DNA from: Nitrospina sp. | GTDB lineage: Bacteria > Nitrospinota > Nitrospinia > Nitrospinales > JACRGP01 | Reading direction: 5' to 3' | Length of the DNA stretch: 64,000 bases | Assembly: GCA_024648695.1 (NCBI GenBank) | Contig: JACAVV010000027.1 | Span: 1-64,000 of the forward strand | Shown here: in pieces, positions 1 to 64,000 of the stretch | Position numbering within the stretch: position 1 is the first letter of the stretch | Layout of the letters: each line of letters starts with the position of its first letter | The notes under the pieces: generated by a model | What the model was told of the DNA's origin: nothing | The model's database searches: none | The model's input: only the letters and a program-made list of their open reading frames with translations | Made by a program: the position numbers and the translations under genes

Positions 1-124
1 TTTCCAAATCCACTTTTTATTTGCATCTTAAAGAGTGTGAGTTTAGGTTTAATCATAGAGATCAAGATCTCTATAAATTGCTACTAAAAATCATCAAAAA
101 ACGACCTCTTAACTAGTCTTGTAC

Positions 125-259
125 CTATTTTTTATACTCTTCAGACAGGTCTTCAACAGGGGCAGGAGAGTCTTCTGCATTTATCTCTTTTTCAAACGTA
201 ACGGATTCTTGCGGGGGTTCTGATGGGGACACTCTAACTTCTTGATTTTCAAATGCCAT
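125..259 (-). CDS. Small acidic hypothetical protein (44 aa)
   Basis: A 44-codon frame with an ATG at 259 preceded by a clean ribosome binding site (GGAGGATTT), which is the main reason to believe it is a gene. The product begins MAFENQEVRV and ends LSEEYKK. It is rich in Glu, Pro and Ser and has no signal peptide or membrane segment. I do not recognise it. A perfect 7-bp inverted repeat lies just upstream and touches the ribosome binding site. It is transcribed in the same direction as hldD but lies downstream of it across about 250 bp, so it probably has its own promoter. Function unknown. Confidence 0.5.
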   Translation of the reverse strand: MAFENQEVRVSPSEPPQESVTFEKEINAEDSPAPVEDLSEEYKK

Positions 260-268
260 AAATCCTCC

Positions 269-285
269 AATCGTAATATACGATT
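269..285. promoter_or_regulatory. 7-bp perfect inverted repeat upstream of the small ORF
   Basis: AATCGTA-ATA-TACGATT, abutting the GGAGG ribosome binding site of the 44-codon ORF. It could be an operator or an RNA hairpin affecting translation. Seen directly; role inferred. Confidence 0.35.
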
Positions 286-512
286 ACAACAGCAATCATT
301 ATACCAATTGAAGGGTTAGGCTCATTAACCGTTTAAGATCCCCATATTCAAATACTTTTCAATGGGTTTCGAGGCAGGTGAGAGAGGTCTGGGCTCTGGA
401 ATGGCTAAATTTTTGAATTTTTGAACTATTTTGTATACAGTCTGGTCTACGCCACATTATTGAATCGCCCCCTGGATTTAAAGGGTTTTAAATGAAGAAA
501 ATCTGGAAACAA

Positions 513-1484
513 CTATTCGCCTAAATGCTTTTCTGGCAACAAATAGTTTTGAACGTAGTCTTCGATTCCAGTTTCCAGGGTGTGACTGCTTTGGGGGGCG
601 CCAATGGATCGGAGCTTTTTGGTATCCGCGCGGGTGTGGTATTGGTAATGATCGCGAATAGTTTCGGGCATGTCGATGTATTCAATGTTAGGGGGGAGAT
701 CCATTGCGGCAAAGATGGCTTTTGCCAGATCGTTCCAATTCCTTGCTTGACCTGTACCGATGTTGTAGATGCCATTCACTTCCGGGTGGTCGAGGAAATG
801 GAGGGTCATGGCCACGGCATCCTTGATGTAGATGAAATCACGAACCTGCCCGCCGTCTGAATATTCGGGTTTGTGGGATTTGAACAAGCGCAGTTTACCG
901 CTTTCTCGAATTTGAAGGAATCCTTTTCGAATCATGCTTTGCATGTCTTCTTTGTGATACTCATTGGGTCCATATGCGTTGAAGTATTTCAATCCCACCA
1001 TGTCATTCAAAACACCTTCGCTTTTGGCCCATAAGTCGAACTGGTGCTTGCTTTCACCATAGGGGTTTAAGGGACGCAGGAATTCCAGTTGGCTTTCATC
1101 GTCGGAATACCCCTGAACACCGCCGCCATAGGTGGCGGCACTTGAGGCATAAATGAAACGGATATTGGACTCCAGAGCCCATTTTGCCAGCTCTTGCGTG
1201 TATTCGAAATTGTTCGTTCGTAAAAAGTCACAGTTGGTTTCAGTCGTAGACGAACAGGCTCCCATATGCAGGATGGCCCTGGGCGGCTCCAGACTTCGAT
1301 TCTTAACGGCAACGATAAATTTATCGATGCTCACGCGGTCGATGAATTTCAGTGGACTCAGATTTCTTTTTTTGGCAGGGTGATTGAGCTTGTCAACCAC
1401 CAGAATATTGGTATCCCCACGCTGATTAAGCCCGTGGATTAGTGCGCTTCCGATGAATCCTGCCCCGCCGGTGACGATTATCAT
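513..1484 (-). CDS. hldD: ADP-L-glycero-D-manno-heptose 6-epimerase
   Basis: Converts ADP-D-glycero-beta-D-manno-heptose to the L-glycero form, the last step in making the activated heptose for the LPS inner core; cytosolic. The 323-residue protein is a short-chain dehydrogenase/epimerase: an N-terminal Rossmann GGAGFIG motif (residues 6-12) for NADP binding and the catalytic YxxxK pair at Y142/K146 (PYGESKHQFD). Length fits HldD (about 310-330). ATG 1484 is preceded by AAAAGAG. The heptosyltransferase-like genes near 33-35 kb use the same sugar, so the window holds part of the core-LPS pathway in scattered form. An N-acetylglucosamine or UDP-glucose epimerase is less likely, because the N-terminus and the PYGESKHQFD stretch are typical of HldD. 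Confidence 0.93.
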   Translation of the reverse strand: MIIVTGGAGFIGSALIHGLNQRGDTNILVVDKLNHPAKKRNLSPLKFIDRVSIDKFIVAVKNRSLEPPRAILHMGACSSTTETNCDFLRTNNFEYTQELAKWALESNIRFIYASSAATYGGGVQGYSDDESQLEFLRPLNPYGESKHQFDLWAKSEGVLNDMVGLKYFNAYGPNEYHKEDMQSMIRKGFLQIRESGKLRLFKSHKPEYSDGGQVRDFIYIKDAVAMTLHFLDHPEVNGIYNIGTGQARNWNDLAKAIFAAMDLPPNIEYIDMPETIRDHYQYHTRADTKKLRSIGAPQSSHTLETGIEDYVQNYLLPEKHLGE

Positions 1485-1629
1485 AATTCTCTTTTATAGG
1501 GGTTAATGAAAGGCTTGACCAGCCCAGTGCAACTGAATGTACCACGGATTCACCGTGAAGTATTATAAGAGAACCACTTAACAATCAAAATTTTTCCTAA
1601 TATGTTTGCGCCAACCTGCCAGAAAGGCT

Positions 1630-2715
1630 TCACACCGATTTCAATATAGGCTTTTCGTACCAGTTACGTGTATTGTTCACAAGGTAGACGACGGACAACA
1701 TCACCGGAACTTCTACCAATACCCCTACCACAGTTGCAAGGGCGGCACCCGATTCAAATCCAAAAAGACTGATGGCTGTAGCTACTGCCAATTCGAAAAA
1801 ATTACTGGCTCCGATGAGGGCCGAGGGACCGGCAACGCAATGGGGTACTCCAAAGCGGCGGTTTAAATAATAAGCCAGGCCAGAATTGAAATAGACCTGA
1901 ATCAGAATAGGAATCGCAAGCAGGAAAATGATTCCGGGTTGTCCCAGGATTTGTTTTCCCTGGAATCCGAACAACAAAACCAGCGTCGCTAACAAGGCAA
2001 CCAGGGAAAAAGGCTGAATGAGATTCAAAATCTTTTCGAGCGCTTCCCCGCCACCGGATCCTTCCAATCTTCGTCGCCACACTTGAGAGGCAATGACCGG
2101 AATTACGATATAGAGGCCTACCGATAATAGTAAGGTTTCCCAGGGAACAGTAATTGAGGACAGCCCCAGAAGCAAAGCCACAACGGGACCAAAAGCGAAT
2201 ATCATAATCACATCATTCAAAGCAACCTGGCCCAGGGTGAAATTGGGTTCGCCCTGAGTGAGGTGACTCCAAACAAAAACCATCGCGGTACAGGGAGCGG
2301 CGGCAAGTATAATGAGGCCGGCAATATACGATTGAATTTGGTCGGCGGGCAAATAGGCCGAGAACCAATTCTGGATAAATATCCATCCCAACAGGGCCAT
2401 AGAAAATGGTTTGATGGCCCAGTTGATAAATACGGTCACGCCGATTCCTTTCCAATACGACCGTACTTCGTGCAGGGCCCCGAAATTCACCTTGAGCAAC
2501 ATGGGAATGATCATGGCCCAAATTAGTAGCGCAACAGGAATGTTGACCTGATAGATCTCTGCCTTGCCGATCATTTTAAAAATTGAAGGAAACAAGTGTC
2601 CTAAGGCGATTCCTGCCACAATGCAAATAAACACCCAAAGGGTTAAATAGCGTTCGAATCCTCCCAAACCCCGAGCTTTAGATACATTTACTTGACTGAC
2701 AATCGTGCTGTCCAT
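1630..2715 (-). CDS. arsB: ACR3-family arsenite efflux permease
   Basis: Inner-membrane carrier that exports arsenite, and possibly antimonite, using the proton-motive force. The 361-residue protein has about ten hydrophobic segments. The N-terminal LTLWVFICIVAGIALG segment and the central APCTAMVFVWSHL stretch, which contains the conserved cysteine of the ACR3 transport path, are hallmarks of this family (BASS superfamily, unrelated to ArsB proper). It lies 24 bp downstream of an arsR regulator on the same strand, forming an arsR-acr3 operon. No arsenate reductase (arsC) is visible next to it, so the module alone handles arsenite only. The start has no good ribosome binding site; translational coupling to arsR is possible. 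Confidence 0.93.
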   Translation of the reverse strand: MDSTIVSQVNVSKARGLGGFERYLTLWVFICIVAGIALGHLFPSIFKMIGKAEIYQVNIPVALLIWAMIIPMLLKVNFGALHEVRSYWKGIGVTVFINWAIKPFSMALLGWIFIQNWFSAYLPADQIQSYIAGLIILAAAPCTAMVFVWSHLTQGEPNFTLGQVALNDVIMIFAFGPVVALLLGLSSITVPWETLLLSVGLYIVIPVIASQVWRRRLEGSGGGEALEKILNLIQPFSLVALLATLVLLFGFQGKQILGQPGIIFLLAIPILIQVYFNSGLAYYLNRRFGVPHCVAGPSALIGASNFFELAVATAISLFGFESGAALATVVGVLVEVPVMLSVVYLVNNTRNWYEKPILKSV

Positions 2716-2739
2716 TTTTAAACAATCCTATGCTTGCTT

Positions 2740-3075
2740 TTAGGTAACCTCATCCTCCGCACAAGCCAGGGAGGGTCCGCAACTTTCAGGTTCTCCCTGA
2801 CAACAATTTTCCATGAGGTATGCCATCAAAGAATTCATAGCCGCGTAATCTGAAGAATAAAACAAGGTCCTCCCTTCACGGCGGCAATGGACCAATCCAG
2901 CTTGCTTGAGTTCTTTCAAGTGAAAAGACAGCGTCGATAAAGGAATATCGAGCTGTTCACCAATTTTCCCGGCAGGGATACCATTTTTACCCATCTGCAC
3001 CAGTAAACGAAAAACTTCAAGGCGGTGCTCTTGAGCCAGGGCGGATAATGCAACGACGGCAAAATTAATTTCCAT
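2740..3075 (-). CDS. arsR: ArsR-family arsenic-responsive repressor
   Basis: Winged-helix dimeric repressor expected to release its operator when As(III) binds. The 111-residue protein (MEINFAVVAL start) has the ArsR helix-turn-helix around residues 32-62 (QLDIPLSTLSFHLKELKQAGL). The usual alpha-3 CVC metal site is missing. Instead, cysteines cluster at the C-terminus (C91, C92, C99, C105), similar in style to the C-terminal arsenite site of Acidithiobacillus ArsR. An upstream in-frame codon could extend the protein by 23 residues, but that segment is hydrophobic and covers the likely operator, so the shorter start is preferred. Encoded directly ahead of the ACR3 permease, it probably controls both genes. 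Confidence 0.88.
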   Translation of the reverse strand: MEINFAVVALSALAQEHRLEVFRLLVQMGKNGIPAGKIGEQLDIPLSTLSFHLKELKQAGLVHCRREGRTLFYSSDYAAMNSLMAYLMENCCQGEPESCGPSLACAEDEVT

Positions 3076-3107
3076 ATTTCCAAATATATAGAAATTTATT
3101 TGAAATG
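3073..3107. promoter_or_regulatory. Candidate ArsR operator
   Basis: An imperfect AT-rich dyad spans the arsR start: CATATTTCCAAATA on one side and TATTTGAAATG on the other. This position suits autorepression of arsR-acr3. Seen in sequence; binding is inferred. Confidence 0.4.
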
Positions 3108-3197
3108 TCAAGTTTGAATACCCAAGGTAAAGAATGATATCCAACGACCCCTGAATCGTGCGACTCGATTAATTTCGAAAATCTGGTTTTGCCAAGG

Positions 3198-3674
3198 TCA
3201 ATTCGATTCCAGCAAGGCGACGGCGTAGGCGGCGATCCCTTCCTCGCGTCCGGCAAAACCGAGTTTTTCTGTGGTGGTGGCTTTGATGTTGGTTTGGCTT
3301 GGGTCCACCTTCAAAACGCGTGAGATGTTTTGAGTCATGTCCCCTATAAACGGAGCGATCTTCGGCTTTTGCGCGACCAGGATGGAGTCGGTGTTTACGA
3401 TTTGATATCCCTTTTCACGGCACACCTCTCCCACTTTTTCGAGAAGGATCAAACTGGAGATCCCTTTCCACTGCGGGTCGGTGTCGGGAAAGTGATGGCC
3501 GAGGTCGCCACCACCAGAGGCACCCAAAAGGGCGTCACACAGGGCATGGCATAAAGCATCGGCATCGGAATGGCCGTCAAGGCCAAGATGATGAGGAATT
3601 TCCACGCCTCCGAGGATGAGTTTTCTTCCGGTTACAAGGCGATGGACATCGTATCCGTTTCCGATTCTAATCAT
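3198..3674 (-). CDS. ispF: 2-C-methyl-D-erythritol 2,4-cyclodiphosphate synthase
   Basis: Fifth enzyme of the non-mevalonate isoprenoid pathway: cyclises CDP-ME 2-phosphate to MEcPP with loss of CMP. The 158-residue product starts [13 protein letters not shown], carrying the Asp-x-His zinc ligands, followed by [18 protein letters not shown] with the third zinc His, and a C-terminal [16 protein letters not shown] stretch typical of IspF. The frame is open to a TTG at 3719 that would overlap the dxr stop, but the ATG at 3674 gives the standard family N-terminus and length (about 157-160). It lies immediately downstream of dxr, another enzyme of the pathway, at the end of the rpsB operon. Confidence 0.93.
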
Positions 3675-3715
3675 GCAAAAGGCGGGTGTTGATTGAACTT
3701 CAGGCTTTGTAAGGA

Positions 3716-4870
3716 TCAATGAGCGACTGTTGCCAGCTTGGTCGCTTCCTCCCGAGCCCAGGTGTCTGCATCCAATACATCTTGCAGTTCTTTGACGGGT
3801 TTGGGATTATGATTATTCATCGCCATTCGAATGATTTCCGGAATTTCCTTGAACGGGATCAAACGATCCAGAAAGGCCTGCACGGCAATCTCATTGGCGG
3901 CATTCAACACAGCAGGCATGGTTTCTCCCATCTCCATCGCGTCGTGCGCTAACTGAAGACAGGGAAAACGCTCAAAGTCGGGCTCTTCAAAGGTCAGTTT
4001 CGACAAAGTTGTCCAATCCAGTGACGGCAAAGGACTATCCAGTCGTTCGGGATAAGACAGGGCATAGGCAATGGGCACCCGCATGTCAGGAATCCCCAAT
4101 TGCGCGATGATAGAGGTGTCTACGAACTCAATCATCGAATGGATAATGCTTTGAGCATGAACGATGATGTCAACCGGGACATCGCGCCCGAACAACCATT
4201 TCGCTTCAATGTATTCGAGCCCCTTATTCATCATAGTCGCTGAGTCAATAGTGATTTTGTTACCCATTTTCCAATTGGGATGATTGAGCGCTTCCTCCAC
4301 CGTAACCGTTTCCATTTGTTCCTGCGAAAAGGTGCGGAAAGGACCACCTGAAGCGGTCAATACGATGCGCTTGATTTGGCTTCGCCGTTCCCCATTAAGT
4401 GCTTGAAAAATAGCGCTGTGCTCGCTGTCAATGGGAATCAGGGGGACTCTGTCGCGTGCCGCTTCCATGACCAGTTCACCGGCGACCACTAAAGTTTCCT
4501 TATTCGCCAAGGCAATCGCTTTACCGGCCCGAATTGCTTCAAGCGTGGGAACCAGACCGGCACTTCCAACCATTGCAGACACCACCACATCTACGTCTGC
4601 CGCAGTCGCGACCTTCACAGACCCGGATCGGCCCGAACCTGTTTCCACCTTTTGACCGTTTAACAGTTTTTTCAGTGTTGGAATTTTTGAAGTGTCGAAC
4701 AGGGAAACGACTTTAGGCCGGAACTTTTTGACTTGTTCTGCAAACAATTCGACATTGCTTCCGGCGGCCAGGCCCCACACTTCAAAATGTTCCGGGTTAT
4801 TTGCTATGACGTCCAGTGTGTTGACGCCAATGGAACCGGTGGAGCCCAAAATGGATATTCTTTTTTTCAT
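3716..4870 (-). CDS. dxr: 1-deoxy-D-xylulose 5-phosphate reductoisomerase
   Basis: Converts DXP to 2-C-methyl-D-erythritol 4-phosphate with NADPH, the committed step of the MEP pathway. The 384-residue protein begins with the nucleotide-binding ILGSTGSIG motif (residues 7-15). It has ALANKETLV and the [13 protein letters not shown] metal and substrate site, with the usual C-terminal helical domain ([12 protein letters not shown]). Complete length for the family. It lies 86 bp downstream of cdsA and its stop codon nearly abuts ispF, so the isoprenoid genes uppS, dxr and ispF share one transcription unit with cdsA. Confidence 0.96.
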
Positions 4871-4956
4871 ATGCTATCGAACCCCTCTGCTGTTTAGGAG
4901 GTAAACGATCATACTATTCTGTTTTTAATAGCGTTAGCGGATTTAAAGGGGTGTCG

Positions 4957-5748
4957 TCAAAATACGGCAAACTTAAAGTAGCCGTAAAAGACCGGAGCCG
5001 AAAAAAGCAAACTATCGATCCGATCCAACACTCCGCCATGGCCCGGAATGACAGATCCTGAATCCTTCACACCCGCGTTCCGTTTAAGTATCGATTCGGC
5101 CATATCACCAAGCTGACCGATCATACCGCAAATTAGAGCCACAATCAAACAATGGTTTAGGGAAATTTCATTTAAAAACAAGAAGTGAGAAACCACACCT
5201 CCCAAAAGACTCCCCGCCAAACCTCCCACTGCGCCTTCCCAGGTTTTTTTTGGACTGATGGATGGGAAAAAAGGGGTACGTCCCAGGGTCTTTCCGAAAA
5301 CCAGAGCCAGGGTATCTCCCAGCCAAATAATCAGAAACAATAAAAAAATCAAAAGTTTGCCGTGAGGCAAAGCATGGATTGGAATGAAAAAGGCCAGCAT
5401 TCCAGCCAAATACACTATTCCAAACAAACTGAAGGCCACTTTTTGGAATCCCTTTGAAATGTCAGGATGCTCCCAAATACACCTAAAGAACAGGGTTATT
5501 AGCCCCAACGCCATCCATTCCAGGGCCAGGGTTCCTTCATAATAAAAGCAGGCGACCAGAAGCAGACTCAGGACACTTGCGGTCAATGGGTACCCTTCCA
5601 GCCCGAAATTTTTTATGAGCCCAAAATACTCCCACAATCCCAAAAGCATGACAGCCGCAACCACAATCGCGATTAAGGTATGGGACCCATAATTCACGAT
5701 TCCCAGAAATACGGCGATCAGGGAGATTCCGCTTAGAACCCGGGTCAA
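4957..5748 (-). CDS. cdsA: Phosphatidate cytidylyltransferase (CDP-diglyceride synthase)
   Basis: Makes CDP-diacylglycerol from phosphatidic acid and CTP, the branch point of phospholipid synthesis, in the inner membrane. The 263-residue protein has about eight hydrophobic segments and the C-terminal family signature (GDMAESILKRNAGVKDSG followed by HGGVLDRIDSL), which holds the catalytic metal-binding Asp residues. The most likely start is a TTG (MTRVLSGI); no better ATG lies in frame. The placement uppS-cdsA-dxr is the conserved bacterial order. Confidence 0.94.
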   Translation of the reverse strand: MTRVLSGISLIAVFLGIVNYGSHTLIAIVVAAVMLLGLWEYFGLIKNFGLEGYPLTASVLSLLLVACFYYEGTLALEWMALGLITLFFRCIWEHPDISKGFQKVAFSLFGIVYLAGMLAFFIPIHALPHGKLLIFLLFLIIWLGDTLALVFGKTLGRTPFFPSISPKKTWEGAVGGLAGSLLGGVVSHFLFLNEISLNHCLIVALICGMIGQLGDMAESILKRNAGVKDSGSVIPGHGGVLDRIDSLLFSAPVFYGYFKFAVF

Positions 5749-5854
5749 GGTTTTTCTCGAGTATCAAAGCAGGTGAATTTTGGCATAGCAGGAACGGGTC
5801 TTGCTAAACACAACCGTTTGTTGGATTGAATAAGGGGTTTTGCAGGAGGAGGGG

Positions 5855-6628
5855 TCATGCTTTTACGATTTGTTCCTGGATCATTCCAAACCGGCGTTCC
5901 CGTTTCTGGAAATCAATGATAGCTTTTAACAAATCGTCTTCCTTGAAATCGGGCCAGAACACATTGGTGTAATGAAGCTCGGTATAGGCGAGCTGGTATA
6001 ACAGGAAATTGCTGATCCGCATTTCACCACTGGTTCGAATGAGCAGGTCGGGATCCGGCAAATCACTGGTAGCCAGCGCGGATTCCAGAACAGGAAAATC
6101 GATATCCTCCACCCTCAGGGAACCATTTTGCACCTGAGCGGCAATGTTCTTTACTGCGTCCAGGATTTCCTGTCTGCCCCCGTAGCTTAAAGCAAGAGTG
6201 AGTGTCATTCCGTCACATTCCCGCGTGTAATCTTTGGAATGTTGAATGAGATCCACGATTTCACTGGGAAGTTCATCAATATGGCCGATGGTATTGAAAC
6301 GGATATTCTCCCGTTTCATCCGTTCCAGCTCTTTTTTCAGGTAGCTGTCAAGAATTTGCATGAGGGCAGCAATTTCGGTGGGGGGCCGATTCCAGTTCTC
6401 GTCGGAAAACGAGTACAGGGTCAGTGCCTCGATATTGTATTTGCAACACTGAGTGACAATCCGGTCGACCGACAACACACCCCGGCGATGGCCTTCCACC
6501 CTCGGTAGAAAGTTTTTCTTAGCCCAGCGCCCGTTGCCATCCATGATAATAGCAATATGGCGGGGGAGACGATTAAAATCGACTTGGGATTCTAAGCTTG
6601 GGTCCGTCAATGCAAATGCCTCGAACAT
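5855..6628 (-). CDS. uppS: Isoprenyl transferase (undecaprenyl diphosphate synthase)
   Basis: Cis-prenyltransferase that builds the C55 lipid carrier for peptidoglycan and LPS from FPP and IPP. The 257-residue protein carries the HIAIIMDGNGRWAKK motif, with catalytic D30 and phosphate-binding N32/G33/R34. It also has the SDENWNRP segment and the C-terminal DLLIRTSGEMRISNFLLYQ and FWPDF blocks characteristic of the family. No clear ribosome binding site is seen before ATG 6628. Encoded between frr and cdsA in the conserved operon. Confidence 0.95.
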   Translation of the reverse strand: MFEAFALTDPSLESQVDFNRLPRHIAIIMDGNGRWAKKNFLPRVEGHRRGVLSVDRIVTQCCKYNIEALTLYSFSDENWNRPPTEIAALMQILDSYLKKELERMKRENIRFNTIGHIDELPSEIVDLIQHSKDYTRECDGMTLTLALSYGGRQEILDAVKNIAAQVQNGSLRVEDIDFPVLESALATSDLPDPDLLIRTSGEMRISNFLLYQLAYTELHYTNVFWPDFKEDDLLKAIIDFQKRERRFGMIQEQIVKA

Positions 6629-6690
6629 GAAGGGCCGCGATTAATGCCGGCGTTTTGCTTGTTTTAACACAAAACCGGAAAAAGTGGAAT

Positions 6691-7248
6691 TCATGATTCC
6701 ATCAAATCCTTTTCCTTGATTTGAGAAATTTTATCGATTTCGGCCACAAACTTGTCCGTAACCTTTTGAATATCGTCCTGGCCGTGCTTTAATTCATCCT
6801 CGGAAATGCTGTGATCTTTTTCCAACTGCTTGATTTTATCATTAAAATCACGGCGAATATTGCGAATGGCCACTTTAGAGTCCTCGGCATACCGCTTCAC
6901 CGTTTTCACCATTTCCTTACGCCTTTCAGTGGTCAAAGGCGGAATGGCCAGACGGACAACTTTGCCGTCATCGGCAGGAGTGAGGCCGAGATTGGAAGAT
7001 TGAATCGCTTTGGATATATCTTTGACCAGATTTGCATCCCAAGGCTGTATTGTGATGGTTTGGCTGTCCGGAATGCCAAGGTTAGCCACCTGGTTCAAAG
7101 GCGTTGGATTTCCGTAATAATCGACTCTCACTTCGTCCAGAATAGACAAGCTAGCGCGCCCGGTTCGAACTTTCGCCAGATCCTGATGCAAATGGTCGAT
7201 AGAGACATTCATCTTCTTTTCGGCTTCTTTCAATTGATCATCAATCAT
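6691..7248 (-). CDS. frr: Ribosome recycling factor
   Basis: Splits the post-termination ribosome together with EF-G. The 185 residues match the family length exactly and include the KVRTGRAS block near residue 30, the DYYG/TPLNQ region and the coiled-coil domain I ([21 protein letters not shown]). The ATG at 7248 overlaps the pyrH stop (ATGA) and has a G-rich ribosome binding site, indicating translational coupling. Confidence 0.97.
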
Positions 7249-7970
7249 GTTCCCGCCCCTACACTGGTTCCTAATTTTTCACCCATCAATACGCGTTTGA
7301 TATTACCTTTGTTGCCCACATTAAAAATGACCATCGGCAGTTCGTTATCCATACACAGGGAAACCGATGTGGAATCCATCACCTGCAACCGCCTTTCCAG
7401 GATTTCCAGGTAGGTCAACGAGGGGTACTTGACCGCATTGGCATCTTTCATGGGATCTGCGGAATAGACCCCGTCCACCTTGGTGGCTTTGAAAATAACT
7501 TCCGCTTCAATCTCAATCGCCCGCAACGAAGCGGCCGTATCGGTCGTAAAATAAGGGTTGCCCGTACCAGCCGCAAAAATGATCACGCGGCCTTTCTCCA
7601 AATGACGAATCGCGCGCCTTCGAATATAGTGTTCAGCCACCTGGTGGATTTCAATGGCAGTGAGAACACGGGTCGGAATCCCCCTTTTTTCCAGCGCGTT
7701 TTGCAACGCCAGAGCATTGATCACCGTGGCCAGCATCCCCATATAATCAGCAGTCACCCGTTCCATACCCAGGTTACTTGCAGTTGCACCACGGATGATG
7801 TTACCGCCACCGATTACAATTGCGATTTGCACACCGAGTTCCAAAGCCTCGGAGATTTCATTCCCTATGACTTCAATTGCCTTCTGGTCGATCCCGTAAC
7901 CCAGCTCCTGATCCGCAAGGCTTTCACCTCCCAGCTTTATCAACACTCTTTTATAAACAGGTTGATCCAT
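7245..7970 (-). CDS. pyrH: UMP kinase
   Basis: Phosphorylates UMP to UDP in pyrimidine nucleotide synthesis; a hexamer of the amino-acid-kinase fold. The 241-residue protein shows [11 protein letters not shown] at the N-terminus, the GGGNIIRG loop (residues 54-61), and the [13 protein letters not shown] segment that binds ATP and UMP. The start ATG has an AAAGGAAC ribosome binding site. It lies between tsf and frr, the usual order. Confidence 0.97.
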
Positions 7971-8000
7971 AAAGGTTCCTTTACTTATAAAAAAGGTGAA

Positions 8001-8594
8001 TTATTTTGAAATTTCGAACCTGGAGAATTCTCCTACCAGGATATTCTCTCCAAGCTTGGCAATTTTTTGCTTGATTAAATCCTGGATTGTCATCGAGGTG
8101 TCTTTGATATAGGTCTGTTCCACAAGGCAGTTTTCCTCGTAAAACTTGTTCATTTTGCCTTCCACGATTTTGTCGACCACGTTTTCCGGTTTCCCGGACT
8201 CTCTAGCCTGGGCGGCGAAAATTTCACGCTCTTTGGATAAAACATCTTCAGTCACTTCATCCCGTGTCGCAAACCGGGGTTTGGCCGCGGCAATGTGCAT
8301 GGCAATGTCCTTCACCAATTCGCGAAAGTCATCGGTGTTCGCAACGAAATCGGTTTCGCAATTCATCTCCAGCAATACGCCAATTTTTCCTCCGGCATGA
8401 ATGTAAGATCCAATGATACCTTCAGCCGCTTCTCGCCCTTCTTTCTTGCTGGCTTTGGCCAGGCCTCTTTTACGCAAAAAAGTAATGGCCTCTTCAACAT
8501 CGCCTTCAGTTTCCTTAAGTGCCTGCTTGCACTCCATAATCCCGGCGCCTGACCGCTCGCGCAGGTTTTTTACCATTTGTGCCGTAATTTCCAT
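8001..8594 (-). CDS. tsf: Elongation factor Ts
   Basis: Guanine-nucleotide exchange factor for EF-Tu. The 197-residue protein begins MEITAQMVKNLRERSGAGIMECKQAL, the family N-terminal UBA-like domain. It contains the TDFVAN loop (CETDFVANTDDF) that displaces Mg2+ in EF-Tu. It is short relative to the E. coli protein (283), matching the one-core-subdomain forms of many bacteria. The frame is open upstream, but the ATG at 8594 has a strong AAGAGGAT ribosome binding site and the family start. It is separated from rpsB by a 191-bp spacer with a possible hairpin. Confidence 0.96.
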   Translation of the reverse strand: MEITAQMVKNLRERSGAGIMECKQALKETEGDVEEAITFLRKRGLAKASKKEGREAAEGIIGSYIHAGGKIGVLLEMNCETDFVANTDDFRELVKDIAMHIAAAKPRFATRDEVTEDVLSKEREIFAAQARESGKPENVVDKIVEGKMNKFYEENCLVEQTYIKDTSMTIQDLIKQKIAKLGENILVGEFSRFEISK

Positions 8595-8676
8595 TCTAAA
8601 TCCTCTTAATCTTAATTTGTTGTCGGTGGATGCCTCCCTAATGGAAGACATTCCTATTTCGTCAGGAATGCAATGC

Positions 8677-8746
8677 GGAATCCCGGAAAAAAACCCGGCC
8701 TTAACCCTTAATCAGCATAAAGCAAAGGCATTTTTTCGGGATTTCC
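8677..8746 (-). promoter_or_regulatory. Long-range hairpin in the rpsB-tsf spacer
   Basis: Two A/T-G/C complementary arms (8677-8693 and 8731-8746) can pair over about 15 bp with one or two bulges; in the minus-strand transcript, GGAAAUCCCGAAAAAA pairs with UUUUUUUCCGGGAUUCC. The position between rpsB and tsf suggests partial termination or translational control of tsf relative to S2. Pairing is seen; function is inferred. Confidence 0.4.
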
Positions 8747-8785
8747 AAAACATGAATCACAAATTTTTTTTAAAATACGAACGCC

Positions 8786-9604
8786 TCAGGCGGCATCGGA
8801 ACTCTTGGAATTGCCGTCAGTTCCTGCGGGGGATCCTTTTGCTTGCGATTCGGATTCCTTTTTCCTGGCAAAAGATGCCTCGGATTTTCCGCCGCTTTTA
8901 TCCTCTTTACGGTGAGCCTTGTAAATCTCTTGTCCCTCGATACATAACTCGGCAATCCTTTGGGTGAACAGGCGAATGGAACGGATCGCATCGTCGTTTC
9001 CGGGGATAGGAAAATCGACCCCATCCGGATCGCAATTGGTGTCCACGATAGCAATCACCTTGATACCCAGCTTTTTGGCTTCCGCCAAAGCGATCTTTTC
9101 TTTGCGAATATCGATAATGAAAATGACATCCGGCAAGCGACCCATGGTTTTAATCCCTGCCAGGAATTTATTCAGTTTGGCAATTTCCTTGCGTTTCCTG
9201 AGACCTTCTTTTTTGGTCAACAATTCGAACTGATTTTCTTCTTCCAGTTTTTCCAGTTCACGCAAGCGGCTGATGCTTTGTGAAATGGTGGAAAAATTGG
9301 TCAGGGTACCACCCAGCCAACGCTGGTTGACGTAGTGCATGCCACAACGGGCGGCTTCTTCAGCAATCAATTCCTGCGCTTGTTTTTTGGTGGCGACGAA
9401 AAGCAATTTCTTACCCGAAACGGCCATCTCCCGAACAAACTCTTCAGCCTCTTTAAACTTTTTCAGGGTCTTTTGCAGATCCACGATGTAGATCCCATTG
9501 CGGGCACCGTAAATAAATTTTTTCATTTTTGGGTTCCACCGGGTCGTTTGATGGCCAAAATGGACTCCCGCTTCCAGCAATTGCTTCATTGATATTTCAG
9601 GCAT
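8786..9604 (-). CDS. rpsB: 30S ribosomal protein S2
   Basis: Small-subunit protein near the anti-Shine-Dalgarno region. The 272-residue product begins [31 protein letters not shown]-like, then [22 protein letters not shown] and [21 protein letters not shown], all diagnostic S2 blocks. The last 40 or so residues form a charged tail rich in Lys, Ser and Ala ([14 protein letters not shown] onward), longer than in E. coli and probably disordered. The ribosome binding site AAGGAT precedes the ATG. First gene of the eight-gene operon running to ispF. Confidence 0.97.
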
Positions 9605-9865
9605 TCGTTTTTATCCTTTTTAAAATCAAGTTTGGGTTGGTTCCACCACATCGTTCAATTCAAACCCGCAACCTCGTAAGGTCACCCTTGGGCCGGATCC
9701 GGATGTGTGCGAATTTAAGGTATCCTGGTTTTCTCTGGAAAGAGACATCGGTTGCGACAGGGTATCATAATGCCTGATAGGTGACAAGGGGAAAGCCCGC
9801 TTTAAATACCCATAAGCAGTGGTTTTTTAAACGCCGGGTCCTGTTCAACAACGGTTAAACCGTAA
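9605..9865. other. 261-bp leader region of the rpsB operon
   Basis: Intergenic region between pfkA (3' end) and rpsB (5' end). It should hold the operon promoter and possibly an S2 leader. A TTGTCA-like box and AT-rich boxes lie near 9765-9790 on the minus strand, but no hexamer pair has good spacing, so none is called. A small palindrome, ACGGTTAAACCGT, sits just past the pfkA stop (9851-9863). Confidence 0.3.
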
Positions 9866-10960
9866 TTATCGGCCCAGGCAGATACCGATATCCTCGGCGC
9901 ATTTAATGAGTTGAGAGCTCTCTGGAACGGTTCTGACTTTTCCTGCCAATTCTTTGAATGGCAGGAGTTGGCAGTCCGGCGTGTTCAAACAGACCATGTT
10001 TCCGAATTGTCCCTTTGCGGCGGCTTCTACGGCAAATGCGCCCAGACGGGTTCCTAATACCCGGTCAAATGCCAAAGGGGTTCCCCCTCTTTGAATATGG
10101 CCGAGCACGGTGCATCTGACTTCCAAATCGATTTCCTTGACCAGCCGGTTCGCCAGGTAGTTACCCACCCCTCCCAAACGATCCACCCCTTGCAAGGTTT
10201 GACCGGCAAAAGCGGATTTGATGGATTCTCCATTTATTTCCCGCGCGTCTTCGGAGACGACGATGATACTGAACCGACTACCGCCTTCGGCTCTTAACCT
10301 GATTTTCTCAATTACTTTTTCGAAATGGTAAGGAATCTCGGGTATGAGAATTATATGAGCCCCACCTGCGATTCCCGATTCCATAGCAATCCAGCCTGCG
10401 TGCCTTCCCATTACTTCAAGAATCATCACCCGTTGATGGCTTCGTCCTGTGGTCTGCAAACGGTCCAACGCATCGCATGCCACCTGGACGGCGGTTTGGT
10501 AACCAAAGGTGTAATCCGTTCCTTCCAGGTCATTGTCGATGGTTTTGGGAACGCCGATAATGGGCAGTCCCATCTCGTAAAATCGGTTGGCGATGAGGAG
10601 CGTGCCTTCCCCGCCGATCACAAACAGGCAGTCAAGGTCCAGCTTGCGAACCGTGTCTATCGCCCGTTCGGAATAATCATTGATGAGGATATTGCCTGTC
10701 GAATCGTATTCGCGGTATTGAAAAGGATTGCCTTTGTTCGAAGTTCCCAGAATTGTGCCGCCCTGGGGAAGGATGTCGCGTGTTTCTTTAACACTGAGCA
10801 CCTGGGAGCGATTGAAAATAAGGCCCTCGAAACCTCCCTGAATCCCTATCACGGTGGAATCATGCTGAATGATGGCAGACCGGGTGATGGCCCGGATCAC
10901 GGCGTTGAGACCGGAGCAATCACCTCCGCCAGTCAGGATGCCTATTCTCTTAAGCGCCAT
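9866..10960 (-). CDS. pfkA: 6-phosphofructokinase, group III (mixed-substrate clade)
   Basis: Phosphorylates fructose 6-phosphate to fructose 1,6-bisphosphate. The 364-residue protein has the GGGDCSGLNA nucleotide loop (residues 11-20), GGEGT (116-120) and the catalytic PKTIDND (138-144). The two positions that separate donors are Gly119 (as in ATP enzymes) and Lys139 (as in PPi enzymes). This G/K pair marks group III enzymes, such as the ATP-using actinobacterial PFK. ATP is the likelier donor, but PPi use cannot be excluded from sequence. Start ATG 10960 has an AGGAAC site. It lies 15 bp downstream of rimO on the same strand. Confidence 0.92.
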   Translation of the reverse strand: MALKRIGILTGGGDCSGLNAVIRAITRSAIIQHDSTVIGIQGGFEGLIFNRSQVLSVKETRDILPQGGTILGTSNKGNPFQYREYDSTGNILINDYSERAIDTVRKLDLDCLFVIGGEGTLLIANRFYEMGLPIIGVPKTIDNDLEGTDYTFGYQTAVQVACDALDRLQTTGRSHQRVMILEVMGRHAGWIAMESGIAGGAHIILIPEIPYHFEKVIEKIRLRAEGGSRFSIIVVSEDAREINGESIKSAFAGQTLQGVDRLGGVGNYLANRLVKEIDLEVRCTVLGHIQRGGTPLAFDRVLGTRLGAFAVEAAAKGQFGNMVCLNTPDCQLLPFKELAGKVRTVPESSQLIKCAEDIGICLGR

Positions 10961-10975
10961 GGAAAGTTCCTGAAA

Positions 10976-12310
10976 TCAAGGTTGATGCAATTTGGCAATG
11001 ATATCGTATCCGGCGGCCCTTTGAATCCGCATGGGGACGATTTCGCCAGGCTGGACATCGCTTTCCTCAATGATGACCTGACCGTCGATTTCCGGAGCCT
11101 GACTGGCCAGGCGACCGGTTACCAAATAATCTTCATCGGCGTCCTGCCCCTCTACCAGCACCGGATGGATTTGACCCACCATGGCCGAATTCCTGCGAAA
11201 CGTGATCTTGCGCTGGGTTTCCATAAGAATGTCCCGGCGCTCTTCAGCGACTTGGCGGGGAACGGATTCGGGATAATTGTAGGCAGTGGTGCCTTCCTCG
11301 TTAGAATAGACGAACACGCCCACATGGTCGAATTCCTGTTCTTCCACAAAGCGGTTCAAATGGTTGAAATGCTCCTCAGTCTCGCCCGGAAAACCGACGA
11401 TGAAGGTTGTTCTCAAAGCCACGCCGGGAATGGTATCCCTCAATTGGCAAAGCATGTCCCGAACCCCCGCTTCCCGCTCCTGGCGTTTCATATATTTCAG
11501 CATAAAGTCATGCGAATGCTGGAGAGGCACATCGATATAATTACAAACCTTTCCCTCTTCAGCCATGTATTCCATCAGGGCACGATCAATAAATGTCGGG
11601 TAGCAATAAAGCAAACGAATCCAATCGACACCGGGAATCTCAACCATGGCTTTAAGAAGAGTCACCAAACCGTTCTTCATCCTCAGATCGATTCCATACA
11701 TCGTGGTGTCCTGTGAAACCACGTTGAATTCTCGCACCCCCTGCTCCGCCAATTGCCGGGTTTCGTTTAACAGGGATTCCATAGGAAAGCTACGGAAGTT
11801 TCCGCGCATTTTTGGAATGATGCAAAAGGCGCATTTGTTGGAACAACCCTCTCCGATTTTAAGATACGCCGTGTAAAAAGGAGTGGTCCGAATTCGATGC
11901 GACCCCGGTTCGAAATATTCCGCGGGATCGTGCACCAAGTTCCGCCTACTTACCTGATCGGGCTCAAGTTCCAACAGGTTTTTTAGTTGCGGATATTGTT
12001 TCACCCCGAGCAAGTGGTCTATTTCAGGGATTTCCTCGATCAAAGCCTCATCGTAACGTTCGGCAAGACACCCCGTCACCACCAGTTTTTTGCATTTGCC
12101 CGAATTTTTAAGCTCGGCCGCCTCCAGAATAACGTCTATCGACTCTTTGGTGGACGCTTCAATGAAACCGCAAGTGTTGATGATCAGGATTTCCGCTTCT
12201 TCATTATCCGTTGTAAGTTCGTATCCCTGGGCAGAAAGGTCGCCCAAAACATTTTCTGTATCCACAGTATTTTTGGGACACCCCAGACTGATCATTCCAA
12301 TTTTTTTCAT
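10976..12310 (-). CDS. rimO: Ribosomal protein S12 methylthiotransferase
   Basis: Radical-SAM enzyme that adds a methylthio group to the conserved aspartate of ribosomal protein S12. The 444 residues contain an N-terminal UPF0004 domain with the auxiliary [4Fe-4S] cysteines C11, C47 and C81. The radical-SAM CxxxCxxC motif is at C156/C160/C163, and a TRAM domain lies at the C-terminus (about 375-440). The N-terminus GMISLGCPKNTVDTE and YCYPTFID block distinguish RimO from MiaB. ATG 12310 has no obvious ribosome binding site. Probably co-transcribed with pfkA. Confidence 0.95.
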   Translation of the reverse strand: MKKIGMISLGCPKNTVDTENVLGDLSAQGYELTTDNEEAEILIINTCGFIEASTKESIDVILEAAELKNSGKCKKLVVTGCLAERYDEALIEEIPEIDHLLGVKQYPQLKNLLELEPDQVSRRNLVHDPAEYFEPGSHRIRTTPFYTAYLKIGEGCSNKCAFCIIPKMRGNFRSFPMESLLNETRQLAEQGVREFNVVSQDTTMYGIDLRMKNGLVTLLKAMVEIPGVDWIRLLYCYPTFIDRALMEYMAEEGKVCNYIDVPLQHSHDFMLKYMKRQEREAGVRDMLCQLRDTIPGVALRTTFIVGFPGETEEHFNHLNRFVEEQEFDHVGVFVYSNEEGTTAYNYPESVPRQVAEERRDILMETQRKITFRRNSAMVGQIHPVLVEGQDADEDYLVTGRLASQAPEIDGQVIIEESDVQPGEIVPMRIQRAAGYDIIAKLHQP

Positions 12311-12586
12311 ATATTAAAATTCAATCCGTTTCGGTAAATTATTTTGAGAATGGCCTTGATTTAAACAAATGGTGGTAAGAAAAGCAAGTAAGCTTCTTAT
12401 TTGAAAGCAAATGTTGAGTCGGTCCTAAAATATTTGTAGAAAACATCAGGGCAATAAATAACATGAGGTTCAGGACCCAAATTGATCCTTTTCCGAATTT
12501 ATCCGTTTTTCGTCGAAATAATTGGAAAACCTGAAAAAAGGGATTATATTCCAGAAATAATACCACCTAAAAAATGTTATAGGACA

Positions 12587-12615
12587 TTGACTTAGAAAAA
12601 ATAAGCCGATATAGT
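12587..12615 (+). promoter_or_regulatory. Sigma-70-type promoter upstream of the XRE regulator
   Basis: TTGACT (12587-12592), a 17-bp spacer, then TATAGT (12610-12615): near-consensus -35 and -10 boxes on the plus strand. Transcription would start near 12622 and run about 290 nt before the XRE start codon, giving an unusually long leader. The rest of the 601-bp gap (12311-12911) is AT-rich and shows no convincing gene; a weak 69-codon GTG frame at 12663-12872 lacks a ribosome binding site. Confidence 0.6.
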
Positions 12616-12633
12616 ATAAAATATAGGGAATAC

Positions 12634-12653
12634 CGGAATTTTTTAAAATTCCG
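12634..12653. promoter_or_regulatory. 20-bp palindrome just downstream of the promoter
   Basis: CGGAATTTT-TT-AAAATTCCG, a perfect 9-bp dyad about 12 bp after the predicted transcription start, well placed to be an operator, perhaps for the XRE protein itself. Symmetry is seen directly; binding is inferred. Confidence 0.45.
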
Positions 12654-12911
12654 TTAATAAGCGTGCCGGATCGCTCCAAAAAAACAGGGGTACCTTTGGT
12701 TCTTCCGAATTTTCAGGATGCTCTTCCTAAATTATTCCTGGATCCAATTTCAGAAAGAAATTTCTCAAAAATCCAGGATTGGAGCAACCGGTTCAATTTG
12801 ATACTAAAAGGAGATTTTTCAGAAGAATTTCAGGGTGAGCAGACTAAACCTAAGATTATATTCGTGTTTTAATTTTTCAAATTCCTTTTTTCAGGATAGG
12901 GACACAAAACC

Positions 12912-13325
12912 ATGCAAGACAAAAATTCAGGTGCCGCAAAGTTTTTGGGGCAACGATTGAGGGAGTGGAGAAAGACATTACATTTGAAATCTTTCGAACT
13001 CGCCAAGTTGATTCACATTTCGCAGGGGTCTCTTTCGGACATCGAGAATAACAAATCCTTGCCCTCGGCCGATACGGTCACCAAATTGTATCAGCACACC
13101 AACATCAATATCATCTGGCTTTTGACGGGCAAGGGCCCCATGAACCGTGAACGGGCCGAAATGGAAGAAATGGAGCCGCATGTCGCAGAGGACCTGCTTC
13201 CTTACGGCCAGGACCAAACCTTGAAGGAATTGATTGAAAAGGTCATCCGCATATATCATCGTGGTGAACCCGAAAAGAGAGCCCATTTGGTAGGCTTCTT
13301 AACGGGTGCCGATCCTGGGGAATAA
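12912..13325 (+). CDS. XRE/Cro-CI-type helix-turn-helix regulator
   Basis: DNA-binding protein of 137 residues. Residues 10-68 form an HTH_3 domain: RLREWRKTLHLKSFELAKLIHISQG is followed by the recognition helix SLSDIENNKSLPSADTVTKL, then IIWLLTGKGP, the usual end of CI-like HTH domains. The C-terminal half (75-137) is acidic and helical with no recognisable peptidase or ligand domain. The gene has its own promoter, a long leader with a palindrome and a strong terminator overlapping its stop, so it is monocistronic. Target genes are unknown; autoregulation is plausible. Confidence 0.8.
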   Translation: MQDKNSGAAKFLGQRLREWRKTLHLKSFELAKLIHISQGSLSDIENNKSLPSADTVTKLYQHTNINIIWLLTGKGPMNRERAEMEEMEPHVAEDLLPYGQDQTLKELIEKVIRIYHRGEPEKRAHLVGFLTGADPGE

Positions 13326-13345
13326 ACCTTCCCCAGGTTTTTTTA
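13314..13345 (+). terminator. Rho-independent terminator of the XRE gene
   Basis: Perfect 9-bp stem CCTGGGGAA / TTCCCCAGG (13314-13322 and 13329-13337) with a 6-nt loop, followed by seven T. The stop codon TAA lies in the loop. Confidence 0.85.
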
Positions 13346-14392
13346 TTCTTCATCTTCCAGTTTTTTCTGGGATTTCTCCACCCCCTGGCGGATCATTTCA
13401 TCCACATTGAGAAATACCTTTTTGGTACAATTGGGGCAGATGCAATGGCTTAAGTCCGAATCCGTATGCTGGCTTATATAGTATTCGATCTGGTTCCAGG
13501 TATCTTCTTTTTCATCGTTGACCATTTTACAGATGGGACACAACAACATGGATTTTTGAGTCTTGATATCCTTGCCAAACAGGGTTCTCAAATTGCTCAA
13601 TAATTTCTCACGACCTTCCATGGTTCCGGAGGATTCACTGGCATTCCTGAACATGACGAGAACCCCTATAATATTCTTTTTGGGATCCTGAATACAGGTC
13701 AAGCTGATTTCCAGTGGAACTTTTACATTTCCACGGGAACTCAATACCAGGTTGTATTTCATAACAAGGGATGTTCCCTTATGCATCGTATTATCGATAG
13801 GCACAGGAATCTGCTTGTCGTTATCATCGACCACCTGAAAAATCTTTTTGAAGGATTGCCCAAGGATCTCAGACTTTTTCCATCCAGTCAGGGCTCTGGC
13901 GGCGCGGTTGATAAAGGTCACCTCTCCATGCGGATCCACAATCATCAAAGGATCCCCGATACTTTTCAGCGCTGAAGAAAACCATTTTTCGTTTTGTTTG
14001 AGTTCCTTTTCTTTCCTGTGGTTGTGCAGGGCAAACTCGATGCTGGCCATAAGATCCCCTTCCTTCACAGGCTTTAAAATATACCCAAAGGGATCGGCTT
14101 CCTTGGCGCGCTCAACGGTTTTCTTGTCGGAATGGGACGTTAAAAACACCACTGGAACATCGAAGGTGTCCTGAATTTCCCTGGAAGCATGGATGCCATC
14201 CATTTCGCCCTGCAATCCAATATCCATCAACACCAGATCGGGAATTTCTTCTTCGATAAACTGAATGGCTTTAGAACCGGAAGGCACCGCACCACTGACT
14301 TTATAACCCGATTCACGCAGGCTTTCTGCCAACTCCGCGGCTATCAGACTTTCATCTTCTACAACTAAAATCTTCTTTTTAGACGGTCTCAT
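13343..14392 (-). CDS. Receiver-PAS protein with C-terminal zinc-ribbon-like cysteines
   Basis: Signalling protein of 349 residues. An N-terminal response-regulator receiver (about 6-120) has the phosphoacceptor D57 in LVLMDIGLQG, acidic residues near 12-14, T85 and K107. A PAS domain follows (about 130-255; MIVDPHGEVTFINRAARALTGW). The tail (about 285-325) holds CPIC and, after a spacer, CICPNC, which look like zinc ligands. There is no histidine kinase, GGDEF, EAL or DNA-binding domain, so the output must be by protein contact or by the cysteine tail. No partner kinase is adjacent. Ribosome binding site GGGGTGA before ATG 14392. Confidence 0.8.
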   Translation of the reverse strand: MRPSKKKILVVEDESLIAAELAESLRESGYKVSGAVPSGSKAIQFIEEEIPDLVLMDIGLQGEMDGIHASREIQDTFDVPVVFLTSHSDKKTVERAKEADPFGYILKPVKEGDLMASIEFALHNHRKEKELKQNEKWFSSALKSIGDPLMIVDPHGEVTFINRAARALTGWKKSEILGQSFKKIFQVVDDNDKQIPVPIDNTMHKGTSLVMKYNLVLSSRGNVKVPLEISLTCIQDPKKNIIGVLVMFRNASESSGTMEGREKLLSNLRTLFGKDIKTQKSMLLCPICKMVNDEKEDTWNQIEYYISQHTDSDLSHCICPNCTKKVFLNVDEMIRQGVEKSQKKLEDEE

Positions 14393-14448
14393 ACGTCACC
14401 CCAATAGAATTAAGCAATTGATTGAATTCATTTCAAACCCTTGTTAAG

Positions 14449-16608
14449 TCATTTATCCCCTGGGGAAACTTTTAATGAAATCGATAAACGGGATATCTCC
14501 TCTACTTCCAAGTATAAGCGCCAATGACTCAGCAAACAAGAACCTTGATAGGTTCTTTCAAAGCCATCTTCCGACTGGGAAACGCTCTCTACCGGAAACC
14601 TCCAAACGGTTGCCGGCCTGGAAAAAGACAAGGTCAACTGGAAGCCAAACCAGTCGTCCCGCAATCCTATTTGTTCGACATTAAAATGTTCTCCACGACT
14701 ACCTAAACGGGAATCTTCCAAATTCAATCCTGGAATAAAAACGTTTCGATCCGGAGCATCTCCCGCTAAAAGAGTGAAGTTATTTTCAACTCCAAACCAC
14801 AGGTCGAGGGCTTTCTGTCCGCAATTGGTGATTTGGTAATCAACTCGAAATTCTGCCTGGTCTGTGGAAAAAGCAAAGGTCTTCTGCAATTGGATCGGAA
14901 CAAAGGTGTTCTCCTTATTCTTAACGGAATCCTTGCGAACAAGATTAACAAGGTATTCTTTATCAGCTTGAGGGGGTGAAAGTGGTTGCAGGGAGTACGG
15001 GGCACCGGAAAATTTTCCGCTTTCTTCATACCTGCCTTGTTCAAACAACTCAAAGGTGGTCTCGGAACTCAGAAAATGATCCATGAAAGAATACCGTTCA
15101 TAAGGATCATAAAACAACCTGTCAGCCAAACCGTCTTCTTTGAAATGGACCCGGTCGTGTATGGATTGTGGCTCACCCTCCCCTTCCGGGTCGTGGGACT
15201 GGGCATGCCTTATGGTTTGATGATAAGTTTCTTCACGCCGGCGCAACACATTGTTCAAATTAAAACACAATGGGCGATAATCCAGCTCAAACAGGGAGCC
15301 GCCATACGCCGGAGCGAAATATGCATTGATTGCCTGATTGCTCACGATAACTTCATCGTGACCATCCAGATTGAAATCGGTTTGTTCTACCGTCAAAGGC
15401 CTTGAATTCTCGTAGACCGCGTCGTCCACAAGGTTCTCTGCGGCTATCAAGTGGTTGTACAGGGCATGTCGGAGGTAATTCAGGTACAAGCCTCCAAACA
15501 TTCCGTGCCATTGGGCGCAATTGCATTGGCCCCGGTAGAGTTCGCGCAGTGCAGAACGGGTCTTCTGCGAGTCCTGCTGTAAAGTTTTTATTTTTTTACT
15601 GACATACAACATCTTCTTGTGAAGATTGTTGCTCTCTTCATATTTGGTTAGAAAATTATTCCATTGTCCACCCCGGAGGAAAACCTTGTAGCGTTCCGGC
15701 GCAATGCCTTTTTCTTCCAGTTCGGATTTTAATTCCTGAAATTTAAGCCCGGTGGATGTGTTGAGAGACCATTCCATCATCTCGTCATAAGACGCCATAG
15801 GCAGGTACACGCGACCCGTCGCGGTATGACTGTCGATAAAACTGGAGAAGGTGTCCATTTGAATCCAGTCGCCTGCATCGTTCATTGCAGAAAAGAAACG
15901 CTCCAGCCAATGCTCGTTATAAACCCATTGATAGGTGTCCGGCCAGCCACCAAATTTTTCACCATCGTCGCCATAAGTAACGCCGTCAAACCCCAATTCA
16001 TCTTTCGCATACCGGCACCAGGCCAAAATGTCTTCAGGCTGTTTGAACGGAATGGAGTAGCGCAATTCCTTACTGATCGGAAACACATAAAGTGGATGGC
16101 CCAACTGCTCGGTGATGTAAAATCCATTCAGGTCACTGGCTTCCAATCCGGAATAGAAAAAATGTGTGTCATCAATCAGAGTGTAACGAATGTCTGCTTT
16201 CGCCAGAATTCGGGGAAGGCTCGGGGTCCAGATACGTTCGGCCAGCCATAGCCCTTCAGGCTTCACTCCGAACTCCTCCTGAATAAATGCGTTCATCATT
16301 TCGATTTGGCCGATGGCATCTTCTTCCGGCAATATGGAAAGTAATGGTTCATAAAACCCGCCACTCAGGATTTCCAGTCGCCCTTCACCTGCGAGGTCAC
16401 GCAAGCGTTTTATAAAATCGGGGTGATTGGACTGAATCCATTCCAGCAAGGGACCGGAAAAATGCGCGGTTGTTTTCAATTTTGGAAATTTTTGAAGAAT
16501 GTCAAAATACGGCCGATAACATTTGTTAAAGTTTTCTTCAAAAACATGGCCAAAATTGCCCACGGGCTGATGGTTGTGGATGCCAAATAAAAACTTCAAG
16601 GGTTTCAT
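14449..16608 (-). CDS. GH57 4-alpha-glucanotransferase / alpha-amylase-like
   Basis: Glycoside hydrolase family 57 enzyme acting on alpha-1,4-glucans, probably in glycogen or maltodextrin metabolism in the cytosol (no signal peptide). The 719 residues begin with the family motif HNHQP (11-15). The nucleophile is E124 in WLAERIW and the general acid is D214 or D215 in YGDDGEKFG, closely matching the positions in the Thermococcus litoralis 4-alpha-glucanotransferase (E123, D214). After the catalytic barrel come a helical region and a C-terminal beta domain (about 400-719; DUF1925/DUF1926-like). The partner glycogen genes are not in the window. Amylase activity cannot be separated from transferase activity by sequence alone. 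Confidence 0.88.
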   Translation of the reverse strand: MKPLKFLFGIHNHQPVGNFGHVFEENFNKCYRPYFDILQKFPKLKTTAHFSGPLLEWIQSNHPDFIKRLRDLAGEGRLEILSGGFYEPLLSILPEEDAIGQIEMMNAFIQEEFGVKPEGLWLAERIWTPSLPRILAKADIRYTLIDDTHFFYSGLEASDLNGFYITEQLGHPLYVFPISKELRYSIPFKQPEDILAWCRYAKDELGFDGVTYGDDGEKFGGWPDTYQWVYNEHWLERFFSAMNDAGDWIQMDTFSSFIDSHTATGRVYLPMASYDEMMEWSLNTSTGLKFQELKSELEEKGIAPERYKVFLRGGQWNNFLTKYEESNNLHKKMLYVSKKIKTLQQDSQKTRSALRELYRGQCNCAQWHGMFGGLYLNYLRHALYNHLIAAENLVDDAVYENSRPLTVEQTDFNLDGHDEVIVSNQAINAYFAPAYGGSLFELDYRPLCFNLNNVLRRREETYHQTIRHAQSHDPEGEGEPQSIHDRVHFKEDGLADRLFYDPYERYSFMDHFLSSETTFELFEQGRYEESGKFSGAPYSLQPLSPPQADKEYLVNLVRKDSVKNKENTFVPIQLQKTFAFSTDQAEFRVDYQITNCGQKALDLWFGVENNFTLLAGDAPDRNVFIPGLNLEDSRLGSRGEHFNVEQIGLRDDWFGFQLTLSFSRPATVWRFPVESVSQSEDGFERTYQGSCLLSHWRLYLEVEEISRLSISLKVSPGDK

Positions 16609-16636
16609 TAATGTATATTTTTTGCTCGGGTAAAGC

Positions 16637-18415
16637 TCAAACAGTGTGTGGGATTTCGGAGTCGTCGAGGTATTCTTCTTCAGGGAGTGTTTGAGAGTCC
16701 AACATTTTCATTGTGTAAAGGTGATAGTAAAGTTTCTGGTTGTTTAATAATTCTTGATGGCTACCCTTTTCAATCAGGCGGCCTTTGTCCAATACGATAA
16801 TCTGGTCGGCGTTATGCACCGTGCTTAGACGGTGAGCAATCACCAGAGTGGTCCGGTTCGCCATGAGCGAATCCAGAGCTTCCTGAACCAAAGTTTCCGA
16901 GTGATTGTCCAGAGAGGAGGTCGCTTCATCCAGAATCAGGATGCGCGGATTTTTCAGCAAGGCCCGGGCAATCGCAATCCTCTGCCTTTGTCCTCCTGAT
17001 AATTTAACCCCTTTTTCGCCGACTGATGTATCGTAACCATTTTCCAATTCGCTGATGAATTCGTGCGCATGAGCCGATTTGGCGGCTTGAATCATTTCCT
17101 CTTCACTGGCGTCGAGTTTTCCATACAAAATGTTTTCCCGAATGGATCCTCCGAACAAAACCGTTTCCTGAGGCACATACGCAATCTGTTCCAATAACTG
17201 TTTCGGATCCAGTTGGCGGATGTCGTGTCCATCCAACAACACAGCACCCTGCTCCGGATCAAAAAAACGGTGAATCAATTGAATGACGGTCGATTTCCCA
17301 GCCCCACTGGGTCCTACCAGTGCGGCGACCTCGCCGGGTTGTATTTCAAAACTCACATTTTTGAGTACCGGAGTCTCTTCCTTGTACCCAAAAACCACAT
17401 CCTGCAGACGGATTCCTCCTTTGACCGAGGACAATTTCAAAGGATTTTCTGGGGCCTGGATTCCGGCTTCGGTATCAAAAATTTCGAAAACTCTGCGAAC
17501 CGCTCCCAGGGATTCCTGGACCTGAGTGTATAGACGGATAAAAGTTCCTATAGGACCAGCGATGACAATAGCATACAGGAAAAATGCCGCCAATTCTCCC
17601 GGAGTGGTCGCCCCGGACATCACTTGCCGACCGCCATACCAAATCAATGCTGTGGATACAAGAAAAGTGAGCGCCAAGATAAACGGACCAAAGAAGGCGC
17701 CGATCTTCACCTTTTCCACTGCGGCTTCAAAAGCATTTTCGATTTCCTTCTGAAACCGTTTTTGTTCATAGGGTTCCCTGTTATAGGATTTGACCACTCT
17801 GATTGAAGACGCCACTTCCTCCAGAACCACAACCGCTTGCGCCAGCCGGTCCTGGAGTCGCTGGGAAGTGTCTCGTAGGCGTTTTCCGAATACCCGGCCA
17901 AAGATCATTAAAGGCGGAAGCACCAACAATATAAGACCGGTCAATTTCCAGTTGAGGTACAAGATGATCGTCAATCCCCCCACCAAGGTAATGGTTTGCC
18001 GGAGAACTGCAACGGGAATGGTGACCAACGCATTCTGAATGACGGAAATGTCATTACTCATTCTTGAGACGATTTCGCCCACCCTGCGTTCATGGAAAAA
18101 CTTCAGAGACAGCGATTGCAAATGACTGAAAAAATTTCTGCGAAAGTCGGTTGTCACCCGTTGTCCTACAAAACCGAATATATAACTCTGTGTTATGGCA
18201 AACCCAGCCTGAATAAGGATTACCAAAAGTAAATCCACCGTCAGGCTATTCAGAAGATCACCGTTTTTTTCAATCAGCGCGGCGTTGACCATTTTCTGGA
18301 CGATCAACGGCAAAAGCAATGTGATCAGAGAAGAAATCAGCAGACACAAGAAAGCAAACCAGATTCTTTTAGAATACGGTTTGGCTAATATAAGAATTTT
18401 ACGAAACTCTTTCAT
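16637..18415 (-). CDS. MsbA-like ABC exporter (fused permease-ATPase)
   Basis: Homodimeric exporter with six membrane segments (about 18-300) and a complete nucleotide-binding domain. Walker A is GPSGAGKST (368-376), the Q-loop is YVPQE, the signature is LSGGQ (472-476), Walker B is ILILDEATS (D496/E497), and the switch His is in VIAHRLST. At 592 residues the length suits MsbA/Sav1866-type proteins. It is encoded between lnt and a GH57 gene on the same strand. Lipid A or another lipid is a reasonable substrate for a Gram-negative, but multidrug export is equally consistent. No clear ribosome binding site precedes the ATG. Confidence 0.88.
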   Translation of the reverse strand: MKEFRKILILAKPYSKRIWFAFLCLLISSLITLLLPLIVQKMVNAALIEKNGDLLNSLTVDLLLVILIQAGFAITQSYIFGFVGQRVTTDFRRNFFSHLQSLSLKFFHERRVGEIVSRMSNDISVIQNALVTIPVAVLRQTITLVGGLTIILYLNWKLTGLILLVLPPLMIFGRVFGKRLRDTSQRLQDRLAQAVVVLEEVASSIRVVKSYNREPYEQKRFQKEIENAFEAAVEKVKIGAFFGPFILALTFLVSTALIWYGGRQVMSGATTPGELAAFFLYAIVIAGPIGTFIRLYTQVQESLGAVRRVFEIFDTEAGIQAPENPLKLSSVKGGIRLQDVVFGYKEETPVLKNVSFEIQPGEVAALVGPSGAGKSTVIQLIHRFFDPEQGAVLLDGHDIRQLDPKQLLEQIAYVPQETVLFGGSIRENILYGKLDASEEEMIQAAKSAHAHEFISELENGYDTSVGEKGVKLSGGQRQRIAIARALLKNPRILILDEATSSLDNHSETLVQEALDSLMANRTTLVIAHRLSTVHNADQIIVLDKGRLIEKGSHQELLNNQKLYYHLYTMKMLDSQTLPEEEYLDDSEIPHTV

Positions 18416-18686
18416 TCACACCAAAAAATAAGTTAAAAATCATTGTAAATGGGGAGGATAGGATAACGGTTCCTGTTCTATGAATCAATGGCAAAGGTAA
18501 AAAGAATTCAAGTTTTCTACTTAGATTTACACTAAAACCCGTAATTTATCTTACAACAGGGGCTAATATTTTCAGTCAGGCAGGGACCTTTTATTTATAT
18601 ATGTTAATGGCAAAAATTGAAACTTAAAAATTTTATGTTGGTTTATATATTTAACCTCTCATAAGTTCTTTTATTACTTTTGGAAC
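18416..18686. other. AT-rich spacer between lnt and the ABC exporter gene
   Basis: A 271-bp AT-rich region with no open frame of note. An 8-bp inverted repeat (ATAAGTTC at 18661-18668, GAACTTAT at 18683-18690) overlaps the lnt stop and is followed by T6 on the plus strand only, so it is at best a weak terminator. The exporter promoter is presumably here. Confidence 0.3.
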
Positions 18687-20261
18687 TTATTTTTTCAGGT
18701 TTTTCACTACCCGGAATCCAGTATCCAAAATAAATACCACCAATAGCAACGCCAACATCCAATCGCCCATATTGAAATAGGGAGAACGCTCTTTGGGCAA
18801 GTACAGGGGAAAGGATGTTTCCACTTTCTGAAAAAGAGAGGTCCGTGAACTTTCAATGATCTCACCGGTGGCTTGCACAAAAGCACCCACTCCCGAATTG
18901 GTCACGCGCACCATAGGCACACGAAATTCAACACTTCGAAACACGGACAAGGCCAGGTGAATCTCCGGCCCGTCAGAATCCCCCCACCAGGCATCGTTCA
19001 CCGAGTTTACGATCAGGTTGCCGTCACGGCGCACAAATTCCCGAATATGCGAGGAAAATACCGCTTCGTAACAGATAGATGGAATCAGCCGCGCATCTCC
19101 AAGCTTAAATACCCTGTAATACAGGCCGGAAAGGTAATCTGTGTAAAAATTAACGAGGCGTTTAATAAATGGAATCTCCCTGGAAAAAGGTAAGGTTTCG
19201 CCAAAAGGAAACATCCGTATTTTATGATACTCCTCAACCACATCCTCGCCCGGTTGGTACCAGTGCATGGCATTGAAAGAGTACCGCAAAAACTGGCCAA
19301 CACCTTGATCACATTGGAACAGAATAGGCTTACCACTTTTTTCAACCAGAGCCTTTAACTCATCGCGGTAAACCAGGTTCGAGCATTTAAGGTTGAGCGG
19401 ATTTTCCGGCCAGATTACGAAGTCGGCTGAGGGGAATTTTTCCAATCCGCGTTCGACTTGCTGTAACAATAGCCTCAGCCGAGCTTCCGCGTTTCCGGAA
19501 AATGGGGAAGCTATGTCCGGTTGAATGGAGAGCGCACGGACGATGCGCCCGGGTTCTGGCCGGGACTGAGCTTCATGAAGTTCATCCAGGCGCATTTTTC
19601 CATAAATAAGTGTGGCGCCGATGAGTAAAGCAAATACCAGAAAAAAAGCGAATGATTTTTCGCCTTTCAACCAGACTAAAATCTGGTCGACCAGATAAAA
19701 GTTTGCCAGATTGAGGATGAATAATAAAAGCGGAACCCCCCCCAAATCAGTAACCTGTATGATGAACGGAGAATTGTAAACAATCAGGTAATGGCTGATG
19801 GGCAAGACTTGTGGGATTAATACCTGAAGTAAGGTCAGGCATCCCGCCGCCCTTGGCGCGCCGAAAGGTTTGCCCAGCCATTGAAACATCCCTTCCAGCA
19901 AACCGAACAGTGCATAAGGCAAAGCCACTTGCGCACAGCACAGGACAAAGGTGACCCAGACGTTCCAGTCTGAAGTGGCGAGGTGTTTGCTCAAACCAAA
20001 CGGGACACCGGAATCGAGACCGAAAAAAAAGAAAAACCCAAAAAAGGAACCGAGGAGCAATCCGGTAAAGCGTCCCGTCCCTTTGAGAGCAAGAACCCAC
20101 GGAACCAGACACACCCATACCAGCCAGGATACGCCCTCTCCGGTTTTGTCTGGAAAGGCGATTAACAGGAGAAGAATGGAAATGCAACATAAGAGCAGTC
20201 GATGAGATAAACCGGGTCGGATCAAAACCGGCTGGATTGAATTTAAACCAAGTTGGAACAA
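18687..20261 (-). CDS. lnt: Apolipoprotein N-acyltransferase
   Basis: Inner-membrane enzyme that N-acylates the N-terminal cysteine of lipoproteins. The 524-residue protein has seven or so membrane segments in the first 230 residues and a periplasmic nitrilase domain with the catalytic triad E286 (VIWPENPLN), K347 (EYHKIRMFPFGE) and C397 (PSICYEAVF). A final hydrophobic segment lies near 495-515. The best start in frame is a TTG at 20261; a slightly shorter protein is possible. Divergent from the cold-shock gene. Confidence 0.93.
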   Translation of the reverse strand: MFQLGLNSIQPVLIRPGLSHRLLLCCISILLLLIAFPDKTGEGVSWLVWVCLVPWVLALKGTGRFTGLLLGSFFGFFFFFGLDSGVPFGLSKHLATSDWNVWVTFVLCCAQVALPYALFGLLEGMFQWLGKPFGAPRAAGCLTLLQVLIPQVLPISHYLIVYNSPFIIQVTDLGGVPLLLFILNLANFYLVDQILVWLKGEKSFAFFLVFALLIGATLIYGKMRLDELHEAQSRPEPGRIVRALSIQPDIASPFSGNAEARLRLLLQQVERGLEKFPSADFVIWPENPLNLKCSNLVYRDELKALVEKSGKPILFQCDQGVGQFLRYSFNAMHWYQPGEDVVEEYHKIRMFPFGETLPFSREIPFIKRLVNFYTDYLSGLYYRVFKLGDARLIPSICYEAVFSSHIREFVRRDGNLIVNSVNDAWWGDSDGPEIHLALSVFRSVEFRVPMVRVTNSGVGAFVQATGEIIESSRTSLFQKVETSFPLYLPKERSPYFNMGDWMLALLLVVFILDTGFRVVKNLKK

Positions 20262-20418
20262 GGAACCGGTCTCCGGTCTATTCTGGAATTGAGTGGGAAA
20301 AATTTCGTTTCTGGGCTTTTATTTTATCATAATCACCAGTTTCATTATTCAGTAGGGCATCCCCCAGTTTAATATCTTCCCCTGATCAAATTGACGTAAC
20401 GGTTTGTTTTTTCCAGAG

Positions 20419-20553
20419 TATACTTTTGCTGTCCTTTCAGGTTATAAAAACCTGAAAAAATTATCTTTTCAGGGCCCAAATTTCTTTCTGAAACAGGTTA
20501 AGCTGTGATAAATTATTCTCGATTTTTTTAACTTTTGCAGGAGTGAGAATGGT
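20419..20553 (+). promoter_or_regulatory. Promoter -10 box and structured 5' leader of the cold-shock gene
   Basis: A TATACT box (20419-20424) precedes about 120 nt of leader. The leader holds a perfect 9-bp hairpin (TTTCAGGTT at 20435-20443, AACCTGAAA at 20449-20457, 5-nt loop). A further copy of TTTTCAGG and a CTGAAA follow downstream and could form alternative pairings. Temperature-sensing leaders are known for cspA; a similar role here is inference. No well-spaced -35 box is visible. Confidence 0.4.
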
Positions 20554-20754
20554 ATGGCCAGTGGAAAAGTTAAATGGTTCAATAACAAAAAAGGATTTGG
20601 ATTTATTGAAACCGAAGAGGGAAAAGATATCTTTGTCCATTTTTCAGAAATCCGGGGGGAAGGCTACAAAACTTTGAAGGAAGGCCAGGATGTCGAGTTT
20701 GATATTACCACCGGTGAGAAGGGTGATCAGGCTTCTAATGTAGTGCCAAAATGA
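20554..20754 (+). CDS. cspA: CspA-family cold-shock protein
   Basis: Single-stranded RNA/DNA-binding OB-fold protein of 66 residues, the normal size. RNP1 is KGFGFI (residues 13-18) and RNP2 is IFVHF (26-30). The rest ([35 protein letters not shown]) is canonical. It follows an AGGAG site and a leader with hairpins. It may act as an RNA chaperone at low temperature or constitutively. Monocistronic, divergent from lnt. Confidence 0.93.
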
Positions 20755-20984
20755 TAGAAACGGTTCATACGTCCCGTTAAATTTGTGGTTGCTGGAAACC
20801 CAAACAAGGTCATGGGAACTATTTCGGGCGGTGGCGCGAAAAGACACTGACATCTGACCTGCTCGCGCGCCCAACCTGATCGACTTAACAAAAACCACCA
20901 CAATCGTGAACTGCACAAAACTGAAAGCGGTAAAACGTGCTTCAGAACCCTCCCGGGGAGAAGGGTCTTTATCCATAACTGGGG
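20755..20984. other. Spacer between the cold-shock and short curlin genes
   Basis: A 230-bp convergent intergenic region. A small GC-rich hairpin (ACCCT ... AGGGT, about 20948-20969) followed by CTTT on the plus strand could terminate the cold-shock transcript. Nothing else is supported. Confidence 0.3.
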
Positions 20985-21415
20985 TTAAAGAACAAAATCC
21001 TGCGCTACAAACGATTGATGACCGGATCCGCTTTGGAAAGTTTCTGCAGAGTTATTCGCTCCCCCCTGGCTGATTGCAACAAAATGGTCTTCACCCTCCT
21101 GCACAATCAAGGCTGATGGAGGCCACGTTATCAACATGGCTATTGAACATTTGCGAAATAGTAGCTTCGTTGCCCTCGCCATCTTGTAGGGTATGGGCAC
21201 TGTTGTTGGTGCCATCCTGATCAATATCAACATCGTTATTATCACCCGTTTGATCGACGTCGCCGGTGTTATCGGTTCCACTTTGCTCCACATCGGCCAT
21301 GTTTCCAGTGCCGTCCTGGTTGACCGTTGAACTATTGCCAGCGGCAAAAGGTGGGCCGGTGAACCACATTCCCGCTAACATAAAAATAGTCATTACCTTA
21401 GAAAACCTTTTTCAT
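20985..21415 (-). pseudogene. Short curlin-repeat (amyloid) protein gene with two frameshifts
   Basis: Reading from ATG 21415, which has a good AAGGAAAC ribosome binding site, gives MKKVF then a stop. Dropping one T near 21399 joins it to the next frame (KVMTIFMLAGMWFTGPPFAAGN), completing an ordinary signal peptide. The body consists of curlin units of 11 residues ending in Gln, such as DGTGNMADVEQ, SGTDNTGDVDQ and TGDNNDVDIDQ. Near 21120 the frame shifts again by one base, and the repeats continue (EGEDHFVAISQ, GGANNSAETFQ, SGSGHQSFVAQ) to the stop at 20985. Corrected length is 142 residues. It would be a minor or nucleating subunit beside the large curlin gene upstream. Either it is a decaying pseudogene or it contains two sequencing errors. 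The largest intact piece is 21091-21393. Confidence 0.75.
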
Positions 21416-21522
21416 CTCTGTTTCCTTTATGTTGACTTTAAATAATAAGAGTTAAAAACAATCCTGCTACCGCTCACTACTTCGTTGGAGAGAGGGTCTG
21501 ACTGAGGCTTCATTTATGTTTG

Positions 21523-21547
21523 AAAACGCGGCGCGGAAGCTTCCGCG
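21523..21547 (-). terminator. Candidate terminator after the large curlin gene
   Basis: A perfect 16-bp palindrome CGCGGAAGCTTCCGCG (21532-21547), followed on the minus strand by CCGCGTTTTC. It lies 36 bp past the stop of the large curlin gene. Confidence 0.5.
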
Positions 21548-21582
21548 ACCCCGGCCCTATTATTCCCATGGGCGTCAGCCTA

Positions 21583-23286
21583 CTAGTTTTGGGTGATCAT
21601 ACTAATGTTGCCACTACCCGCCTGGGAAACAACACTGCTATTATTCATATCATTCTGAGTGGTAATCGCTAAATGCGAATTGCCGTTTTGGTTGATTACC
21701 GCATCGTGAAGCCCAATATCATTTTGCTCAATTGTGGCATCACACAAAGAACAGCCGCTGTCTCCGCCCTGATTGATCGAGCCCTGGTTCTCGTCCGAAT
21801 TCTGATCCACAAAGGCAGTATTGCCCGTTCCTTCCTGATTGATGCTCGCGATATTGAACGATTGGCTTTTTTGATCCACCAAACCGTCATTCAATGCACC
21901 GTCTTGAATAATGAGTGCGTTGTTTTCAAAAGCTCCGTTGGTTTGGTCTATTATCGCCGTATTGCTTGGAAGATTAGATTCGTCTCCCGGACCCCACTGT
22001 TGAATATCTGCAATATTGTTAGAACCATCCTGATCAATCAGAGCGGAATTGGCAAAGTTGATCTGGAAAGCGCTGGCATCGTTACCGTCACCGGATTGAA
22101 AAATATCGGAAATGTTTTCCTCTCCAGCCTGCGTCACATTGGCCCAATGGGATTCCCCCGACTGGTCAATTAATGAATCGTTGCTGGGCGGAGTCGAATC
22201 AAAAGCCGTGCCACTTTGGTTGACATTTGCGGTGTGGTCGGATCCAACCTGAAAAATGTCAGAATTATCATAGCCGCCGGTTTGACTGACTCCCGCATTA
22301 TTATTCTCGCCAAGCTGGTTGATATAAGATGTATTATTGATTCCGTTCTGATTCACTCCGGCAGAATGCTGTTCTCCCTCCTGGAGAATCTCGGAGTAGT
22401 TTCCCTGGTCGATCAAATCGCCATTTTGATTAACGGAGGCATAGTTAAACCCATCCATTTGATCGATAACCGAAACGTTATATCCGTCAGTTTGATAAAC
22501 TTCGGAATAATTTTCCTCACCGGTTTGTACAACCGTCGATTCATTGTTGAATCCATTTTGATCCACCGTCACCTCATGCATAGACCCATCCTGCATGACC
22601 CACGAATTGTTACCGGGATCTAATTCATCTCCACTCTGGGTGATTGAAGCCTGGCTATTAAACCCGGATTGCTCCACAGTTGATTCATTATACCCGTAGG
22701 TTTGGATAACACTTGAAAAATGACTGTCATCCAATTGTTCCACCGTGGAGGTATTATTGAAACCGTTTTGGTCTATCACCGCGGAATTTCCAATGCCATC
22801 CTGGTTTAAATTAGAATGGTTCCCGGGATCGAACCCGTCACCACCCTGAGTAACCGTCGTGTTATTACTCGTTCCATTCTGAACGACTTGTGAAACATTA
22901 TATCCATCAATTTGTTCAACATCGATGGAGTTATCAATTCCTGCCTGGTCTATTTGTGACGCGTTGTTGAAACCATCCTGGACAACCGTCGCTGAATTAA
23001 TATCTCCTTCCTGAATGATGCCGGAATCATTGCCTGGAACAGTGCTGTCGCCTGACTGGGTTACATCGGAAAAATTGCTGATTCCAGTCTGGTCAATTGC
23101 AGAATCATTGCCATTATCACTTTGGTCGGTTAGGGCTTCGTTGTTATCACCTGTCTGAATAGTCGTTGCCGCGTTGCCAGCACCACTTTGCGTGGTAGTA
23201 CTAGTATTGCCTGCCCCAAACGCCAAACTGGTAATCAATACAACCATCCCTAGTGAAGAAGCTACAGCTTGGAATTTATTTTTCAT
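21583..23286 (-). CDS. Giant curlin-repeat (functional-amyloid-like) secreted protein
   Basis: A 567-residue exported protein made almost wholly of curlin repeats, several times longer than CsgA (about 150). After a signal peptide (residues 1 to about 24, LITSLAFGA end) I count 46 successive units. Most are 11 residues with the pattern xGxxNxAxVxQ (for example DGFNNASQIDQ, NGINNTSYINQ), the CsgA/CsgB strand-loop-strand signature that stacks into a beta-solenoid. Every sixth unit is longer (15-18 residues, with inserts such as FDPGN, LDPGN, STPPSN), giving a 70-73-residue super-repeat seven times over, plus four final units. The only cysteine pair (GCSLCD) sits in the seventh long unit. Strong AAAGGAGAG ribosome binding site. 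No csgG/E/F-like export gene is in the window. Probably an extracellular fibre or adhesin. Confidence 0.85.
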   Translation of the reverse strand: MKNKFQAVASSLGMVVLITSLAFGAGNTSTTTQSGAGNAATTIQTGDNNEALTDQSDNGNDSAIDQTGISNFSDVTQSGDSTVPGNDSGIIQEGDINSATVVQDGFNNASQIDQAGIDNSIDVEQIDGYNVSQVVQNGTSNNTTVTQGGDGFDPGNHSNLNQDGIGNSAVIDQNGFNNTSTVEQLDDSHFSSVIQTYGYNESTVEQSGFNSQASITQSGDELDPGNNSWVMQDGSMHEVTVDQNGFNNESTVVQTGEENYSEVYQTDGYNVSVIDQMDGFNYASVNQNGDLIDQGNYSEILQEGEQHSAGVNQNGINNTSYINQLGENNNAGVSQTGGYDNSDIFQVGSDHTANVNQSGTAFDSTPPSNDSLIDQSGESHWANVTQAGEENISDIFQSGDGNDASAFQINFANSALIDQDGSNNIADIQQWGPGDESNLPSNTAIIDQTNGAFENNALIIQDGALNDGLVDQKSQSFNIASINQEGTGNTAFVDQNSDENQGSINQGGDSGCSLCDATIEQNDIGLHDAVINQNGNSHLAITTQNDMNNSSVVSQAGSGNISMITQN

Positions 23287-23735
23287 CTTTGATGCTCTCC
23301 TTTACTAAAAATAATAATATTAAACTTGGATTACCTGTAATGAGGTATTAATTTTCTTTTATATTTAATTTAATGATTTTTATTAAATTTGATTTTATTA
23401 TTCCTAAAAAACACTCTAATTTCCCCCATCAGACTCATTTACATCATATATTGGAAAATTTTATGGCTAACTTAAGTTTTTTCATTTTTTGATTTTAGAA
23501 TAAAGGAACGAAATAAACTTGTATATACCCTTTAAGAGGTATTTTTGCTTTTTTGAATAATGTACAGTAAAGATAAAGATGGTCTTTATCATATTTTTTG
23601 GAATTTTTTAGAAAACCTGATTGGGCCATTTATTCTTATTGGGCATATTCAAAACCACTAAATATAAGGATTAAAGGAAACTATCCAGGGAAGATAAAGT
23701 GTTAGAGTGGGCAATAAAAAGGTGAACTAAACGAA
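23287..23735. other. Very AT-rich upstream region of the large curlin gene
   Basis: About 450 bp of strongly AT-rich DNA with no gene. Such long AT-rich upstream regions often bind nucleoid proteins and regulators of fibre genes; I could not assign a promoter with confidence. Confidence 0.35.
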
Positions 23736-23773
23736 CAAAAAAAAAGCCCGTTGCCTTGTGGGGCAACGGGCTT
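23736..23773 (-). terminator. Strong terminator of the bd-like/cytochrome c operon
   Basis: A 12-bp perfect stem (AAGCCCGTTGCC / GGCAACGGGCTT, 23744-23755 and 23762-23773) followed on the minus strand by nine T. It sits 20 bp past the last gene of the operon. Confidence 0.92.
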
Positions 23774-23793
23774 AATTATTTTAAAAGGCTAAT

Positions 23794-25524
23794 TTATTTC
23801 GCTTTGCCTTCTGCGTACATCTTACGAGTACGTTTGGTCATCCATACTAACCAACCTTCCAGGCCGATAAAAATCAAAGCCATGATTGGAGGCATGTAGT
23901 AGATGGAATCCGGAATCGGAGGTTCAAGAATGGTATATACCCATGTAGAAATGGCCATTGTCTCATTCTTTTCTTTATTCCGTCCAGACCATTGCATAAA
24001 AGAAACAGGGATGAAAGATTCACTGGGAATCTGAATATCGGTTTCTTTATTTTCCGTTTCCAGGCTTCTTCGGAAAAGGATTTTTACCCTTCCCTGCTTG
24101 AAAATGGAATCTACAACTTCAACGGTCGGAGCCGTTTCTTTTGCTGTAAGAGCATCATAACCGTGACCAACTATTTCCTCCACACTTACATCCAGTTTAT
24201 AACCTTTTTCGTTTGGAGGATTTGTCGGACTATAGTCTTGAGCCAGGAAATTGGCTTTCCAAATATCTACAGGCTTTTTGGAATCGCCAAAAATAAAGTA
24301 CGGTTTTTCAGCCCCATATAGATCCTGGAGTTTACCAGGCCACTGGATAGCTACCGCATCTTTATATTCCGAATCTTGAGACAAAAAGCGGTTGTGGTAT
24401 TCAACCATATAATACACTGCTTTTTCGTCCGGACTCCATCTGCTTGACACCCAGAGATTATCCACTTTCGGTTTGAAATTTCTTTCACCACGAGTGATCT
24501 GGCCGCCCATAGCTATATAATGCTTTCTATTCAGGGTTCCAGGATAATCTTTAGGTTTGGTAACCCAATTTGGATCGTGATCCGGGGTATCCCACATTGG
24601 ATCATCCACCGAACGGGCAACCTCCCCTTCAGTATAAAGAGAACTGATCAAGAAATCCGTTACCGGCTTGTTGGTCAGCTTATCGATTTTCTTTCGGGGA
24701 CAAAGGGAATTAACGAATGCCGCCAATTTCCATCGATCCTCAACAGTAATCTGCTCTTTAAAGTTGGGCATTGGTGTTCCGTTTAAACCCGTAGAAATGG
24801 TTCTTACAATATTGAAAGGATTGTAAGGATCGCGCCGACTTCCACGGAAATTCCAGCACTGTTGCCAGTCCGCCGCTACGATCGGGAATCCCCAGTCATC
24901 TTTCATAGTGGGGTTACCATCTCCACGTCCTTCTCCGCCATGACACTCGAAACATTTATTTTTAATAAACACTTCGCGCCCAGCATCGATATCTGCCTGA
25001 GGGATACCGAGGTAAAGCTTTTGCCCAGGAATTTGTCCTTGATCTACAGACCAGGGCATTTGACCGAATTCCTGAACGTTAACTTCTTCATCTTCTGTAT
25101 CGTCAAAACTTCGATCCTGAACTAAAGTTTTAACAAAGTTTACTACAGCGATGACCTCGTCTTCACTCAAAACTTCACCCCAGGGCGGCATGGCTGAACC
25201 AGGGAGACCATTCTTTACGGTTCGAATCAGGTCAGCTTCCAAAGGAAGTTCACCGGAATCGGTGCGTCGAATTTTAAAAGTCCCTTGAATAAAGTTACGG
25301 GGGCGGGTGAACAAACGTTCTGCGGAAGGTCCATCACCACCGCCTTCTACACCGTGGCACCAGACACAACGGCGAAAATACACCTGTTTTCCTTTTTCAA
25401 GGAGATCCTTTTTTACTCCATCGGGCGGCTGAGGCGCCGCGAACACTGTCGAGGGCAAGAAAAACACCCCGAGCAATATCAGCGGAAGCATCAACAATCC
25501 GATTGATTTTTTATTAATTTTCAT
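23794..25524 (-). CDS. Diheme cytochrome c fused to an NxrC/EbdC-like heme domain, membrane-anchored
   Basis: Periplasmic electron carrier of 576 residues. A signal peptide (1-29) is followed by two class I cytochrome c domains with CVWCH (53-57) and CFECH (191-195) and likely Met ligands in SAMPPW and TPMPNF. Residues about 310-530 resemble the beta-sandwich heme-binding domain of ethylbenzene dehydrogenase gamma and nitrite oxidoreductase gamma subunits (SSRWSPDEKAVYYMVEY, DAVAIQWPGK, IPVSFMQWSGRNKEK). A C-terminal membrane helix (about 543-565) and a basic tail anchor it. Ribosome binding site GAGGAACA. Last gene of the four-gene operon, followed by a strong terminator. It could deliver electrons from a periplasmic oxidoreductase to the bd-like subunit. 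The domain assignment rests on pattern recognition, not a search. Confidence 0.78.
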   Translation of the reverse strand: MKINKKSIGLLMLPLILLGVFFLPSTVFAAPQPPDGVKKDLLEKGKQVYFRRCVWCHGVEGGGDGPSAERLFTRPRNFIQGTFKIRRTDSGELPLEADLIRTVKNGLPGSAMPPWGEVLSEDEVIAVVNFVKTLVQDRSFDDTEDEEVNVQEFGQMPWSVDQGQIPGQKLYLGIPQADIDAGREVFIKNKCFECHGGEGRGDGNPTMKDDWGFPIVAADWQQCWNFRGSRRDPYNPFNIVRTISTGLNGTPMPNFKEQITVEDRWKLAAFVNSLCPRKKIDKLTNKPVTDFLISSLYTEGEVARSVDDPMWDTPDHDPNWVTKPKDYPGTLNRKHYIAMGGQITRGERNFKPKVDNLWVSSRWSPDEKAVYYMVEYHNRFLSQDSEYKDAVAIQWPGKLQDLYGAEKPYFIFGDSKKPVDIWKANFLAQDYSPTNPPNEKGYKLDVSVEEIVGHGYDALTAKETAPTVEVVDSIFKQGRVKILFRRSLETENKETDIQIPSESFIPVSFMQWSGRNKEKNETMAISTWVYTILEPPIPDSIYYMPPIMALIFIGLEGWLVWMTKRTRKMYAEGKAK

Positions 25525-25574
25525 TGTTCCTCATTCCAATATTATTGAGATTAGAAAAATTAATTGTTAAATGA

Positions 25575-26552
25575 TTATTCCTTCACACCAACGATTGAAG
25601 ATTCATCATCGAAGGTTCGAGGATGCCAGCCGGTATACCAGTATTCGAAAAGAATAACTTTCCAAATTTGTTCCGTAGTCAGATGCTCTTCCCACGGAGG
25701 CATAGCGGAGGACCATGGAGTCGATTCGTTCGGCAATCCGGGTCCACCCTTAGATACACGCCAGAACAGGAAGGATTCCCGCAACATGGCAATGGTTCCA
25801 GGGTCTACAAAGTTTGCCGGAGTCGGGTTGAATACATGCGAAAACATACCCAATCCATTCAACTGATCCCCATGACAGTAATGACAATTCTGAAAAAATA
25901 CCGTTCCACCTTCCGTTACATTCTTCATATATTCCTGCTTATCGGCATCCAGGAAAGGAAAGCTTTTTTGATATTTATCCTGCTCGTCAATTCTGTAAGG
26001 ATTCTTTTGAGTTTCAAGCGTATAGGTTTTCCCATGCACCCGTGTAGTAGCAGGGGGGGCAGGGTGAACCGTACGCAACTCAACAGGCTCCTGGAATTTA
26101 GGGATTAAAGCTTTATAGGTACCAAAGCCTACCAAAATTGGAAGAGCCGCAAAAACGACGATTCTCGCCAATTTGTATTCCCCAATAATCATTTTAACAA
26201 TCGGCTTTCTAAACTCTCGGAAAGTTTCCTCATCCTGACTAATGAAAAGGAACGTACCGATAGACCACAACATCATGTAAGTGATGAACAAGGTCCAGGG
26301 AATGGGCGGATACAAAATAAATTTGTAAAAGTAAAAGCCCAAAGACCAAACCACCAAGGCATTTAACGATATGGGTGGCTTTAACCGCAATACAATATTT
26401 ACGATTATCAAAGTTGCGATAATACATAAGAAATACACGTAACGGTTAATCACCCATGTCGGTTCCTTGGGGGTGAAGATGGGGAAAACGCCCATGTGGA
26501 ATCCCACAAGCGTTCCCACAAACACCAGAAAACTTATAAACGTCTTATTCAT
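25575..26552 (-). CDS. Membrane-bound monoheme cytochrome c
   Basis: A 325-residue protein with five hydrophobic segments (about 5-26, 35-56, 63-82, 85-105, 130-150), then a periplasmic cytochrome c domain with CHYCH at 223-227 and a probable Met ligand in SAMPPWEEH. The SAMPPWEEHLTTEQIWKVILF stretch resembles the end of class I c domains seen in cbb3 and alternative complex III-type subunits. A GGAGGAATT site precedes the ATG. It sits between two other cytochrome genes with gaps of 29 and 50 bp, so it is surely co-transcribed. It likely takes part in electron transfer within a membrane complex; the exact partner is unknown. Confidence 0.8.
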   Translation of the reverse strand: MNKTFISFLVFVGTLVGFHMGVFPIFTPKEPTWVINRYVYFLCIIATLIIVNIVLRLKPPISLNALVVWSLGFYFYKFILYPPIPWTLFITYMMLWSIGTFLFISQDEETFREFRKPIVKMIIGEYKLARIVVFAALPILVGFGTYKALIPKFQEPVELRTVHPAPPATTRVHGKTYTLETQKNPYRIDEQDKYQKSFPFLDADKQEYMKNVTEGGTVFFQNCHYCHGDQLNGLGMFSHVFNPTPANFVDPGTIAMLRESFLFWRVSKGGPGLPNESTPWSSAMPPWEEHLTTEQIWKVILFEYWYTGWHPRTFDDESSIVGVKE

Positions 26553-26581
26553 TTATATAATTCCTCCTTATCCCCTTAGGA

Positions 26582-27901
26582 TTAACCTTCCTCAGGAGGG
26601 GCTTCAGTATTACTAATAAAGTCTACCAGCTTGTCAAGAGCCTCAACAGACAACATATTTTTGAAATTCTGAGGCATAACACCATCCGGGAACAATTCAC
26701 CTTCCGCTTCGTTCATAACAACATAAGCGCCAGGATCTAAAATAGATTCCCTTACATACTCCTTGGTATTAGTAGCCTTTCCTTCATATCGAGGATCCGC
26801 AATACGGTTAGGAGCATTAGTTTTTTCATGGAGTACAGGCCCTAATTCACCCACAGCACCTTCAACTCCAGGGATGGTATGACAAAGAGGACAACCCAAG
26901 GTATTGATCATGGCTTGGATATCTTCCGTACCCGTCACAAATATCGGTTTGTCACCTTCCTCCTCAGCAGGGGCTTCTTCAGCTTGAGCCGCTGAATCTT
27001 CCGCCGAAGGCAGAGGAACGGTCACCTTGGAAAAATCACCAGGAGTATCCTTGGATTGCAACCAGGCGATAACCGCGTTGACTTCAATAGGACTCAAACT
27101 GATAGGAGGCTTAACAATTACAGGCATCGGGCTTTTCGTATCTCCCGCCTTACCGTAACCCTTAACCACGTAACATGAAGGACATTCCAAAGATTCACGG
27201 ATATAGTCCTCACCGGTTTTAGCATACTTTTTAATACCGGAAGCAGGATCCGTTTCACCCACCTTAATAGGCTCATTCAAATATCGCTCTTCCTGGACAC
27301 GCGTGTGACTTCGCTCTTCAACACCAAACAAGTTGGGACAACGACCAATGTTATCACCAGGATCAAAAGTATGACAAAGAGGACATTGCCCTTTACCAAT
27401 AGCTTTTTGGCCAGCGACTTGTTTTGCGCCAAATACAATCACGCGTCCCATTTCAGCATAATCTTCCATGGTAATGTCGCCAGAAATCTGAGCTCCACCC
27501 TTGGGCGGAGGATCACTTCTCTGTTGCGGCAACCAGTTGGTATAACCGGCCAATAAAAGACCGACCACCAGCCAGAAGAATGCCGCTCTAATAAGTGGCG
27601 GCGACTGATCTTCAATCTGGGCACTTTTGAAAAATATACCCCAGACCAGAAGGAGCAGAAAAATTACCCCAACCTGAGTCCAAATGAAGATCAACTGCTC
27701 TCCTTGCACCAAAGTGAACATATGCCTGGTGCAAAGAAAACTAATGAAGACGAAACCCCCAAATATGGAACCCCATAATTTGGTGTTTATACCTTCCTGC
27801 TCTCTGCAATGTTTGATTACATTAATAAATGCAATCACCGTAAATACTGTGAGCATTATTGTCATAAATGTCCACAGTATGTCGTGCTGCTCTGGTAGCA
27901 T
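26582..27901 (-). CDS. Membrane-bound diheme cytochrome c with a divergent CPSCY motif
   Basis: A 439-residue protein with four membrane helices in the first 125 residues, then two cytochrome c domains with CPLCH at 173-177 and CPLCH at 337-341. In the first domain the position that usually reads DPSAYV is ECPSCYV (C240, C243, Y244), an extra cysteine pair that is not a normal heme-attachment motif. The two domains are joined by a Glu/Ala/Pro-rich linker (about 300-318). Each domain has a likely Met ligand (SPMPVI, GVMPQNF). AGGAGAAAGG ribosome binding site. Second gene of the operon, just after the bd-like subunit. Confidence 0.78.
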   Translation of the reverse strand: MLPEQHDILWTFMTIMLTVFTVIAFINVIKHCREQEGINTKLWGSIFGGFVFISFLCTRHMFTLVQGEQLIFIWTQVGVIFLLLLVWGIFFKSAQIEDQSPPLIRAAFFWLVVGLLLAGYTNWLPQQRSDPPPKGGAQISGDITMEDYAEMGRVIVFGAKQVAGQKAIGKGQCPLCHTFDPGDNIGRCPNLFGVEERSHTRVQEERYLNEPIKVGETDPASGIKKYAKTGEDYIRESLECPSCYVVKGYGKAGDTKSPMPVIVKPPISLSPIEVNAVIAWLQSKDTPGDFSKVTVPLPSAEDSAAQAEEAPAEEEGDKPIFVTGTEDIQAMINTLGCPLCHTIPGVEGAVGELGPVLHEKTNAPNRIADPRYEGKATNTKEYVRESILDPGAYVVMNEAEGELFPDGVMPQNFKNMLSVEALDKLVDFISNTEAPPEEG

Positions 27902-27959
27902 TTACCTTTCTCCTCTCTCTAACACGTAATTAAAACTAGAAACTATTTCTAATTCACGA

Positions 27960-29945
27960 TTATTGCTGTTGCTGAGCAGGAACAGGAACGCCTTCGGGCA
28001 CAGCTTCCTTTTTCTCCACAGCTTTTTTACCTGTAAGACTACCAACCCAAAATACAATGATAAACTGAACCCATACAAACAATGTATTGAAGGTCAAAAT
28101 CTTTCCAGCCTCACCAATGGTCAGCGTGTAAGCATCAGCGGAGTTATCACGAACAACTTCCGTTACGTGCCAGAACAAGCGAACCGCTGAACGGATATAA
28201 CCCATCAGACCCATCAACCAGGTAAAAGAAATAGCCAACATAAAGATTGCGTAGGTTCCAACCTTGGATTGGGTTCCCCACTTGATTTCACCATAGGATT
28301 CTGAATCCTTAAACATGGAAATGTTGATTGCCGTTCCAGCAAACAGAGTGGTCAGGGTAGAACTTACCTGAGGAACTGAAAGACCAACACGTTGGTTTGC
28401 AGGAAGGAAATAACCATAAACACCCAGGAAGATGATGTTTACCGCGGCCCAGAAGAAGATGGCGGCGATACAACAGTTACCCAGGGTTTGCCAGGGTACA
28501 GTGATTTTCTTGTTCGCCTTCTGGTACAACAAGAAACACAAAATCGTACAGGTGATCATCAAATTCACAGCGGTGTTTTTAGCAGACATAACACCAAAGT
28601 GACCCACGATCGGATGCTGAGCTCCCCCCATCGCCTTCAACTCCGCAGGAGTCATAACGATAGTGTGAGGCGTCATCCACATGGTAAAAGCAACAATCAA
28701 TAGCAACACCATGAATTTACAATACTTCATATAACGGTGAGCCCCCGCTACCCGCGACATACTATTATGCAGATACGAGTTCGCACCGAAGAACAGCAAG
28801 CCGATCATCACAGCCTGAATGATGAACAACCATGCCATAATTCCACCCATCAAGGTGATTCCCATTTGCTGACGGAATGCATACACTTCCTTCATCAACC
28901 AGTAACCCGCGAAAGGCAGGGGAATCAAACCAAAGATTGCGATAAACATCGCCACGTAACATACCCAGTCGTAATGCGCTTTTTCTTCTTCCGTTTTAGC
29001 ACTGAGATAATGATACGCCGCGTAAGCACCAACGATACCACCACCGAAAACGATGTTACCCAGGATTCGGTGAACGCCTACCGGATTCCAAAGAGTGGAA
29101 TGAATTACGTGCCAGATATTACCCAGGAAACGCCCTTGCTCATCAATACCGCCAGGAGCTTGCATGAAGGTCGCCCAGGAGTTTGCCAAATACATCAATA
29201 CCGTTCCGATGAGGTTCAACAAAACGGAAAGACTACAATGAACCCATTTCATAAAAGGATCTTGACTCATTCTGTCCCAACCATAGTAGTAAACATAAAG
29301 CACACCACTTTCAGCCAGGAACATCAAAGCATAAACATGCATTACCGGTCGGAATATTCCGGCCATGTACTTAAAGAACCCAGGGAACAAGGTGATAAAG
29401 GTAAACAGCAAAATACCACCCAAAATAGCCGTCCAGGAATAAGCGGTCAAACTGATTTTCATCAGGTCATGGGCCAACTTATCGTATTTGGAAGCCAGCA
29501 CAGGATCGGAATCCCTGGTACGAATACCAATGAATTCAATCACCATACAAAAGATCGGTACCGCCAATACAAAGCTTCCGAAATACAGATGCTGTTGATT
29601 GGCAATCCAGATGATAATTCGACTGGGAGCAAAGGAATAGGTGTTGTAGTCACTGTCTTCCAGCTCGGGAGCCGGATAACCACTTACGATACCCTTCAGC
29701 GGATTACCTTCCCAATCCTTATAAAATACGTCATTACTCCATTCTACTTCAGGCTCACCCTCGGCAGCGGCTTCGGCTTCCTGAGCACTCACTTCTTTAG
29801 CAAATGCCTCTTCTGCAAATACGCTTTCAGCAAACGCTTCTTTGCCATAAGCGGTATCTGTCAGACTAGGGATCAACAATACCGAAATCGCGAATACAAA
29901 CATCCAGGGTAGTCCCCAAAACTGCTTTCTATGGTTCCCCAACAT
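27960..29945 (-). CDS. Cytochrome bd-like oxidase subunit (CydA-related) with signal peptide
   Basis: A large integral-membrane protein of 661 residues with about 14 hydrophobic segments. An N-terminal signal-like segment (13-33) and a charged Glu/Ala-rich stretch precede the core. The core block IIIWIANQQHLYFGSFVLAVPIF, then a histidine-containing series (PVMHVYALMFLAESGVLYVYYYGW, WHVIHSTLWNPVGVHRILGN), resembles the bd-like oxidases described in nitrite oxidisers rather than classical CydA. No CydB-like partner is adjacent; three cytochromes c follow instead. It may reduce oxygen, or it may be the quinone- or heme-bearing core of a different complex. Strong AAGGAGG ribosome binding site; first gene of the operon. 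Confidence 0.75.
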   Translation of the reverse strand: MLGNHRKQFWGLPWMFVFAISVLLIPSLTDTAYGKEAFAESVFAEEAFAKEVSAQEAEAAAEGEPEVEWSNDVFYKDWEGNPLKGIVSGYPAPELEDSDYNTYSFAPSRIIIWIANQQHLYFGSFVLAVPIFCMVIEFIGIRTRDSDPVLASKYDKLAHDLMKISLTAYSWTAILGGILLFTFITLFPGFFKYMAGIFRPVMHVYALMFLAESGVLYVYYYGWDRMSQDPFMKWVHCSLSVLLNLIGTVLMYLANSWATFMQAPGGIDEQGRFLGNIWHVIHSTLWNPVGVHRILGNIVFGGGIVGAYAAYHYLSAKTEEEKAHYDWVCYVAMFIAIFGLIPLPFAGYWLMKEVYAFRQQMGITLMGGIMAWLFIIQAVMIGLLFFGANSYLHNSMSRVAGAHRYMKYCKFMVLLLIVAFTMWMTPHTIVMTPAELKAMGGAQHPIVGHFGVMSAKNTAVNLMITCTILCFLLYQKANKKITVPWQTLGNCCIAAIFFWAAVNIIFLGVYGYFLPANQRVGLSVPQVSSTLTTLFAGTAINISMFKDSESYGEIKWGTQSKVGTYAIFMLAISFTWLMGLMGYIRSAVRLFWHVTEVVRDNSADAYTLTIGEAGKILTFNTLFVWVQFIIVFWVGSLTGKKAVEKKEAVPEGVPVPAQQQQ

Positions 29946-30202
29946 GTTCTAACCTCCTTACGTCAAGATAAAAAAAAATTAATCCGTAGCTTCTTTTACT
30001 TACTGTTTTATAAATTAAATAATTATTTACCAATAATTACCTGTAAAACCAATTAAATCCTCACTAAAAAATACTAAAAAAGACAAAAAAATCAGAAACT
30101 GCATCATAAGAAAAGGCCGGAAATGAATAAAAAACAGCTAAGACACCACTCCAACCCATTTGCCGAAACCTCTCAAACTATTGATTTTTATTGACTTTAT
30201 CC
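29946..30202. promoter_or_regulatory. AT-rich promoter region of the bd-like/cytochrome c operon
   Basis: A 257-bp AT-rich region upstream of the operon. On the minus strand a TTTACA box near 30036 is followed 16-17 bp later by TAATTA/AATTAT, a plausible but unproven sigma-70 promoter. With the following hairpin it fills the 369-bp gap to hisD. Confidence 0.35.
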
Positions 30203-30229
30203 CCCCTGAAAACCTTTGCTTTTCAGGGG
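30203..30229. terminator. Hairpin after hisD
   Basis: A perfect 10-bp stem CCCCTGAAAA / TTTTCAGGGG (30203-30212, 30220-30229). It lies 85 bp past the hisD stop. The U-tract is poor on the minus strand and moderate on the plus strand (TTTT), so its efficiency is uncertain. Confidence 0.5.
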
Positions 30230-30314
30230 TTTTGGGGCTTTGATCGAGGCCTTTTGTACCATAGGCCCCTAAGCGTGTCAAGTCAATTTCCAGAGAGGAT
30301 ATTGGAAAATCCTC

Positions 30315-31613
30315 TTAAAATTTTCCGCTCTCTTTAAAACGTATTTTCACTGCCTGAGCGTGGGCATCCAATTCCTCCATTTCGGCCAAAATAGTGCAGG
30401 TTTTTCCAGCCTTTTTCAGGGCATCCTGACTGTATGAAATAAGGCTGGTCCGCTTTTGAAAATCATACACTCCTAAAGGAGACGAAAAACGGGCCGTTCC
30501 ACTAGTCGGCAGTACATGATTCGGTCCTGCCAGATAATCGCCAATGGCTTCGGGGGTATGATGTCCGGCAAATATGGCACCGGCATGGCGTATTTCGGGC
30601 CACCAGATTTTCGGGTTATCCACAGCCAGCTCCAAATGTTCCGGTGCCACCTGATTGGCCAAATCTACCGCTACGGCCATCGTTTCTACCAGAATCAGAC
30701 GGCATTGGTTGGACAAAGACTCCTCAATTATGGCTTTTCGATTGAGACGCTGTTTCTGCACATTCAATTCTTCCACCACTCGGTTCACCAAATCCTCCGA
30801 CGGTGTGATCAGAATAGGCACTGCCAGTTCATCATGCTCGGCCTGGGACAACAAATCCGCGGCTACGAAGTCAGGGCGTGCGGATTCATCGGCAACAATG
30901 AGGATTTCACTGGGCCCTGCGATCATATCGATATCCACGATTCCAAAAACAAGCCGTTTCGCCAAGGCCACATAGATGTTTCCCGGTCCGACGATTTTAT
31001 CCACCTTTGGAACGGTTGCTGTACCATAGGCCAGGGCTCCGACCGCCTGCGCGCCGCCGATCCTGAATATTTGATCCACTCCCGCAATATCGGCGGCGAC
31101 GAGTGAGGCCGAACTCATTTCACCATCGGGGGCCGGGCTGACCATGACTACATTAGGGACACCTGCGACCTTGGCCGGTATGGCATTCATCAAGACGGAA
31201 GAAGGATAAGAGGCTTTTCCGCCGGGAACGTAAATACCCACGGTTTGCAAAGGGTGCACCAATTGGCCTAATGTCACATCGTCTTCGGTGTAATCCCAGG
31301 ACTCCTGAACCTGACGCTGGTGGAATTTCCTGATATTCTCTGAAGCTGTTTTCAAGGCGTCGATTTGCTCGTTTTCGAGATCAGAATAAGCCGAGCGTAT
31401 CTCTTCTTCGGTCACTTGCAACTCTTCTGCCTCGTACTCCTTGAGATCAAAGCGCCGGGTGTATTCCAGCAATGCTGAATCGCGGTTCTCCCGAATATCT
31501 TTTAAAATAGCTCTTACCGTTTGATCCTGGGTTTCCAGGTCGACATCTGAGCGGTTGATTAAAGCCTGAATGCCTTGCTGATAATCGGGATCGGTGTATT
31601 TCAAAATCTTCAT
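30315..31613 (-). CDS. hisD: Histidinol dehydrogenase
   Basis: Catalyses the last two oxidations of histidine synthesis (histidinol to histidine with 2 NAD+), zinc-dependent. The 432 residues include YVPGGKASYPSSVLMN, KVDKIVGPGNIYVA, AGPSEILIVAD, the zinc-ligand motif LLSQAEHDELA and the C-terminal PLGVYDFQKRTSLI block. Complete length. It stands alone here, apart from other his genes, with the DUF2064 gene 28 bp upstream on the same strand. Confidence 0.96.
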   Translation of the reverse strand: MKILKYTDPDYQQGIQALINRSDVDLETQDQTVRAILKDIRENRDSALLEYTRRFDLKEYEAEELQVTEEEIRSAYSDLENEQIDALKTASENIRKFHQRQVQESWDYTEDDVTLGQLVHPLQTVGIYVPGGKASYPSSVLMNAIPAKVAGVPNVVMVSPAPDGEMSSASLVAADIAGVDQIFRIGGAQAVGALAYGTATVPKVDKIVGPGNIYVALAKRLVFGIVDIDMIAGPSEILIVADESARPDFVAADLLSQAEHDELAVPILITPSEDLVNRVVEELNVQKQRLNRKAIIEESLSNQCRLILVETMAVAVDLANQVAPEHLELAVDNPKIWWPEIRHAGAIFAGHHTPEAIGDYLAGPNHVLPTSGTARFSSPLGVYDFQKRTSLISYSQDALKKAGKTCTILAEMEELDAHAQAVKIRFKESGKF

Positions 31614-31641
31614 AGTTGTGTCAAAACCTGATAATCATTGT

Positions 31642-32322
31642 TTAAATTTGTAAAATGCCCAAAATTTCATAAGTGGCCCGGGCTTGCAAATCACCTGACC
31701 GATGCATCATGGCAAGGTGAGTTTTCAGAAACCGCAATTCTTCAATTTCATCCACATCATACCAGACCGGAAGCAGGTCCAGACTTATATCTGCAGACTC
31801 TACCGTTTTTAAGGTATCGGCCAGCACGCTGTCGGTGCTCCAGGCGACCTGGGAAAACACATCTGCCGTTTGGCCTGTCATACCTATCAAATAATATCCC
31901 CCGTCGGTGCTTGGACCCAAAATCAGGTCGGCTGTGGATTGAAAAGCCTTTTCAATATATTCTTTAGGCAAAGACGGACTGTCCGATCCAATAATCACCA
32001 CGCGCCGATACCCGTCAGCAAACCGGCCCTCAAAAGCCCGGCGCATTTTTTCTCCCAGATTGACACCTTCCTGAACAAAAAACTCGAAAGCCTCTATCTT
32101 ACCGGAATCTTTAAAAAATCCAGAAGCCGTATCAGGGAAAATACCGATAAATCGGTCCACCTCATCCACAGCAAGCACTTTTTCAATACTATCCTCCAGA
32201 AAGCACCTGTATAATTGCAAAACGAGATCAGCCGGTAAGCTTTGCTGAAGACGGGTTTTCACCTTGCCCAAAACGGGATCTTTGGCAAATAATATCAGGG
32301 CTTGATCATAAAGTCGGGCCAT
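31642..32322 (-). CDS. DUF2064 / TIGR04282 glycosyltransferase-like protein
   Basis: A 226-residue protein with a GT-A nucleotide-sugar transferase fold. LILFAKDPVLGKVKTRL at the N-terminus matches the nucleotide-binding start of the family, GSDSPSLP is the metal-binding region, and GPSTDGGYYLIG is the family signature. The substrate is unknown; relatives resemble molybdenum cofactor and sugar nucleotidyltransferases. It is encoded just upstream of hisD (28-bp gap). Confidence 0.85.
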   Translation of the reverse strand: MARLYDQALILFAKDPVLGKVKTRLQQSLPADLVLQLYRCFLEDSIEKVLAVDEVDRFIGIFPDTASGFFKDSGKIEAFEFFVQEGVNLGEKMRRAFEGRFADGYRRVVIIGSDSPSLPKEYIEKAFQSTADLILGPSTDGGYYLIGMTGQTADVFSQVAWSTDSVLADTLKTVESADISLDLLPVWYDVDEIEELRFLKTHLAMMHRSGDLQARATYEILGILQI

Positions 32323-32430
32323 GTCATTTAGGGTTGCTCCGGAGAGCCCCTCAATGGAAACGACTCATGCCGGCTGGGTTTATAAACAGGTGCCTTTATA
32401 ATGCCTGGATAATTTGTAAGGAGACGGGTT

Positions 32431-33018
32431 ATCTTATTTGAATGGGACTCAAGTATATTTTACTGGATTCATGAACATTTGCAATCCTCGATGATGGATC
32501 AATTTATGGGATTCGTCACTGACAAATACAAGTTTAAAGTCCCCTTCATAATCGTATCTATCGTGTTGGTACTGATATTGAGAGCGCGGGCGGTGGCCTA
32601 CTTGTTGGCCCTGGCTTTAACGATTGGGCTTACTGATGGAATCATACATCAAATATTAAAACCACTGTTCAGTCGGCCCCGGCCTTGCCACACTATGGAA
32701 TTTTTACAATATGTAAAAAATTGTTCCACCAGTTTCTCGTTTCCTTCCAATCATGCCGGCAACATGTTCGCCATGGCCAGTATCACGGCTCTTTGTTTCA
32801 GGAACAGCATTTTACTGGTTTTTTCCATGGCAATACTGGTAGCCTTTTCCAGGGTTTATCTTGGCCTGCATTATCCGACGGATATATTCGGAGGTGCCTT
32901 GCTTGGCATGGCCGCAGGATTTATAGGCTATAAAATTTATTGCCAGATTTGTCATTGGACCCGCAAACTTTTTCCCAGGCTCTATGGATTTCCCAACACA
33001 AAAAATTCTGATCATTAA
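32431..33018 (+). CDS. PAP2-family membrane phosphatase
   Basis: Lipid-phosphate phosphatase of the PAP2 superfamily, possibly for undecaprenyl pyrophosphate or phosphatidylglycerol phosphate. It carries all three motifs: KPLFSRPRP, PSNHAGN and SRVYLGLHYPTD, among five or six membrane helices. The nearest standard start is TTG 32479 or ATG 32491. However, the coding pattern clearly extends upstream (LFEWDSSIFYWIHEHLQSSMMDQFMGF), matching the usual PAP2 N-terminus, and a TAAGGAG site lies at 32417-32423. The codon at the right spacing is ATC (32431), a non-standard start. The 3' end overlaps the heptosyltransferase gene by 35 bp. Confidence 0.82.
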   Translation: MLFEWDSSIFYWIHEHLQSSMMDQFMGFVTDKYKFKVPFIIVSIVLVLILRARAVAYLLALALTIGLTDGIIHQILKPLFSRPRPCHTMEFLQYVKNCSTSFSFPSNHAGNMFAMASITALCFRNSILLVFSMAILVAFSRVYLGLHYPTDIFGGALLGMAAGFIGYKIYCQICHWTRKLFPRLYGFPNTKNSDH

Positions 33019-34051
33019 ACTCAGTTCGCTTGGGGACATCGTTCACAGCCTTCCCTTTTTGCGATCTCTAAGACGCAATTTCCCCCAATCCCACATTGCC
33101 TGGGTGGTCGAGGAAAAATGTCAGGACCTGCTAAAAGGGCGGGAGGATATTGATGAATTGATCGTTATCCGCACCAAACAATGGCGCAAACGTTGGAATT
33201 TGAACACACTGCAGGAACTCACCCGGTTCTTTCGACGGATTCGCAGTGCTTCTTATGATGTGGTTATCGACCTGCAGGGCTTGATCAAGAGCGGTGTGAT
33301 CTCCTGGCTTTCAGGCGCACCTAACCGCATCGGGTTTCCATCGTTGGATTGCAGAGAAAAACCCAATGCCTGGTTCAACAATATAAAGGGAGATTCGGAA
33401 CAGGAACCTCATATCATCGACAAAAACCTGTCCTTGTTGAAAACTCTCAAAGTCGAAGTCGATAGAGCCTTCCCTCCGACCCCCATTCCGTCTGAAGCGG
33501 ATTTTTATATAGATCATTATTTGGAATCAGAACCGGACTTGCTCGCAAAACCTGTGATCGCGCTCAATCCCGGCGCAGGGTTCGAGACCAAACGTTGGAA
33601 CCCCGACTGTTTTGCCGGGCTGGGTGATCGCGTTCATGAAGAACTAGGGTGGCATACCCTGTTGACCTGGGGTCCGGGAGAAAAAGACCTCGTGGATGCC
33701 ATCGCACACAAAATGAAAGCTCCGTCGTGGATCGCTCCACCGACAGACATAGTGCAATCGATGGCTCTTTTTCAAAGAATACAATTGTTTGTGGGATGCG
33801 ATACAGGTCCCTTGCATCTGTGTTCCCTATTGGGAATACCCACCGTTTCCCTTTGGGGTCCCATCGATCCCAAACGCAACGCCCCTGTTGGGCCCGAGCA
33901 TCAGGTGATCGTAAAATTGCAATCCTGCAGTTTTTGCTTTAAAAGGAAATGTCCCACACAAAATGAATGTATGACGGAAATTTCGGTCGATGAGGTGTTC
34001 ACAGCTGTTGAGGCAAATATCAATTCTCAAAAAAATACATTGGCAATTTAA
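32984..34051 (+). CDS. waaC: GT9 heptosyltransferase, WaaC-like
   Basis: Glycosyltransferase family 9 protein (355 residues) expected to add L-glycero-D-manno-heptose to the LPS inner core at the cytosolic face. Two Rossmann domains: N-terminal KILIIKLSSLGDIVHSLPFLRSLR and C-terminal IALNPGAGFETKRWNPDCFAGL and LFVGCDTGPLHLCSLLGIPTVSLWGP, the ADP-heptose binding block. A C-terminal cysteine cluster (SCSFCFKRKCPTQNEC) is common in this family. It starts within the PAP2 gene and is followed 18 bp later by the Trm112-like gene. WaaC is favoured over WaaF by overall pattern, with moderate certainty. Confidence 0.87.
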   Translation: MDFPTQKILIIKLSSLGDIVHSLPFLRSLRRNFPQSHIAWVVEEKCQDLLKGREDIDELIVIRTKQWRKRWNLNTLQELTRFFRRIRSASYDVVIDLQGLIKSGVISWLSGAPNRIGFPSLDCREKPNAWFNNIKGDSEQEPHIIDKNLSLLKTLKVEVDRAFPPTPIPSEADFYIDHYLESEPDLLAKPVIALNPGAGFETKRWNPDCFAGLGDRVHEELGWHTLLTWGPGEKDLVDAIAHKMKAPSWIAPPTDIVQSMALFQRIQLFVGCDTGPLHLCSLLGIPTVSLWGPIDPKRNAPVGPEHQVIVKLQSCSFCFKRKCPTQNECMTEISVDEVFTAVEANINSQKNTLAI

Positions 34052-34069
34052 TAGATAAAGGAGAACACG

Positions 34070-34243
34070 ATGGCATTGGATAAAGACTTGCTGGATATAT
34101 TGGCGTGCCCGAAATGTAAGGGCGATTTAACACTCACACCTGAAGGAGACGGGTTGATCTGCGCCGCTTGCAAGCTCAAGTATCTCATCAAGGACGATAT
34201 TCCCATCATGCTGATTGATGAAGCGGAACCGATCACGGAATGA
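34070..34243 (+). CDS. Trm112-family zinc-binding protein (YcaR-like)
   Basis: A 57-residue protein, MALDKDLLDILACPKCKGDL onward, with two zinc pairs (CPKC and CAAC) and the conserved end KYLIKDDIPIMLIDEA. Preceded by AAAGGAGAACACG, an ideal ribosome binding site. Bacterial members sit often next to lipid A or LPS genes such as lpxK and kdsB, and here it lies between two heptosyltransferase-like genes. Bacterial function is not established; eukaryotic Trm112 activates methyltransferases. Confidence 0.85.
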   Translation: MALDKDLLDILACPKCKGDLTLTPEGDGLICAACKLKYLIKDDIPIMLIDEAEPITE

Positions 34244-34280
34244 GCCGTCTTCCCAAAAAGCCTAATTAAACTGCAATACA

Positions 34281-35345
34281 GTGCGGCGTATTTTTGAATC
34301 CCGTTTGAAGAAAGCCCTTTGGAGAATTGCGGGAACTCTGCTTCCCAAAGCTCCCAGGGTAAACCCTGCAAATTTTCCCTGGAATACCATCAACAGCGTT
34401 TTAGTGATTCGGCCGGACCGCATGGGTGACCTTATATTATCGACCCCGGTTTATGAATCCCTGAAATTATCGTATCCACATTTGCAAGTGCATGTTCTGG
34501 TCAACGAAGCACACAGTGACATTGTCGCCGGCAATGAATTTGTGGACGGAATCATTACATTCAACAAAAAAAAGCCGTTTCAAACCTGGAAAGCCCTTTC
34601 AAAAACCAGATTTGATGTCGCCATCGTCCTCAATCGTGTGTTCAGTGCTACGGCGGCTGTGTTGGCTTTGCTCTCCGGGGCTTCTTACCGGGCAGGCTAT
34701 GATCATCGGGAAGGAGCTCTGGCCTACAATTTATCATTTAAGGGAAAGGAAGAACCGCAACACGAAATTGAAAACAATCTGGACCTGTTACGTTTTTTAG
34801 GTGTTCCTGCAATAAAGGATATTCCCAGGCTTTATCCCTCCCTGGAGGAAACATCATACGTCGACGCACTGTTAAAGGAATGCCGGCGATTTCCGGACCG
34901 GCCCACCCTCTTGCTAAAACCCGGTGGCCGCCTGGCCAATATGGCCTGGTCGACTGAAAAATTTCGCAGTCTTGTCAATACCCTGCAGGAATCGCGACGA
35001 GCCAATGTTTTTATCATTTGCGGTCCTGGAGAAAAGGATTGGCTAAAGGGTCAGTTTCCTCAAACCGGAGAGGCAGGCTCTGCAATTCTTCCTTTAATGA
35101 GTCCGAAGGCCCTGGCGTACCTTATGAGCCGAAGCGATTTGCTGGTGACCAGTCAGGCCGGAATCATGCATATGGCTTCTGCAATGGGAACTCCCGTTGT
35201 CGTGGTGTTCAAATATGATAGTGTTGAGCGCTGGCGTCCCTGCCATACAAGATACAAGGTTTTGGAGGAACGGGACGGACAAAACGTGACTCCTGAACAA
35301 GTTTTATATAGTATAGATACAATATTGGCGGAAACCTTTTCCTGA
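34281..35345 (+). CDS. GT9 family glycosyltransferase (heptosyltransferase-like)
   Basis: A second family 9 enzyme (354 residues), with NSVLVIRPDRMGDLILSTPVYESL at the first Rossmann domain and ADP-sugar block LLVTSQAGIMHMASAMGTPVVVVFK at the second. LLLKPGGRLANMAWSTEKF replaces the usual GxxW motif. The best start is GTG 34281, with no clear ribosome binding site. Adjacent to the WaaC-like gene and Trm112 gene, it likely adds another core heptose or a related sugar. Confidence 0.83.
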   Translation: MRRIFESRLKKALWRIAGTLLPKAPRVNPANFPWNTINSVLVIRPDRMGDLILSTPVYESLKLSYPHLQVHVLVNEAHSDIVAGNEFVDGIITFNKKKPFQTWKALSKTRFDVAIVLNRVFSATAAVLALLSGASYRAGYDHREGALAYNLSFKGKEEPQHEIENNLDLLRFLGVPAIKDIPRLYPSLEETSYVDALLKECRRFPDRPTLLLKPGGRLANMAWSTEKFRSLVNTLQESRRANVFIICGPGEKDWLKGQFPQTGEAGSAILPLMSPKALAYLMSRSDLLVTSQAGIMHMASAMGTPVVVVFKYDSVERWRPCHTRYKVLEERDGQNVTPEQVLYSIDTILAETFS

Positions 35346-35401
35346 CTACAGTTGAAATCAACCCCGAATCAAGAATCTCTCGTATTATTAAGGATAGCTC
35401 C

Positions 35402-36916
35402 ATGAATCGAACCTCCGAAACGGACACCACCTCAAAACCCAAAATCGGCCAGAAAGGGCTGATTTTCAAAGAACCCCTGGTATTTGAAATGGGCTCACCC
35501 GGCAGAAAAGCCTATTCCTTGCCAAAAAGCGATGTTCCCCATACAAAGTTGGAAACCCTGTTGCCCCCTGATGAAATTCGTCAGGAAATCCGGAATTTTC
35601 CCGAATTGTCCGAACTGGAGGTGGTCCGTCACTACACTCGGCTATCGCAATGGAATTTCAGCATCGATACTAATTTCTATCCCCTGGGTTCCTGTACGAT
35701 GAAATACAACCCCAGGATCAACGAAGACATGGCGCGCTTACCCGGACTGGCCCAGCATCACCCCTACACCCCGGAAACCTTTTCGCAGGGGAGCCTGCAA
35801 TTATTGTTTGAATTGCAGGAATATCTGAAAGAAGTGAGCGGTATGGACCACGTGACCCTGCAACCCGCGGCCGGTGCGCACGGCGAATTCGCTGGAATAT
35901 TGATGATTCATGCGTACTTCGAAGCCCAGGGCAGGCAACGCAAAAAAGTTTTGCTTCCTGACTCGGCACATGGGACCAATCCCGCCAGTTGCGCCCTGTG
36001 CGGATACGAAGTGGTGGCGCTTCCCTCAAACGACCAGGGCCTGATCGACCCGGAAAAGGTGCGCGAACTGATGGATGAAGACACCGCCGCCATCATGCTC
36101 ACCAATCCGAACACTCTGGGGATGTTCGAGAAAGATATTCTGGAGATCACGAAAATTGTTCACGACAAAGGTGGGTTTGTCTATTGCGACGGCGCCAATT
36201 TAAATGCTGTTGTGGGAATCGCAAAAATGGGGCAAATGGGCGTGGACGTGCTTCACTTCAATTTGCATAAAACCTTTTCGACGCCACATGGTGGCGGCGG
36301 ACCCGGTGCTGGACCCGTAGGCATCAAAAAAATTCTGGAACCCTACTTACCCACTCCCGTGGTGGAACACAAGGAATCCAGATACTCCCTCAATTACGAC
36401 CGGCCGCAAAGCATCGGCCGACTGAAAGCCTTTTACGGCAACTTTGGTGTACTTGTACGCGCATACACCTACATCCGCACATTGGGAAAAGAAGGCATTC
36501 GCAAAGTTGCGGAGTCCGCCGTCCTGAACGCCAACTACATCAAGGCCAGTCTGAAAGAGGATTATCATTTACCCTTTCCGGGTCCCAGCCTGCATGAATG
36601 CGTGTTCAACGACAAATATCAAAACAAGCAGGGAGTCAAGACACTCGACATTGCCAAGGCGCTTATTGATGAAGGATTTCATCCGCCCACCATCTATTTT
36701 CCGTTGATCGTCAAAGGCGCCTTGATGGTGGAGCCCACTGATTCCGAATCCAAAGAAACCCTTGACGAATTTATCGAGGCTATGAAAACAATAGCCCGGC
36801 AAACCGAGGAAAACCCGGACGCGCTTCACGAAGCACCCCAGCTACCCAAAGTCACACGAGTCGACGAAGCCAAAGCCGCCCGCCATCCGGTATTGCGGTG
36901 GAAATCTGAGGACTGA
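35402..36916 (+). CDS. gcvPB: Glycine dehydrogenase (decarboxylating) subunit 2
   Basis: PLP-bearing half of the split P protein of the glycine cleavage system. The 504-residue protein has the PLP lysine K290 in HFNLHKTFSTPHGGGG, and the FYPLGSCTMKYNP, AHGEFAG, HGTNPASC and MLTNPNTLGMFE blocks typical of GcvPB. The AAGGA ribosome binding site precedes ATG 35402. The partner gcvPA normally precedes gcvPB directly; it is absent here, as are gcvT and gcvH, so they must lie elsewhere. Confidence 0.95.
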   Translation: MNRTSETDTTSKPKIGQKGLIFKEPLVFEMGSPGRKAYSLPKSDVPHTKLETLLPPDEIRQEIRNFPELSELEVVRHYTRLSQWNFSIDTNFYPLGSCTMKYNPRINEDMARLPGLAQHHPYTPETFSQGSLQLLFELQEYLKEVSGMDHVTLQPAAGAHGEFAGILMIHAYFEAQGRQRKKVLLPDSAHGTNPASCALCGYEVVALPSNDQGLIDPEKVRELMDEDTAAIMLTNPNTLGMFEKDILEITKIVHDKGGFVYCDGANLNAVVGIAKMGQMGVDVLHFNLHKTFSTPHGGGGPGAGPVGIKKILEPYLPTPVVEHKESRYSLNYDRPQSIGRLKAFYGNFGVLVRAYTYIRTLGKEGIRKVAESAVLNANYIKASLKEDYHLPFPGPSLHECVFNDKYQNKQGVKTLDIAKALIDEGFHPPTIYFPLIVKGALMVEPTDSESKETLDEFIEAMKTIARQTEENPDALHEAPQLPKVTRVDEAKAARHPVLRWKSED

Positions 36917-36979
36917 ATCCAAGCTCCTTTTTCCTCAAAAAATTTGCGCAAAGGAAAAGGAAGATCCATAATGCCTTCT

Positions 36980-37011
36980 CACCCTGATTCTCTCCCTCCC
37001 GAGAGAGGGTG
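36980..37011. repeat. Imperfect GC-rich inverted repeat after gcvPB
   Basis: CACCCT...CTCTC-CCTCCC-GAGAG-AGGGTG forms a bulged 11-bp stem. No T-run follows, so it may be a REP-like element or a weak terminator. Confidence 0.35.
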
Positions 37012-37115
37012 ATTGCTATCCAAAACCGGACCGAAATAGTTTTTTTCTTAACTTAACGGCATTGATCCATCACTCGGGTTCCCTGGTTTCAGGAAAGCCC
37101 ACAGCTTCCCTCGAA

Positions 37116-37685
37116 TTATCTTTTGATGGCATCCTGAATCAATACTTTTGCGGCCTCTTTCGCCTGGCTCGCGGTTTGGGGAGAAGCGTGAATCTGCGCC
37201 AGGGTGATCGCGCCTTCCAGTAACAACAGCAGGTGAGACGCCAATTGCTCGGGAGACTCGGCTCCGGCCTGGGTGGCCAGACCCTCGATGTATTTTTGCA
37301 TCAATCCCTTGAATTCTTTGCAGGTATGCCGGATCGGAGTGTCGGGCTCGGGATATTCTCCGGCGGCGGCGACGAATAAACATCCATAAAAATTGTCCTT
37401 CGCAAACCATTTCTCCGCCACATCAAACACAGCCAGCAAACGTTCCCTGGGCGTCTCAGCCTTCCCTTCCACCGCACGCATGAAATCGTTGCGAAACCTC
37501 TCGTCGTAATACCTCAAAACCGCCAGAATCAATTCATCCTTCGACTTGAAATGATGGTACATCGTCTTCTTCGTGACGCCGGAATGCTGGGCAATAGCGT
37601 CCGTACCCACAGCATGAAACCCTTTTTCACAAAACAGGGTCAAGGCGGCCTGGATCAATTGTTCACGTTTCGATGTGTTTGACAT
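37116..37685 (-). CDS. TetR-family repressor
   Basis: A 189-residue regulator with an N-terminal TetR helix-turn-helix (about 8-55: LIQAALTLFCEKGFHAVGTDAIAQHSGVTKKTMYHHFKSKDEL) and a ligand-binding C-terminal domain (TetR_C-like, with conserved F/W residues near 85-125). It is divergent from the AhpD-like gene. Two near-identical 16-bp dyads lie in the 248-bp space between, one 21 bp from its own start, so it very likely controls itself and the AhpD-like/YHS genes. The inducer is unknown; oxidative or electrophilic compounds are plausible given the neighbour. Confidence 0.88.
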   Translation of the reverse strand: MSNTSKREQLIQAALTLFCEKGFHAVGTDAIAQHSGVTKKTMYHHFKSKDELILAVLRYYDERFRNDFMRAVEGKAETPRERLLAVFDVAEKWFAKDNFYGCLFVAAAGEYPEPDTPIRHTCKEFKGLMQKYIEGLATQAGAESPEQLASHLLLLLEGAITLAQIHASPQTASQAKEAAKVLIQDAIKR

Positions 37686-37705
37686 CAGATTCCGATCTAA
37701 AATTA

Positions 37706-37721
37706 TATACCAATTGGTTTA
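37706..37721. promoter_or_regulatory. TetR operator candidate O1
   Basis: TATACCAATTGGTTTA, with a perfect ACCAATTGGT core, just upstream of the tetR start. It matches O2 in 12-13 of 16 positions. Confidence 0.6.
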
Positions 37722-37860
37722 TTTTTAAAGGACTTGACCTCGATCTCAATTCCACCGACAACCTCCTTAAAAGAATCAATATATTAGCAATACCAGGACT
37801 TACCTTACTTTTTCCAAAAATTTTTTTTTTCCACCTATCTGTAAGGTATCTCAAAATGAG

Positions 37861-37876
37861 TAGACTAATCGGTATA
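37861..37876. promoter_or_regulatory. TetR operator candidate O2
   Basis: TAGACTAATCGGTATA, an imperfect dyad of the same consensus as O1, 58 bp upstream of the AhpD-like start. Confidence 0.55.
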
Positions 37877-37933
37877 CTCATTGCTGAGTGATTTTTAATC
37901 TCATTTTTCAACTCCCTACTTTATGAGGTACCG

Positions 37934-38482
37934 ATGTCTAGAATTCAAGCACCTGCGAAACCGAGCGCTAAATCCAGAACTCTGCTGGATAGCGTCGAAA
38001 AAAAATTGGGACTGGTCCCGAACCTGCTCAAATCCCTTGCTCACAGTCCGGCGGCTCTGTCTGGATATATTAACTTCAGTGGCGCTCTGGCTCAAGGTGA
38101 ATTAAGCCTGGAACTAAGCGAACAAATCGCCCTCACCGTGGCGGGTCTCAACGAATGCGACTATTGCGCCTCCGCTCACACCTATCTGGGCAAGGACGCT
38201 GGCGTGCAAGAAGCGGAGTTGACCTGCAACCTGCGAGGGCAGTCCACCGACCCTAAAACACAGACAGCCTTGAGGTTCGCCCGGAATATTGTCGAGTCAC
38301 GGGGAAAGGTGGAAGACGCCGACCTTTTAGCAGTCCGCGATGCAGGCTTTTCGGAAGCGGAGATCGTCGAGATCATCGCCCATGCCGGACTCAACACCTT
38401 CACCAACTTTTTCAACAGCGTGGCGGAGACGGATATCGACTTTCCACGGATAGAAACGCATACCATTGTTCAATCGGCATAA
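37934..38482 (+). CDS. AhpD/carboxymuconolactone decarboxylase-like peroxidase
   Basis: A 182-residue protein of the AhpD-like fold. The redox motif is C75-x-x-C78 with H82 (NECDYCASAH), the proton-relay arrangement of alkylhydroperoxidase AhpD and its uncharacterised relatives. It likely reduces peroxides or reactive compounds via a thiol. The GAGGTACCG site precedes ATG 37934. Regulated by the divergent TetR, by inference from the shared operators; the YHS gene follows 41 bp downstream. Confidence 0.88.
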   Translation: MSRIQAPAKPSAKSRTLLDSVEKKLGLVPNLLKSLAHSPAALSGYINFSGALAQGELSLELSEQIALTVAGLNECDYCASAHTYLGKDAGVQEAELTCNLRGQSTDPKTQTALRFARNIVESRGKVEDADLLAVRDAGFSEAEIVEIIAHAGLNTFTNFFNSVAETDIDFPRIETHTIVQSA

Positions 38483-38523
38483 TGGAAGTTTTTAATTCTT
38501 AACTTTTAATTTGGAGGATCATC

Positions 38524-39021
38524 ATGACTACACTATCCAGGCACAGCACCCGCATTTTGGTTGCAGTATCTTTATTGACAACTGTTTTGGCAACAAGTGT
38601 CAGCGCCATGCCCAATCACAAAATGATGGCTAACGGCGGTACCGAAATATCAACTCCTGCTCTCGGCGGATACGACCCGGTCGCCTATTTTGAAGTGGGA
38701 CGCCCGGTACGAGGGAATGGTTACCATACAGCTGAATACAGGGGCGCGACCTACTTGTTCGCAAGCGAAGACCATCAGCGCAAATTCAAATCGAATCCGG
38801 AAAAGTATGCACCTCAATATGGCGGCTACTGTGCTTACGGCGTGTCTGTGGGCAAGAAGTTTTATTCCGATCCGAACCGATGGAAAATTGTCGACGGCAA
38901 GCTGTATCTGAACCTGGACAAGGACATTCAGAAAAAATGGCGGGAGGATTTACACGGTAACATCGCCAAAGCGGATTCCAACTGGATGAAGATTGAACAC
39001 AAGCATCCCGCTGAACTTTAA
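38524..39021 (+). CDS. Periplasmic YHS domain protein
   Basis: A 165-residue exported protein. Signal peptide (1 to about 28, ending SVSAM) then a YHS domain (about 45-115): LGGYDPVAYFEVGRPVRG, YRGATYLFASEDHQRKFKSNPEKYAPQYGGYCAYGVS. The YHS motif is known in copper- and heme-related proteins and in tellurite/metal-responsive loci; the exact role is unknown. GGAGGATCATC ribosome binding site. Probably co-transcribed with the AhpD-like gene and ends in a strong terminator. Confidence 0.85.
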   Translation: MTTLSRHSTRILVAVSLLTTVLATSVSAMPNHKMMANGGTEISTPALGGYDPVAYFEVGRPVRGNGYHTAEYRGATYLFASEDHQRKFKSNPEKYAPQYGGYCAYGVSVGKKFYSDPNRWKIVDGKLYLNLDKDIQKKWREDLHGNIAKADSNWMKIEHKHPAEL

Positions 39022-39051
39022 TTGACCCACCCTCCTGGGTTTCATGGATCG

Positions 39052-39080
39052 CCTCGCGCCTGTTACGGGCGCGGGGTTTT
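39052..39080 (+). terminator. Terminator after the YHS gene
   Basis: CCTCGCGCC / GGCGCGGGG stem (39052-39060, 39068-39076) with a 7-nt loop and TTTT. A weaker hairpin, ACCCA/TGGGT, precedes it. Confidence 0.8.
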
Positions 39081-39106
39081 CCGGTTGAATTGAGAGGGGG
39101 AAAAAC

Positions 39107-39700
39107 TTAACCCGGACGGCCGATCACAACTTCCAGTTCCGGGTCGAGGTAACCTTTCAACGCACGGCTGATCGCCGCCAGGGTGCCGCCGGTGGAACTG
39201 GGACAACTTCCGCAAGCGCCCTGATACTTGATCGTCACCTCATTGTCTTCGAATTTCATGATCTCCAGTCCGCCGCCATCGTTAGCCAGCGCCGGCCGGA
39301 TGATTTCATCCATCAGCGATTCAATGATGTCGCGTTTTTTGTCTTCGGCGAGACTCGGAAATTCTTCCTTGTTGAACGAATCGAGAAAGGAAGGTTTTTT
39401 GTCCTTTTTAGGTTCTTCGCCCGGCGGAAGGAGGTGCTCTTCGATGGCCGCCTTGACGTCGTCCAGAAAATGTTCCCATCCCCGGGGACTGAACATCGTC
39501 ACCGAAACGTAGTTCTGGCAAAGAAAAATGTCCGTCACCCCAACCTTGAAAAGCGCGGCCGCCAGTGGGTTATCTCCAGTGTACTCTTCGTCCTCATTGC
39601 CTCCGGAAATCGACAGAGAACCGCTGGCAATAACAGGTCCGTCCATAATAAATTTGAGCGCCGCCGGATTGGGCGTCTCTTCCTGTTCAATAATCTTCAA
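39107..39700 (-). CDS. nfuA: Nfu-type iron-sulfur cluster scaffold protein
   Basis: A 197-residue protein: an Nfu N-terminal domain (EQEETPNPAALKFIMDGPV, then NPLAAALFKVGVTDIFLCQNYVSVT) and a C-terminal NifU-like domain with the cluster-binding CGSCP motif (YQGACGSCPSSTGGTLAAIS). It assembles or carries [4Fe-4S] clusters to client proteins. The start is TTG 39700, chosen for its strong GGGAGGATAAAC ribosome binding site; the frame is open further upstream without one. A short charged linker (PPGEEPKKDKKP) joins the domains. The many Fe-S and heme proteins in this genome (RimO, cytochromes) are plausible users. Confidence 0.9.
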   Translation of the reverse strand: MKIIEQEETPNPAALKFIMDGPVIASGSLSISGGNEDEEYTGDNPLAAALFKVGVTDIFLCQNYVSVTMFSPRGWEHFLDDVKAAIEEHLLPPGEEPKKDKKPSFLDSFNKEEFPSLAEDKKRDIIESLMDEIIRPALANDGGGLEIMKFEDNEVTIKYQGACGSCPSSTGGTLAAISRALKGYLDPELEVVIGRPG

Positions 39701-39971
39701 GTTTATCCTCCCCTGCCCCTGAAAGCGCGGGCCAAGTGAAAGCAATCAGCGAGAACCGCTGAAAGTAAAAGTCTGTTTAATCATATTCCCATACCAGTCA
39801 ATACAGGTTCAAGTACCCAATTAGATGCCTCCCGCCCGAAAAAGATTCCATCCGATACTTTCCACGGTGAAATTTGAAATAAAAGTTTTCGCTTCCAAAG
39901 AGCTTCCCGTATTTTTTATACTATTTAAGAAGCCATCGAAATCCCACGAGTTTAATTTAAGGACCTCTCCC

Positions 39972-40631
39972 ATGAAAAAATCAGTTTACCTTATTATTGT
40001 TTCATTTTTGTTAGCATTCACCACCCCATCCTTCGCCAACGAACTGCTGGTGCTGAGCGGCGAAACGTCGAAAAATTCCCAACGCTGGAAAGATGAAGTT
40101 TATCAGGAATACGTCGACAGCGAACTGGGGAAAACCCTGCCCGCAAAAATCGTCCCCGTGCGCGGAAAACTGTTTCCCGACTGGATGGCCGAGGCGATTG
40201 ATGAAGGTCGGGTCGATTTCATCATAGGCACACCCACATTCATCATCTGGGACGAGAAAAATTCCAAAGAACTGGGTCGGGTGGAAGGCTATACGGAGAA
40301 ATCCCGTTTTTATACCATGTTGAACGAGGCGGTGGTTTTGGTCAGCCAGGGACAACATCCCGGTAAACGCGAAGGCTCCGGCGGACACGAAGAAGGTTCC
40401 GGCGGCGATATGCGCCAACAATCCCCGCAAGACGACCACGCGCGCGAAGAAGGTTCCGGCGGAGACATGCGTTCAGGCGGCGAACCCAACATGAGCCGCG
40501 ACATCATGGACCACATGTACAAAACCCCCGAAGAAGCGAAAAAAGCATCAAAGATGCTGGGCTTCGGCGGAGAGATTCACACGCACGAATCCCCCAACGG
40601 CACCATCTACATGCCCGGCCCGCAGATGTAA
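39972..40631 (+). CDS. Exported cysteine-free thioredoxin-fold protein with Gly/Ser/Glu repeats
   Basis: A 219-residue protein starting MKKSVYLIIV with a signal peptide (1 to about 22). Residues 23-125 have a thioredoxin-like outline: a LLVLSGETSKNSQRWKDEVYQEY front, then GTPTFIIWDEKNSKELGRVEGYT, the cis-Pro segment and the last strand of the fold. The catalytic CxxC is absent (no Cys at all). A linker (about 137-176) repeats EGSGGxxM/EEGSGGDMR three times, followed by a Met/His-rich tail (SRDIMDHMYKTPEEA, GEIHTHESPNG, PGPQM), which could bind metal. Good AAGGA ribosome binding site. Function unknown; a metal or redox role is speculation. Confidence 0.75.
   Translation: MKKSVYLIIVSFLLAFTTPSFANELLVLSGETSKNSQRWKDEVYQEYVDSELGKTLPAKIVPVRGKLFPDWMAEAIDEGRVDFIIGTPTFIIWDEKNSKELGRVEGYTEKSRFYTMLNEAVVLVSQGQHPGKREGSGGHEEGSGGDMRQQSPQDDHAREEGSGGDMRSGGEPNMSRDIMDHMYKTPEEAKKASKMLGFGGEIHTHESPNGTIYMPGPQM
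40373..40475 (+). repeat. Direct repeats in the thioredoxin-fold gene
   Basis: Three copies of a GAAGG(C/T)TCCGGCGG unit encode EGSGG; two are extended by GAxATGCG. Confidence 0.6.
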
Positions 40632-40678
40632 TGAGGGGCGGTTGATTCCTGGAAAAATCAGCTCAGTAATTGCCAAAT

Positions 40679-42892
40679 TTAATGTACTGCCAAAGGGCGG
40701 TTGGCGCGGCGTTGGCGAAGGCCGCGCATTTCGAAACGGGCGAGGTGTTGGCTGCCGTCGCTTAGGGTCACAACAAGATCGTAACAGCCGCTCGGTAAAT
40801 ATCGGTCGGGACGGTAAAAGAAAAGGTACTGTTTAATTCCGCGCAGGAAGCGCAATTTGTATCTTCCCGTATCAGGAATGTCGACCGGGACTGCGCCGAC
40901 TGTGGGCTCACCGATGCAGTCATCGTCTTTCACCTGCACGAATTGGCGGGAGGTGATGAGACTGGGGTCGCTGTGGAATCCACCTTTGCCGTCAGGCAGA
41001 CTCCATCGCGCGAGAATGGTGCGCCCGACTCGATACTTGTGAATCACCGATTCGCCTTCTCCCCGGAGTGGCCGCTCAAAGCCAACGAACTGAAACTCCG
41101 AAACAACGTTTACCGTCCGCGTCGCTGTGCCCTTGTTGCCCGAGTCGTCAGTGACTTCATACTCGATTTTATATGAACCAATAGTAGACGTATCGACAGA
41201 ACCCATGCTCACGATTTCAGCACTGAGATCGCCATAGACCAGATCCAAAGCCGTCGCCCCAGGATCGGAAAAAGGTTCGTCCTTTTCTAAAGTCAGAGGA
41301 TTATCACCAAGCAGGCTAATGACCGGAGGTGTTGTATCCTGAACCGTCACCTTTTGAATCGCAGATGCCGTATTCCCTGCCTCATCCTCCGCAGTCCAGG
41401 TAACCAGTGTGATACCCAAAGGAAATTCTGCGGGAGCGTTGTTGGTGATAAGAATGTTTTCGGGGGATGAAACGTTGTCGGTTGCAGTTGCAGTGCCCAA
41501 ATCAATGCTGGTGAAAAGACCTGTTGCTTCTTCAATGATATTAGTTGAGGGAGTGATTTGTGGATCAATAAAGTCTTCTTCTTTTACTAAAATTTTTGCC
41601 AAAAATACATCTTCCCCAATATTTCCACTTTCAATCGTATTCAACAAATTAATATCAGGTGAATCTGTAGACCCTGCTATATATATGTTTCCCTCCAAAT
41701 CTAAGGCAATATCAAAAGAAAAATTATTATTACTGCCTTTAAAATCTATTACCTCTATTAAATTGTGGCCGTTTTCTGTTTCCACCATCTCAAGTAAAAA
41801 AATATCATCGGGATAAACCAGATTATTATTTTCATCAAACTCAGCTAGTTCAGTATATCCAGTAATATAGACTCTCCCTTTTGAATCAATGGCGATTCCT
41901 TCTGCTAAATCCCCCCAATCATTACCTCCAAAATAGGATGTAGAGATTAATGAAGGAATTTTATCATTTTCCTTTATTTTAGAAACAAACACCGCAGAAT
42001 CTTGAATGGTTCCTATATATGGGTTTGATGGGTCAAAATCATTGGAACTGGTAATACCAGTAATAAAAACATTTTGAAAGTTATCAACCACCAAGTTAGA
42101 AGCGCCTTCTCCGTTGGTTCCCCCAAATAAGGTGGAATATACTATTGACAAGGAATTTCCCACTTCCACAAATTTAATTAAATAGGCATCCGAACTACCT
42201 CTTCTGCTATTTATGGAATTTAGAGTAAAGAAATCATCGGAAGTGGTACTACCACATAAATACAGGCTTCCCTTTGGACCTACCACAATATCTCCAGCGC
42301 CAACCGAACCATTTCCACTTATATAAGTCGAGTATTCAAGAAAAGGAATATTTTCCAGATCATCTATTTTGAAAAGAAAAGCATCCCAACCATCATTATC
42401 ATCTTGAATCGCATTTAATTGATCAAAATCAGTGGAGAACGTACGTCCCACTACATACACTCCGCCAACATCATTTGTAGCAATTGCCACCCCTACATCA
42501 CTATTGCTCCCTCCAATATAGGTAGAATAAATAATAGTTGGAACATTTTCATTTTCACCTATTTTAATGACAAAAGAATCTGCTCCACCTGAATGTTCCT
42601 CAATTGGATTTACAGTATTAAAATTACTAGATCTCGTCATACCTGTCACATAAACGTTTCCGGAGCCATCAACAGCAATATCATTTCCTATATCATTGTT
42701 ATCGCCACCTATATAAGTGGAATATGCAAGTGTCGGAATATTCTCGTTCTGCTCCAACTTAAAAATAAAAGCATCTGATGTAAATTCGTCTCCCTCAATT
42801 TGATTTAAAAGATCAAAGTCAGTTGACCATGTTTCTCCGGTCACAAAAATATTTCCAAAATCATCAATTGCAATACCATATGCTTTTTCCAC
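40679..42892 (-). CDS. SBBP beta-propeller repeat exoprotein, 3' part of a MITE-split gene
   Basis: The C-terminal 737 codons of a large exported protein. About eight SBBP repeats (YGIAIDDFGNIFVTGETWSTDF, then DIAVDGSGNVYVTGMTRSSNF and so on) predict a beta-propeller up to residue about 430. A HYR-like domain follows, and then a DUF5011-type Ig domain (TTPPVISLLGDNPLTLEK, DPGATALDLVYGD). An uncharacterised C-terminal domain (about 600-737) ends it. GTG 42892 is only the first possible restart; the true start is at 44103 beyond the inserted element. The propeller part is strikingly AT-rich compared with the 3' third. Confidence 0.85.
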   Translation of the reverse strand: MEKAYGIAIDDFGNIFVTGETWSTDFDLLNQIEGDEFTSDAFIFKLEQNENIPTLAYSTYIGGDNNDIGNDIAVDGSGNVYVTGMTRSSNFNTVNPIEEHSGGADSFVIKIGENENVPTIIYSTYIGGSNSDVGVAIATNDVGGVYVVGRTFSTDFDQLNAIQDDNDGWDAFLFKIDDLENIPFLEYSTYISGNGSVGAGDIVVGPKGSLYLCGSTTSDDFFTLNSINSRRGSSDAYLIKFVEVGNSLSIVYSTLFGGTNGEGASNLVVDNFQNVFITGITSSNDFDPSNPYIGTIQDSAVFVSKIKENDKIPSLISTSYFGGNDWGDLAEGIAIDSKGRVYITGYTELAEFDENNNLVYPDDIFLLEMVETENGHNLIEVIDFKGSNNNFSFDIALDLEGNIYIAGSTDSPDINLLNTIESGNIGEDVFLAKILVKEEDFIDPQITPSTNIIEEATGLFTSIDLGTATATDNVSSPENILITNNAPAEFPLGITLVTWTAEDEAGNTASAIQKVTVQDTTPPVISLLGDNPLTLEKDEPFSDPGATALDLVYGDLSAEIVSMGSVDTSTIGSYKIEYEVTDDSGNKGTATRTVNVVSEFQFVGFERPLRGEGESVIHKYRVGRTILARWSLPDGKGGFHSDPSLITSRQFVQVKDDDCIGEPTVGAVPVDIPDTGRYKLRFLRGIKQYLFFYRPDRYLPSGCYDLVVTLSDGSQHLARFEMRGLRQRRANRPLAVH

Positions 42893-42933
42893 AGAACTTC
42901 CCCCAAGAAGGGTTGAAAACCCTAATATTGGGT

Positions 42934-43214
42934 CACTAGTGTCCGGGGAAAATCAAAATATTCTTTGAAAACGTGAGGCTTAATTGGGCTGTTTTTTAAC
43001 CGGACAGCACGAATAAGCTCCTAAAATGGCTGTAAATGCCTGTTCCCACACTGATAAGGATTTTCAGCGATCTCAGAAAACTCTTTCAGGGGATGTAGAT
43101 TCAGGTTTTCCCGGACAGCATGGATCGAAAACAGGTAACTCCTTAAAAAACAATGAAATATTTTTTAATACTGGACTATCAACCCAATGTTAAAAATTTC
43201 CCCGGACAGTAGTG
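42934..43214. mobile_element. 281-bp MITE with CACTA ends and 9-bp target duplication
   Basis: A non-autonomous element: terminal inverted repeats CACTAGTGTCCGGGGAAAA and CACTACTGTCCGGGGAAAT (one or two mismatches in 19), and a 9-bp duplication ATATTGGGT (42925-42933 and 43215-43223). Two further CCGGACAGCA copies lie inside (about 42999-43008 and 43111-43120), like transposase-binding subterminal repeats. It carries no transposase. The end sequence and duplication length suggest mobilisation by an IS4-like element, but I did not identify the parent. It splits the SBBP gene. Confidence 0.88.
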
Positions 43215-44103
43215 ATATTGGGTCTATGATTAGATCGCGTCCTGGATCGTATTCAGAAAGTTGGATGGTCACTTGCTTTTCATGATCAATTTTGTAATTT
43301 CCGCTAATTAAAATACGCCGTCGATCAATCATTTGATAAATTATGGGCACATGCTGAATTACTTTTCCACTTTCGGTAATGAGAACAAGGTCCCCTTTGT
43401 GATTTAGGGAGATTTCTTCAACACCCTCAAACTTTAAGGAAATTTGATCAGGATCCGCGCCGGGTTTGACGATGAAATCGTATTCAAGTTTTCCCTGGTT
43501 GCCGTAGTAGACGAGGTCGATGCCGGGATAGACTTCTTCGTAATGCACCTTTTTAAAATTGGTGATACCTTGTCGCCATTTGCTTTGGTCTTGGCCTAGA
43601 AAATAATTGCTGGTTCCGGGAAGTTGGTCTTCACCATATATTTTTGGGTTGGGGTTGGCTCCAACCACTTTCATTCGCACGACTGAAGTTTCTGTTTTCG
43701 GCGGTTCAAATTCATTCAGGGGATCGAAGCGATCCATTGGTGATTGGCCAGAATTGATGGTTTTGGTTAACACCATCACCGCTTCGGTAGGGGTGAGGTA
43801 CATGGTGTAACCTTTGCCCTTAGAGAGAAATTTCACTTCGTTCGATGTCTGCCCTTCGTTCTTTTCAAAGCGGAGTGGCATTTTGGCGAAGGCGTTTTCC
43901 ACCTTCAACCGGGTCTTCGCATCAACGGGCTCAGCAGATTGAGGTAATGCTTTTTGCGGATCAATAGCCTCCTCCATCAACAAAGGTCCACCCATCACCG
44001 CAAGCTTGAAATCTTCCTGCCCCGTGGTGAAGGTTGCATTTGCGGGAGATTGCAGGACTATCGCTAAAATGATTCCTAAGGTTATGGTATTTACCCTTTT
44101 CAT
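43165..44103 (-). CDS. SBBP beta-propeller exoprotein, 5' part of a MITE-split gene
   Basis: The N-terminal 296 codons of the propeller protein plus 16 codons read into the MITE. Signal peptide (1 to about 23) followed by the domain that normally precedes SBBP repeats (RFEKNEGQTSNEVKFLSKGKGY, GTSNYFLGQDQSKWRQGI, VYPGIDLVYYGNQGKLEYDF, then IIDPI). AAGGAACAG ribosome binding site at ATG 44103. Removing 290 bp (element plus one duplication) rejoins DPI to LGFSTLLGGSSV in frame, giving a 1044-residue protein. As it stands only the short N-terminal domain can be made and exported. Confidence 0.85.
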   Translation of the reverse strand: MKRVNTITLGIILAIVLQSPANATFTTGQEDFKLAVMGGPLLMEEAIDPQKALPQSAEPVDAKTRLKVENAFAKMPLRFEKNEGQTSNEVKFLSKGKGYTMYLTPTEAVMVLTKTINSGQSPMDRFDPLNEFEPPKTETSVVRMKVVGANPNPKIYGEDQLPGTSNYFLGQDQSKWRQGITNFKKVHYEEVYPGIDLVYYGNQGKLEYDFIVKPGADPDQISLKFEGVEEISLNHKGDLVLITESGKVIQHVPIIYQMIDRRRILISGNYKIDHEKQVTIQLSEYDPGRDLIIDPISLLSGEIFNIGLIVQY

Positions 44104-44561
44104 ATTCTGTTCCTTGTTTGCTACTGTGCTTATGCGCTAAACCAGATTCCCTAAATGGAATGGACTACAGTTATTAAAAAATTTATTTGAATATTCCACA
44201 AACAGCCTTTTCCCATTAAGGCCTCATCGGGCATGCAATCGGTTATCCTGAAAAATAATGAAAATTATTTTTTACGATTTGTTGCTTTAGCAGGAAAACT
44301 CTTTGGGAAATTGTACCAGACCACCCTGTTAAACAAAAGCTAAAACCCTATAAACAAAGAGGTTTTCGACTTCAGAGATCCGAAGTCAAAGCTCTAACCA
44401 GGCCAAATTCAACGCTTTTTGGCCGACAAGGCCGTCTTGAAACTATTCAGTTTTTTTCACAGGTGGGTAAGAAAATTTAAGGCGGGAACAATATTATTAT
44501 ATAGATTCTACTCCCCTGGTAAATTTTTCTAATGGGGGGAGAGAATAATCTCAGGGCCAGG
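44104..44561. other. 458-bp spacer with no supported gene
   Basis: AT-rich upstream region of the split propeller gene and downstream of purC. Short inverted repeats occur (AATAAT-GAAA-ATTATT near 44255; GACTTC-AGAGATCC-GAAGTC near 44369) and a loose CTCCCC/GGGGAG pairing just past purC, but none has a convincing terminator tail. Confidence 0.3.
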
Positions 44562-45272
44562 TTATTCGCCAGCGCAGATGAGATGGTAGACTTTTTGATA
44601 CATTTCTTCAACACTTCCCAAGTCAAAGCGGAAACGATCTTTGTCCATCTTTTCGTTGGTGTCCCAATGCCACAAGCGGCACCCGTCGGGACTGATCTCA
44701 TCGCCTAGCAGGATTTCTCCCTTGTAGCGGCCGAATTCCAGCTTGTAGTCGACCAGGCGGATCTTTCGTTTCTTGAAGAATTCAAACAGCACTTCGTTAA
44801 TGCGATGTCCAGTCTCTTTCAAAAAAGCCACTTCCTCCGGGCTCGCCCACTGAAACACGTCAATATGCGATTCGTTGATCATCGGGTCACCCAGGGCATC
44901 GCTTTTATAATAAAACTCCAGGACGGGTTTCGGCAGGACTTCTCCTTCGGGTTTCCCCGTCCGTTTCTGCAGGCTCCCGGCAATCACGTTTCGCACAACC
45001 ACTTCGATGGGGATGATCTCCATTTTCCTGACGATCATTTCCCGGTCGGAGGGCCGGTCCACAAAATGGGTTTTGATGCCTTCCCCTTCGAGGAATTTGA
45101 AAATATGGGACGACACGTGATTGTTGATCACACCCTTATCGACTATGGTCCCTTTTTTGACACCGTTGAATGCGGACGCATCGTCCTTGAAATACTGGAT
45201 CAACAACTCGGGGTCCTGGGTGCTGTAAAGAATTTTGGCTTTGCCTTCGTACAAGGCTTCTAAACGTTCCAT
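44562..45272 (-). CDS. purC: SAICAR synthetase (purine synthesis)
   Basis: Phosphoribosylaminoimidazole-succinocarboxamide synthase: joins CAIR and aspartate using ATP. The 236 residues match the family and include LYEGKAKILYST at the N-terminus, PIEVVVRNVIAGS, KSDALGDPMINE, VDYKLEFG and ILLGDEISPDGCRLW, all standard blocks. It lies 19 bp downstream of purB on the same strand, a functional pairing because PurB uses its product. Confidence 0.97.
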   Translation of the reverse strand: MERLEALYEGKAKILYSTQDPELLIQYFKDDASAFNGVKKGTIVDKGVINNHVSSHIFKFLEGEGIKTHFVDRPSDREMIVRKMEIIPIEVVVRNVIAGSLQKRTGKPEGEVLPKPVLEFYYKSDALGDPMINESHIDVFQWASPEEVAFLKETGHRINEVLFEFFKKRKIRLVDYKLEFGRYKGEILLGDEISPDGCRLWHWDTNEKMDKDRFRFDLGSVEEMYQKVYHLICAGE

Positions 45273-45291
45273 TTTGAATTCTTATTTAACC

Positions 45292-46581
45292 TTAAAAAAT
45301 ACGCTGAAAAATTTTATCGACGTTTTTCAATTGCGCTTTCAAATTGAATGCCGCCTCCAACTCCTGGGGCGACAAATGTTTTTGGACATCTTTATCGGCT
45401 TTCAGCAACTCCAGAAAACTGCCGCCTTCCTGCCACACTTGCATGGCGTTGCGCTGGACCATCACATAGGCCTTTTCCCGCAATACGCCTTTTCGGGCTA
45501 ATGCGAGCAAAACGTTTTGCGAATACACCAGTCCGCCGGTTTGCTCCAGATTCTTCATCATCGTTTTCGGATACACCAGCAAGTTTTCCACCACTCGCGA
45601 CATGCGCCGGAGCATATAATGCACCAGCGTCGTGCTGTCGGGTCCGATGATCCGCTCCACCGAGGAATGGCTGATATCCCGTTCATGCCACAAGGGCACG
45701 TTCTCCATCGCCGCCTGCGCATTGGACCGCACTACTCGCGCGAGGCCGCTCATTTGCTCGGACACAATCGGATTGCGCTTGTGCGGCATGGCGGAGGAAC
45801 CTTTTTGTCCTTTCGAGAAAAACTCCTCCGCTTCCAGAACTTCGGTGCGTTGCAGGTGGCGGATCTCCGTAGCGAATTTGTCTATGGAACTGGCAATGAT
45901 CCCCAACGTACTGAAATACTCTGCATGGCGGTCACGCTGAATCACCTGGCTCGACACAGGTGCGGGTTTCAGTTTCAACTTCCGGCACACGTAGGCTTCG
46001 ACTTGAGGGTCGATAGATGCAAACGTGCCCACCGCGCCGGAGATCTGGCCCACGCTAACCGTCTCGTGAGCACGCTCCATACGTTCGAGATTCCGCTCCA
46101 TTTCTACATACCAGTTGGCCAGTTTCAAGCCAAAAGTCATGGGTTCCGCATGAATTCCGTGAGACCGGCCGATCATCGGTGTGTTTTTGTACCGCTTCGC
46201 CTGTTTTTTCAGGACTTTGAGGAACTGTTTCAGTTCGGCCAGAATCAAAGTACCGGCATCACGGAGCAGAACGGCGAACGCGGTGTCGACAACATCGGAT
46301 GAGGTCATTCCGAGATGAATGTAACGCGACGCGGGACCCACATGCTCGCCTACCGCTGTAAGGAAAGCGATCACGTCGTGCTTGACTTCTTTTTCGATCT
46401 CGTCGATGCGGGCGACTTCAAACTTGGCCTTTTTTTTAATCTGGTTCACCGCGCTCTGCGGAATTTGCTTGGCTTTGGCCAGCGCTTCGCAGGCGTGGAT
46501 TTCAATTTGCAACCAGACTTCGAACTTGCGCTCGGGAGCCCACAGCTCTGCCATTTCGGGAGTGGTGTATCGGGGAATCAA
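45292..46581 (-). CDS. purB: Adenylosuccinate lyase
   Basis: Cleaves SAICAR to AICAR and adenylosuccinate to AMP, each releasing fumarate. The 429-residue protein of the fumarase/aspartase fold has TSSDVVDTA, the GRSHGIHAEPMTFG block with a catalytic His, and the signature loop KGSSAMPHKRNPI. The start is TTG 46581, preceded by GAGGACAATGAT, which fits the family N-terminus MIPRYTTPEM. Same transcript as purC. Confidence 0.97.
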   Translation of the reverse strand: MIPRYTTPEMAELWAPERKFEVWLQIEIHACEALAKAKQIPQSAVNQIKKKAKFEVARIDEIEKEVKHDVIAFLTAVGEHVGPASRYIHLGMTSSDVVDTAFAVLLRDAGTLILAELKQFLKVLKKQAKRYKNTPMIGRSHGIHAEPMTFGLKLANWYVEMERNLERMERAHETVSVGQISGAVGTFASIDPQVEAYVCRKLKLKPAPVSSQVIQRDRHAEYFSTLGIIASSIDKFATEIRHLQRTEVLEAEEFFSKGQKGSSAMPHKRNPIVSEQMSGLARVVRSNAQAAMENVPLWHERDISHSSVERIIGPDSTTLVHYMLRRMSRVVENLLVYPKTMMKNLEQTGGLVYSQNVLLALARKGVLREKAYVMVQRNAMQVWQEGGSFLELLKADKDVQKHLSPQELEAAFNLKAQLKNVDKIFQRIF

Positions 46582-46816
46582 ATCATTGTCCTCAAAAAGA
46601 CGGTTCGTATTCGGAGTTGATGTTAAAGAAGGGGTTCGATAAAATCAATGAGAGCCATTTAATTTTAACCTTCATTATAAGCCACCTGCGGGAAACAAAA
46701 CGCAAGTGAGCATTGACCTGACCTTAGGCCCTTTTTCCCCGGCAGTCGGCAAAATAATGACGAACCCGGAAAAAAGGTTCATCTTAAACACAATCCACCT
46801 TGAAATCAATCATCCA

Positions 46817-47317
46817 ATGAATGCAGACCAAAAGATAAAAGTATGTTTCGTGTGCCTAGGAAATATTTGCCGGTCACCGCTGGCGGGAGGCTTGTTTGAA
46901 GACCTTATCCGCGAGGAAGAACTGGACCATCAAATCGAAAGCCATTCCGCCGGAACCGGCCACTGGCACGTAGGCAAATCGCCAGACCCGCGCATGATGG
47001 CTACCGCCCGAAGCAAAGGGTTTCATTTAAAAAACAGCGCGAAACAGTTTAAGGCCCAGGATTTCTCGCGTTTCGATCTGGTACTGGCCATGGACGAAAG
47101 CAATTTCAGCGACCTGGAACAATTGGGGTCTTCAATAAATCTGGATGGCAAATTGCGGCTGTTTCGCTCTTTCGACCCCAAACACAACGGTCAAATGGAT
47201 GTGCCCGACCCTTATTATGGAGGCGACGCCGGATTCGAGAAGGTTTTTGACATTGTGCACCGCACCTGCCCGGAAGTGCTCTCCTATATAAAGACCACTT
47301 TCCTGAAAGACCGATGA
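46817..47317 (+). CDS. Low-molecular-weight protein-tyrosine phosphatase
   Basis: A 166-residue phosphatase. The P-loop is C13-LGNIC-R19-S (VCFVCLGNICRSP) and the general acid is D131 in DPYYGG. The frame extends 37 codons upstream, but MNADQKIKVCF gives the family start. The gene overlaps the fructosamine kinase by 4 bp (ATGA). In bacteria such enzymes often oppose tyrosine kinases of polysaccharide export; no such kinase is near, and pairing with a fructosamine kinase is common. Confidence 0.92.
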   Translation: MNADQKIKVCFVCLGNICRSPLAGGLFEDLIREEELDHQIESHSAGTGHWHVGKSPDPRMMATARSKGFHLKNSAKQFKAQDFSRFDLVLAMDESNFSDLEQLGSSINLDGKLRLFRSFDPKHNGQMDVPDPYYGGDAGFEKVFDIVHRTCPEVLSYIKTTFLKDR

Positions 47318-48192
47318 ACCAGGAACTCGAACAGGTTCTGCAACCGGTCCTGGGTGAAACGGTGCGCATCGAGTCCAGCTATTCTGTGGGCGGCGGATGC
47401 ATCAACCAGACCCAGGTGCTTAAATTAACTTCAGGCATTCGGGTGTTTATGAAATACCACCCCGATCCACCGAAGGATTTCTTCAAAATTGAGAAACAGG
47501 GACTCGAATTACTAGCCAGCGCCAGAGAAGGACCCAGAATTCCCAAATCCCTTGCTTTGCAACCGGTAAGCAATGCGAAATATCTTTTGCTCGAATACCT
47601 GGATGAAGAATCGCCCGACAAAGATTACTACGAACGCTTTGGTCAAGCTTTGGCGAATATGCACAGAAGCAGTGGCGAATTCCATGGACTCGACCATAAC
47701 AATTTTATTGGCAAAACCAACCAGATCAATACATTCGAAAATGACGGATTGACGTTTTTTCGCGATCACCGGCTGGGATTCCAGCAGAAACTGGCGCGCA
47801 AGCGGGGTTTGTTACCAAGGTCCACCGACAAAAAAATTGATGCACTGTGTGATCGACTGGAACACCTGCTCGATCTTTCCGGAGAACAACCCGCCTTGTT
47901 ACACGGCGACCTGTGGTCGGGAAACCATTTTACAGGACCCGGTGGCCAGCCCTGCATCTTTGATCCTGCCGCCTATTACGGACTGCGCGAAACCGATCTG
48001 GCCATGACCGAACTGTTCGGCAAAATGCCATCAGCCTTTTACGCTTCCTACGAAGAAGCCTTTCCGCTCAATCCAGGTTATGCTGAGCGAAAAGACATAT
48101 ATAATTTGTATCATCTCCTCAACCATTTGAACCTTTTCGGTGGATCCTACCTGGGATCTGTGGAAAGCACACTCAACCACTTTACCCGGTAA
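47314..48192 (+). CDS. Fructosamine kinase family protein
   Basis: A 292-residue kinase of the fructosamine-3-kinase/aminoglycoside phosphotransferase fold. The N-terminal block is SSYSVGGGCINQTQVLKL, the catalytic loop is H197-G-D199-LWSGN, and the metal site is FDPAAYYGLRETDLAM. It probably phosphorylates glycated amines, allowing deglycation of proteins or free amino acids. It starts inside the phosphatase stop and is followed 22 bp later by the macroglobulin gene. Confidence 0.9.
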   Translation: MNQELEQVLQPVLGETVRIESSYSVGGGCINQTQVLKLTSGIRVFMKYHPDPPKDFFKIEKQGLELLASAREGPRIPKSLALQPVSNAKYLLLEYLDEESPDKDYYERFGQALANMHRSSGEFHGLDHNNFIGKTNQINTFENDGLTFFRDHRLGFQQKLARKRGLLPRSTDKKIDALCDRLEHLLDLSGEQPALLHGDLWSGNHFTGPGGQPCIFDPAAYYGLRETDLAMTELFGKMPSAFYASYEEAFPLNPGYAERKDIYNLYHLLNHLNLFGGSYLGSVESTLNHFTR

Positions 48193-48214
48193 CCCCCGTG
48201 CCAAGGAGACTTCC

Positions 48215-51200
48215 ATGCACACGCCCAATCCCTTTAAACCGACTTTGCAGTGTTTATTGCAAATGTTCCTTGTTTCCATCCTTTCTTTAGGAGCCGTGGC
48301 TATGGCGCAAGACTCCGAATATGAAAATCTGAAACAGAAGGCCGAAACTTATTATGATCGCGGTTCTTATGCAAAGGCGCATGCGAGTTACCTGCAGGCC
48401 CAAAAGAGCAAAGTTCCCGAAAAAGACACGCGGTGGCTGAAATTTAAAATCGCTGATTCCCTCTGGCGCTCACAGGCTTCGACGCGCCGTCCGGACAACA
48501 CCCTCGAAGAAAAGGCGCGCGGAGGACTGGAAGTGTTGATTCGCGACATCAAGCGGGAAGAGGACAAAGACCGCCTTTGGGTAGAGGTCAAGGAATCACT
48601 GGGCGACTACTGGTGGATGCGCAAGCATTCGAAAAACTGGGGGCAGGCCTGGCCGCATTATCAGCAGGCGCTGGATTGGTGGGCAGGGGCTCAGGACATC
48701 GAATTGGCGCGCACCCGGTATCTGGGAATGGTGTGGAAAGTGGCCAGTCCGTCCTGGCGCGAACCGTATTATTACTACGGATATTACGGAAATTCACTGC
48801 CAGTGGATATTCTGGAGAATGTCGTCAAAATTGCGCAAACAGAAAATGACAAGGCGCGAGCCCACTACCTCCTTGCTATGAGCCTACGCCATCAAGGCGG
48901 GTGGGATGCACAAAAACGCGTGTCGGAATCGTTTGAAACGGCGCTGGAAATGGGAAAGGACAATGATTGGTACGACGACGCTTTATTCCATTATGCTGAA
49001 TGGCTCGCCCGCTACGGTCCGGTACGCATTCTGGAAAACGGTCAAACCGTGCGCGAACCGGACTTCAACCGCGCGGTGGAAATGTTTCGCCGCCTGACCC
49101 GCGAATTCAGAAAAGGCGAAACCCGGTATTACGATCAGGCCCGGCGGCAAGCCGAAAGTATTGTGAGTCCGGTTTTGGCTGTGCGCGTTTCCAATTTTTT
49201 CCTGCCGGAATCGACGATCAAGTTTCATCTAAACTGGCGTAACATTCCAAACATCACCCTGACGCTTTTTGAAATCGATTTGACCGATGATATCTCTTTC
49301 AGGAATAAAAACAGAGACTGGTTTCAGAACGTCAACCCCAACCGTTTGAAAAAAGTCAAATCATGGAATTTCGATACCCACGATGAAGGCGACCATCATC
49401 CCGGACAAAGCGAAGAGGAACTTGAAGAGGAACTACCGATTGGCGCCTATATTCTGCAAGTCACAGGGGGCGGACAAAAGGCCCAGGACCTGGTATTGGT
49501 CACCGACAGTTCCCTGGTGGTGAAGACGTCTCCCGACCAGGCGCTGGTTTACTTTTGTGATTCACAAGACGGTGCACCCATTGCCAACGCCCGGGTTTTT
49601 TTAGCGGAGAGTTATTATCATGGCAGACATTGGCGATGGCGCGATCACGAATCGACCACAAATGACGAAGGCATGGCGGTTTTCAAACTGAAATCCGATT
49701 CGCGCAACCGGCGATTTTTTGCCGCCGCCAACCATAAAGGCAGGCAGGCTTTTGCCACCATCCACGGTTATGGGTCGCTTTCAAAAAACAGTCACTGGAA
49801 GATTTACGCTCACACCGACCGACCCGCCTACCGCCCTGAAGAGACCCTGCATTGGAAAATGACGGCGCGTATTTACGACGGAACCGTTTACAACACACCG
49901 GGAAACGAAAAGGTGGAATACGAGATCACGGATCCGCGCGGATCCAAAGTGGATACGGGAACGGTGAACCTGAATGCCTTCGGTAGCGCCTGGGGCGAAC
50001 TGGAACTCAGCAAATCAATGCCCCTGGGAACCTACCGCATCACTTTCTGGAACAAGGGCCGCAAGGATCATTTAGGCTCGGCGTCCCTGTTTCAATTAGA
50101 AGAATACAAGTTGCCGGAGTTTAAAGTTTCGGTCAGCACACCGGAAGAAAACGGCAGGCAGAAAACTTTTCGTCTGGGCGAGGAGGTGGAGATTGAAATT
50201 CAGGCCGATTACTTTTTCGGCGGGCCAGTAGGCAAGGCCAATGTGGAAGTGGTGATCTATCAAAAACCTTATTACCATTACTGGCATCCCACACCCGATT
50301 TTCCCTGGTTTTTTGATGAAGGCATTCACCCACGCCCCCGCTATTATGGCCGTGGCCAGCAAGTGAAACGCGAAGTGTTGAAAACTGATGCCCAGGGCAA
50401 AGCCACATTGAAACTGCAAACTCCGGCTAACAATGGCCAGGACCTGGAATACGAAATCGAAGCCCGCGTCACCGACGCTTCCCGCCGTGAAATCACGGCG
50501 CGGTCGACGGTGAAGGTGACGTCCAAACCGTATTACGTCTATATGAACCCGGAGCATTATTTGCATCAACCTCAAGACAAGGTGCAAATCAATATCCGCT
50601 CTCTCGATGCCAACAGTCAACCAGTCCAGGTAGAAGGCAAGGTGCGCCTGACCCGTGATGTATGGATCGAAGTATGGGTCGACCCTTCCGGCAAAGAGAT
50701 TAGCGGACCCGAATTGCGTACCTTTAAAGACAGCGCAAAAATATTCCCTCCGCCACCACCAACCCCTGGTGGACCTTCGTGGCATTTAAAATTTCAAGGC
50801 TACGAACACGACGAAATTTTCACGCAAACTCTGAAGACCGATGAAAAGGGCGAAGCCGAATTCACCTTCACTCCGGAACGCGAAGGTTATTACCGGGTAG
50901 CCTGGACCAGCCAGGTGGAAGAAGCCCCTCCTGTGCAGTCCGAGACCACTGTATGGGTCGCAACCAATGCGACCACCGCTTTGGGCTATCACCACGGCGG
51001 CCTGGAACTGGTGGTGGACAAGGAATCCTTTCACGCAGGACAAAAAGCACCGGTGATGATCATGGTTCCCAGCAACGACCGCTATGTTCTGTTTTCGGTG
51101 GAAGCGGACGATTTGTACAGCTACCGGCTCGTGCACCTGAAGGGAACGGTCAAGCTTGTTCAACTGGACATCACGGAGAAACACGTTCCTAATATTTTTC

Positions 51201-54172
51201 TCAACGGGTATATGGTGAGCAACCACAAAATTTTCCAGGCGCAAAAACAGATCATCGTTCCGCCGGTTAAAAATTTTCTGGACGTGGAAGTCTCATCGGA
51301 CCAGGAGAATTATCAACCGCGAGAGGAAGGAACCTTTACCGTCACCGCCAAAAACCATGAAGGTGAACCGGTCTCTGCCGAGTTGGCCCTGGGGCTGGTG
51401 GACGAGTCGGTGTACTCCATTCATGAAGAATTTGCCCAGGACCCGCGTCAGTTTTTCTATGGCGACAAACGGGGACAACGTGTCTATAGCAAAAGCTCGT
51501 TTCAGGAAAAGGTTTTGTTAAAAACCGAAAAGAAAGACAAAATCGAAGGGGGATTTGGCAACGAAGCGTTCAAGAAAGGAATGCTGGGTGGAGCTGTCGG
51601 ATTCGGTTCCAGGGCCAAAGAGCTCAGAGCCCGGTCGGGGGACAAGGCCATGTTGCAAGCCGCACCACCCATGTCGGCGTCGGCACCCGCTCCCGCGATG
51701 GAAGCTGAGTTTATGGATATGGACATGGCGGTTGCTGAAGAATCCGCAGGAGCGTTTGCAGGTGCTGATGGGGAAGCCGGTGCCAGCGGAGAGGTGATCG
51801 TGCGCAGTGATTTTCGCACCACGGTTTTCTGGCGGTCCAATATCGAAACCGGAAAGGATGGGAAGGCAGAGGTTAAAGTCCGCTTTCCCGATTCGCTCAC
51901 ACAATGGCGCGCCACCGCACGGGCGGTCACCCGCGTCAATCAATTCGGAATCGATACCCAGGAAACACGCACCCGGCAACCTTTGATCGCGCGCCTGCAA
52001 GCTCCGCGGTTTTTTGTGGTGGGTGACTCGGTGACCATTTCCGGGGTGTTTAATAATAATACGGAATCCGCTTTGGAAGTGATCCCGAAACTGGGAGCGG
52101 CAGGCGTGACGGTGGATTCCAGATGGAGTGTTTCGAATAAGGATCATCGTAAAGGCGATCAAATCGAAGTCCCTCCGCATAGCGAAACGCGTGTCGATTG
52201 GCAAGTCAAGGTGGAAGTACCGGGAGAAGCGAAGCTCAAGCTCACTGGTTTGGGACAACGTTATTCCGACGCTATGGAAAAAAGTTATATCGTGCACGAT
52301 CACGGCATCGAAAAATTGATCGCTCAATCGGGCAAAGCACGTAACAAGGAAACATCCATTCACCTGAGCATTCCCGCCGAACGAAATATTGAAAGCACAG
52401 ACCTTGTGGTGCAGATCGCTCCAAGCATGGCCACCACTCTGCTGGACGCCCTGCCCTATTTGATAGATTACCCCTACGGCTGTACGGAACAGACTATGAG
52501 CCGCTTCCTGCCGTCCATCATCACGGCCAGAACACTGGCGAATCTGGACTTTCCCAAAGAAGAGGTAATGGGACGCATGTTCGGTGGCATCGAAGCCCAA
52601 TATAGCGAACTGACTCATCCCAAGGGCAAGCAGGATATGGAGAAACTGGATGACATGGTTGCCGAAAGCCTCGAACGCTTGTACGATTTTCAACAGGCTG
52701 ACGGCGGTTGGGGCTGGTGGAAGGAAGGCGACGGCGACCCCTTCATGACGGCTTATGTGATGTGGGGACTCCTGCTCGCCAAATCCGCTGGAGAGGATAT
52801 CGATATGGGCACGGTGGACGAAGCCAACCGTTTCCTGGATAAGGCGCTTATTGAAGAAGAACTGCAATTCGACCGGCAGGCCTGGATTCTCCATGCCTTG
52901 TCTGAAGCCCACGTTCGCATGAAAACGAATTCGGTTTCCCGGTTTCAGAAAAAAGCGTTTGATAATCTGTGGACACATAGGGACAAACTGAATGCCTACA
53001 CGCGTGCTCTGTTCGCTCTGTCGGCCCAGAACTATGGATTCAAAGACAAGGCGAAGCTCTTGATTGAAAACCTGGAAAACGGAGTCAAGTGGGACGACAC
53101 CCCGGACACCTCCATCGTTCAACGCGGCGAACAGCAATCCTCTGCCCAGACTATGAAAACAGCCCATTGGGGCGAAGACGGCATTTACTGGCGCTGGTCG
53201 CAAGGCGGTGTCGAAGCCACAGCCTTTGCCTTGAAAGCCCTGTTAGCCATCGACCCCAAAAACGCGCTGGTGGAACCAGTGATGAACTGGCTGGTGAAAA
53301 ACCGTCGCGGCGCGCAATGGAGCAACACGCGGGATACCGCCATCGTCGTGCTGGCCCTCAACGATTACCTTTCTGTAAGCGGCGAGTTGGCAAGCGAGGT
53401 GGAATATCAATTAATAGTGAACGGACATTCAGTGGCAACGCAGAGGGTCACGCCGCAAACCGTTTTATCCGCACCGGGAACATTCCGTGTGCCGCAAAAA
53501 TGGATAATAAACGGCGATAATGAAATCAAGATCGTCAAGACGAGTGGCGACGCACCACTTTACTTTTCCGCACAAGCGAAGTTTTTCAGTCGCGAAGAAC
53601 CGGTAACGGCCGCAGGCAATGAAATTTTTCTGCGACGGCAGTATTACAAACAGGTGGGGCGTCCGACTCTTCTCAAAGGCTACGTGTATGACTTCGAACC
53701 TCTCAACGATGGCGACTCCATTCAAAGCGGCGAACGGGTGGAAGCGGTGATTACCATTGAATCGAAGAACAACCTTGAGTATCTGCTGTTCGAAGATTTG
53801 AAACCGGCAGGCTTCGAAGCCGTCGCCATTTTGAGCGGCCAGAATGTTTATGCCAAGGAGTTGAAATCCGGATCTGCCGACGCCTTATTTCGAAACGATC
53901 CTAACATAAAGAAAATAGCCGGCGGCGAACTGGAGTCGCAGGACTTCACCGGTCGCCAGCGCTGGGTGTATCAGGAATTACGCGACCGGCAGGTGGCTCT
54001 GTTTATCGACAAACTGCCAGAAGGCTATTGGCAATTGCGTTATTCCTTGCGCGCAGAAGTGCCCGGCGAATTCCACGCCCTGTCCGTCCTGGGACACGCC
54101 ATGTACGTCCCCGAAATAAAAGCCAATGGTCAGGAGATAAGAATTACCGTGAAGGACCGGCCTTTGCAATGA
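48215..54172 (+). CDS. Alpha-2-macroglobulin family protein with thioester motif
   Basis: A very large exported protease-trap-like protein (about 1985 residues). A signal peptide without a lipobox Cys (cleavage near AVAMAQ) precedes a TPR-like helical region (about 30-300). Several MG domains follow, then the A2M/TED region with the thioester motif YGCTEQ (C1423) and an alpha-helical toroid (residues about 1395-1700). A low-complexity stretch rich in Ala, Met, Pro and Glu (about 1145-1192) sits where a bait region might be. The frame is open upstream, but ATG 48215 has AAGGAGAC and starts the signal peptide. Bacterial homologues guard the periplasm against host or rival proteases, often with a PBP1C partner; none is in view. 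Confidence 0.9.
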   Translation: MHTPNPFKPTLQCLLQMFLVSILSLGAVAMAQDSEYENLKQKAETYYDRGSYAKAHASYLQAQKSKVPEKDTRWLKFKIADSLWRSQASTRRPDNTLEEKARGGLEVLIRDIKREEDKDRLWVEVKESLGDYWWMRKHSKNWGQAWPHYQQALDWWAGAQDIELARTRYLGMVWKVASPSWREPYYYYGYYGNSLPVDILENVVKIAQTENDKARAHYLLAMSLRHQGGWDAQKRVSESFETALEMGKDNDWYDDALFHYAEWLARYGPVRILENGQTVREPDFNRAVEMFRRLTREFRKGETRYYDQARRQAESIVSPVLAVRVSNFFLPESTIKFHLNWRNIPNITLTLFEIDLTDDISFRNKNRDWFQNVNPNRLKKVKSWNFDTHDEGDHHPGQSEEELEEELPIGAYILQVTGGGQKAQDLVLVTDSSLVVKTSPDQALVYFCDSQDGAPIANARVFLAESYYHGRHWRWRDHESTTNDEGMAVFKLKSDSRNRRFFAAANHKGRQAFATIHGYGSLSKNSHWKIYAHTDRPAYRPEETLHWKMTARIYDGTVYNTPGNEKVEYEITDPRGSKVDTGTVNLNAFGSAWGELELSKSMPLGTYRITFWNKGRKDHLGSASLFQLEEYKLPEFKVSVSTPEENGRQKTFRLGEEVEIEIQADYFFGGPVGKANVEVVIYQKPYYHYWHPTPDFPWFFDEGIHPRPRYYGRGQQVKREVLKTDAQGKATLKLQTPANNGQDLEYEIEARVTDASRREITARSTVKVTSKPYYVYMNPEHYLHQPQDKVQINIRSLDANSQPVQVEGKVRLTRDVWIEVWVDPSGKEISGPELRTFKDSAKIFPPPPPTPGGPSWHLKFQGYEHDEIFTQTLKTDEKGEAEFTFTPEREGYYRVAWTSQVEEAPPVQSETTVWVATNATTALGYHHGGLELVVDKESFHAGQKAPVMIMVPSNDRYVLFSVEADDLYSYRLVHLKGTVKLVQLDITEKHVPNIFLNGYMVSNHKIFQAQKQIIVPPVKNFLDVEVSSDQENYQPREEGTFTVTAKNHEGEPVSAELALGLVDESVYSIHEEFAQDPRQFFYGDKRGQRVYSKSSFQEKVLLKTEKKDKIEGGFGNEAFKKGMLGGAVGFGSRAKELRARSGDKAMLQAAPPMSASAPAPAMEAEFMDMDMAVAEESAGAFAGADGEAGASGEVIVRSDFRTTVFWRSNIETGKDGKAEVKVRFPDSLTQWRATARAVTRVNQFGIDTQETRTRQPLIARLQAPRFFVVGDSVTISGVFNNNTESALEVIPKLGAAGVTVDSRWSVSNKDHRKGDQIEVPPHSETRVDWQVKVEVPGEAKLKLTGLGQRYSDAMEKSYIVHDHGIEKLIAQSGKARNKETSIHLSIPAERNIESTDLVVQIAPSMATTLLDALPYLIDYPYGCTEQTMSRFLPSIITARTLANLDFPKEEVMGRMFGGIEAQYSELTHPKGKQDMEKLDDMVAESLERLYDFQQADGGWGWWKEGDGDPFMTAYVMWGLLLAKSAGEDIDMGTVDEANRFLDKALIEEELQFDRQAWILHALSEAHVRMKTNSVSRFQKKAFDNLWTHRDKLNAYTRALFALSAQNYGFKDKAKLLIENLENGVKWDDTPDTSIVQRGEQQSSAQTMKTAHWGEDGIYWRWSQGGVEATAFALKALLAIDPKNALVEPVMNWLVKNRRGAQWSNTRDTAIVVLALNDYLSVSGELASEVEYQLIVNGHSVATQRVTPQTVLSAPGTFRVPQKWIINGDNEIKIVKTSGDAPLYFSAQAKFFSREEPVTAAGNEIFLRRQYYKQVGRPTLLKGYVYDFEPLNDGDSIQSGERVEAVITIESKNNLEYLLFEDLKPAGFEAVAILSGQNVYAKELKSGSADALFRNDPNIKKIAGGELESQDFTGRQRWVYQELRDRQVALFIDKLPEGYWQLRYSLRAEVPGEFHALSVLGHAMYVPEIKANGQEIRITVKDRPLQ

Positions 54173-54501
54173 ATAATCGAGAGATTGCCATAGAATATTT
54201 AAGATGTTTCTGCGCTGGAGATATTCATCGCCTGGAATCATTGATGGCACCCGATTTAAGTTTCATCGGTACCTTTCATACTTTTCACTCAGCAGAAGAG
54301 TATCTGGAAAGTTTGAGACATAATCCGCCGGAAAAATGCGAATATAAAATGTTGAGTGTTACAACAAATGAAGACTCGGTGGCCATTTTCTATGAATATC
54401 AAAAAACGGATCAGGTAATGCAAATAGCACAATTATTCAGAATCAAAAACAAACTTATCAAAGATATCCTGTTGATATTTGACGGTAGAGGTCTCGATTA
54501 G
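54169..54501 (+). CDS. SnoaL-like / NTF2-fold protein
   Basis: A 110-residue protein, MNNREIAIEYLRCFCAGDIHRLESLMAPDLSFIG, with the compact alpha+beta outline of the NTF2/SnoaL superfamily (cone-shaped barrel). No catalytic residues can be assigned. The ATG overlaps the macroglobulin stop (ATGA), so it is translationally coupled to it; a functional link is possible but unproven. Confidence 0.7.
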   Translation: MNNREIAIEYLRCFCAGDIHRLESLMAPDLSFIGTFHTFHSAEEYLESLRHNPPEKCEYKMLSVTTNEDSVAIFYEYQKTDQVMQIAQLFRIKNKLIKDILLIFDGRGLD

Positions 54502-54850
54502 CATCCACTGTTGGAGGTTAACCGACCATCGTTGCTATAATGAACCCGTAGGTTGGGGTGACAACGCTCCAATATTGCCAAACTAGAAAAAGGTTTATCG
54601 GGGAATTCCCATTCGAATTCAAACAAAGAAATCTCCTATATTTTTAACCCAGCAGGCCCCTTTGCATTCGTTTCAAAATTACAGATGCATGAGATTTATA
54701 AAGCGAAGTCTATTTTGTTGGGGTTCGTTCCTCACCCTAATCTACGCGCTGAAGTTTTTTCAGGCTGGTTCACCTTGTCTGAAAAAGTAAGATAAAGTGC
54801 GAAACTGAACTTCTATGCCTCAATAAAAACCTTTTAACAAAAATTACCTT
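54502..54850. other. 349-bp spacer upstream of the PIN-like gene
   Basis: No convincing gene. A TATAAT hexamer (54536-54541) with TTGGAG 19 bp upstream (54511-54516) is a possible weak promoter. Confidence 0.3.
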
Positions 54851-56092
54851 ATGGGCCCAAATATTATTTTTGATAAATCTGTACTAGAGGGACTTAACCC
54901 TGATGAAGCAATGTGGCTCGACCAATTTTTTAATTCTAATATTACACCTCTTTTTTTTATTGAGACATTGGCAGATCTTGAGAAGGAAGTTCGAAAAGGG
55001 CGCGTTCCAGAGCAAGTTGTTGGAAGCTTAGCTTATAAAACACCAGATTTGCATTCCAAACCAAATGTCCATTACACCAATCTACTTGAGGGTGAGCTTT
55101 TTGGATTATGTCCCCCCTTGAACATGGAGAGCGGAATAATATATGCGTCAGGTGGTAAAGCTGTAAAATTGGGAGAAAATACAGGAGTAATCTTTCAGTC
55201 TTCTGCCGAAGAGGAGGCGCTAGACCGTTGGCAAAATAAAGAATTTATGGACATTGAGCGACTTTACGCAAAAAAATGGAGACAGGATCTTTCAAATATA
55301 AACCTTGAGAAAAGTTACAAAGAGTACCAAAAGTTTTTTCCTATGGGAAAACCGCTGACACTTAATGACGTGAAAAAATTGGTAGAATTCCATATTAATG
55401 GACCAGACCAAGAAAAAGTTCTAGATTTTGGTCTTATTCTTCTGGGGGTTTCTAATCCTGGTCAAATTGAAATTAAAAATAGGTGGAGAAACTCAGGAAA
55501 ACCTTCCATTTCCAATTTTTTTCCATACTTTACTTATATCTTTTCAGTGGATTTATTCTTCTATCTTGCTATTGCTTCTGATCTTATTGGACGAAGGAGA
55601 TCAAGCAACAAAATTGATTTAGCGTATTTATACTACCTTCCGTTTTCCATGATCTTTACATCCAGTGATAAATTACATGAAGAAATAACTCCATTTTTTC
55701 TTCGTGAGAATCAATCATTTGTTCGTGGAAAGGATTTAAAAACCGATCTTTCTAAACTTGATAATTATTACGACTCCCTTCCGGAAGACACAAAAAAAAG
55801 AGGTGTTCAGAGTTTTGCCTCTTATCCGCCTATGGATGATTCTTTTTTGGTTACTCGACTTTGGGACAAGCATTGTTCCTCTAATTGGCGTGAGCTTGTT
55901 CAGAAACCAATACCCGGCAAAAATAGGCCCACCATTGAAAAAATTATTGAAGAAACAAATCATTTTATAGAAAAAGGGATTCCAATTACTAATGGAAACC
56001 AAGTTACTGAAGATAGTGTAGGCAAAATGATTATTGAGCGAAAAGTTTTAAAACAAAAAGGGAAATGGACTCGTTTTCCACCTGAGATTTAA
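54851..56092 (+). CDS. PIN-like domain protein, unknown function
   Basis: A 413-residue AT-rich gene. The N-terminus IIFDKSVLEGLNPDEAMWLDQFF followed by FIETLADLEKEV, and later IDLAYLYYLPFSMIFTSSDKLHEE, place acidic residues (D8, E38, D42, D255, D272) in the order of a PIN-type nuclease, split by a long insertion (about 50-225). It could be an RNase of a defence or toxin type. No ribosome binding site is obvious and no partner gene is evident, although ParDE follows. The base composition differs from the flanking housekeeping genes, suggesting acquisition. Confidence 0.6.
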   Translation: MGPNIIFDKSVLEGLNPDEAMWLDQFFNSNITPLFFIETLADLEKEVRKGRVPEQVVGSLAYKTPDLHSKPNVHYTNLLEGELFGLCPPLNMESGIIYASGGKAVKLGENTGVIFQSSAEEEALDRWQNKEFMDIERLYAKKWRQDLSNINLEKSYKEYQKFFPMGKPLTLNDVKKLVEFHINGPDQEKVLDFGLILLGVSNPGQIEIKNRWRNSGKPSISNFFPYFTYIFSVDLFFYLAIASDLIGRRRSSNKIDLAYLYYLPFSMIFTSSDKLHEEITPFFLRENQSFVRGKDLKTDLSKLDNYYDSLPEDTKKRGVQSFASYPPMDDSFLVTRLWDKHCSSNWRELVQKPIPGKNRPTIEKIIEETNHFIEKGIPITNGNQVTEDSVGKMIIERKVLKQKGKWTRFPPEI

Positions 56093-56417
56093 AAACTTAA
56101 AAATGGTTGAGAAAATATTCGACAATAATAGGGATTGGATTTTTCCAGGAAACTTTTTAAAATATATCCTTTTTTCTGTATGAAATAAATTTTTTGTAAT
56201 AGTACAGAAATACCCTCAATACCAATTGTTCGCTTTGGGTTGAATGGTGTAGAACAGGAAAGTTGAACTGAGCTAGTTCTACCCAAAGCAACCTATTAAA
56301 TATCAGTTTTTGAACGTTTGATGACACCCATTTATTTATCCAAATGATTGTCTGGGTGAAACTGAATCATACATTGTGATAAAATTATTAAAGATTAAAA
56401 TAGATGAAGGTACCAAT
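56093..56417. other. 325-bp AT-rich spacer before parD
   Basis: No gene seen. It should contain the parDE promoter; no operator could be identified with confidence. Confidence 0.3.
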
Positions 56418-56669
56418 ATGCCAAAACTTTCAATTACCATTCCAAATGATATGGACAAATTCATAAAAGATGCCATGAAGTCTGGCCAATTTGAAAACAC
56501 CAGTGATTATTTTCAACATTTGGTCCAACAGGAAAGAGTGCGGGAAGATAAAATCACTAAACTGAAGGTGCTTCTCGAAAAAGCAGAGGCAAGTGGCGTC
56601 AGCCAAAAACGGGTTCCCGAGATTATGCATGACGTAGAAAATCGCCTCCGTAAAAATGGTCAGCTATAA
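56418..56669 (+). CDS. parD: ParD-like antitoxin (ribbon-helix-helix)
   Basis: An 83-residue antitoxin with an N-terminal ribbon-helix-helix (MPKLSITIPNDMDKFIKDAM), followed by the helical toxin-binding tail FENTSDYFQHLVQQERVREDK. It binds and neutralises ParE and represses its own operon. ATG 56418 is preferred over an upstream in-frame GTG for its canonical start. It overlaps parE by 14 bp. Confidence 0.88.
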   Translation: MPKLSITIPNDMDKFIKDAMKSGQFENTSDYFQHLVQQERVREDKITKLKVLLEKAEASGVSQKRVPEIMHDVENRLRKNGQL

Positions 56670-56946
56670 ACTTTCAAATGAGGCAGAAAAACAGTTAGAT
56701 GCAATCTATGAATACTCAATTTTGAAACATGGCTTGCAGAAAGCCAGAATCTACCTGTCCGGATTTGCAGAGAGTTTCGAAAGTATTGTTGAAAACCCCA
56801 TGATTGGTTGGGACTACGGTTTTGTCAAAAAGGGCTATAGGCGATTCGAATACGAAAACCACTCCATATATTACACTTTTGGAAATAACACGATTGTTAT
56901 TCAAAAAATCCTTCACAAAAAACAAGACCCCACCATTAATCTTTAG
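56656..56946 (+). CDS. parE: ParE-family toxin
   Basis: A 96-residue RelE/ParE superfamily toxin: YKLSNEAEKQLDAIYEYSILKHGLQKA, then GYRRFEYENHSIYYTFGNNTIVIQKILHKKQDP, the standard end. ParE toxins usually poison DNA gyrase. The start overlaps the antitoxin gene, the usual ParDE arrangement. Probably an addiction or stress module on a small acquired patch. Confidence 0.9.
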   Translation: MVSYKLSNEAEKQLDAIYEYSILKHGLQKARIYLSGFAESFESIVENPMIGWDYGFVKKGYRRFEYENHSIYYTFGNNTIVIQKILHKKQDPTINL

Positions 56947-57063
56947 ATTTTAAAAATTCCCATCCATATTTGGAAGTATTTTTTTCAAAGTTTCCTTGAA
57001 AGCGGAAGGAATTTTCGATAGCCTGCTTTTTCTATTTTTTCAATCCCCATTCAGGCTTTTCTA

Positions 57064-58542
57064 ATGATTTGTGTTCCCATTGTATCCACCACCACTGAGC
57101 AGGTTTTAAAGGATCTTGAAACCGCCCTCCCCTGGGCGGACTTGATCGAGTTTCGGGTTGACCTCATGGTCGATTCGCCGGACCTTTCGAAACTCATAAA
57201 TGCCTGCCCCAAACCCTGCATCGTGACCAATCGGACCAAGCAGGAGGGGGGCCAGTTCAAGGGCAGTGAAGAAGAAAGAACCACCATCCTGAAACAGGCT
57301 ATGGATGCAGGCGCGGATTATATTGATATCGAAGCGTCGACTCCCAAAGAATTTTTGAAACCCATTCTTGAAAGTACGGGGTCCACTCAAAAAATTCTGT
57401 CGTATCACGATTTTTCCCGCACCCACGACCGTCTGGATGACATTTATGACACCATGTGCCAGCTTCCTGCGGACGTGGTGAAAATCGTCACCTACGCTAT
57501 GGACCTGAATGACAATCTGCAAATTTTTCGCTTGTTGCATCGTGCTAAAAAAGAGGAACAAAAACTAATCTCCTTTTGCATGGGCGAGAAAGGGGAAATT
57601 TCGCGCATCCTGTCGCCTTTGATGGGCGGGTTTTTGACCTTCGGCAGTTTGGCCACAGGTAAGGAAAGCGCGCCGGGACAAATTCTGGCATCTACTTTAA
57701 AAGACGTGTACCGCGTGGACCAGATTCGACCGGAGATGAAATGGTTCGGCGTCATAGGCGACCCGGTATCGAAGAGCATGGGTTATCTCATCCACAACCG
57801 GGCGTTTAAAGAAACCGGCTTGCCTCACATTTATCTGCCCTTTTGGGTTTTGAACCTGCAAAAGTTTTTTTCCGGATTCGAACCTTTCTTTGAAGGACTA
57901 AGCGTCACCATGCCATACAAGGAAGACATCATGCCCTTACTCGACGAGATCGATCCGCTCGCCAAAAAAATCGGGGCAGTCAATACCGTCGTGCGCGAAG
58001 GGAGCCGCTGGAAAGGCTATAACACCGACGTATCCGGTGCCATGCGCGCCCTGGAAGCGTTCACGAAGATAAAGGATAAACGAGTGCTAATCATCGGAGC
58101 TGGCGGAACTGCCAAGGCGATCGGTCATGGTGTATCGGAAAAAGGAGGGCGTTTGACGGTGACCTACAATCAAAACAAGGAACGCGGTGAAGCTTTAGCG
58201 AGGGAACTGAATTGCGAATTAAGAGCCATGCGCGATATCGAACACTGCGAATGCGATATCCTGATCAACTGCTCCCCTGTGGGAATGAGTCCAAAAGTTG
58301 CCGAGTCGCCGGTGCCGCAAAGATTTTTAAAACCGGGTATGGTCGTGTTCGACTCAGTTTACAATCCGCCGGAAACCCGTCTCATCAAGGATGCCAAATT
58401 GGCCGGATGCCAAACCATCGCGGGACCGGAGTTGTTCCTCAATCAGGGGGCGGACCAATTCGAAATGTGGACGGGTGAAAAAGCCCCCCTGCAGGCGATG
58501 CGGGAAGTCTTGTTCGAGAAACTGTTTCCCAAGGACGGATAA
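57064..58542 (+). CDS. aroDE: Bifunctional 3-dehydroquinate dehydratase / shikimate dehydrogenase
   Basis: A 492-residue fusion catalysing two successive steps of the shikimate pathway. The N-terminal half (1-215) is a type I dehydroquinase with E29/R31 (EFRVD), H115 (SYHDF) and the Schiff-base K140 (VVKIVTYA). The C-terminal half (about 225-490) is shikimate dehydrogenase: GVIGDPVSKSMGYLIHN, MPYKEDI with the catalytic Lys, GAVNTVVR, NTDVSGAMRAL and IIGAGGTAKAI. Such fusions are known from plants and some bacteria. No ribosome binding site is evident before ATG 57064. Convergent with the rhodanese gene. Confidence 0.95.
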   Translation: MICVPIVSTTTEQVLKDLETALPWADLIEFRVDLMVDSPDLSKLINACPKPCIVTNRTKQEGGQFKGSEEERTTILKQAMDAGADYIDIEASTPKEFLKPILESTGSTQKILSYHDFSRTHDRLDDIYDTMCQLPADVVKIVTYAMDLNDNLQIFRLLHRAKKEEQKLISFCMGEKGEISRILSPLMGGFLTFGSLATGKESAPGQILASTLKDVYRVDQIRPEMKWFGVIGDPVSKSMGYLIHNRAFKETGLPHIYLPFWVLNLQKFFSGFEPFFEGLSVTMPYKEDIMPLLDEIDPLAKKIGAVNTVVREGSRWKGYNTDVSGAMRALEAFTKIKDKRVLIIGAGGTAKAIGHGVSEKGGRLTVTYNQNKERGEALARELNCELRAMRDIEHCECDILINCSPVGMSPKVAESPVPQRFLKPGMVVFDSVYNPPETRLIKDAKLAGCQTIAGPELFLNQGADQFEMWTGEKAPLQAMREVLFEKLFPKDG

Positions 58543-58553
58543 CAAACATAGCA

Positions 58554-58889
58554 TCAATACCTGGGGACGTCGGGATCCACCCTTAACGACCAGGCATCGA
58601 TTCCGCCACTTAAATTGTAAACCGAATCGAATCCCGAAGCCGCCAGTATCTGCGCCCCGTGCTGGGACCGGATTCCATGATGGCAAATCACAACGACGTC
58701 TTTATCCTTTTGAATTTCCCCGACACGTTGACTCAATTGTCCCAAGGGCAACAAGTGCGACCCTTCGATTTTAGCCGCATCGAACTCCCAGCTTTCACGA
58801 ACATCGAGTAAAAATAAATTCTCGCCGGCGTCCAATCGTTCCTTTAAATCCTGTGGGCTCATTTGGCTAATTGAAGATGCGCTCATCAT
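58554..58889 (-). CDS. Single-domain rhodanese (GlpE-like)
   Basis: A 111-residue rhodanese. The active-site loop is C69-HHGIRS (VVICHHGIRSQHGAQIL), with the FLLDVRESWEFDAAKIEGSHLLPLG front typical of the fold. It transfers sulfane sulfur, perhaps to cyanide, thioredoxin or sulfur carriers. The ribosome binding site AAGGATTCG precedes two tandem ATGs. Stands alone. Confidence 0.92.
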   Translation of the reverse strand: MMSASSISQMSPQDLKERLDAGENLFLLDVRESWEFDAAKIEGSHLLPLGQLSQRVGEIQKDKDVVVICHHGIRSQHGAQILAASGFDSVYNLSGGIDAWSLRVDPDVPRY

Positions 58890-59182
58890 CGAATCCTTGT
58901 AAAAATAAAATCAAATCACCTTTCCTTTTTTAGATACCCTGAATATGGAAAAAGTTTCAATGATGGCCGATTTAAACAGAAATAATTTTGCTTGCCTGGG
59001 TTCATACGCCAAATAAAGGTTTCAATCGGGATTTAAAAAAATCGTGCAAAAATTTTTCTTTCGATTGAAACGTTGAACCGGTCTACTTCATCAAAAAAGA
59101 ATTTGTAAGACAAATGATCGCATAACCATTAAAATGGTTTTTGAGAAAGCCTCTTCTTCTCCAGAAATTTTTAATCCGATTT
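58890..59182. promoter_or_regulatory. Upstream region of the secretion operon with a 10-bp inverted repeat
   Basis: A 293-bp region. GTTTCAATCG (59019-59028) is repeated inverted as CGATTGAAAC (59062-59071), 33 bp apart; a third GTTTCAAT lies near 58955. This spacing suits looping or dimer binding by a regulator. Seen directly; function inferred. Confidence 0.4.
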
Positions 59183-60610
59183 ATGGCCGACCCAAAAAGC
59201 ACCGCAAAAACTGACACGATTCATGAAGATTTAGGAAAGGGGCCGTTTGCCAATAACTTTCCGGCCAGTAGCGCCCTGATTAAATCTCCCATCTCTGTCC
59301 GGATTCCGCGTCGTTTAAAGATCGCTTTACGCACCACCCTTTTTGTTTTTTTTATTTTTAGCCTTGCCGTGATTTTCGTGCCCTGGACGCAAACCGTAAC
59401 CGTCGAAGGCAAACTGTCTGCTTTTTTACCGGAACAACGACCGCAAGAGGTCCATTCACAAATCAAGGGAAGAATTCGAAAGTGGCATGTGAAGGAAGGA
59501 GACGCGGTAAAAGAAGGCGATCTGATTCTTGAGTTAAGCGATATCGATCCAAAATTCATGGCACCGGATTTGATTGAAAGGATAGACCAGTCCCTCGAGG
59601 CCCTGGCGAACCAGCGAAAAGCGGCGTTGGAACGAGAGAAAATTCTGGCGAAACGTCTGGAAGCAATGCCGGCTTTAGCTGAGGCGTCGATTTCATCTGC
59701 AGAAGCCAGGGTGTCTGAAGCAGAAAATAAAATTCTAAACAGAGAACAGCGCACAAAACCGGCAGAAGGCGCTTTGCAAACGGCTCGGCTGAACCTGGAG
59801 CGTTCGCAAGCACTGGAGTCGCAGGGTTTGTTGTCTAAAAGAGAGCTCGAACTGGCGATTCAAAAGGTAACAGAAACCGAAGCTAAAGTGAATGAAGCTC
59901 AAGCGGGAATACAGGAGGTTAAGGAAGCGAAACGCGCTCTGGCTCAAAAGCGCGAGAAAATCAATGCCGAACTGGTGCAAAAAATGCTGGATACCCGCGC
60001 CAAAAGAACTTCGGCTTTAAGTGATGCCGCAAAAGCGGGCAAACAAATTGCCGATTTGAAACTGAAACGGTCCAATGCCATGGAAAGACAAAAGGCCAGC
60101 AGGGTTTTTGCCCCTATGGATGGAACAGTCGTTCGTGTCGCTCGGGTGGGAGCAGGCGAGACTGTGAAGTCGGGAAGCCTGCTGTTTACTGTCGTGCCTA
60201 AACAGGCTCAGCCTGCCATTGAAATGTGGGCCCGGTCTATTGACGCACCACTATTGAAACCAGGGCGTCCTGTCCGCATTCTGTTTCAGGGGGTTCCGGC
60301 AATTCCCTTGCCCGCCTGGCCGGAATTAATGGCGGGAACCTTTGATGGCCGAATTCAGGTGGTCGACCAATCCGCTTCCCCCAATAATAAGTTCCGTTTA
60401 TGGGTGGTGCCCGACAATAAACGCAAAGAATGGCCCCCTCAAAGCAATGTAAGACAGGGAACCCAGGTCATGGGGTGGGTCCTCCTGAACCGAGTTCCTC
60501 TCTGGTACGAAATGTGGCGTCGATTCAACCTGTTCCCACCCGACTACGAGTCAGGAGAAAGGAGTTTAAGGGATGTCTTGATTCCGAAAGCAGGAAGATC
60601 CAAAAAATAA
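59183..60610 (+). CDS. HlyD-type membrane fusion protein
   Basis: Periplasmic adaptor of a type I-like secretion or efflux pump (475 residues from ATG 59183; a TTG 14 codons upstream is also possible). One membrane helix (about 49-68) precedes a barrel-sandwich hybrid half (EVHSQIKGRIRKWHVKEGDAVKEG), a long coiled coil (about 105-300; repeated EAxxxxNE/KREKIN patterns), the second half (FAPMDGTVVRVARVGAGETVKSG) and a beta-barrel domain. It is the first of three genes HlyD-TolC-ABC. No specific substrate gene is adjacent. Confidence 0.9.
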   Translation: MADPKSTAKTDTIHEDLGKGPFANNFPASSALIKSPISVRIPRRLKIALRTTLFVFFIFSLAVIFVPWTQTVTVEGKLSAFLPEQRPQEVHSQIKGRIRKWHVKEGDAVKEGDLILELSDIDPKFMAPDLIERIDQSLEALANQRKAALEREKILAKRLEAMPALAEASISSAEARVSEAENKILNREQRTKPAEGALQTARLNLERSQALESQGLLSKRELELAIQKVTETEAKVNEAQAGIQEVKEAKRALAQKREKINAELVQKMLDTRAKRTSALSDAAKAGKQIADLKLKRSNAMERQKASRVFAPMDGTVVRVARVGAGETVKSGSLLFTVVPKQAQPAIEMWARSIDAPLLKPGRPVRILFQGVPAIPLPAWPELMAGTFDGRIQVVDQSASPNNKFRLWVVPDNKRKEWPPQSNVRQGTQVMGWVLLNRVPLWYEMWRRFNLFPPDYESGERSLRDVLIPKAGRSKK

Positions 60611-60652
60611 GGTTTATTATATGCGCCTAATACATCCGCTCAAAAGCCTCTC

Positions 60653-62140
60653 ATGACATTGATAATGGAATATCGAAAAAAGCTAATAAGGGGGACCCTT
60701 GCATGGGTTTTCGCAATCTTGTTGTCAACTCCCGCTTGGGGAAAAGACCCGAAGCCATCTACGATATTGCCCAAAACGCTGACCCTTCGGTCCGTTTTAA
60801 AACAATTGGAAAAAGAACATCCTCTCTTAAAAAAAAGCCAGACCAATAAAACGATAGCCAGCGGCAAAGTCCTAAAAGCGCTGGGTAAGTTCGAACCCGC
60901 TCTGGTTAACGATTGGGAACTGGAGCGCCTTGCAAAAGTGGATTCTACGAAGAGTGTTGGATTCAACGACACTTTTATTGAAATGACTCACCCCTTGGGT
61001 TTTAAGGGGTTTGCCGGATTCAGGGCGGGTATTGGCGATGTGGCTGTTTCCGATTTGGCGATTGGCACTTCCAATCAACCTTTGCTTGGTATTGTATTTC
61101 CGCTGTTACGCGGATTCATCACCAACCCGGCGCGAGCGGAATTGAAAAAGTCTCATCTGGCAGACCGGCAAGCCGAACTGGAGATTCAGCAAACCCGTCA
61201 GGACCTGTTTTTGGGCGCCGCCACCCAGTACTGGAACTGGGTGGCGGCCTGGAAAATAATGGAAATCAAAAAAAATGCGGTGTCCATCGCGAAAAAGCGT
61301 TTCGAACAAATAACCGGTCAAGCCAAAGCAGGCGCCAAAGCCCCTATTGATGTGGTCGATGCAAACCAGGAGGTGCAATCACGCCGAAACAAATCGATTG
61401 AAGCCCAACGAAAAGTCGAACAGGAGCAATACAAGCTGGCTTTGTTTTTATGGGACAAGGATTCTGTCATCGTGCCGGAAACAAACAGAGCCCCTGCATT
61501 TTCGACAGCGCAATCTGAAAGCTGGCTATTGTCTCTGGACCAGGCCAAGCTCCAGGCAACTTCCAATCGCCCCGAGATCAAACTCATAGAACTGGAAGCC
61601 GAGTTCAATAATATTGACCTGGAGGTGGCCGAAAATAATTTATTGCCGGACCTTACCGTAGAAGCTGTCCCCACCAGAAAGCCCGGAGAATTCGTCCTGG
61701 GCCTGGGATATCGATTTGGTGTCCAATTGCGTTTTCCGTTTTTGCAACGAGGCGCGCGCGGCGAGATTATCGAACTCAAAGGGAAAGCCGATCAATTGAG
61801 ACTAATGCAAAAATACAGTCTGCAACAGGTATCAATGGAGGTCGCGAACGCACATTCATCGGTGGTACGAGCCAGGGAAAGGATTGACGTTTCCCGGCAG
61901 GCGATGGATCTGGCAAAAACACTGGTTCAAGGGGAGCGGACCCGTTTCAAACTGGGAGCCAGCAATTTACTGGTGGTCAATATTCGCGAACGCAATGTAA
62001 TCGATGCCACCGAAGACTGGATCAACGCCATGGCCGACCACCAGAAAGCCCTCTCGCATTATCACTGGGCCATCGGAAAATGGACAAAAAGCCCCAGTTC
62101 TGCCAACAACAAAAAACGTGTCGAGAAAGGATCCCCGTAA
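60653..62140 (+). CDS. TolC-family outer-membrane channel
   Basis: A 495-residue outer-membrane efflux protein: signal peptide (1 to about 30, TPAWGKDP) and two tandem outer-membrane-efflux repeats with long helical hairpins (about 45-270 and 285-480; RQAELEIQQTRQDLFLGAATQY, then QLRLMQKYSLQQVSMEVANAH). It forms the exit duct for the adaptor encoded before it and abuts the ABC gene directly. Confidence 0.88.
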   Translation: MTLIMEYRKKLIRGTLAWVFAILLSTPAWGKDPKPSTILPKTLTLRSVLKQLEKEHPLLKKSQTNKTIASGKVLKALGKFEPALVNDWELERLAKVDSTKSVGFNDTFIEMTHPLGFKGFAGFRAGIGDVAVSDLAIGTSNQPLLGIVFPLLRGFITNPARAELKKSHLADRQAELEIQQTRQDLFLGAATQYWNWVAAWKIMEIKKNAVSIAKKRFEQITGQAKAGAKAPIDVVDANQEVQSRRNKSIEAQRKVEQEQYKLALFLWDKDSVIVPETNRAPAFSTAQSESWLLSLDQAKLQATSNRPEIKLIELEAEFNNIDLEVAENNLLPDLTVEAVPTRKPGEFVLGLGYRFGVQLRFPFLQRGARGEIIELKGKADQLRLMQKYSLQQVSMEVANAHSSVVRARERIDVSRQAMDLAKTLVQGERTRFKLGASNLLVVNIRERNVIDATEDWINAMADHQKALSHYHWAIGKWTKSPSSANNKKRVEKGSP

Positions 62141-63802
62141 ATGATTCATCATATTCCGACATTGAGAGAAAACCTGGACCGCCTGACCAATTTTATCAGT
62201 CAGGAAAGTGTGGTTTTGAAACTGATCCTGGTTTATGCCACCACGGTAGGACTGTTTTCCCTCATTATTCCTTTTACGGTTCAGGAACTCGTGAACACAT
62301 TCGCGTTTGCGGTCACTCCCATAATGGTGGTTACCCTGGTTGGAATCATGGCGGGCACCTTGTTTTTCGTGGCCATTTTTCGGGTTTTGCAGTTTTTTGC
62401 CACCGATATCCTGGAGCGGCGAATTTTTATTCGCATTACACTTGCCCTGGCAAAAGTGTTGCCGCTCTTTAAGGATGAGGTCTTCCGCTCACACAATATC
62501 AGCCGGTTTTTTGAAACTGTGTTCCTTCAACGGGCCTTGTCGAATCTCCTGGTCGACCTGGTCAATGTGCTGGTCGGCGGGTTCATTGGAATGGTTTTAT
62601 TGGCATGGTACCACCCTTATTTTATTATTTTCGATGCTTTGCTTATCATTGGAATAGTAATTATCGCCCTTTTGGGCAAGGGAGGTTTTAAAAGCACCCT
62701 GAATATGTCTGAGGCAAAATACGATACCTTCAACTGGTTTCAGGAGGTGGCCGACAACCTGCTTCATTTTCAGGCCGCCAATTGCTCGGACCTTATTATT
62801 CAGAAAGCCGACACTTTGGGAACCGCCTATGTGAAAGCCCGCAAATCGCGGTTTCGCAGTTTGCTAAGGCAATACATGGGATCCATCACCTTTCAGGTAA
62901 TCGTTCACACAGGTTTATTGGGAACGGCAGGATGGTTATTGAGTCAGGGAGAATTGACCCTGGGACAATTGGTCGCCGCAGAAGTTATCATCGCCAGCCT
63001 GCTTCTCAATCTGGAATCGGTGGTAAAACGCACTTATATTGTGTTTTATTTTTTCACATCCTTAACAGAACTGGACCATTTGTTCGCCATACCCAAGCAC
63101 AAAAAGGAAAACAAGTCGGGGCTAAAAATTCCTCAGCTAAGCCCAAATGGAATTCATTTAAAATACAGCAACCTGGCCTGGGCCACCGAAAACGAATCAG
63201 CATTCAAAAACATCGCTCTCGATGCCCTTCCGGGCGAAAAGTTAGCGCTGGTTTGTTTGGAAGAATCCATTCGCCGGAGGATTTCCCTGGTATTGGGCGG
63301 ACTGGAGCAACCCCCTGCCGGAATCGTTAGTTATAATGAAGCCGATATTAAAAACCTTTCGGCAGACGAAATTGCAAGCCATCGAAGCCTTTTTTTTGGC
63401 GGTGATCTCACTTTATTTGAGGGGTCCATTTTGGAAAATATCACCATGGGACGCCCGAACATAGGATCGAATGATCTATTGTGGGCTTTGAACTTAACCG
63501 AACTGGACATCATCCTGGAAGCGTTTCCGGAAGGACTGGATACCCAGGTTCATGATGGAGGAAAAGATTTCACATCCAGCCAGAAGGTACGGATATTATT
63601 GGCCAGAGCCATCATCACACGCCCCGCACTTTTGATTCTGGACGGAGCTTTGCCCGAGATTCCTCTTCATATCCGGGATACCCTGTTAAATCGTCTTGCC
63701 GGTGAAAGTTGCAACTGGACTCTGGTTATCGTCACCACAAACCCAAACGCAATAGAGTATACCGAAAAGCATCAATTTCTTTACGACCCTTCTTTTAAAT
63801 GA
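62141..63802 (+). CDS. ABC exporter-like subunit with a degenerate nucleotide-binding domain
   Basis: A 553-residue protein with the type I exporter layout: about six membrane helices (26-300) and an ATPase-like domain (about 335-553). The domain has lost its catalytic motifs: the Walker A position reads CLEESIRRR (372-380) instead of GxxGxGKS/T, the Q-loop reads FFGGD, the signature reads FTSSQ (477-481) instead of LSGGQ, Walker B reads ILDGALPE (D501 without the following Glu), and the switch His is Asn534. The fold cues (LFEGSILENITMG, LLARAIITRPALLILD) remain. Strong AAGGATCC ribosome binding site; third gene of the HlyD-TolC-ABC operon. It may pair with an active ABC subunit elsewhere or act as a scaffold. 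Confidence 0.82.
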   Translation: MIHHIPTLRENLDRLTNFISQESVVLKLILVYATTVGLFSLIIPFTVQELVNTFAFAVTPIMVVTLVGIMAGTLFFVAIFRVLQFFATDILERRIFIRITLALAKVLPLFKDEVFRSHNISRFFETVFLQRALSNLLVDLVNVLVGGFIGMVLLAWYHPYFIIFDALLIIGIVIIALLGKGGFKSTLNMSEAKYDTFNWFQEVADNLLHFQAANCSDLIIQKADTLGTAYVKARKSRFRSLLRQYMGSITFQVIVHTGLLGTAGWLLSQGELTLGQLVAAEVIIASLLLNLESVVKRTYIVFYFFTSLTELDHLFAIPKHKKENKSGLKIPQLSPNGIHLKYSNLAWATENESAFKNIALDALPGEKLALVCLEESIRRRISLVLGGLEQPPAGIVSYNEADIKNLSADEIASHRSLFFGGDLTLFEGSILENITMGRPNIGSNDLLWALNLTELDIILEAFPEGLDTQVHDGGKDFTSSQKVRILLARAIITRPALLILDGALPEIPLHIRDTLLNRLAGESCNWTLVIVTTNPNAIEYTEKHQFLYDPSFK

Positions 63803-63882
63803 AATTAAGTTGGCTTCTTGAAACTGAATACCCCGTCGATTCAAAAGGAATCAGATAGACTCTGACTTAAAACCATACCTTG

Positions 63883-64000
63883 TTATTGAAACCCGATAAC
63901 AGGCCAATAGAATAAGAGCACCAACCAATAACAGACCAGCCCAAAGCCTGCCAACATGGCACCAGAACGCATCAGGTCTTTGAGTGGAATCAGTTTCGAA
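63883..64000 (-). CDS. Partial membrane protein, C-terminus only (runs off the window)
   Basis: On the minus strand a frame open to the window edge ends in TAA at 63883-63885. It reads LIPLKDLMRSGAMLAGFGLVCYWLVLLFYWPVIGFQ, one long hydrophobic helix preceded by a polar LKDLMRSG start. Such an end is typical of anion symporters of the DASS/SLC13 type, but too little is present to name it. Confidence 0.35.
   Translation of the reverse strand, partial: SKLIPLKDLMRSGAMLAGFGLVCYWLVLLFYWPVIGFQ

Follow-up and report, generated by a model that had tools for sequence, protein, structure and literature searches.

Evidence for a Selected Three-Turn Super-Repeat in a Family of Curlin Paralogues from a Nitrospina Genome

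Introduction

In the usual view, curli are built of stacked, nearly equal turns, and only the number of turns varies. The window analyzed here, a 64,000-nucleotide stretch of contig JACAVV010000027.1 from a Nitrospina sp. assembly (GCA_024648695.1), contains a gene whose many short repeats appear to be grouped in sixes. A preliminary description, made from the letters alone, took this group of six (hexad) to be the evolutionary unit of a giant curlin with loops protruding every six turns. This locus raises the question of whether a curlin can carry an ordered pattern above the level of the single repeat, and whether such a pattern is kept by selection.

Repeat Units and Six-Unit Period of the Window Gene

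The open reading frame at 21583-23286 (minus strand, as are all features of the window given below) is intact and encodes 567 amino acids. The curlin family (PF07012) matched its product over 12 stretches, with 141.4 bits against a cut-off of 20.7. The nearest sequence with a solved structure was 8c50, a curlin (E = 4.9e-23), and the curli major subunit (8enq/8enr) was matched with E = 1.4e-4. Judged by these similarities, the window protein is a curlin, a known kind of protein. As published curlins span 4–62 repeats (PMC10192328), its 23 repeats do not justify the word "giant", which we have dropped.

After a signal peptide, the protein has an N-terminal cap (five short units), then six hexads and a C-terminal cap. 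The apparent Sec signal peptide (23215-23286, MKNKFQAVASSLGMVVLITSLAFG), read from the sequence, is close to the consensus of the paralogues described below (MKKQFLAVASVISVGVFVTSxAFA). The N-terminal cap (units 0–4, 23056-23217) is without a long unit. Each hexad begins with a long unit. The first four hexads are 70 residues (210 bp) each: hexad 1 (22846-23055, long unit SGDSTVPGNDSGIIQ, with a DGFNN and a DGYN unit), hexad 2 (22636-22845, GGDGFDPGNHSNLNQ), hexad 3 (22426-22635, SGDELDPGNNSWVMQ), and the diverged hexad 4 (22216-22425, NGDLIDQGNYSEILQ). All four matched a 70-residue profile of the hexad (A1) from end to end, with 98.8 (positions 1–70), 103.5, 87.6, and 71.7 bits, respectively, two of the four being rows of A1 themselves. 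Hexad 5 (21997-22215, 73 residues, SGTAFDSTPPSNDSLIDQ, 55.8 bits) is of a PPSN type and hexad 6 (21769-21996, 76 residues, WGPGDESNLPSNTAIIDQ) of an xPSN type. These are followed by a long unit with a cysteine pair (unit 41, 21724-21768, GGDSGCSLCDATIEQ) and by the C-terminal cap (units 42–45, 21586-21723), which ends in ISMITQN. The mature chain is acidic, with 77 Asp/Glu and a single Lys/Arg.

Segmentation at conserved glutamines yielded 46 units, as had been counted before. Units of 15–18 residues were exactly 5, 11, 17, 23, 29, 35, and 41 (counted from 0), and three other units (36, 38, and 42) had 13, 12, and 12 residues; both observations agree with the preliminary description. The probability that 7 of 46 units form an arithmetic progression of step six is 1.9e-7 (2.9e-6 for any step). 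The conserved positions within the hexad were likewise borne out: units 7, 13, 19, and 25 start with DGFNN, NGFNN, NGFNN, and NGINN, and units 9, 15, 21, and 27 contain GYN, GYN, GYN, and GYD.

Self-comparison of residues 34–430 recovered the 70-residue period that the earlier reading had predicted. The best shift was 70 (36% identity), followed by 140 and 210, and shifts of 22 and 11 were lower (25% and 24%). The value at shift 70 was equaled in none of 5,000 shuffles of unit order and in none of 5,000 in which only the 11-mers were shuffled and the long units kept in place. When strand parity was also preserved, 22 of 5,000 shuffles equaled it, implying that the signal beyond loop spacing and strand alternation is real but moderate. 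Loop spacing thus accounts for most of the signal in this diverged family member, and the DGFNN and GYN units add a moderate excess. The alternation of S- and A-type strands (see below) was significant in the window protein (P-value = 0.003).

A short curlin-repeat gene lies downstream (20985-21420). Its reading frame shifts twice, first in the signal peptide and again near 21090; the gene is apparently broken, either as a pseudogene or by an assembly error. On the other side, the adjoining region (23794-29945) encodes subunit I of a cytochrome bd-type oxidase as well as three c-type cytochrome proteins, among them one with a weak match to the heme b subunit of type II DMSO reductases (E = 1.3e-9). 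CydAA' is known to be conserved in Nitrospinota (PMC10839748).

A Family of Hexad Curlins in the Genome

Thirteen curlin genes form a 19-kb tandem array on one strand of another contig (C1:292713-311735; loci L009 and L010) of this 4.2-Mb genome (56 contigs). PGN or PPSN hexads were found in 8 of the 13 array genes, all complete, in the window gene, and in a gene truncated at the end of contig C39; nine complete proteins of this genome therefore contain the hexad. A profile search gave 74 matches to A1. Further curlins occur at C1:345 kb and on contigs C3, C55, and C56, bringing the total to approximately 20 genes (the broken short gene included), while up to 30 have been reported in published genomes (PMC10192328).

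The hexad proteins have in common a signal peptide, a five-unit cap, and a variable number of hexads; in most of them, the C-terminal cap contains a Cys pair and ends in xITQN. This pair, a CxxC, sits in a long unit of the cap and has no His after it; sister families have a CC pair at about the same place.

One array protein (L009:5810-7504) initially appeared to have a period of seven units. This was a product of splitting a 34-residue unit, and the period was six after merging. In the same protein, unit 4 of successive hexads carries a large loop rich in aromatic residues; there are four such loops (in units of 26–34 residues), all different from one another, and they would lie on the edge opposite the PGN loops. 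In addition, the second gene in each array, here and in sister families of the phylum, encodes a small and conserved curlin that carries a basic insert (e.g., KKKNKAQK or RKERRSQR), located beside a curlin of 360–410 amino acids (L010:3063-3608, L052:5026-5502, L053:9787-10263, L055:4311-4820, and L056:2902-3384).

Strand Geometry and a Decorated Edge

A curlin repeat comprises 23 ± 5 residues and forms one solenoid turn by a strand-arc-strand arrangement (PMC10192328). Since the canonical repeat of 22–23 residues contains two strands, the 11-residue unit (33 bp) corresponds to one strand, or half a repeat. A hexad is thus equivalent to three turns, and the loops, previously placed every six turns, would recur every three.

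In the 39 hexads compared across the genome, an N-x-S motif marks units 1, 3, and 5 (Ser in 33/39, 33/39, and 26/39) and an N-x-A motif marks units 2, 4, and 6 (Ala in 38/39, 32/39, and 32/39), an alternation stronger than that in the window protein alone. The two kinds of strand suggest two sheets. The consensus of the 70-residue block is xGDxxxPGNxSxVxQ, followed by DGFNN and DGYN strands that alternate with plain strands. As six is an even number, the long loops should all come to lie along a single edge of the solenoid. The extra residues precede an S-strand, and so do the DGF and DGY turns; strand order therefore suggests that all three special arcs (PGN, DGF, and DGY) are on one edge. 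With a rise of 4.8 Å per turn (PMC10192328), loops would be spaced by approximately 14 Å and the monomer would be approximately 11 nm long.

Block Duplication and Selection

Tandem Repeats Finder detected periods of 210, 213, 219, and 273 bp in the DNA of the paralogues, with matches of up to 85%; unlike them, the window gene gave no tandem repeat at the DNA level. These repeats, together with the presence of the hexad in nine complete proteins, support the earlier proposal of an approximately 210-bp block as the evolutionary unit. In the most regular genes, PGN hexads are closest to other hexads of the same protein. By comparison, PPSN and SIPSN hexads are closest to hexads at the same place in other proteins; hexads 5 and 6 of the window protein follow this rule, being closest to PPSN and SIPSN hexads of other paralogues, respectively. 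This difference in kinship indicates that the block is the copied unit and that the C-terminal pair is older and fixed. As the hexads of the window protein are nearest to those of other proteins, expansion of the window gene was not recent.

Such copying by itself might account for the pattern: the protein could be an ordinary curlin in which the hexad is a mere relic of the copying of 210-bp segments, its loops and turns having no role. The DNA-level repeats of the paralogues would fit this explanation. In addition, repeat number often varies in curlins (PMC10192328, PMC12822426), arc insertions elsewhere have no known role, and in the window protein taken alone the excess over parity-preserving shuffles is moderate (22/5,000). 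A neutral relic, however, should have lost the pattern once silent sites were saturated. When PGN hexads of different proteins were compared (337 pairs), silent differences were near saturation (pS of 0.73–0.89 by group; 0.85 at hexad-specific columns). The pN was 0.11 at hexad-specific columns, whereas the corresponding columns of plain units gave 0.58. Because the letters of the long unit were fixed by the hexad search pattern, the independent evidence is limited to units 3 and 5. There, pN was 0.20, 0.00, 0.21, and 0.00 for DGFN (unit 3) and 0.14, 0.19, and 0.35 for DGY (unit 5), that is, 0.00–0.35 against the plain-unit average of 0.58 at a pS of about 0.8. The inward core columns (N/S-A/V/Q) had a pN of 0.08 and the outward columns 0.62; in the closest pairs, dN/dS was 0.22 overall, 0.07 inward, and 0.33 outward.

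Conservation of hexad-specific residues at saturated silent sites implies that the pattern is kept by selection, and we consider a relic without function unlikely. Based on these sequence comparisons, the three-turn super-repeat of this curlin family is real and selected.

Subunit Type, Export Genes, and Predicted Fold

The genome contains one gene each for csgE, csgF, and csgG (PF10627, PF10614, and PF03783), which are adjacent on contig C23. Neither the window gene (C16) nor the array (C1) is linked to them. Linkage to the csg operon is common but not universal, and we did not take it as a defining requirement for a curlin.

A second alternative is that the window protein is a nucleator (CsgB-like) or an accessory subunit instead of the main fibre subunit. 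Its score with the NCBIfam model of CsgB (NF007506) is above the cut-off (200 vs. 165), while its CsgA score is below (113 vs. 160). The CsgB score is inflated by eight stretches: the models derive from short proteins, and many repeats add up when a whole protein is scored. We therefore did not count it as membership and did not accept a CsgB identity on this ground. Furthermore, CsgB homologs are less variable in size (PMC3521004), whereas 23 repeats are present in the window protein, which has at least nine paralogues. A CsgB-like or accessory role thus appears improbable, more so than a relic.

The predicted long solenoid, which in a curlin should be left-handed and of two sheets, was examined by AlphaFold2 (AF2) modeling. 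A fragment of two hexads, modeled with nine alignment rows, showed 12 regular strands of about seven residues (pLDDT 77, pTM 0.71), joined by turns of four residues and, at the inner long unit, of eight. The full-length mature protein modeled without an alignment reached a pLDDT of only 34 and was discarded. Foldseek found no solved structure matching the two-hexad model at E <= 0.001, curli included, and the TM score to E. coli CsgA was only 0.22. Sparse alignments often yield right-handed, incorrect AF2 models of curlins (PMC10192328), and wrong handedness from this source may explain the missing match. Several beta-helical ice-binding proteins and pectate lyases were among the weak matches of the model (E of 0.2–2), but an identity as a surface beta-solenoid that does not form amyloid (e.g., an adhesin or an ice-binding protein) is highly improbable in view of the strong match to the curlin family and to solved curli sequences, the tight selection on curli-type inward residues, and the presence of csgEFG.

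Comparison with Other Curlins

The closest known counterparts are the centrosymmetric CsgA-like curlins (R15.5 of Pontibacter korlensis; 8c50), which also have N-x-(S/A)-x-V-x-Q strands every 11 residues and are also long, acidic, and rich in repeats (PMC10192328). R15.5 is near-isomorphous between turns (PMC10192328), whereas the window protein has three kinds of turn in a fixed order, with a loop at every third turn. Protruding arc insertions are present in "degenerate" curlins as well (Sediminicola sp. YIK13 A0A0S1S4K2 and Roseovarius indicus A0A0T5PAS6; PMC10192328). In contrast to these, the core strands of the window family are intact, and its insertions are fixed in size class, GD...PGN motif, six-strand spacing, and edge, throughout the family. 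E. coli CsgA/CsgB (8enq) share the repeat family and the CsgE/F/G accessory proteins; unlike the window protein, they have five repeats, no super-period, and an N22 targeting segment. Therefore, the contrast with known CsgA drawn in the preliminary description holds for the strict spacing and the conserved edge pattern, but long curlins and arc insertions were already known (PMC10192328). Ordered decoration of one edge is new to the literature searched, in which no paper naming both Nitrospina and curli was found.

To see how far the pattern extends, we searched related genomes, as had been suggested. None of 76 other genomes of the phylum, which include no other species of the genus of the window, had an end-to-end match to A1; in relatives, the match began at about position 6–9 or covered less, and the full loop was missing. 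Nor was the full block found in samples from two further phyla, those of L016 (Flavobacterium; 396 genomes) and L017 (Methylobacterium; 399 genomes), each of which gave one partial match. A sample from another phylum included an 862-residue curlin (L064:1664-4252) of 69 units with an irregular pattern of long units, located beside csgF/csgG-like genes.

Sister families within the phylum (L052–L056) also have tandem arrays of curlins (230–550 amino acids), many with C-terminal cysteines, and their first two array genes are similar to those of the window genome. The arrays in L052, L053, L055, and L056 adjoin csgF/csgG-like genes, whereas the array of the window genome is away from csgEFG. The sister families are without the PGN hexad, although one set of orthologs (541–548 amino acids) shows a weak six-unit signal (z of 3.0–3.9). 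As a yardstick, lag-6 z values from parity-preserving shuffles were calculated for 52 other curlins of at least 18 units. Four of these reached 3.0–3.9, three of which look like sister-family orthologs, suggesting that a weak three-turn tendency may exist elsewhere. The window protein had a z of 3.4, and two of its paralogues reached 9.2 and 9.3, a much stronger hexad signal. No regular loop spacing was found among the 52.

Proposed Role of the Three-Turn Block

The explanation that we consider probable is that the window gene encodes a curli-type fibre subunit: a two-sheet beta-solenoid built by duplication of a three-turn block that bears a conserved decorated edge. The gene product would be exported by Sec and then through the CsgG/E/F channel of this genome. 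It would stack as a two-sheet solenoid of approximately 23 turns, with one strand per 11-residue unit and the odd (NxS) and even (NxA) strands forming the two sheets. The 70-residue hexad, a three-turn block in this scheme, has spread by duplication of segments of about 210 bp within and between genes of the family. Each block would present, in order, three arcs leading into S-strands: the GD...PGN loop, the DGF turn, and the DGY turn. One edge of the fibre would thereby repeat the pattern at a spacing of three turns (with 4.8 Å for each turn, about 1.4 nm), while the other edge is variable, and the patterned edge may act as a contact or binding surface. It is tempting to speculate that GD...PGN has a role in calcium binding.

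A further possibility, which we put forward tentatively, is that this edge works like a ruler: the loop, the Phe turn, and the Tyr turn, presented every three turns (about 1.4 nm), would dock neighbouring fibres, ions, or a ligand in register, and the ten hexad genes would supply interchangeable subunits that differ in block number and display loops.

If the proposed geometry is correct, selection keeps three different turns in a fixed order, with all that sets them apart placed on one edge and held in register across as many as six blocks, so that the amyloid core would be separated from an addressable edge. Such an edge would be a built-in fiducial for cryo-EM, missing from plain curli, and may offer a natural template for regularly spaced groups on an amyloid fibre. 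In this organism, a probable marine nitrite oxidizer, curlin genes multiply on two scales, through blocks inside a gene and through whole genes in the array.
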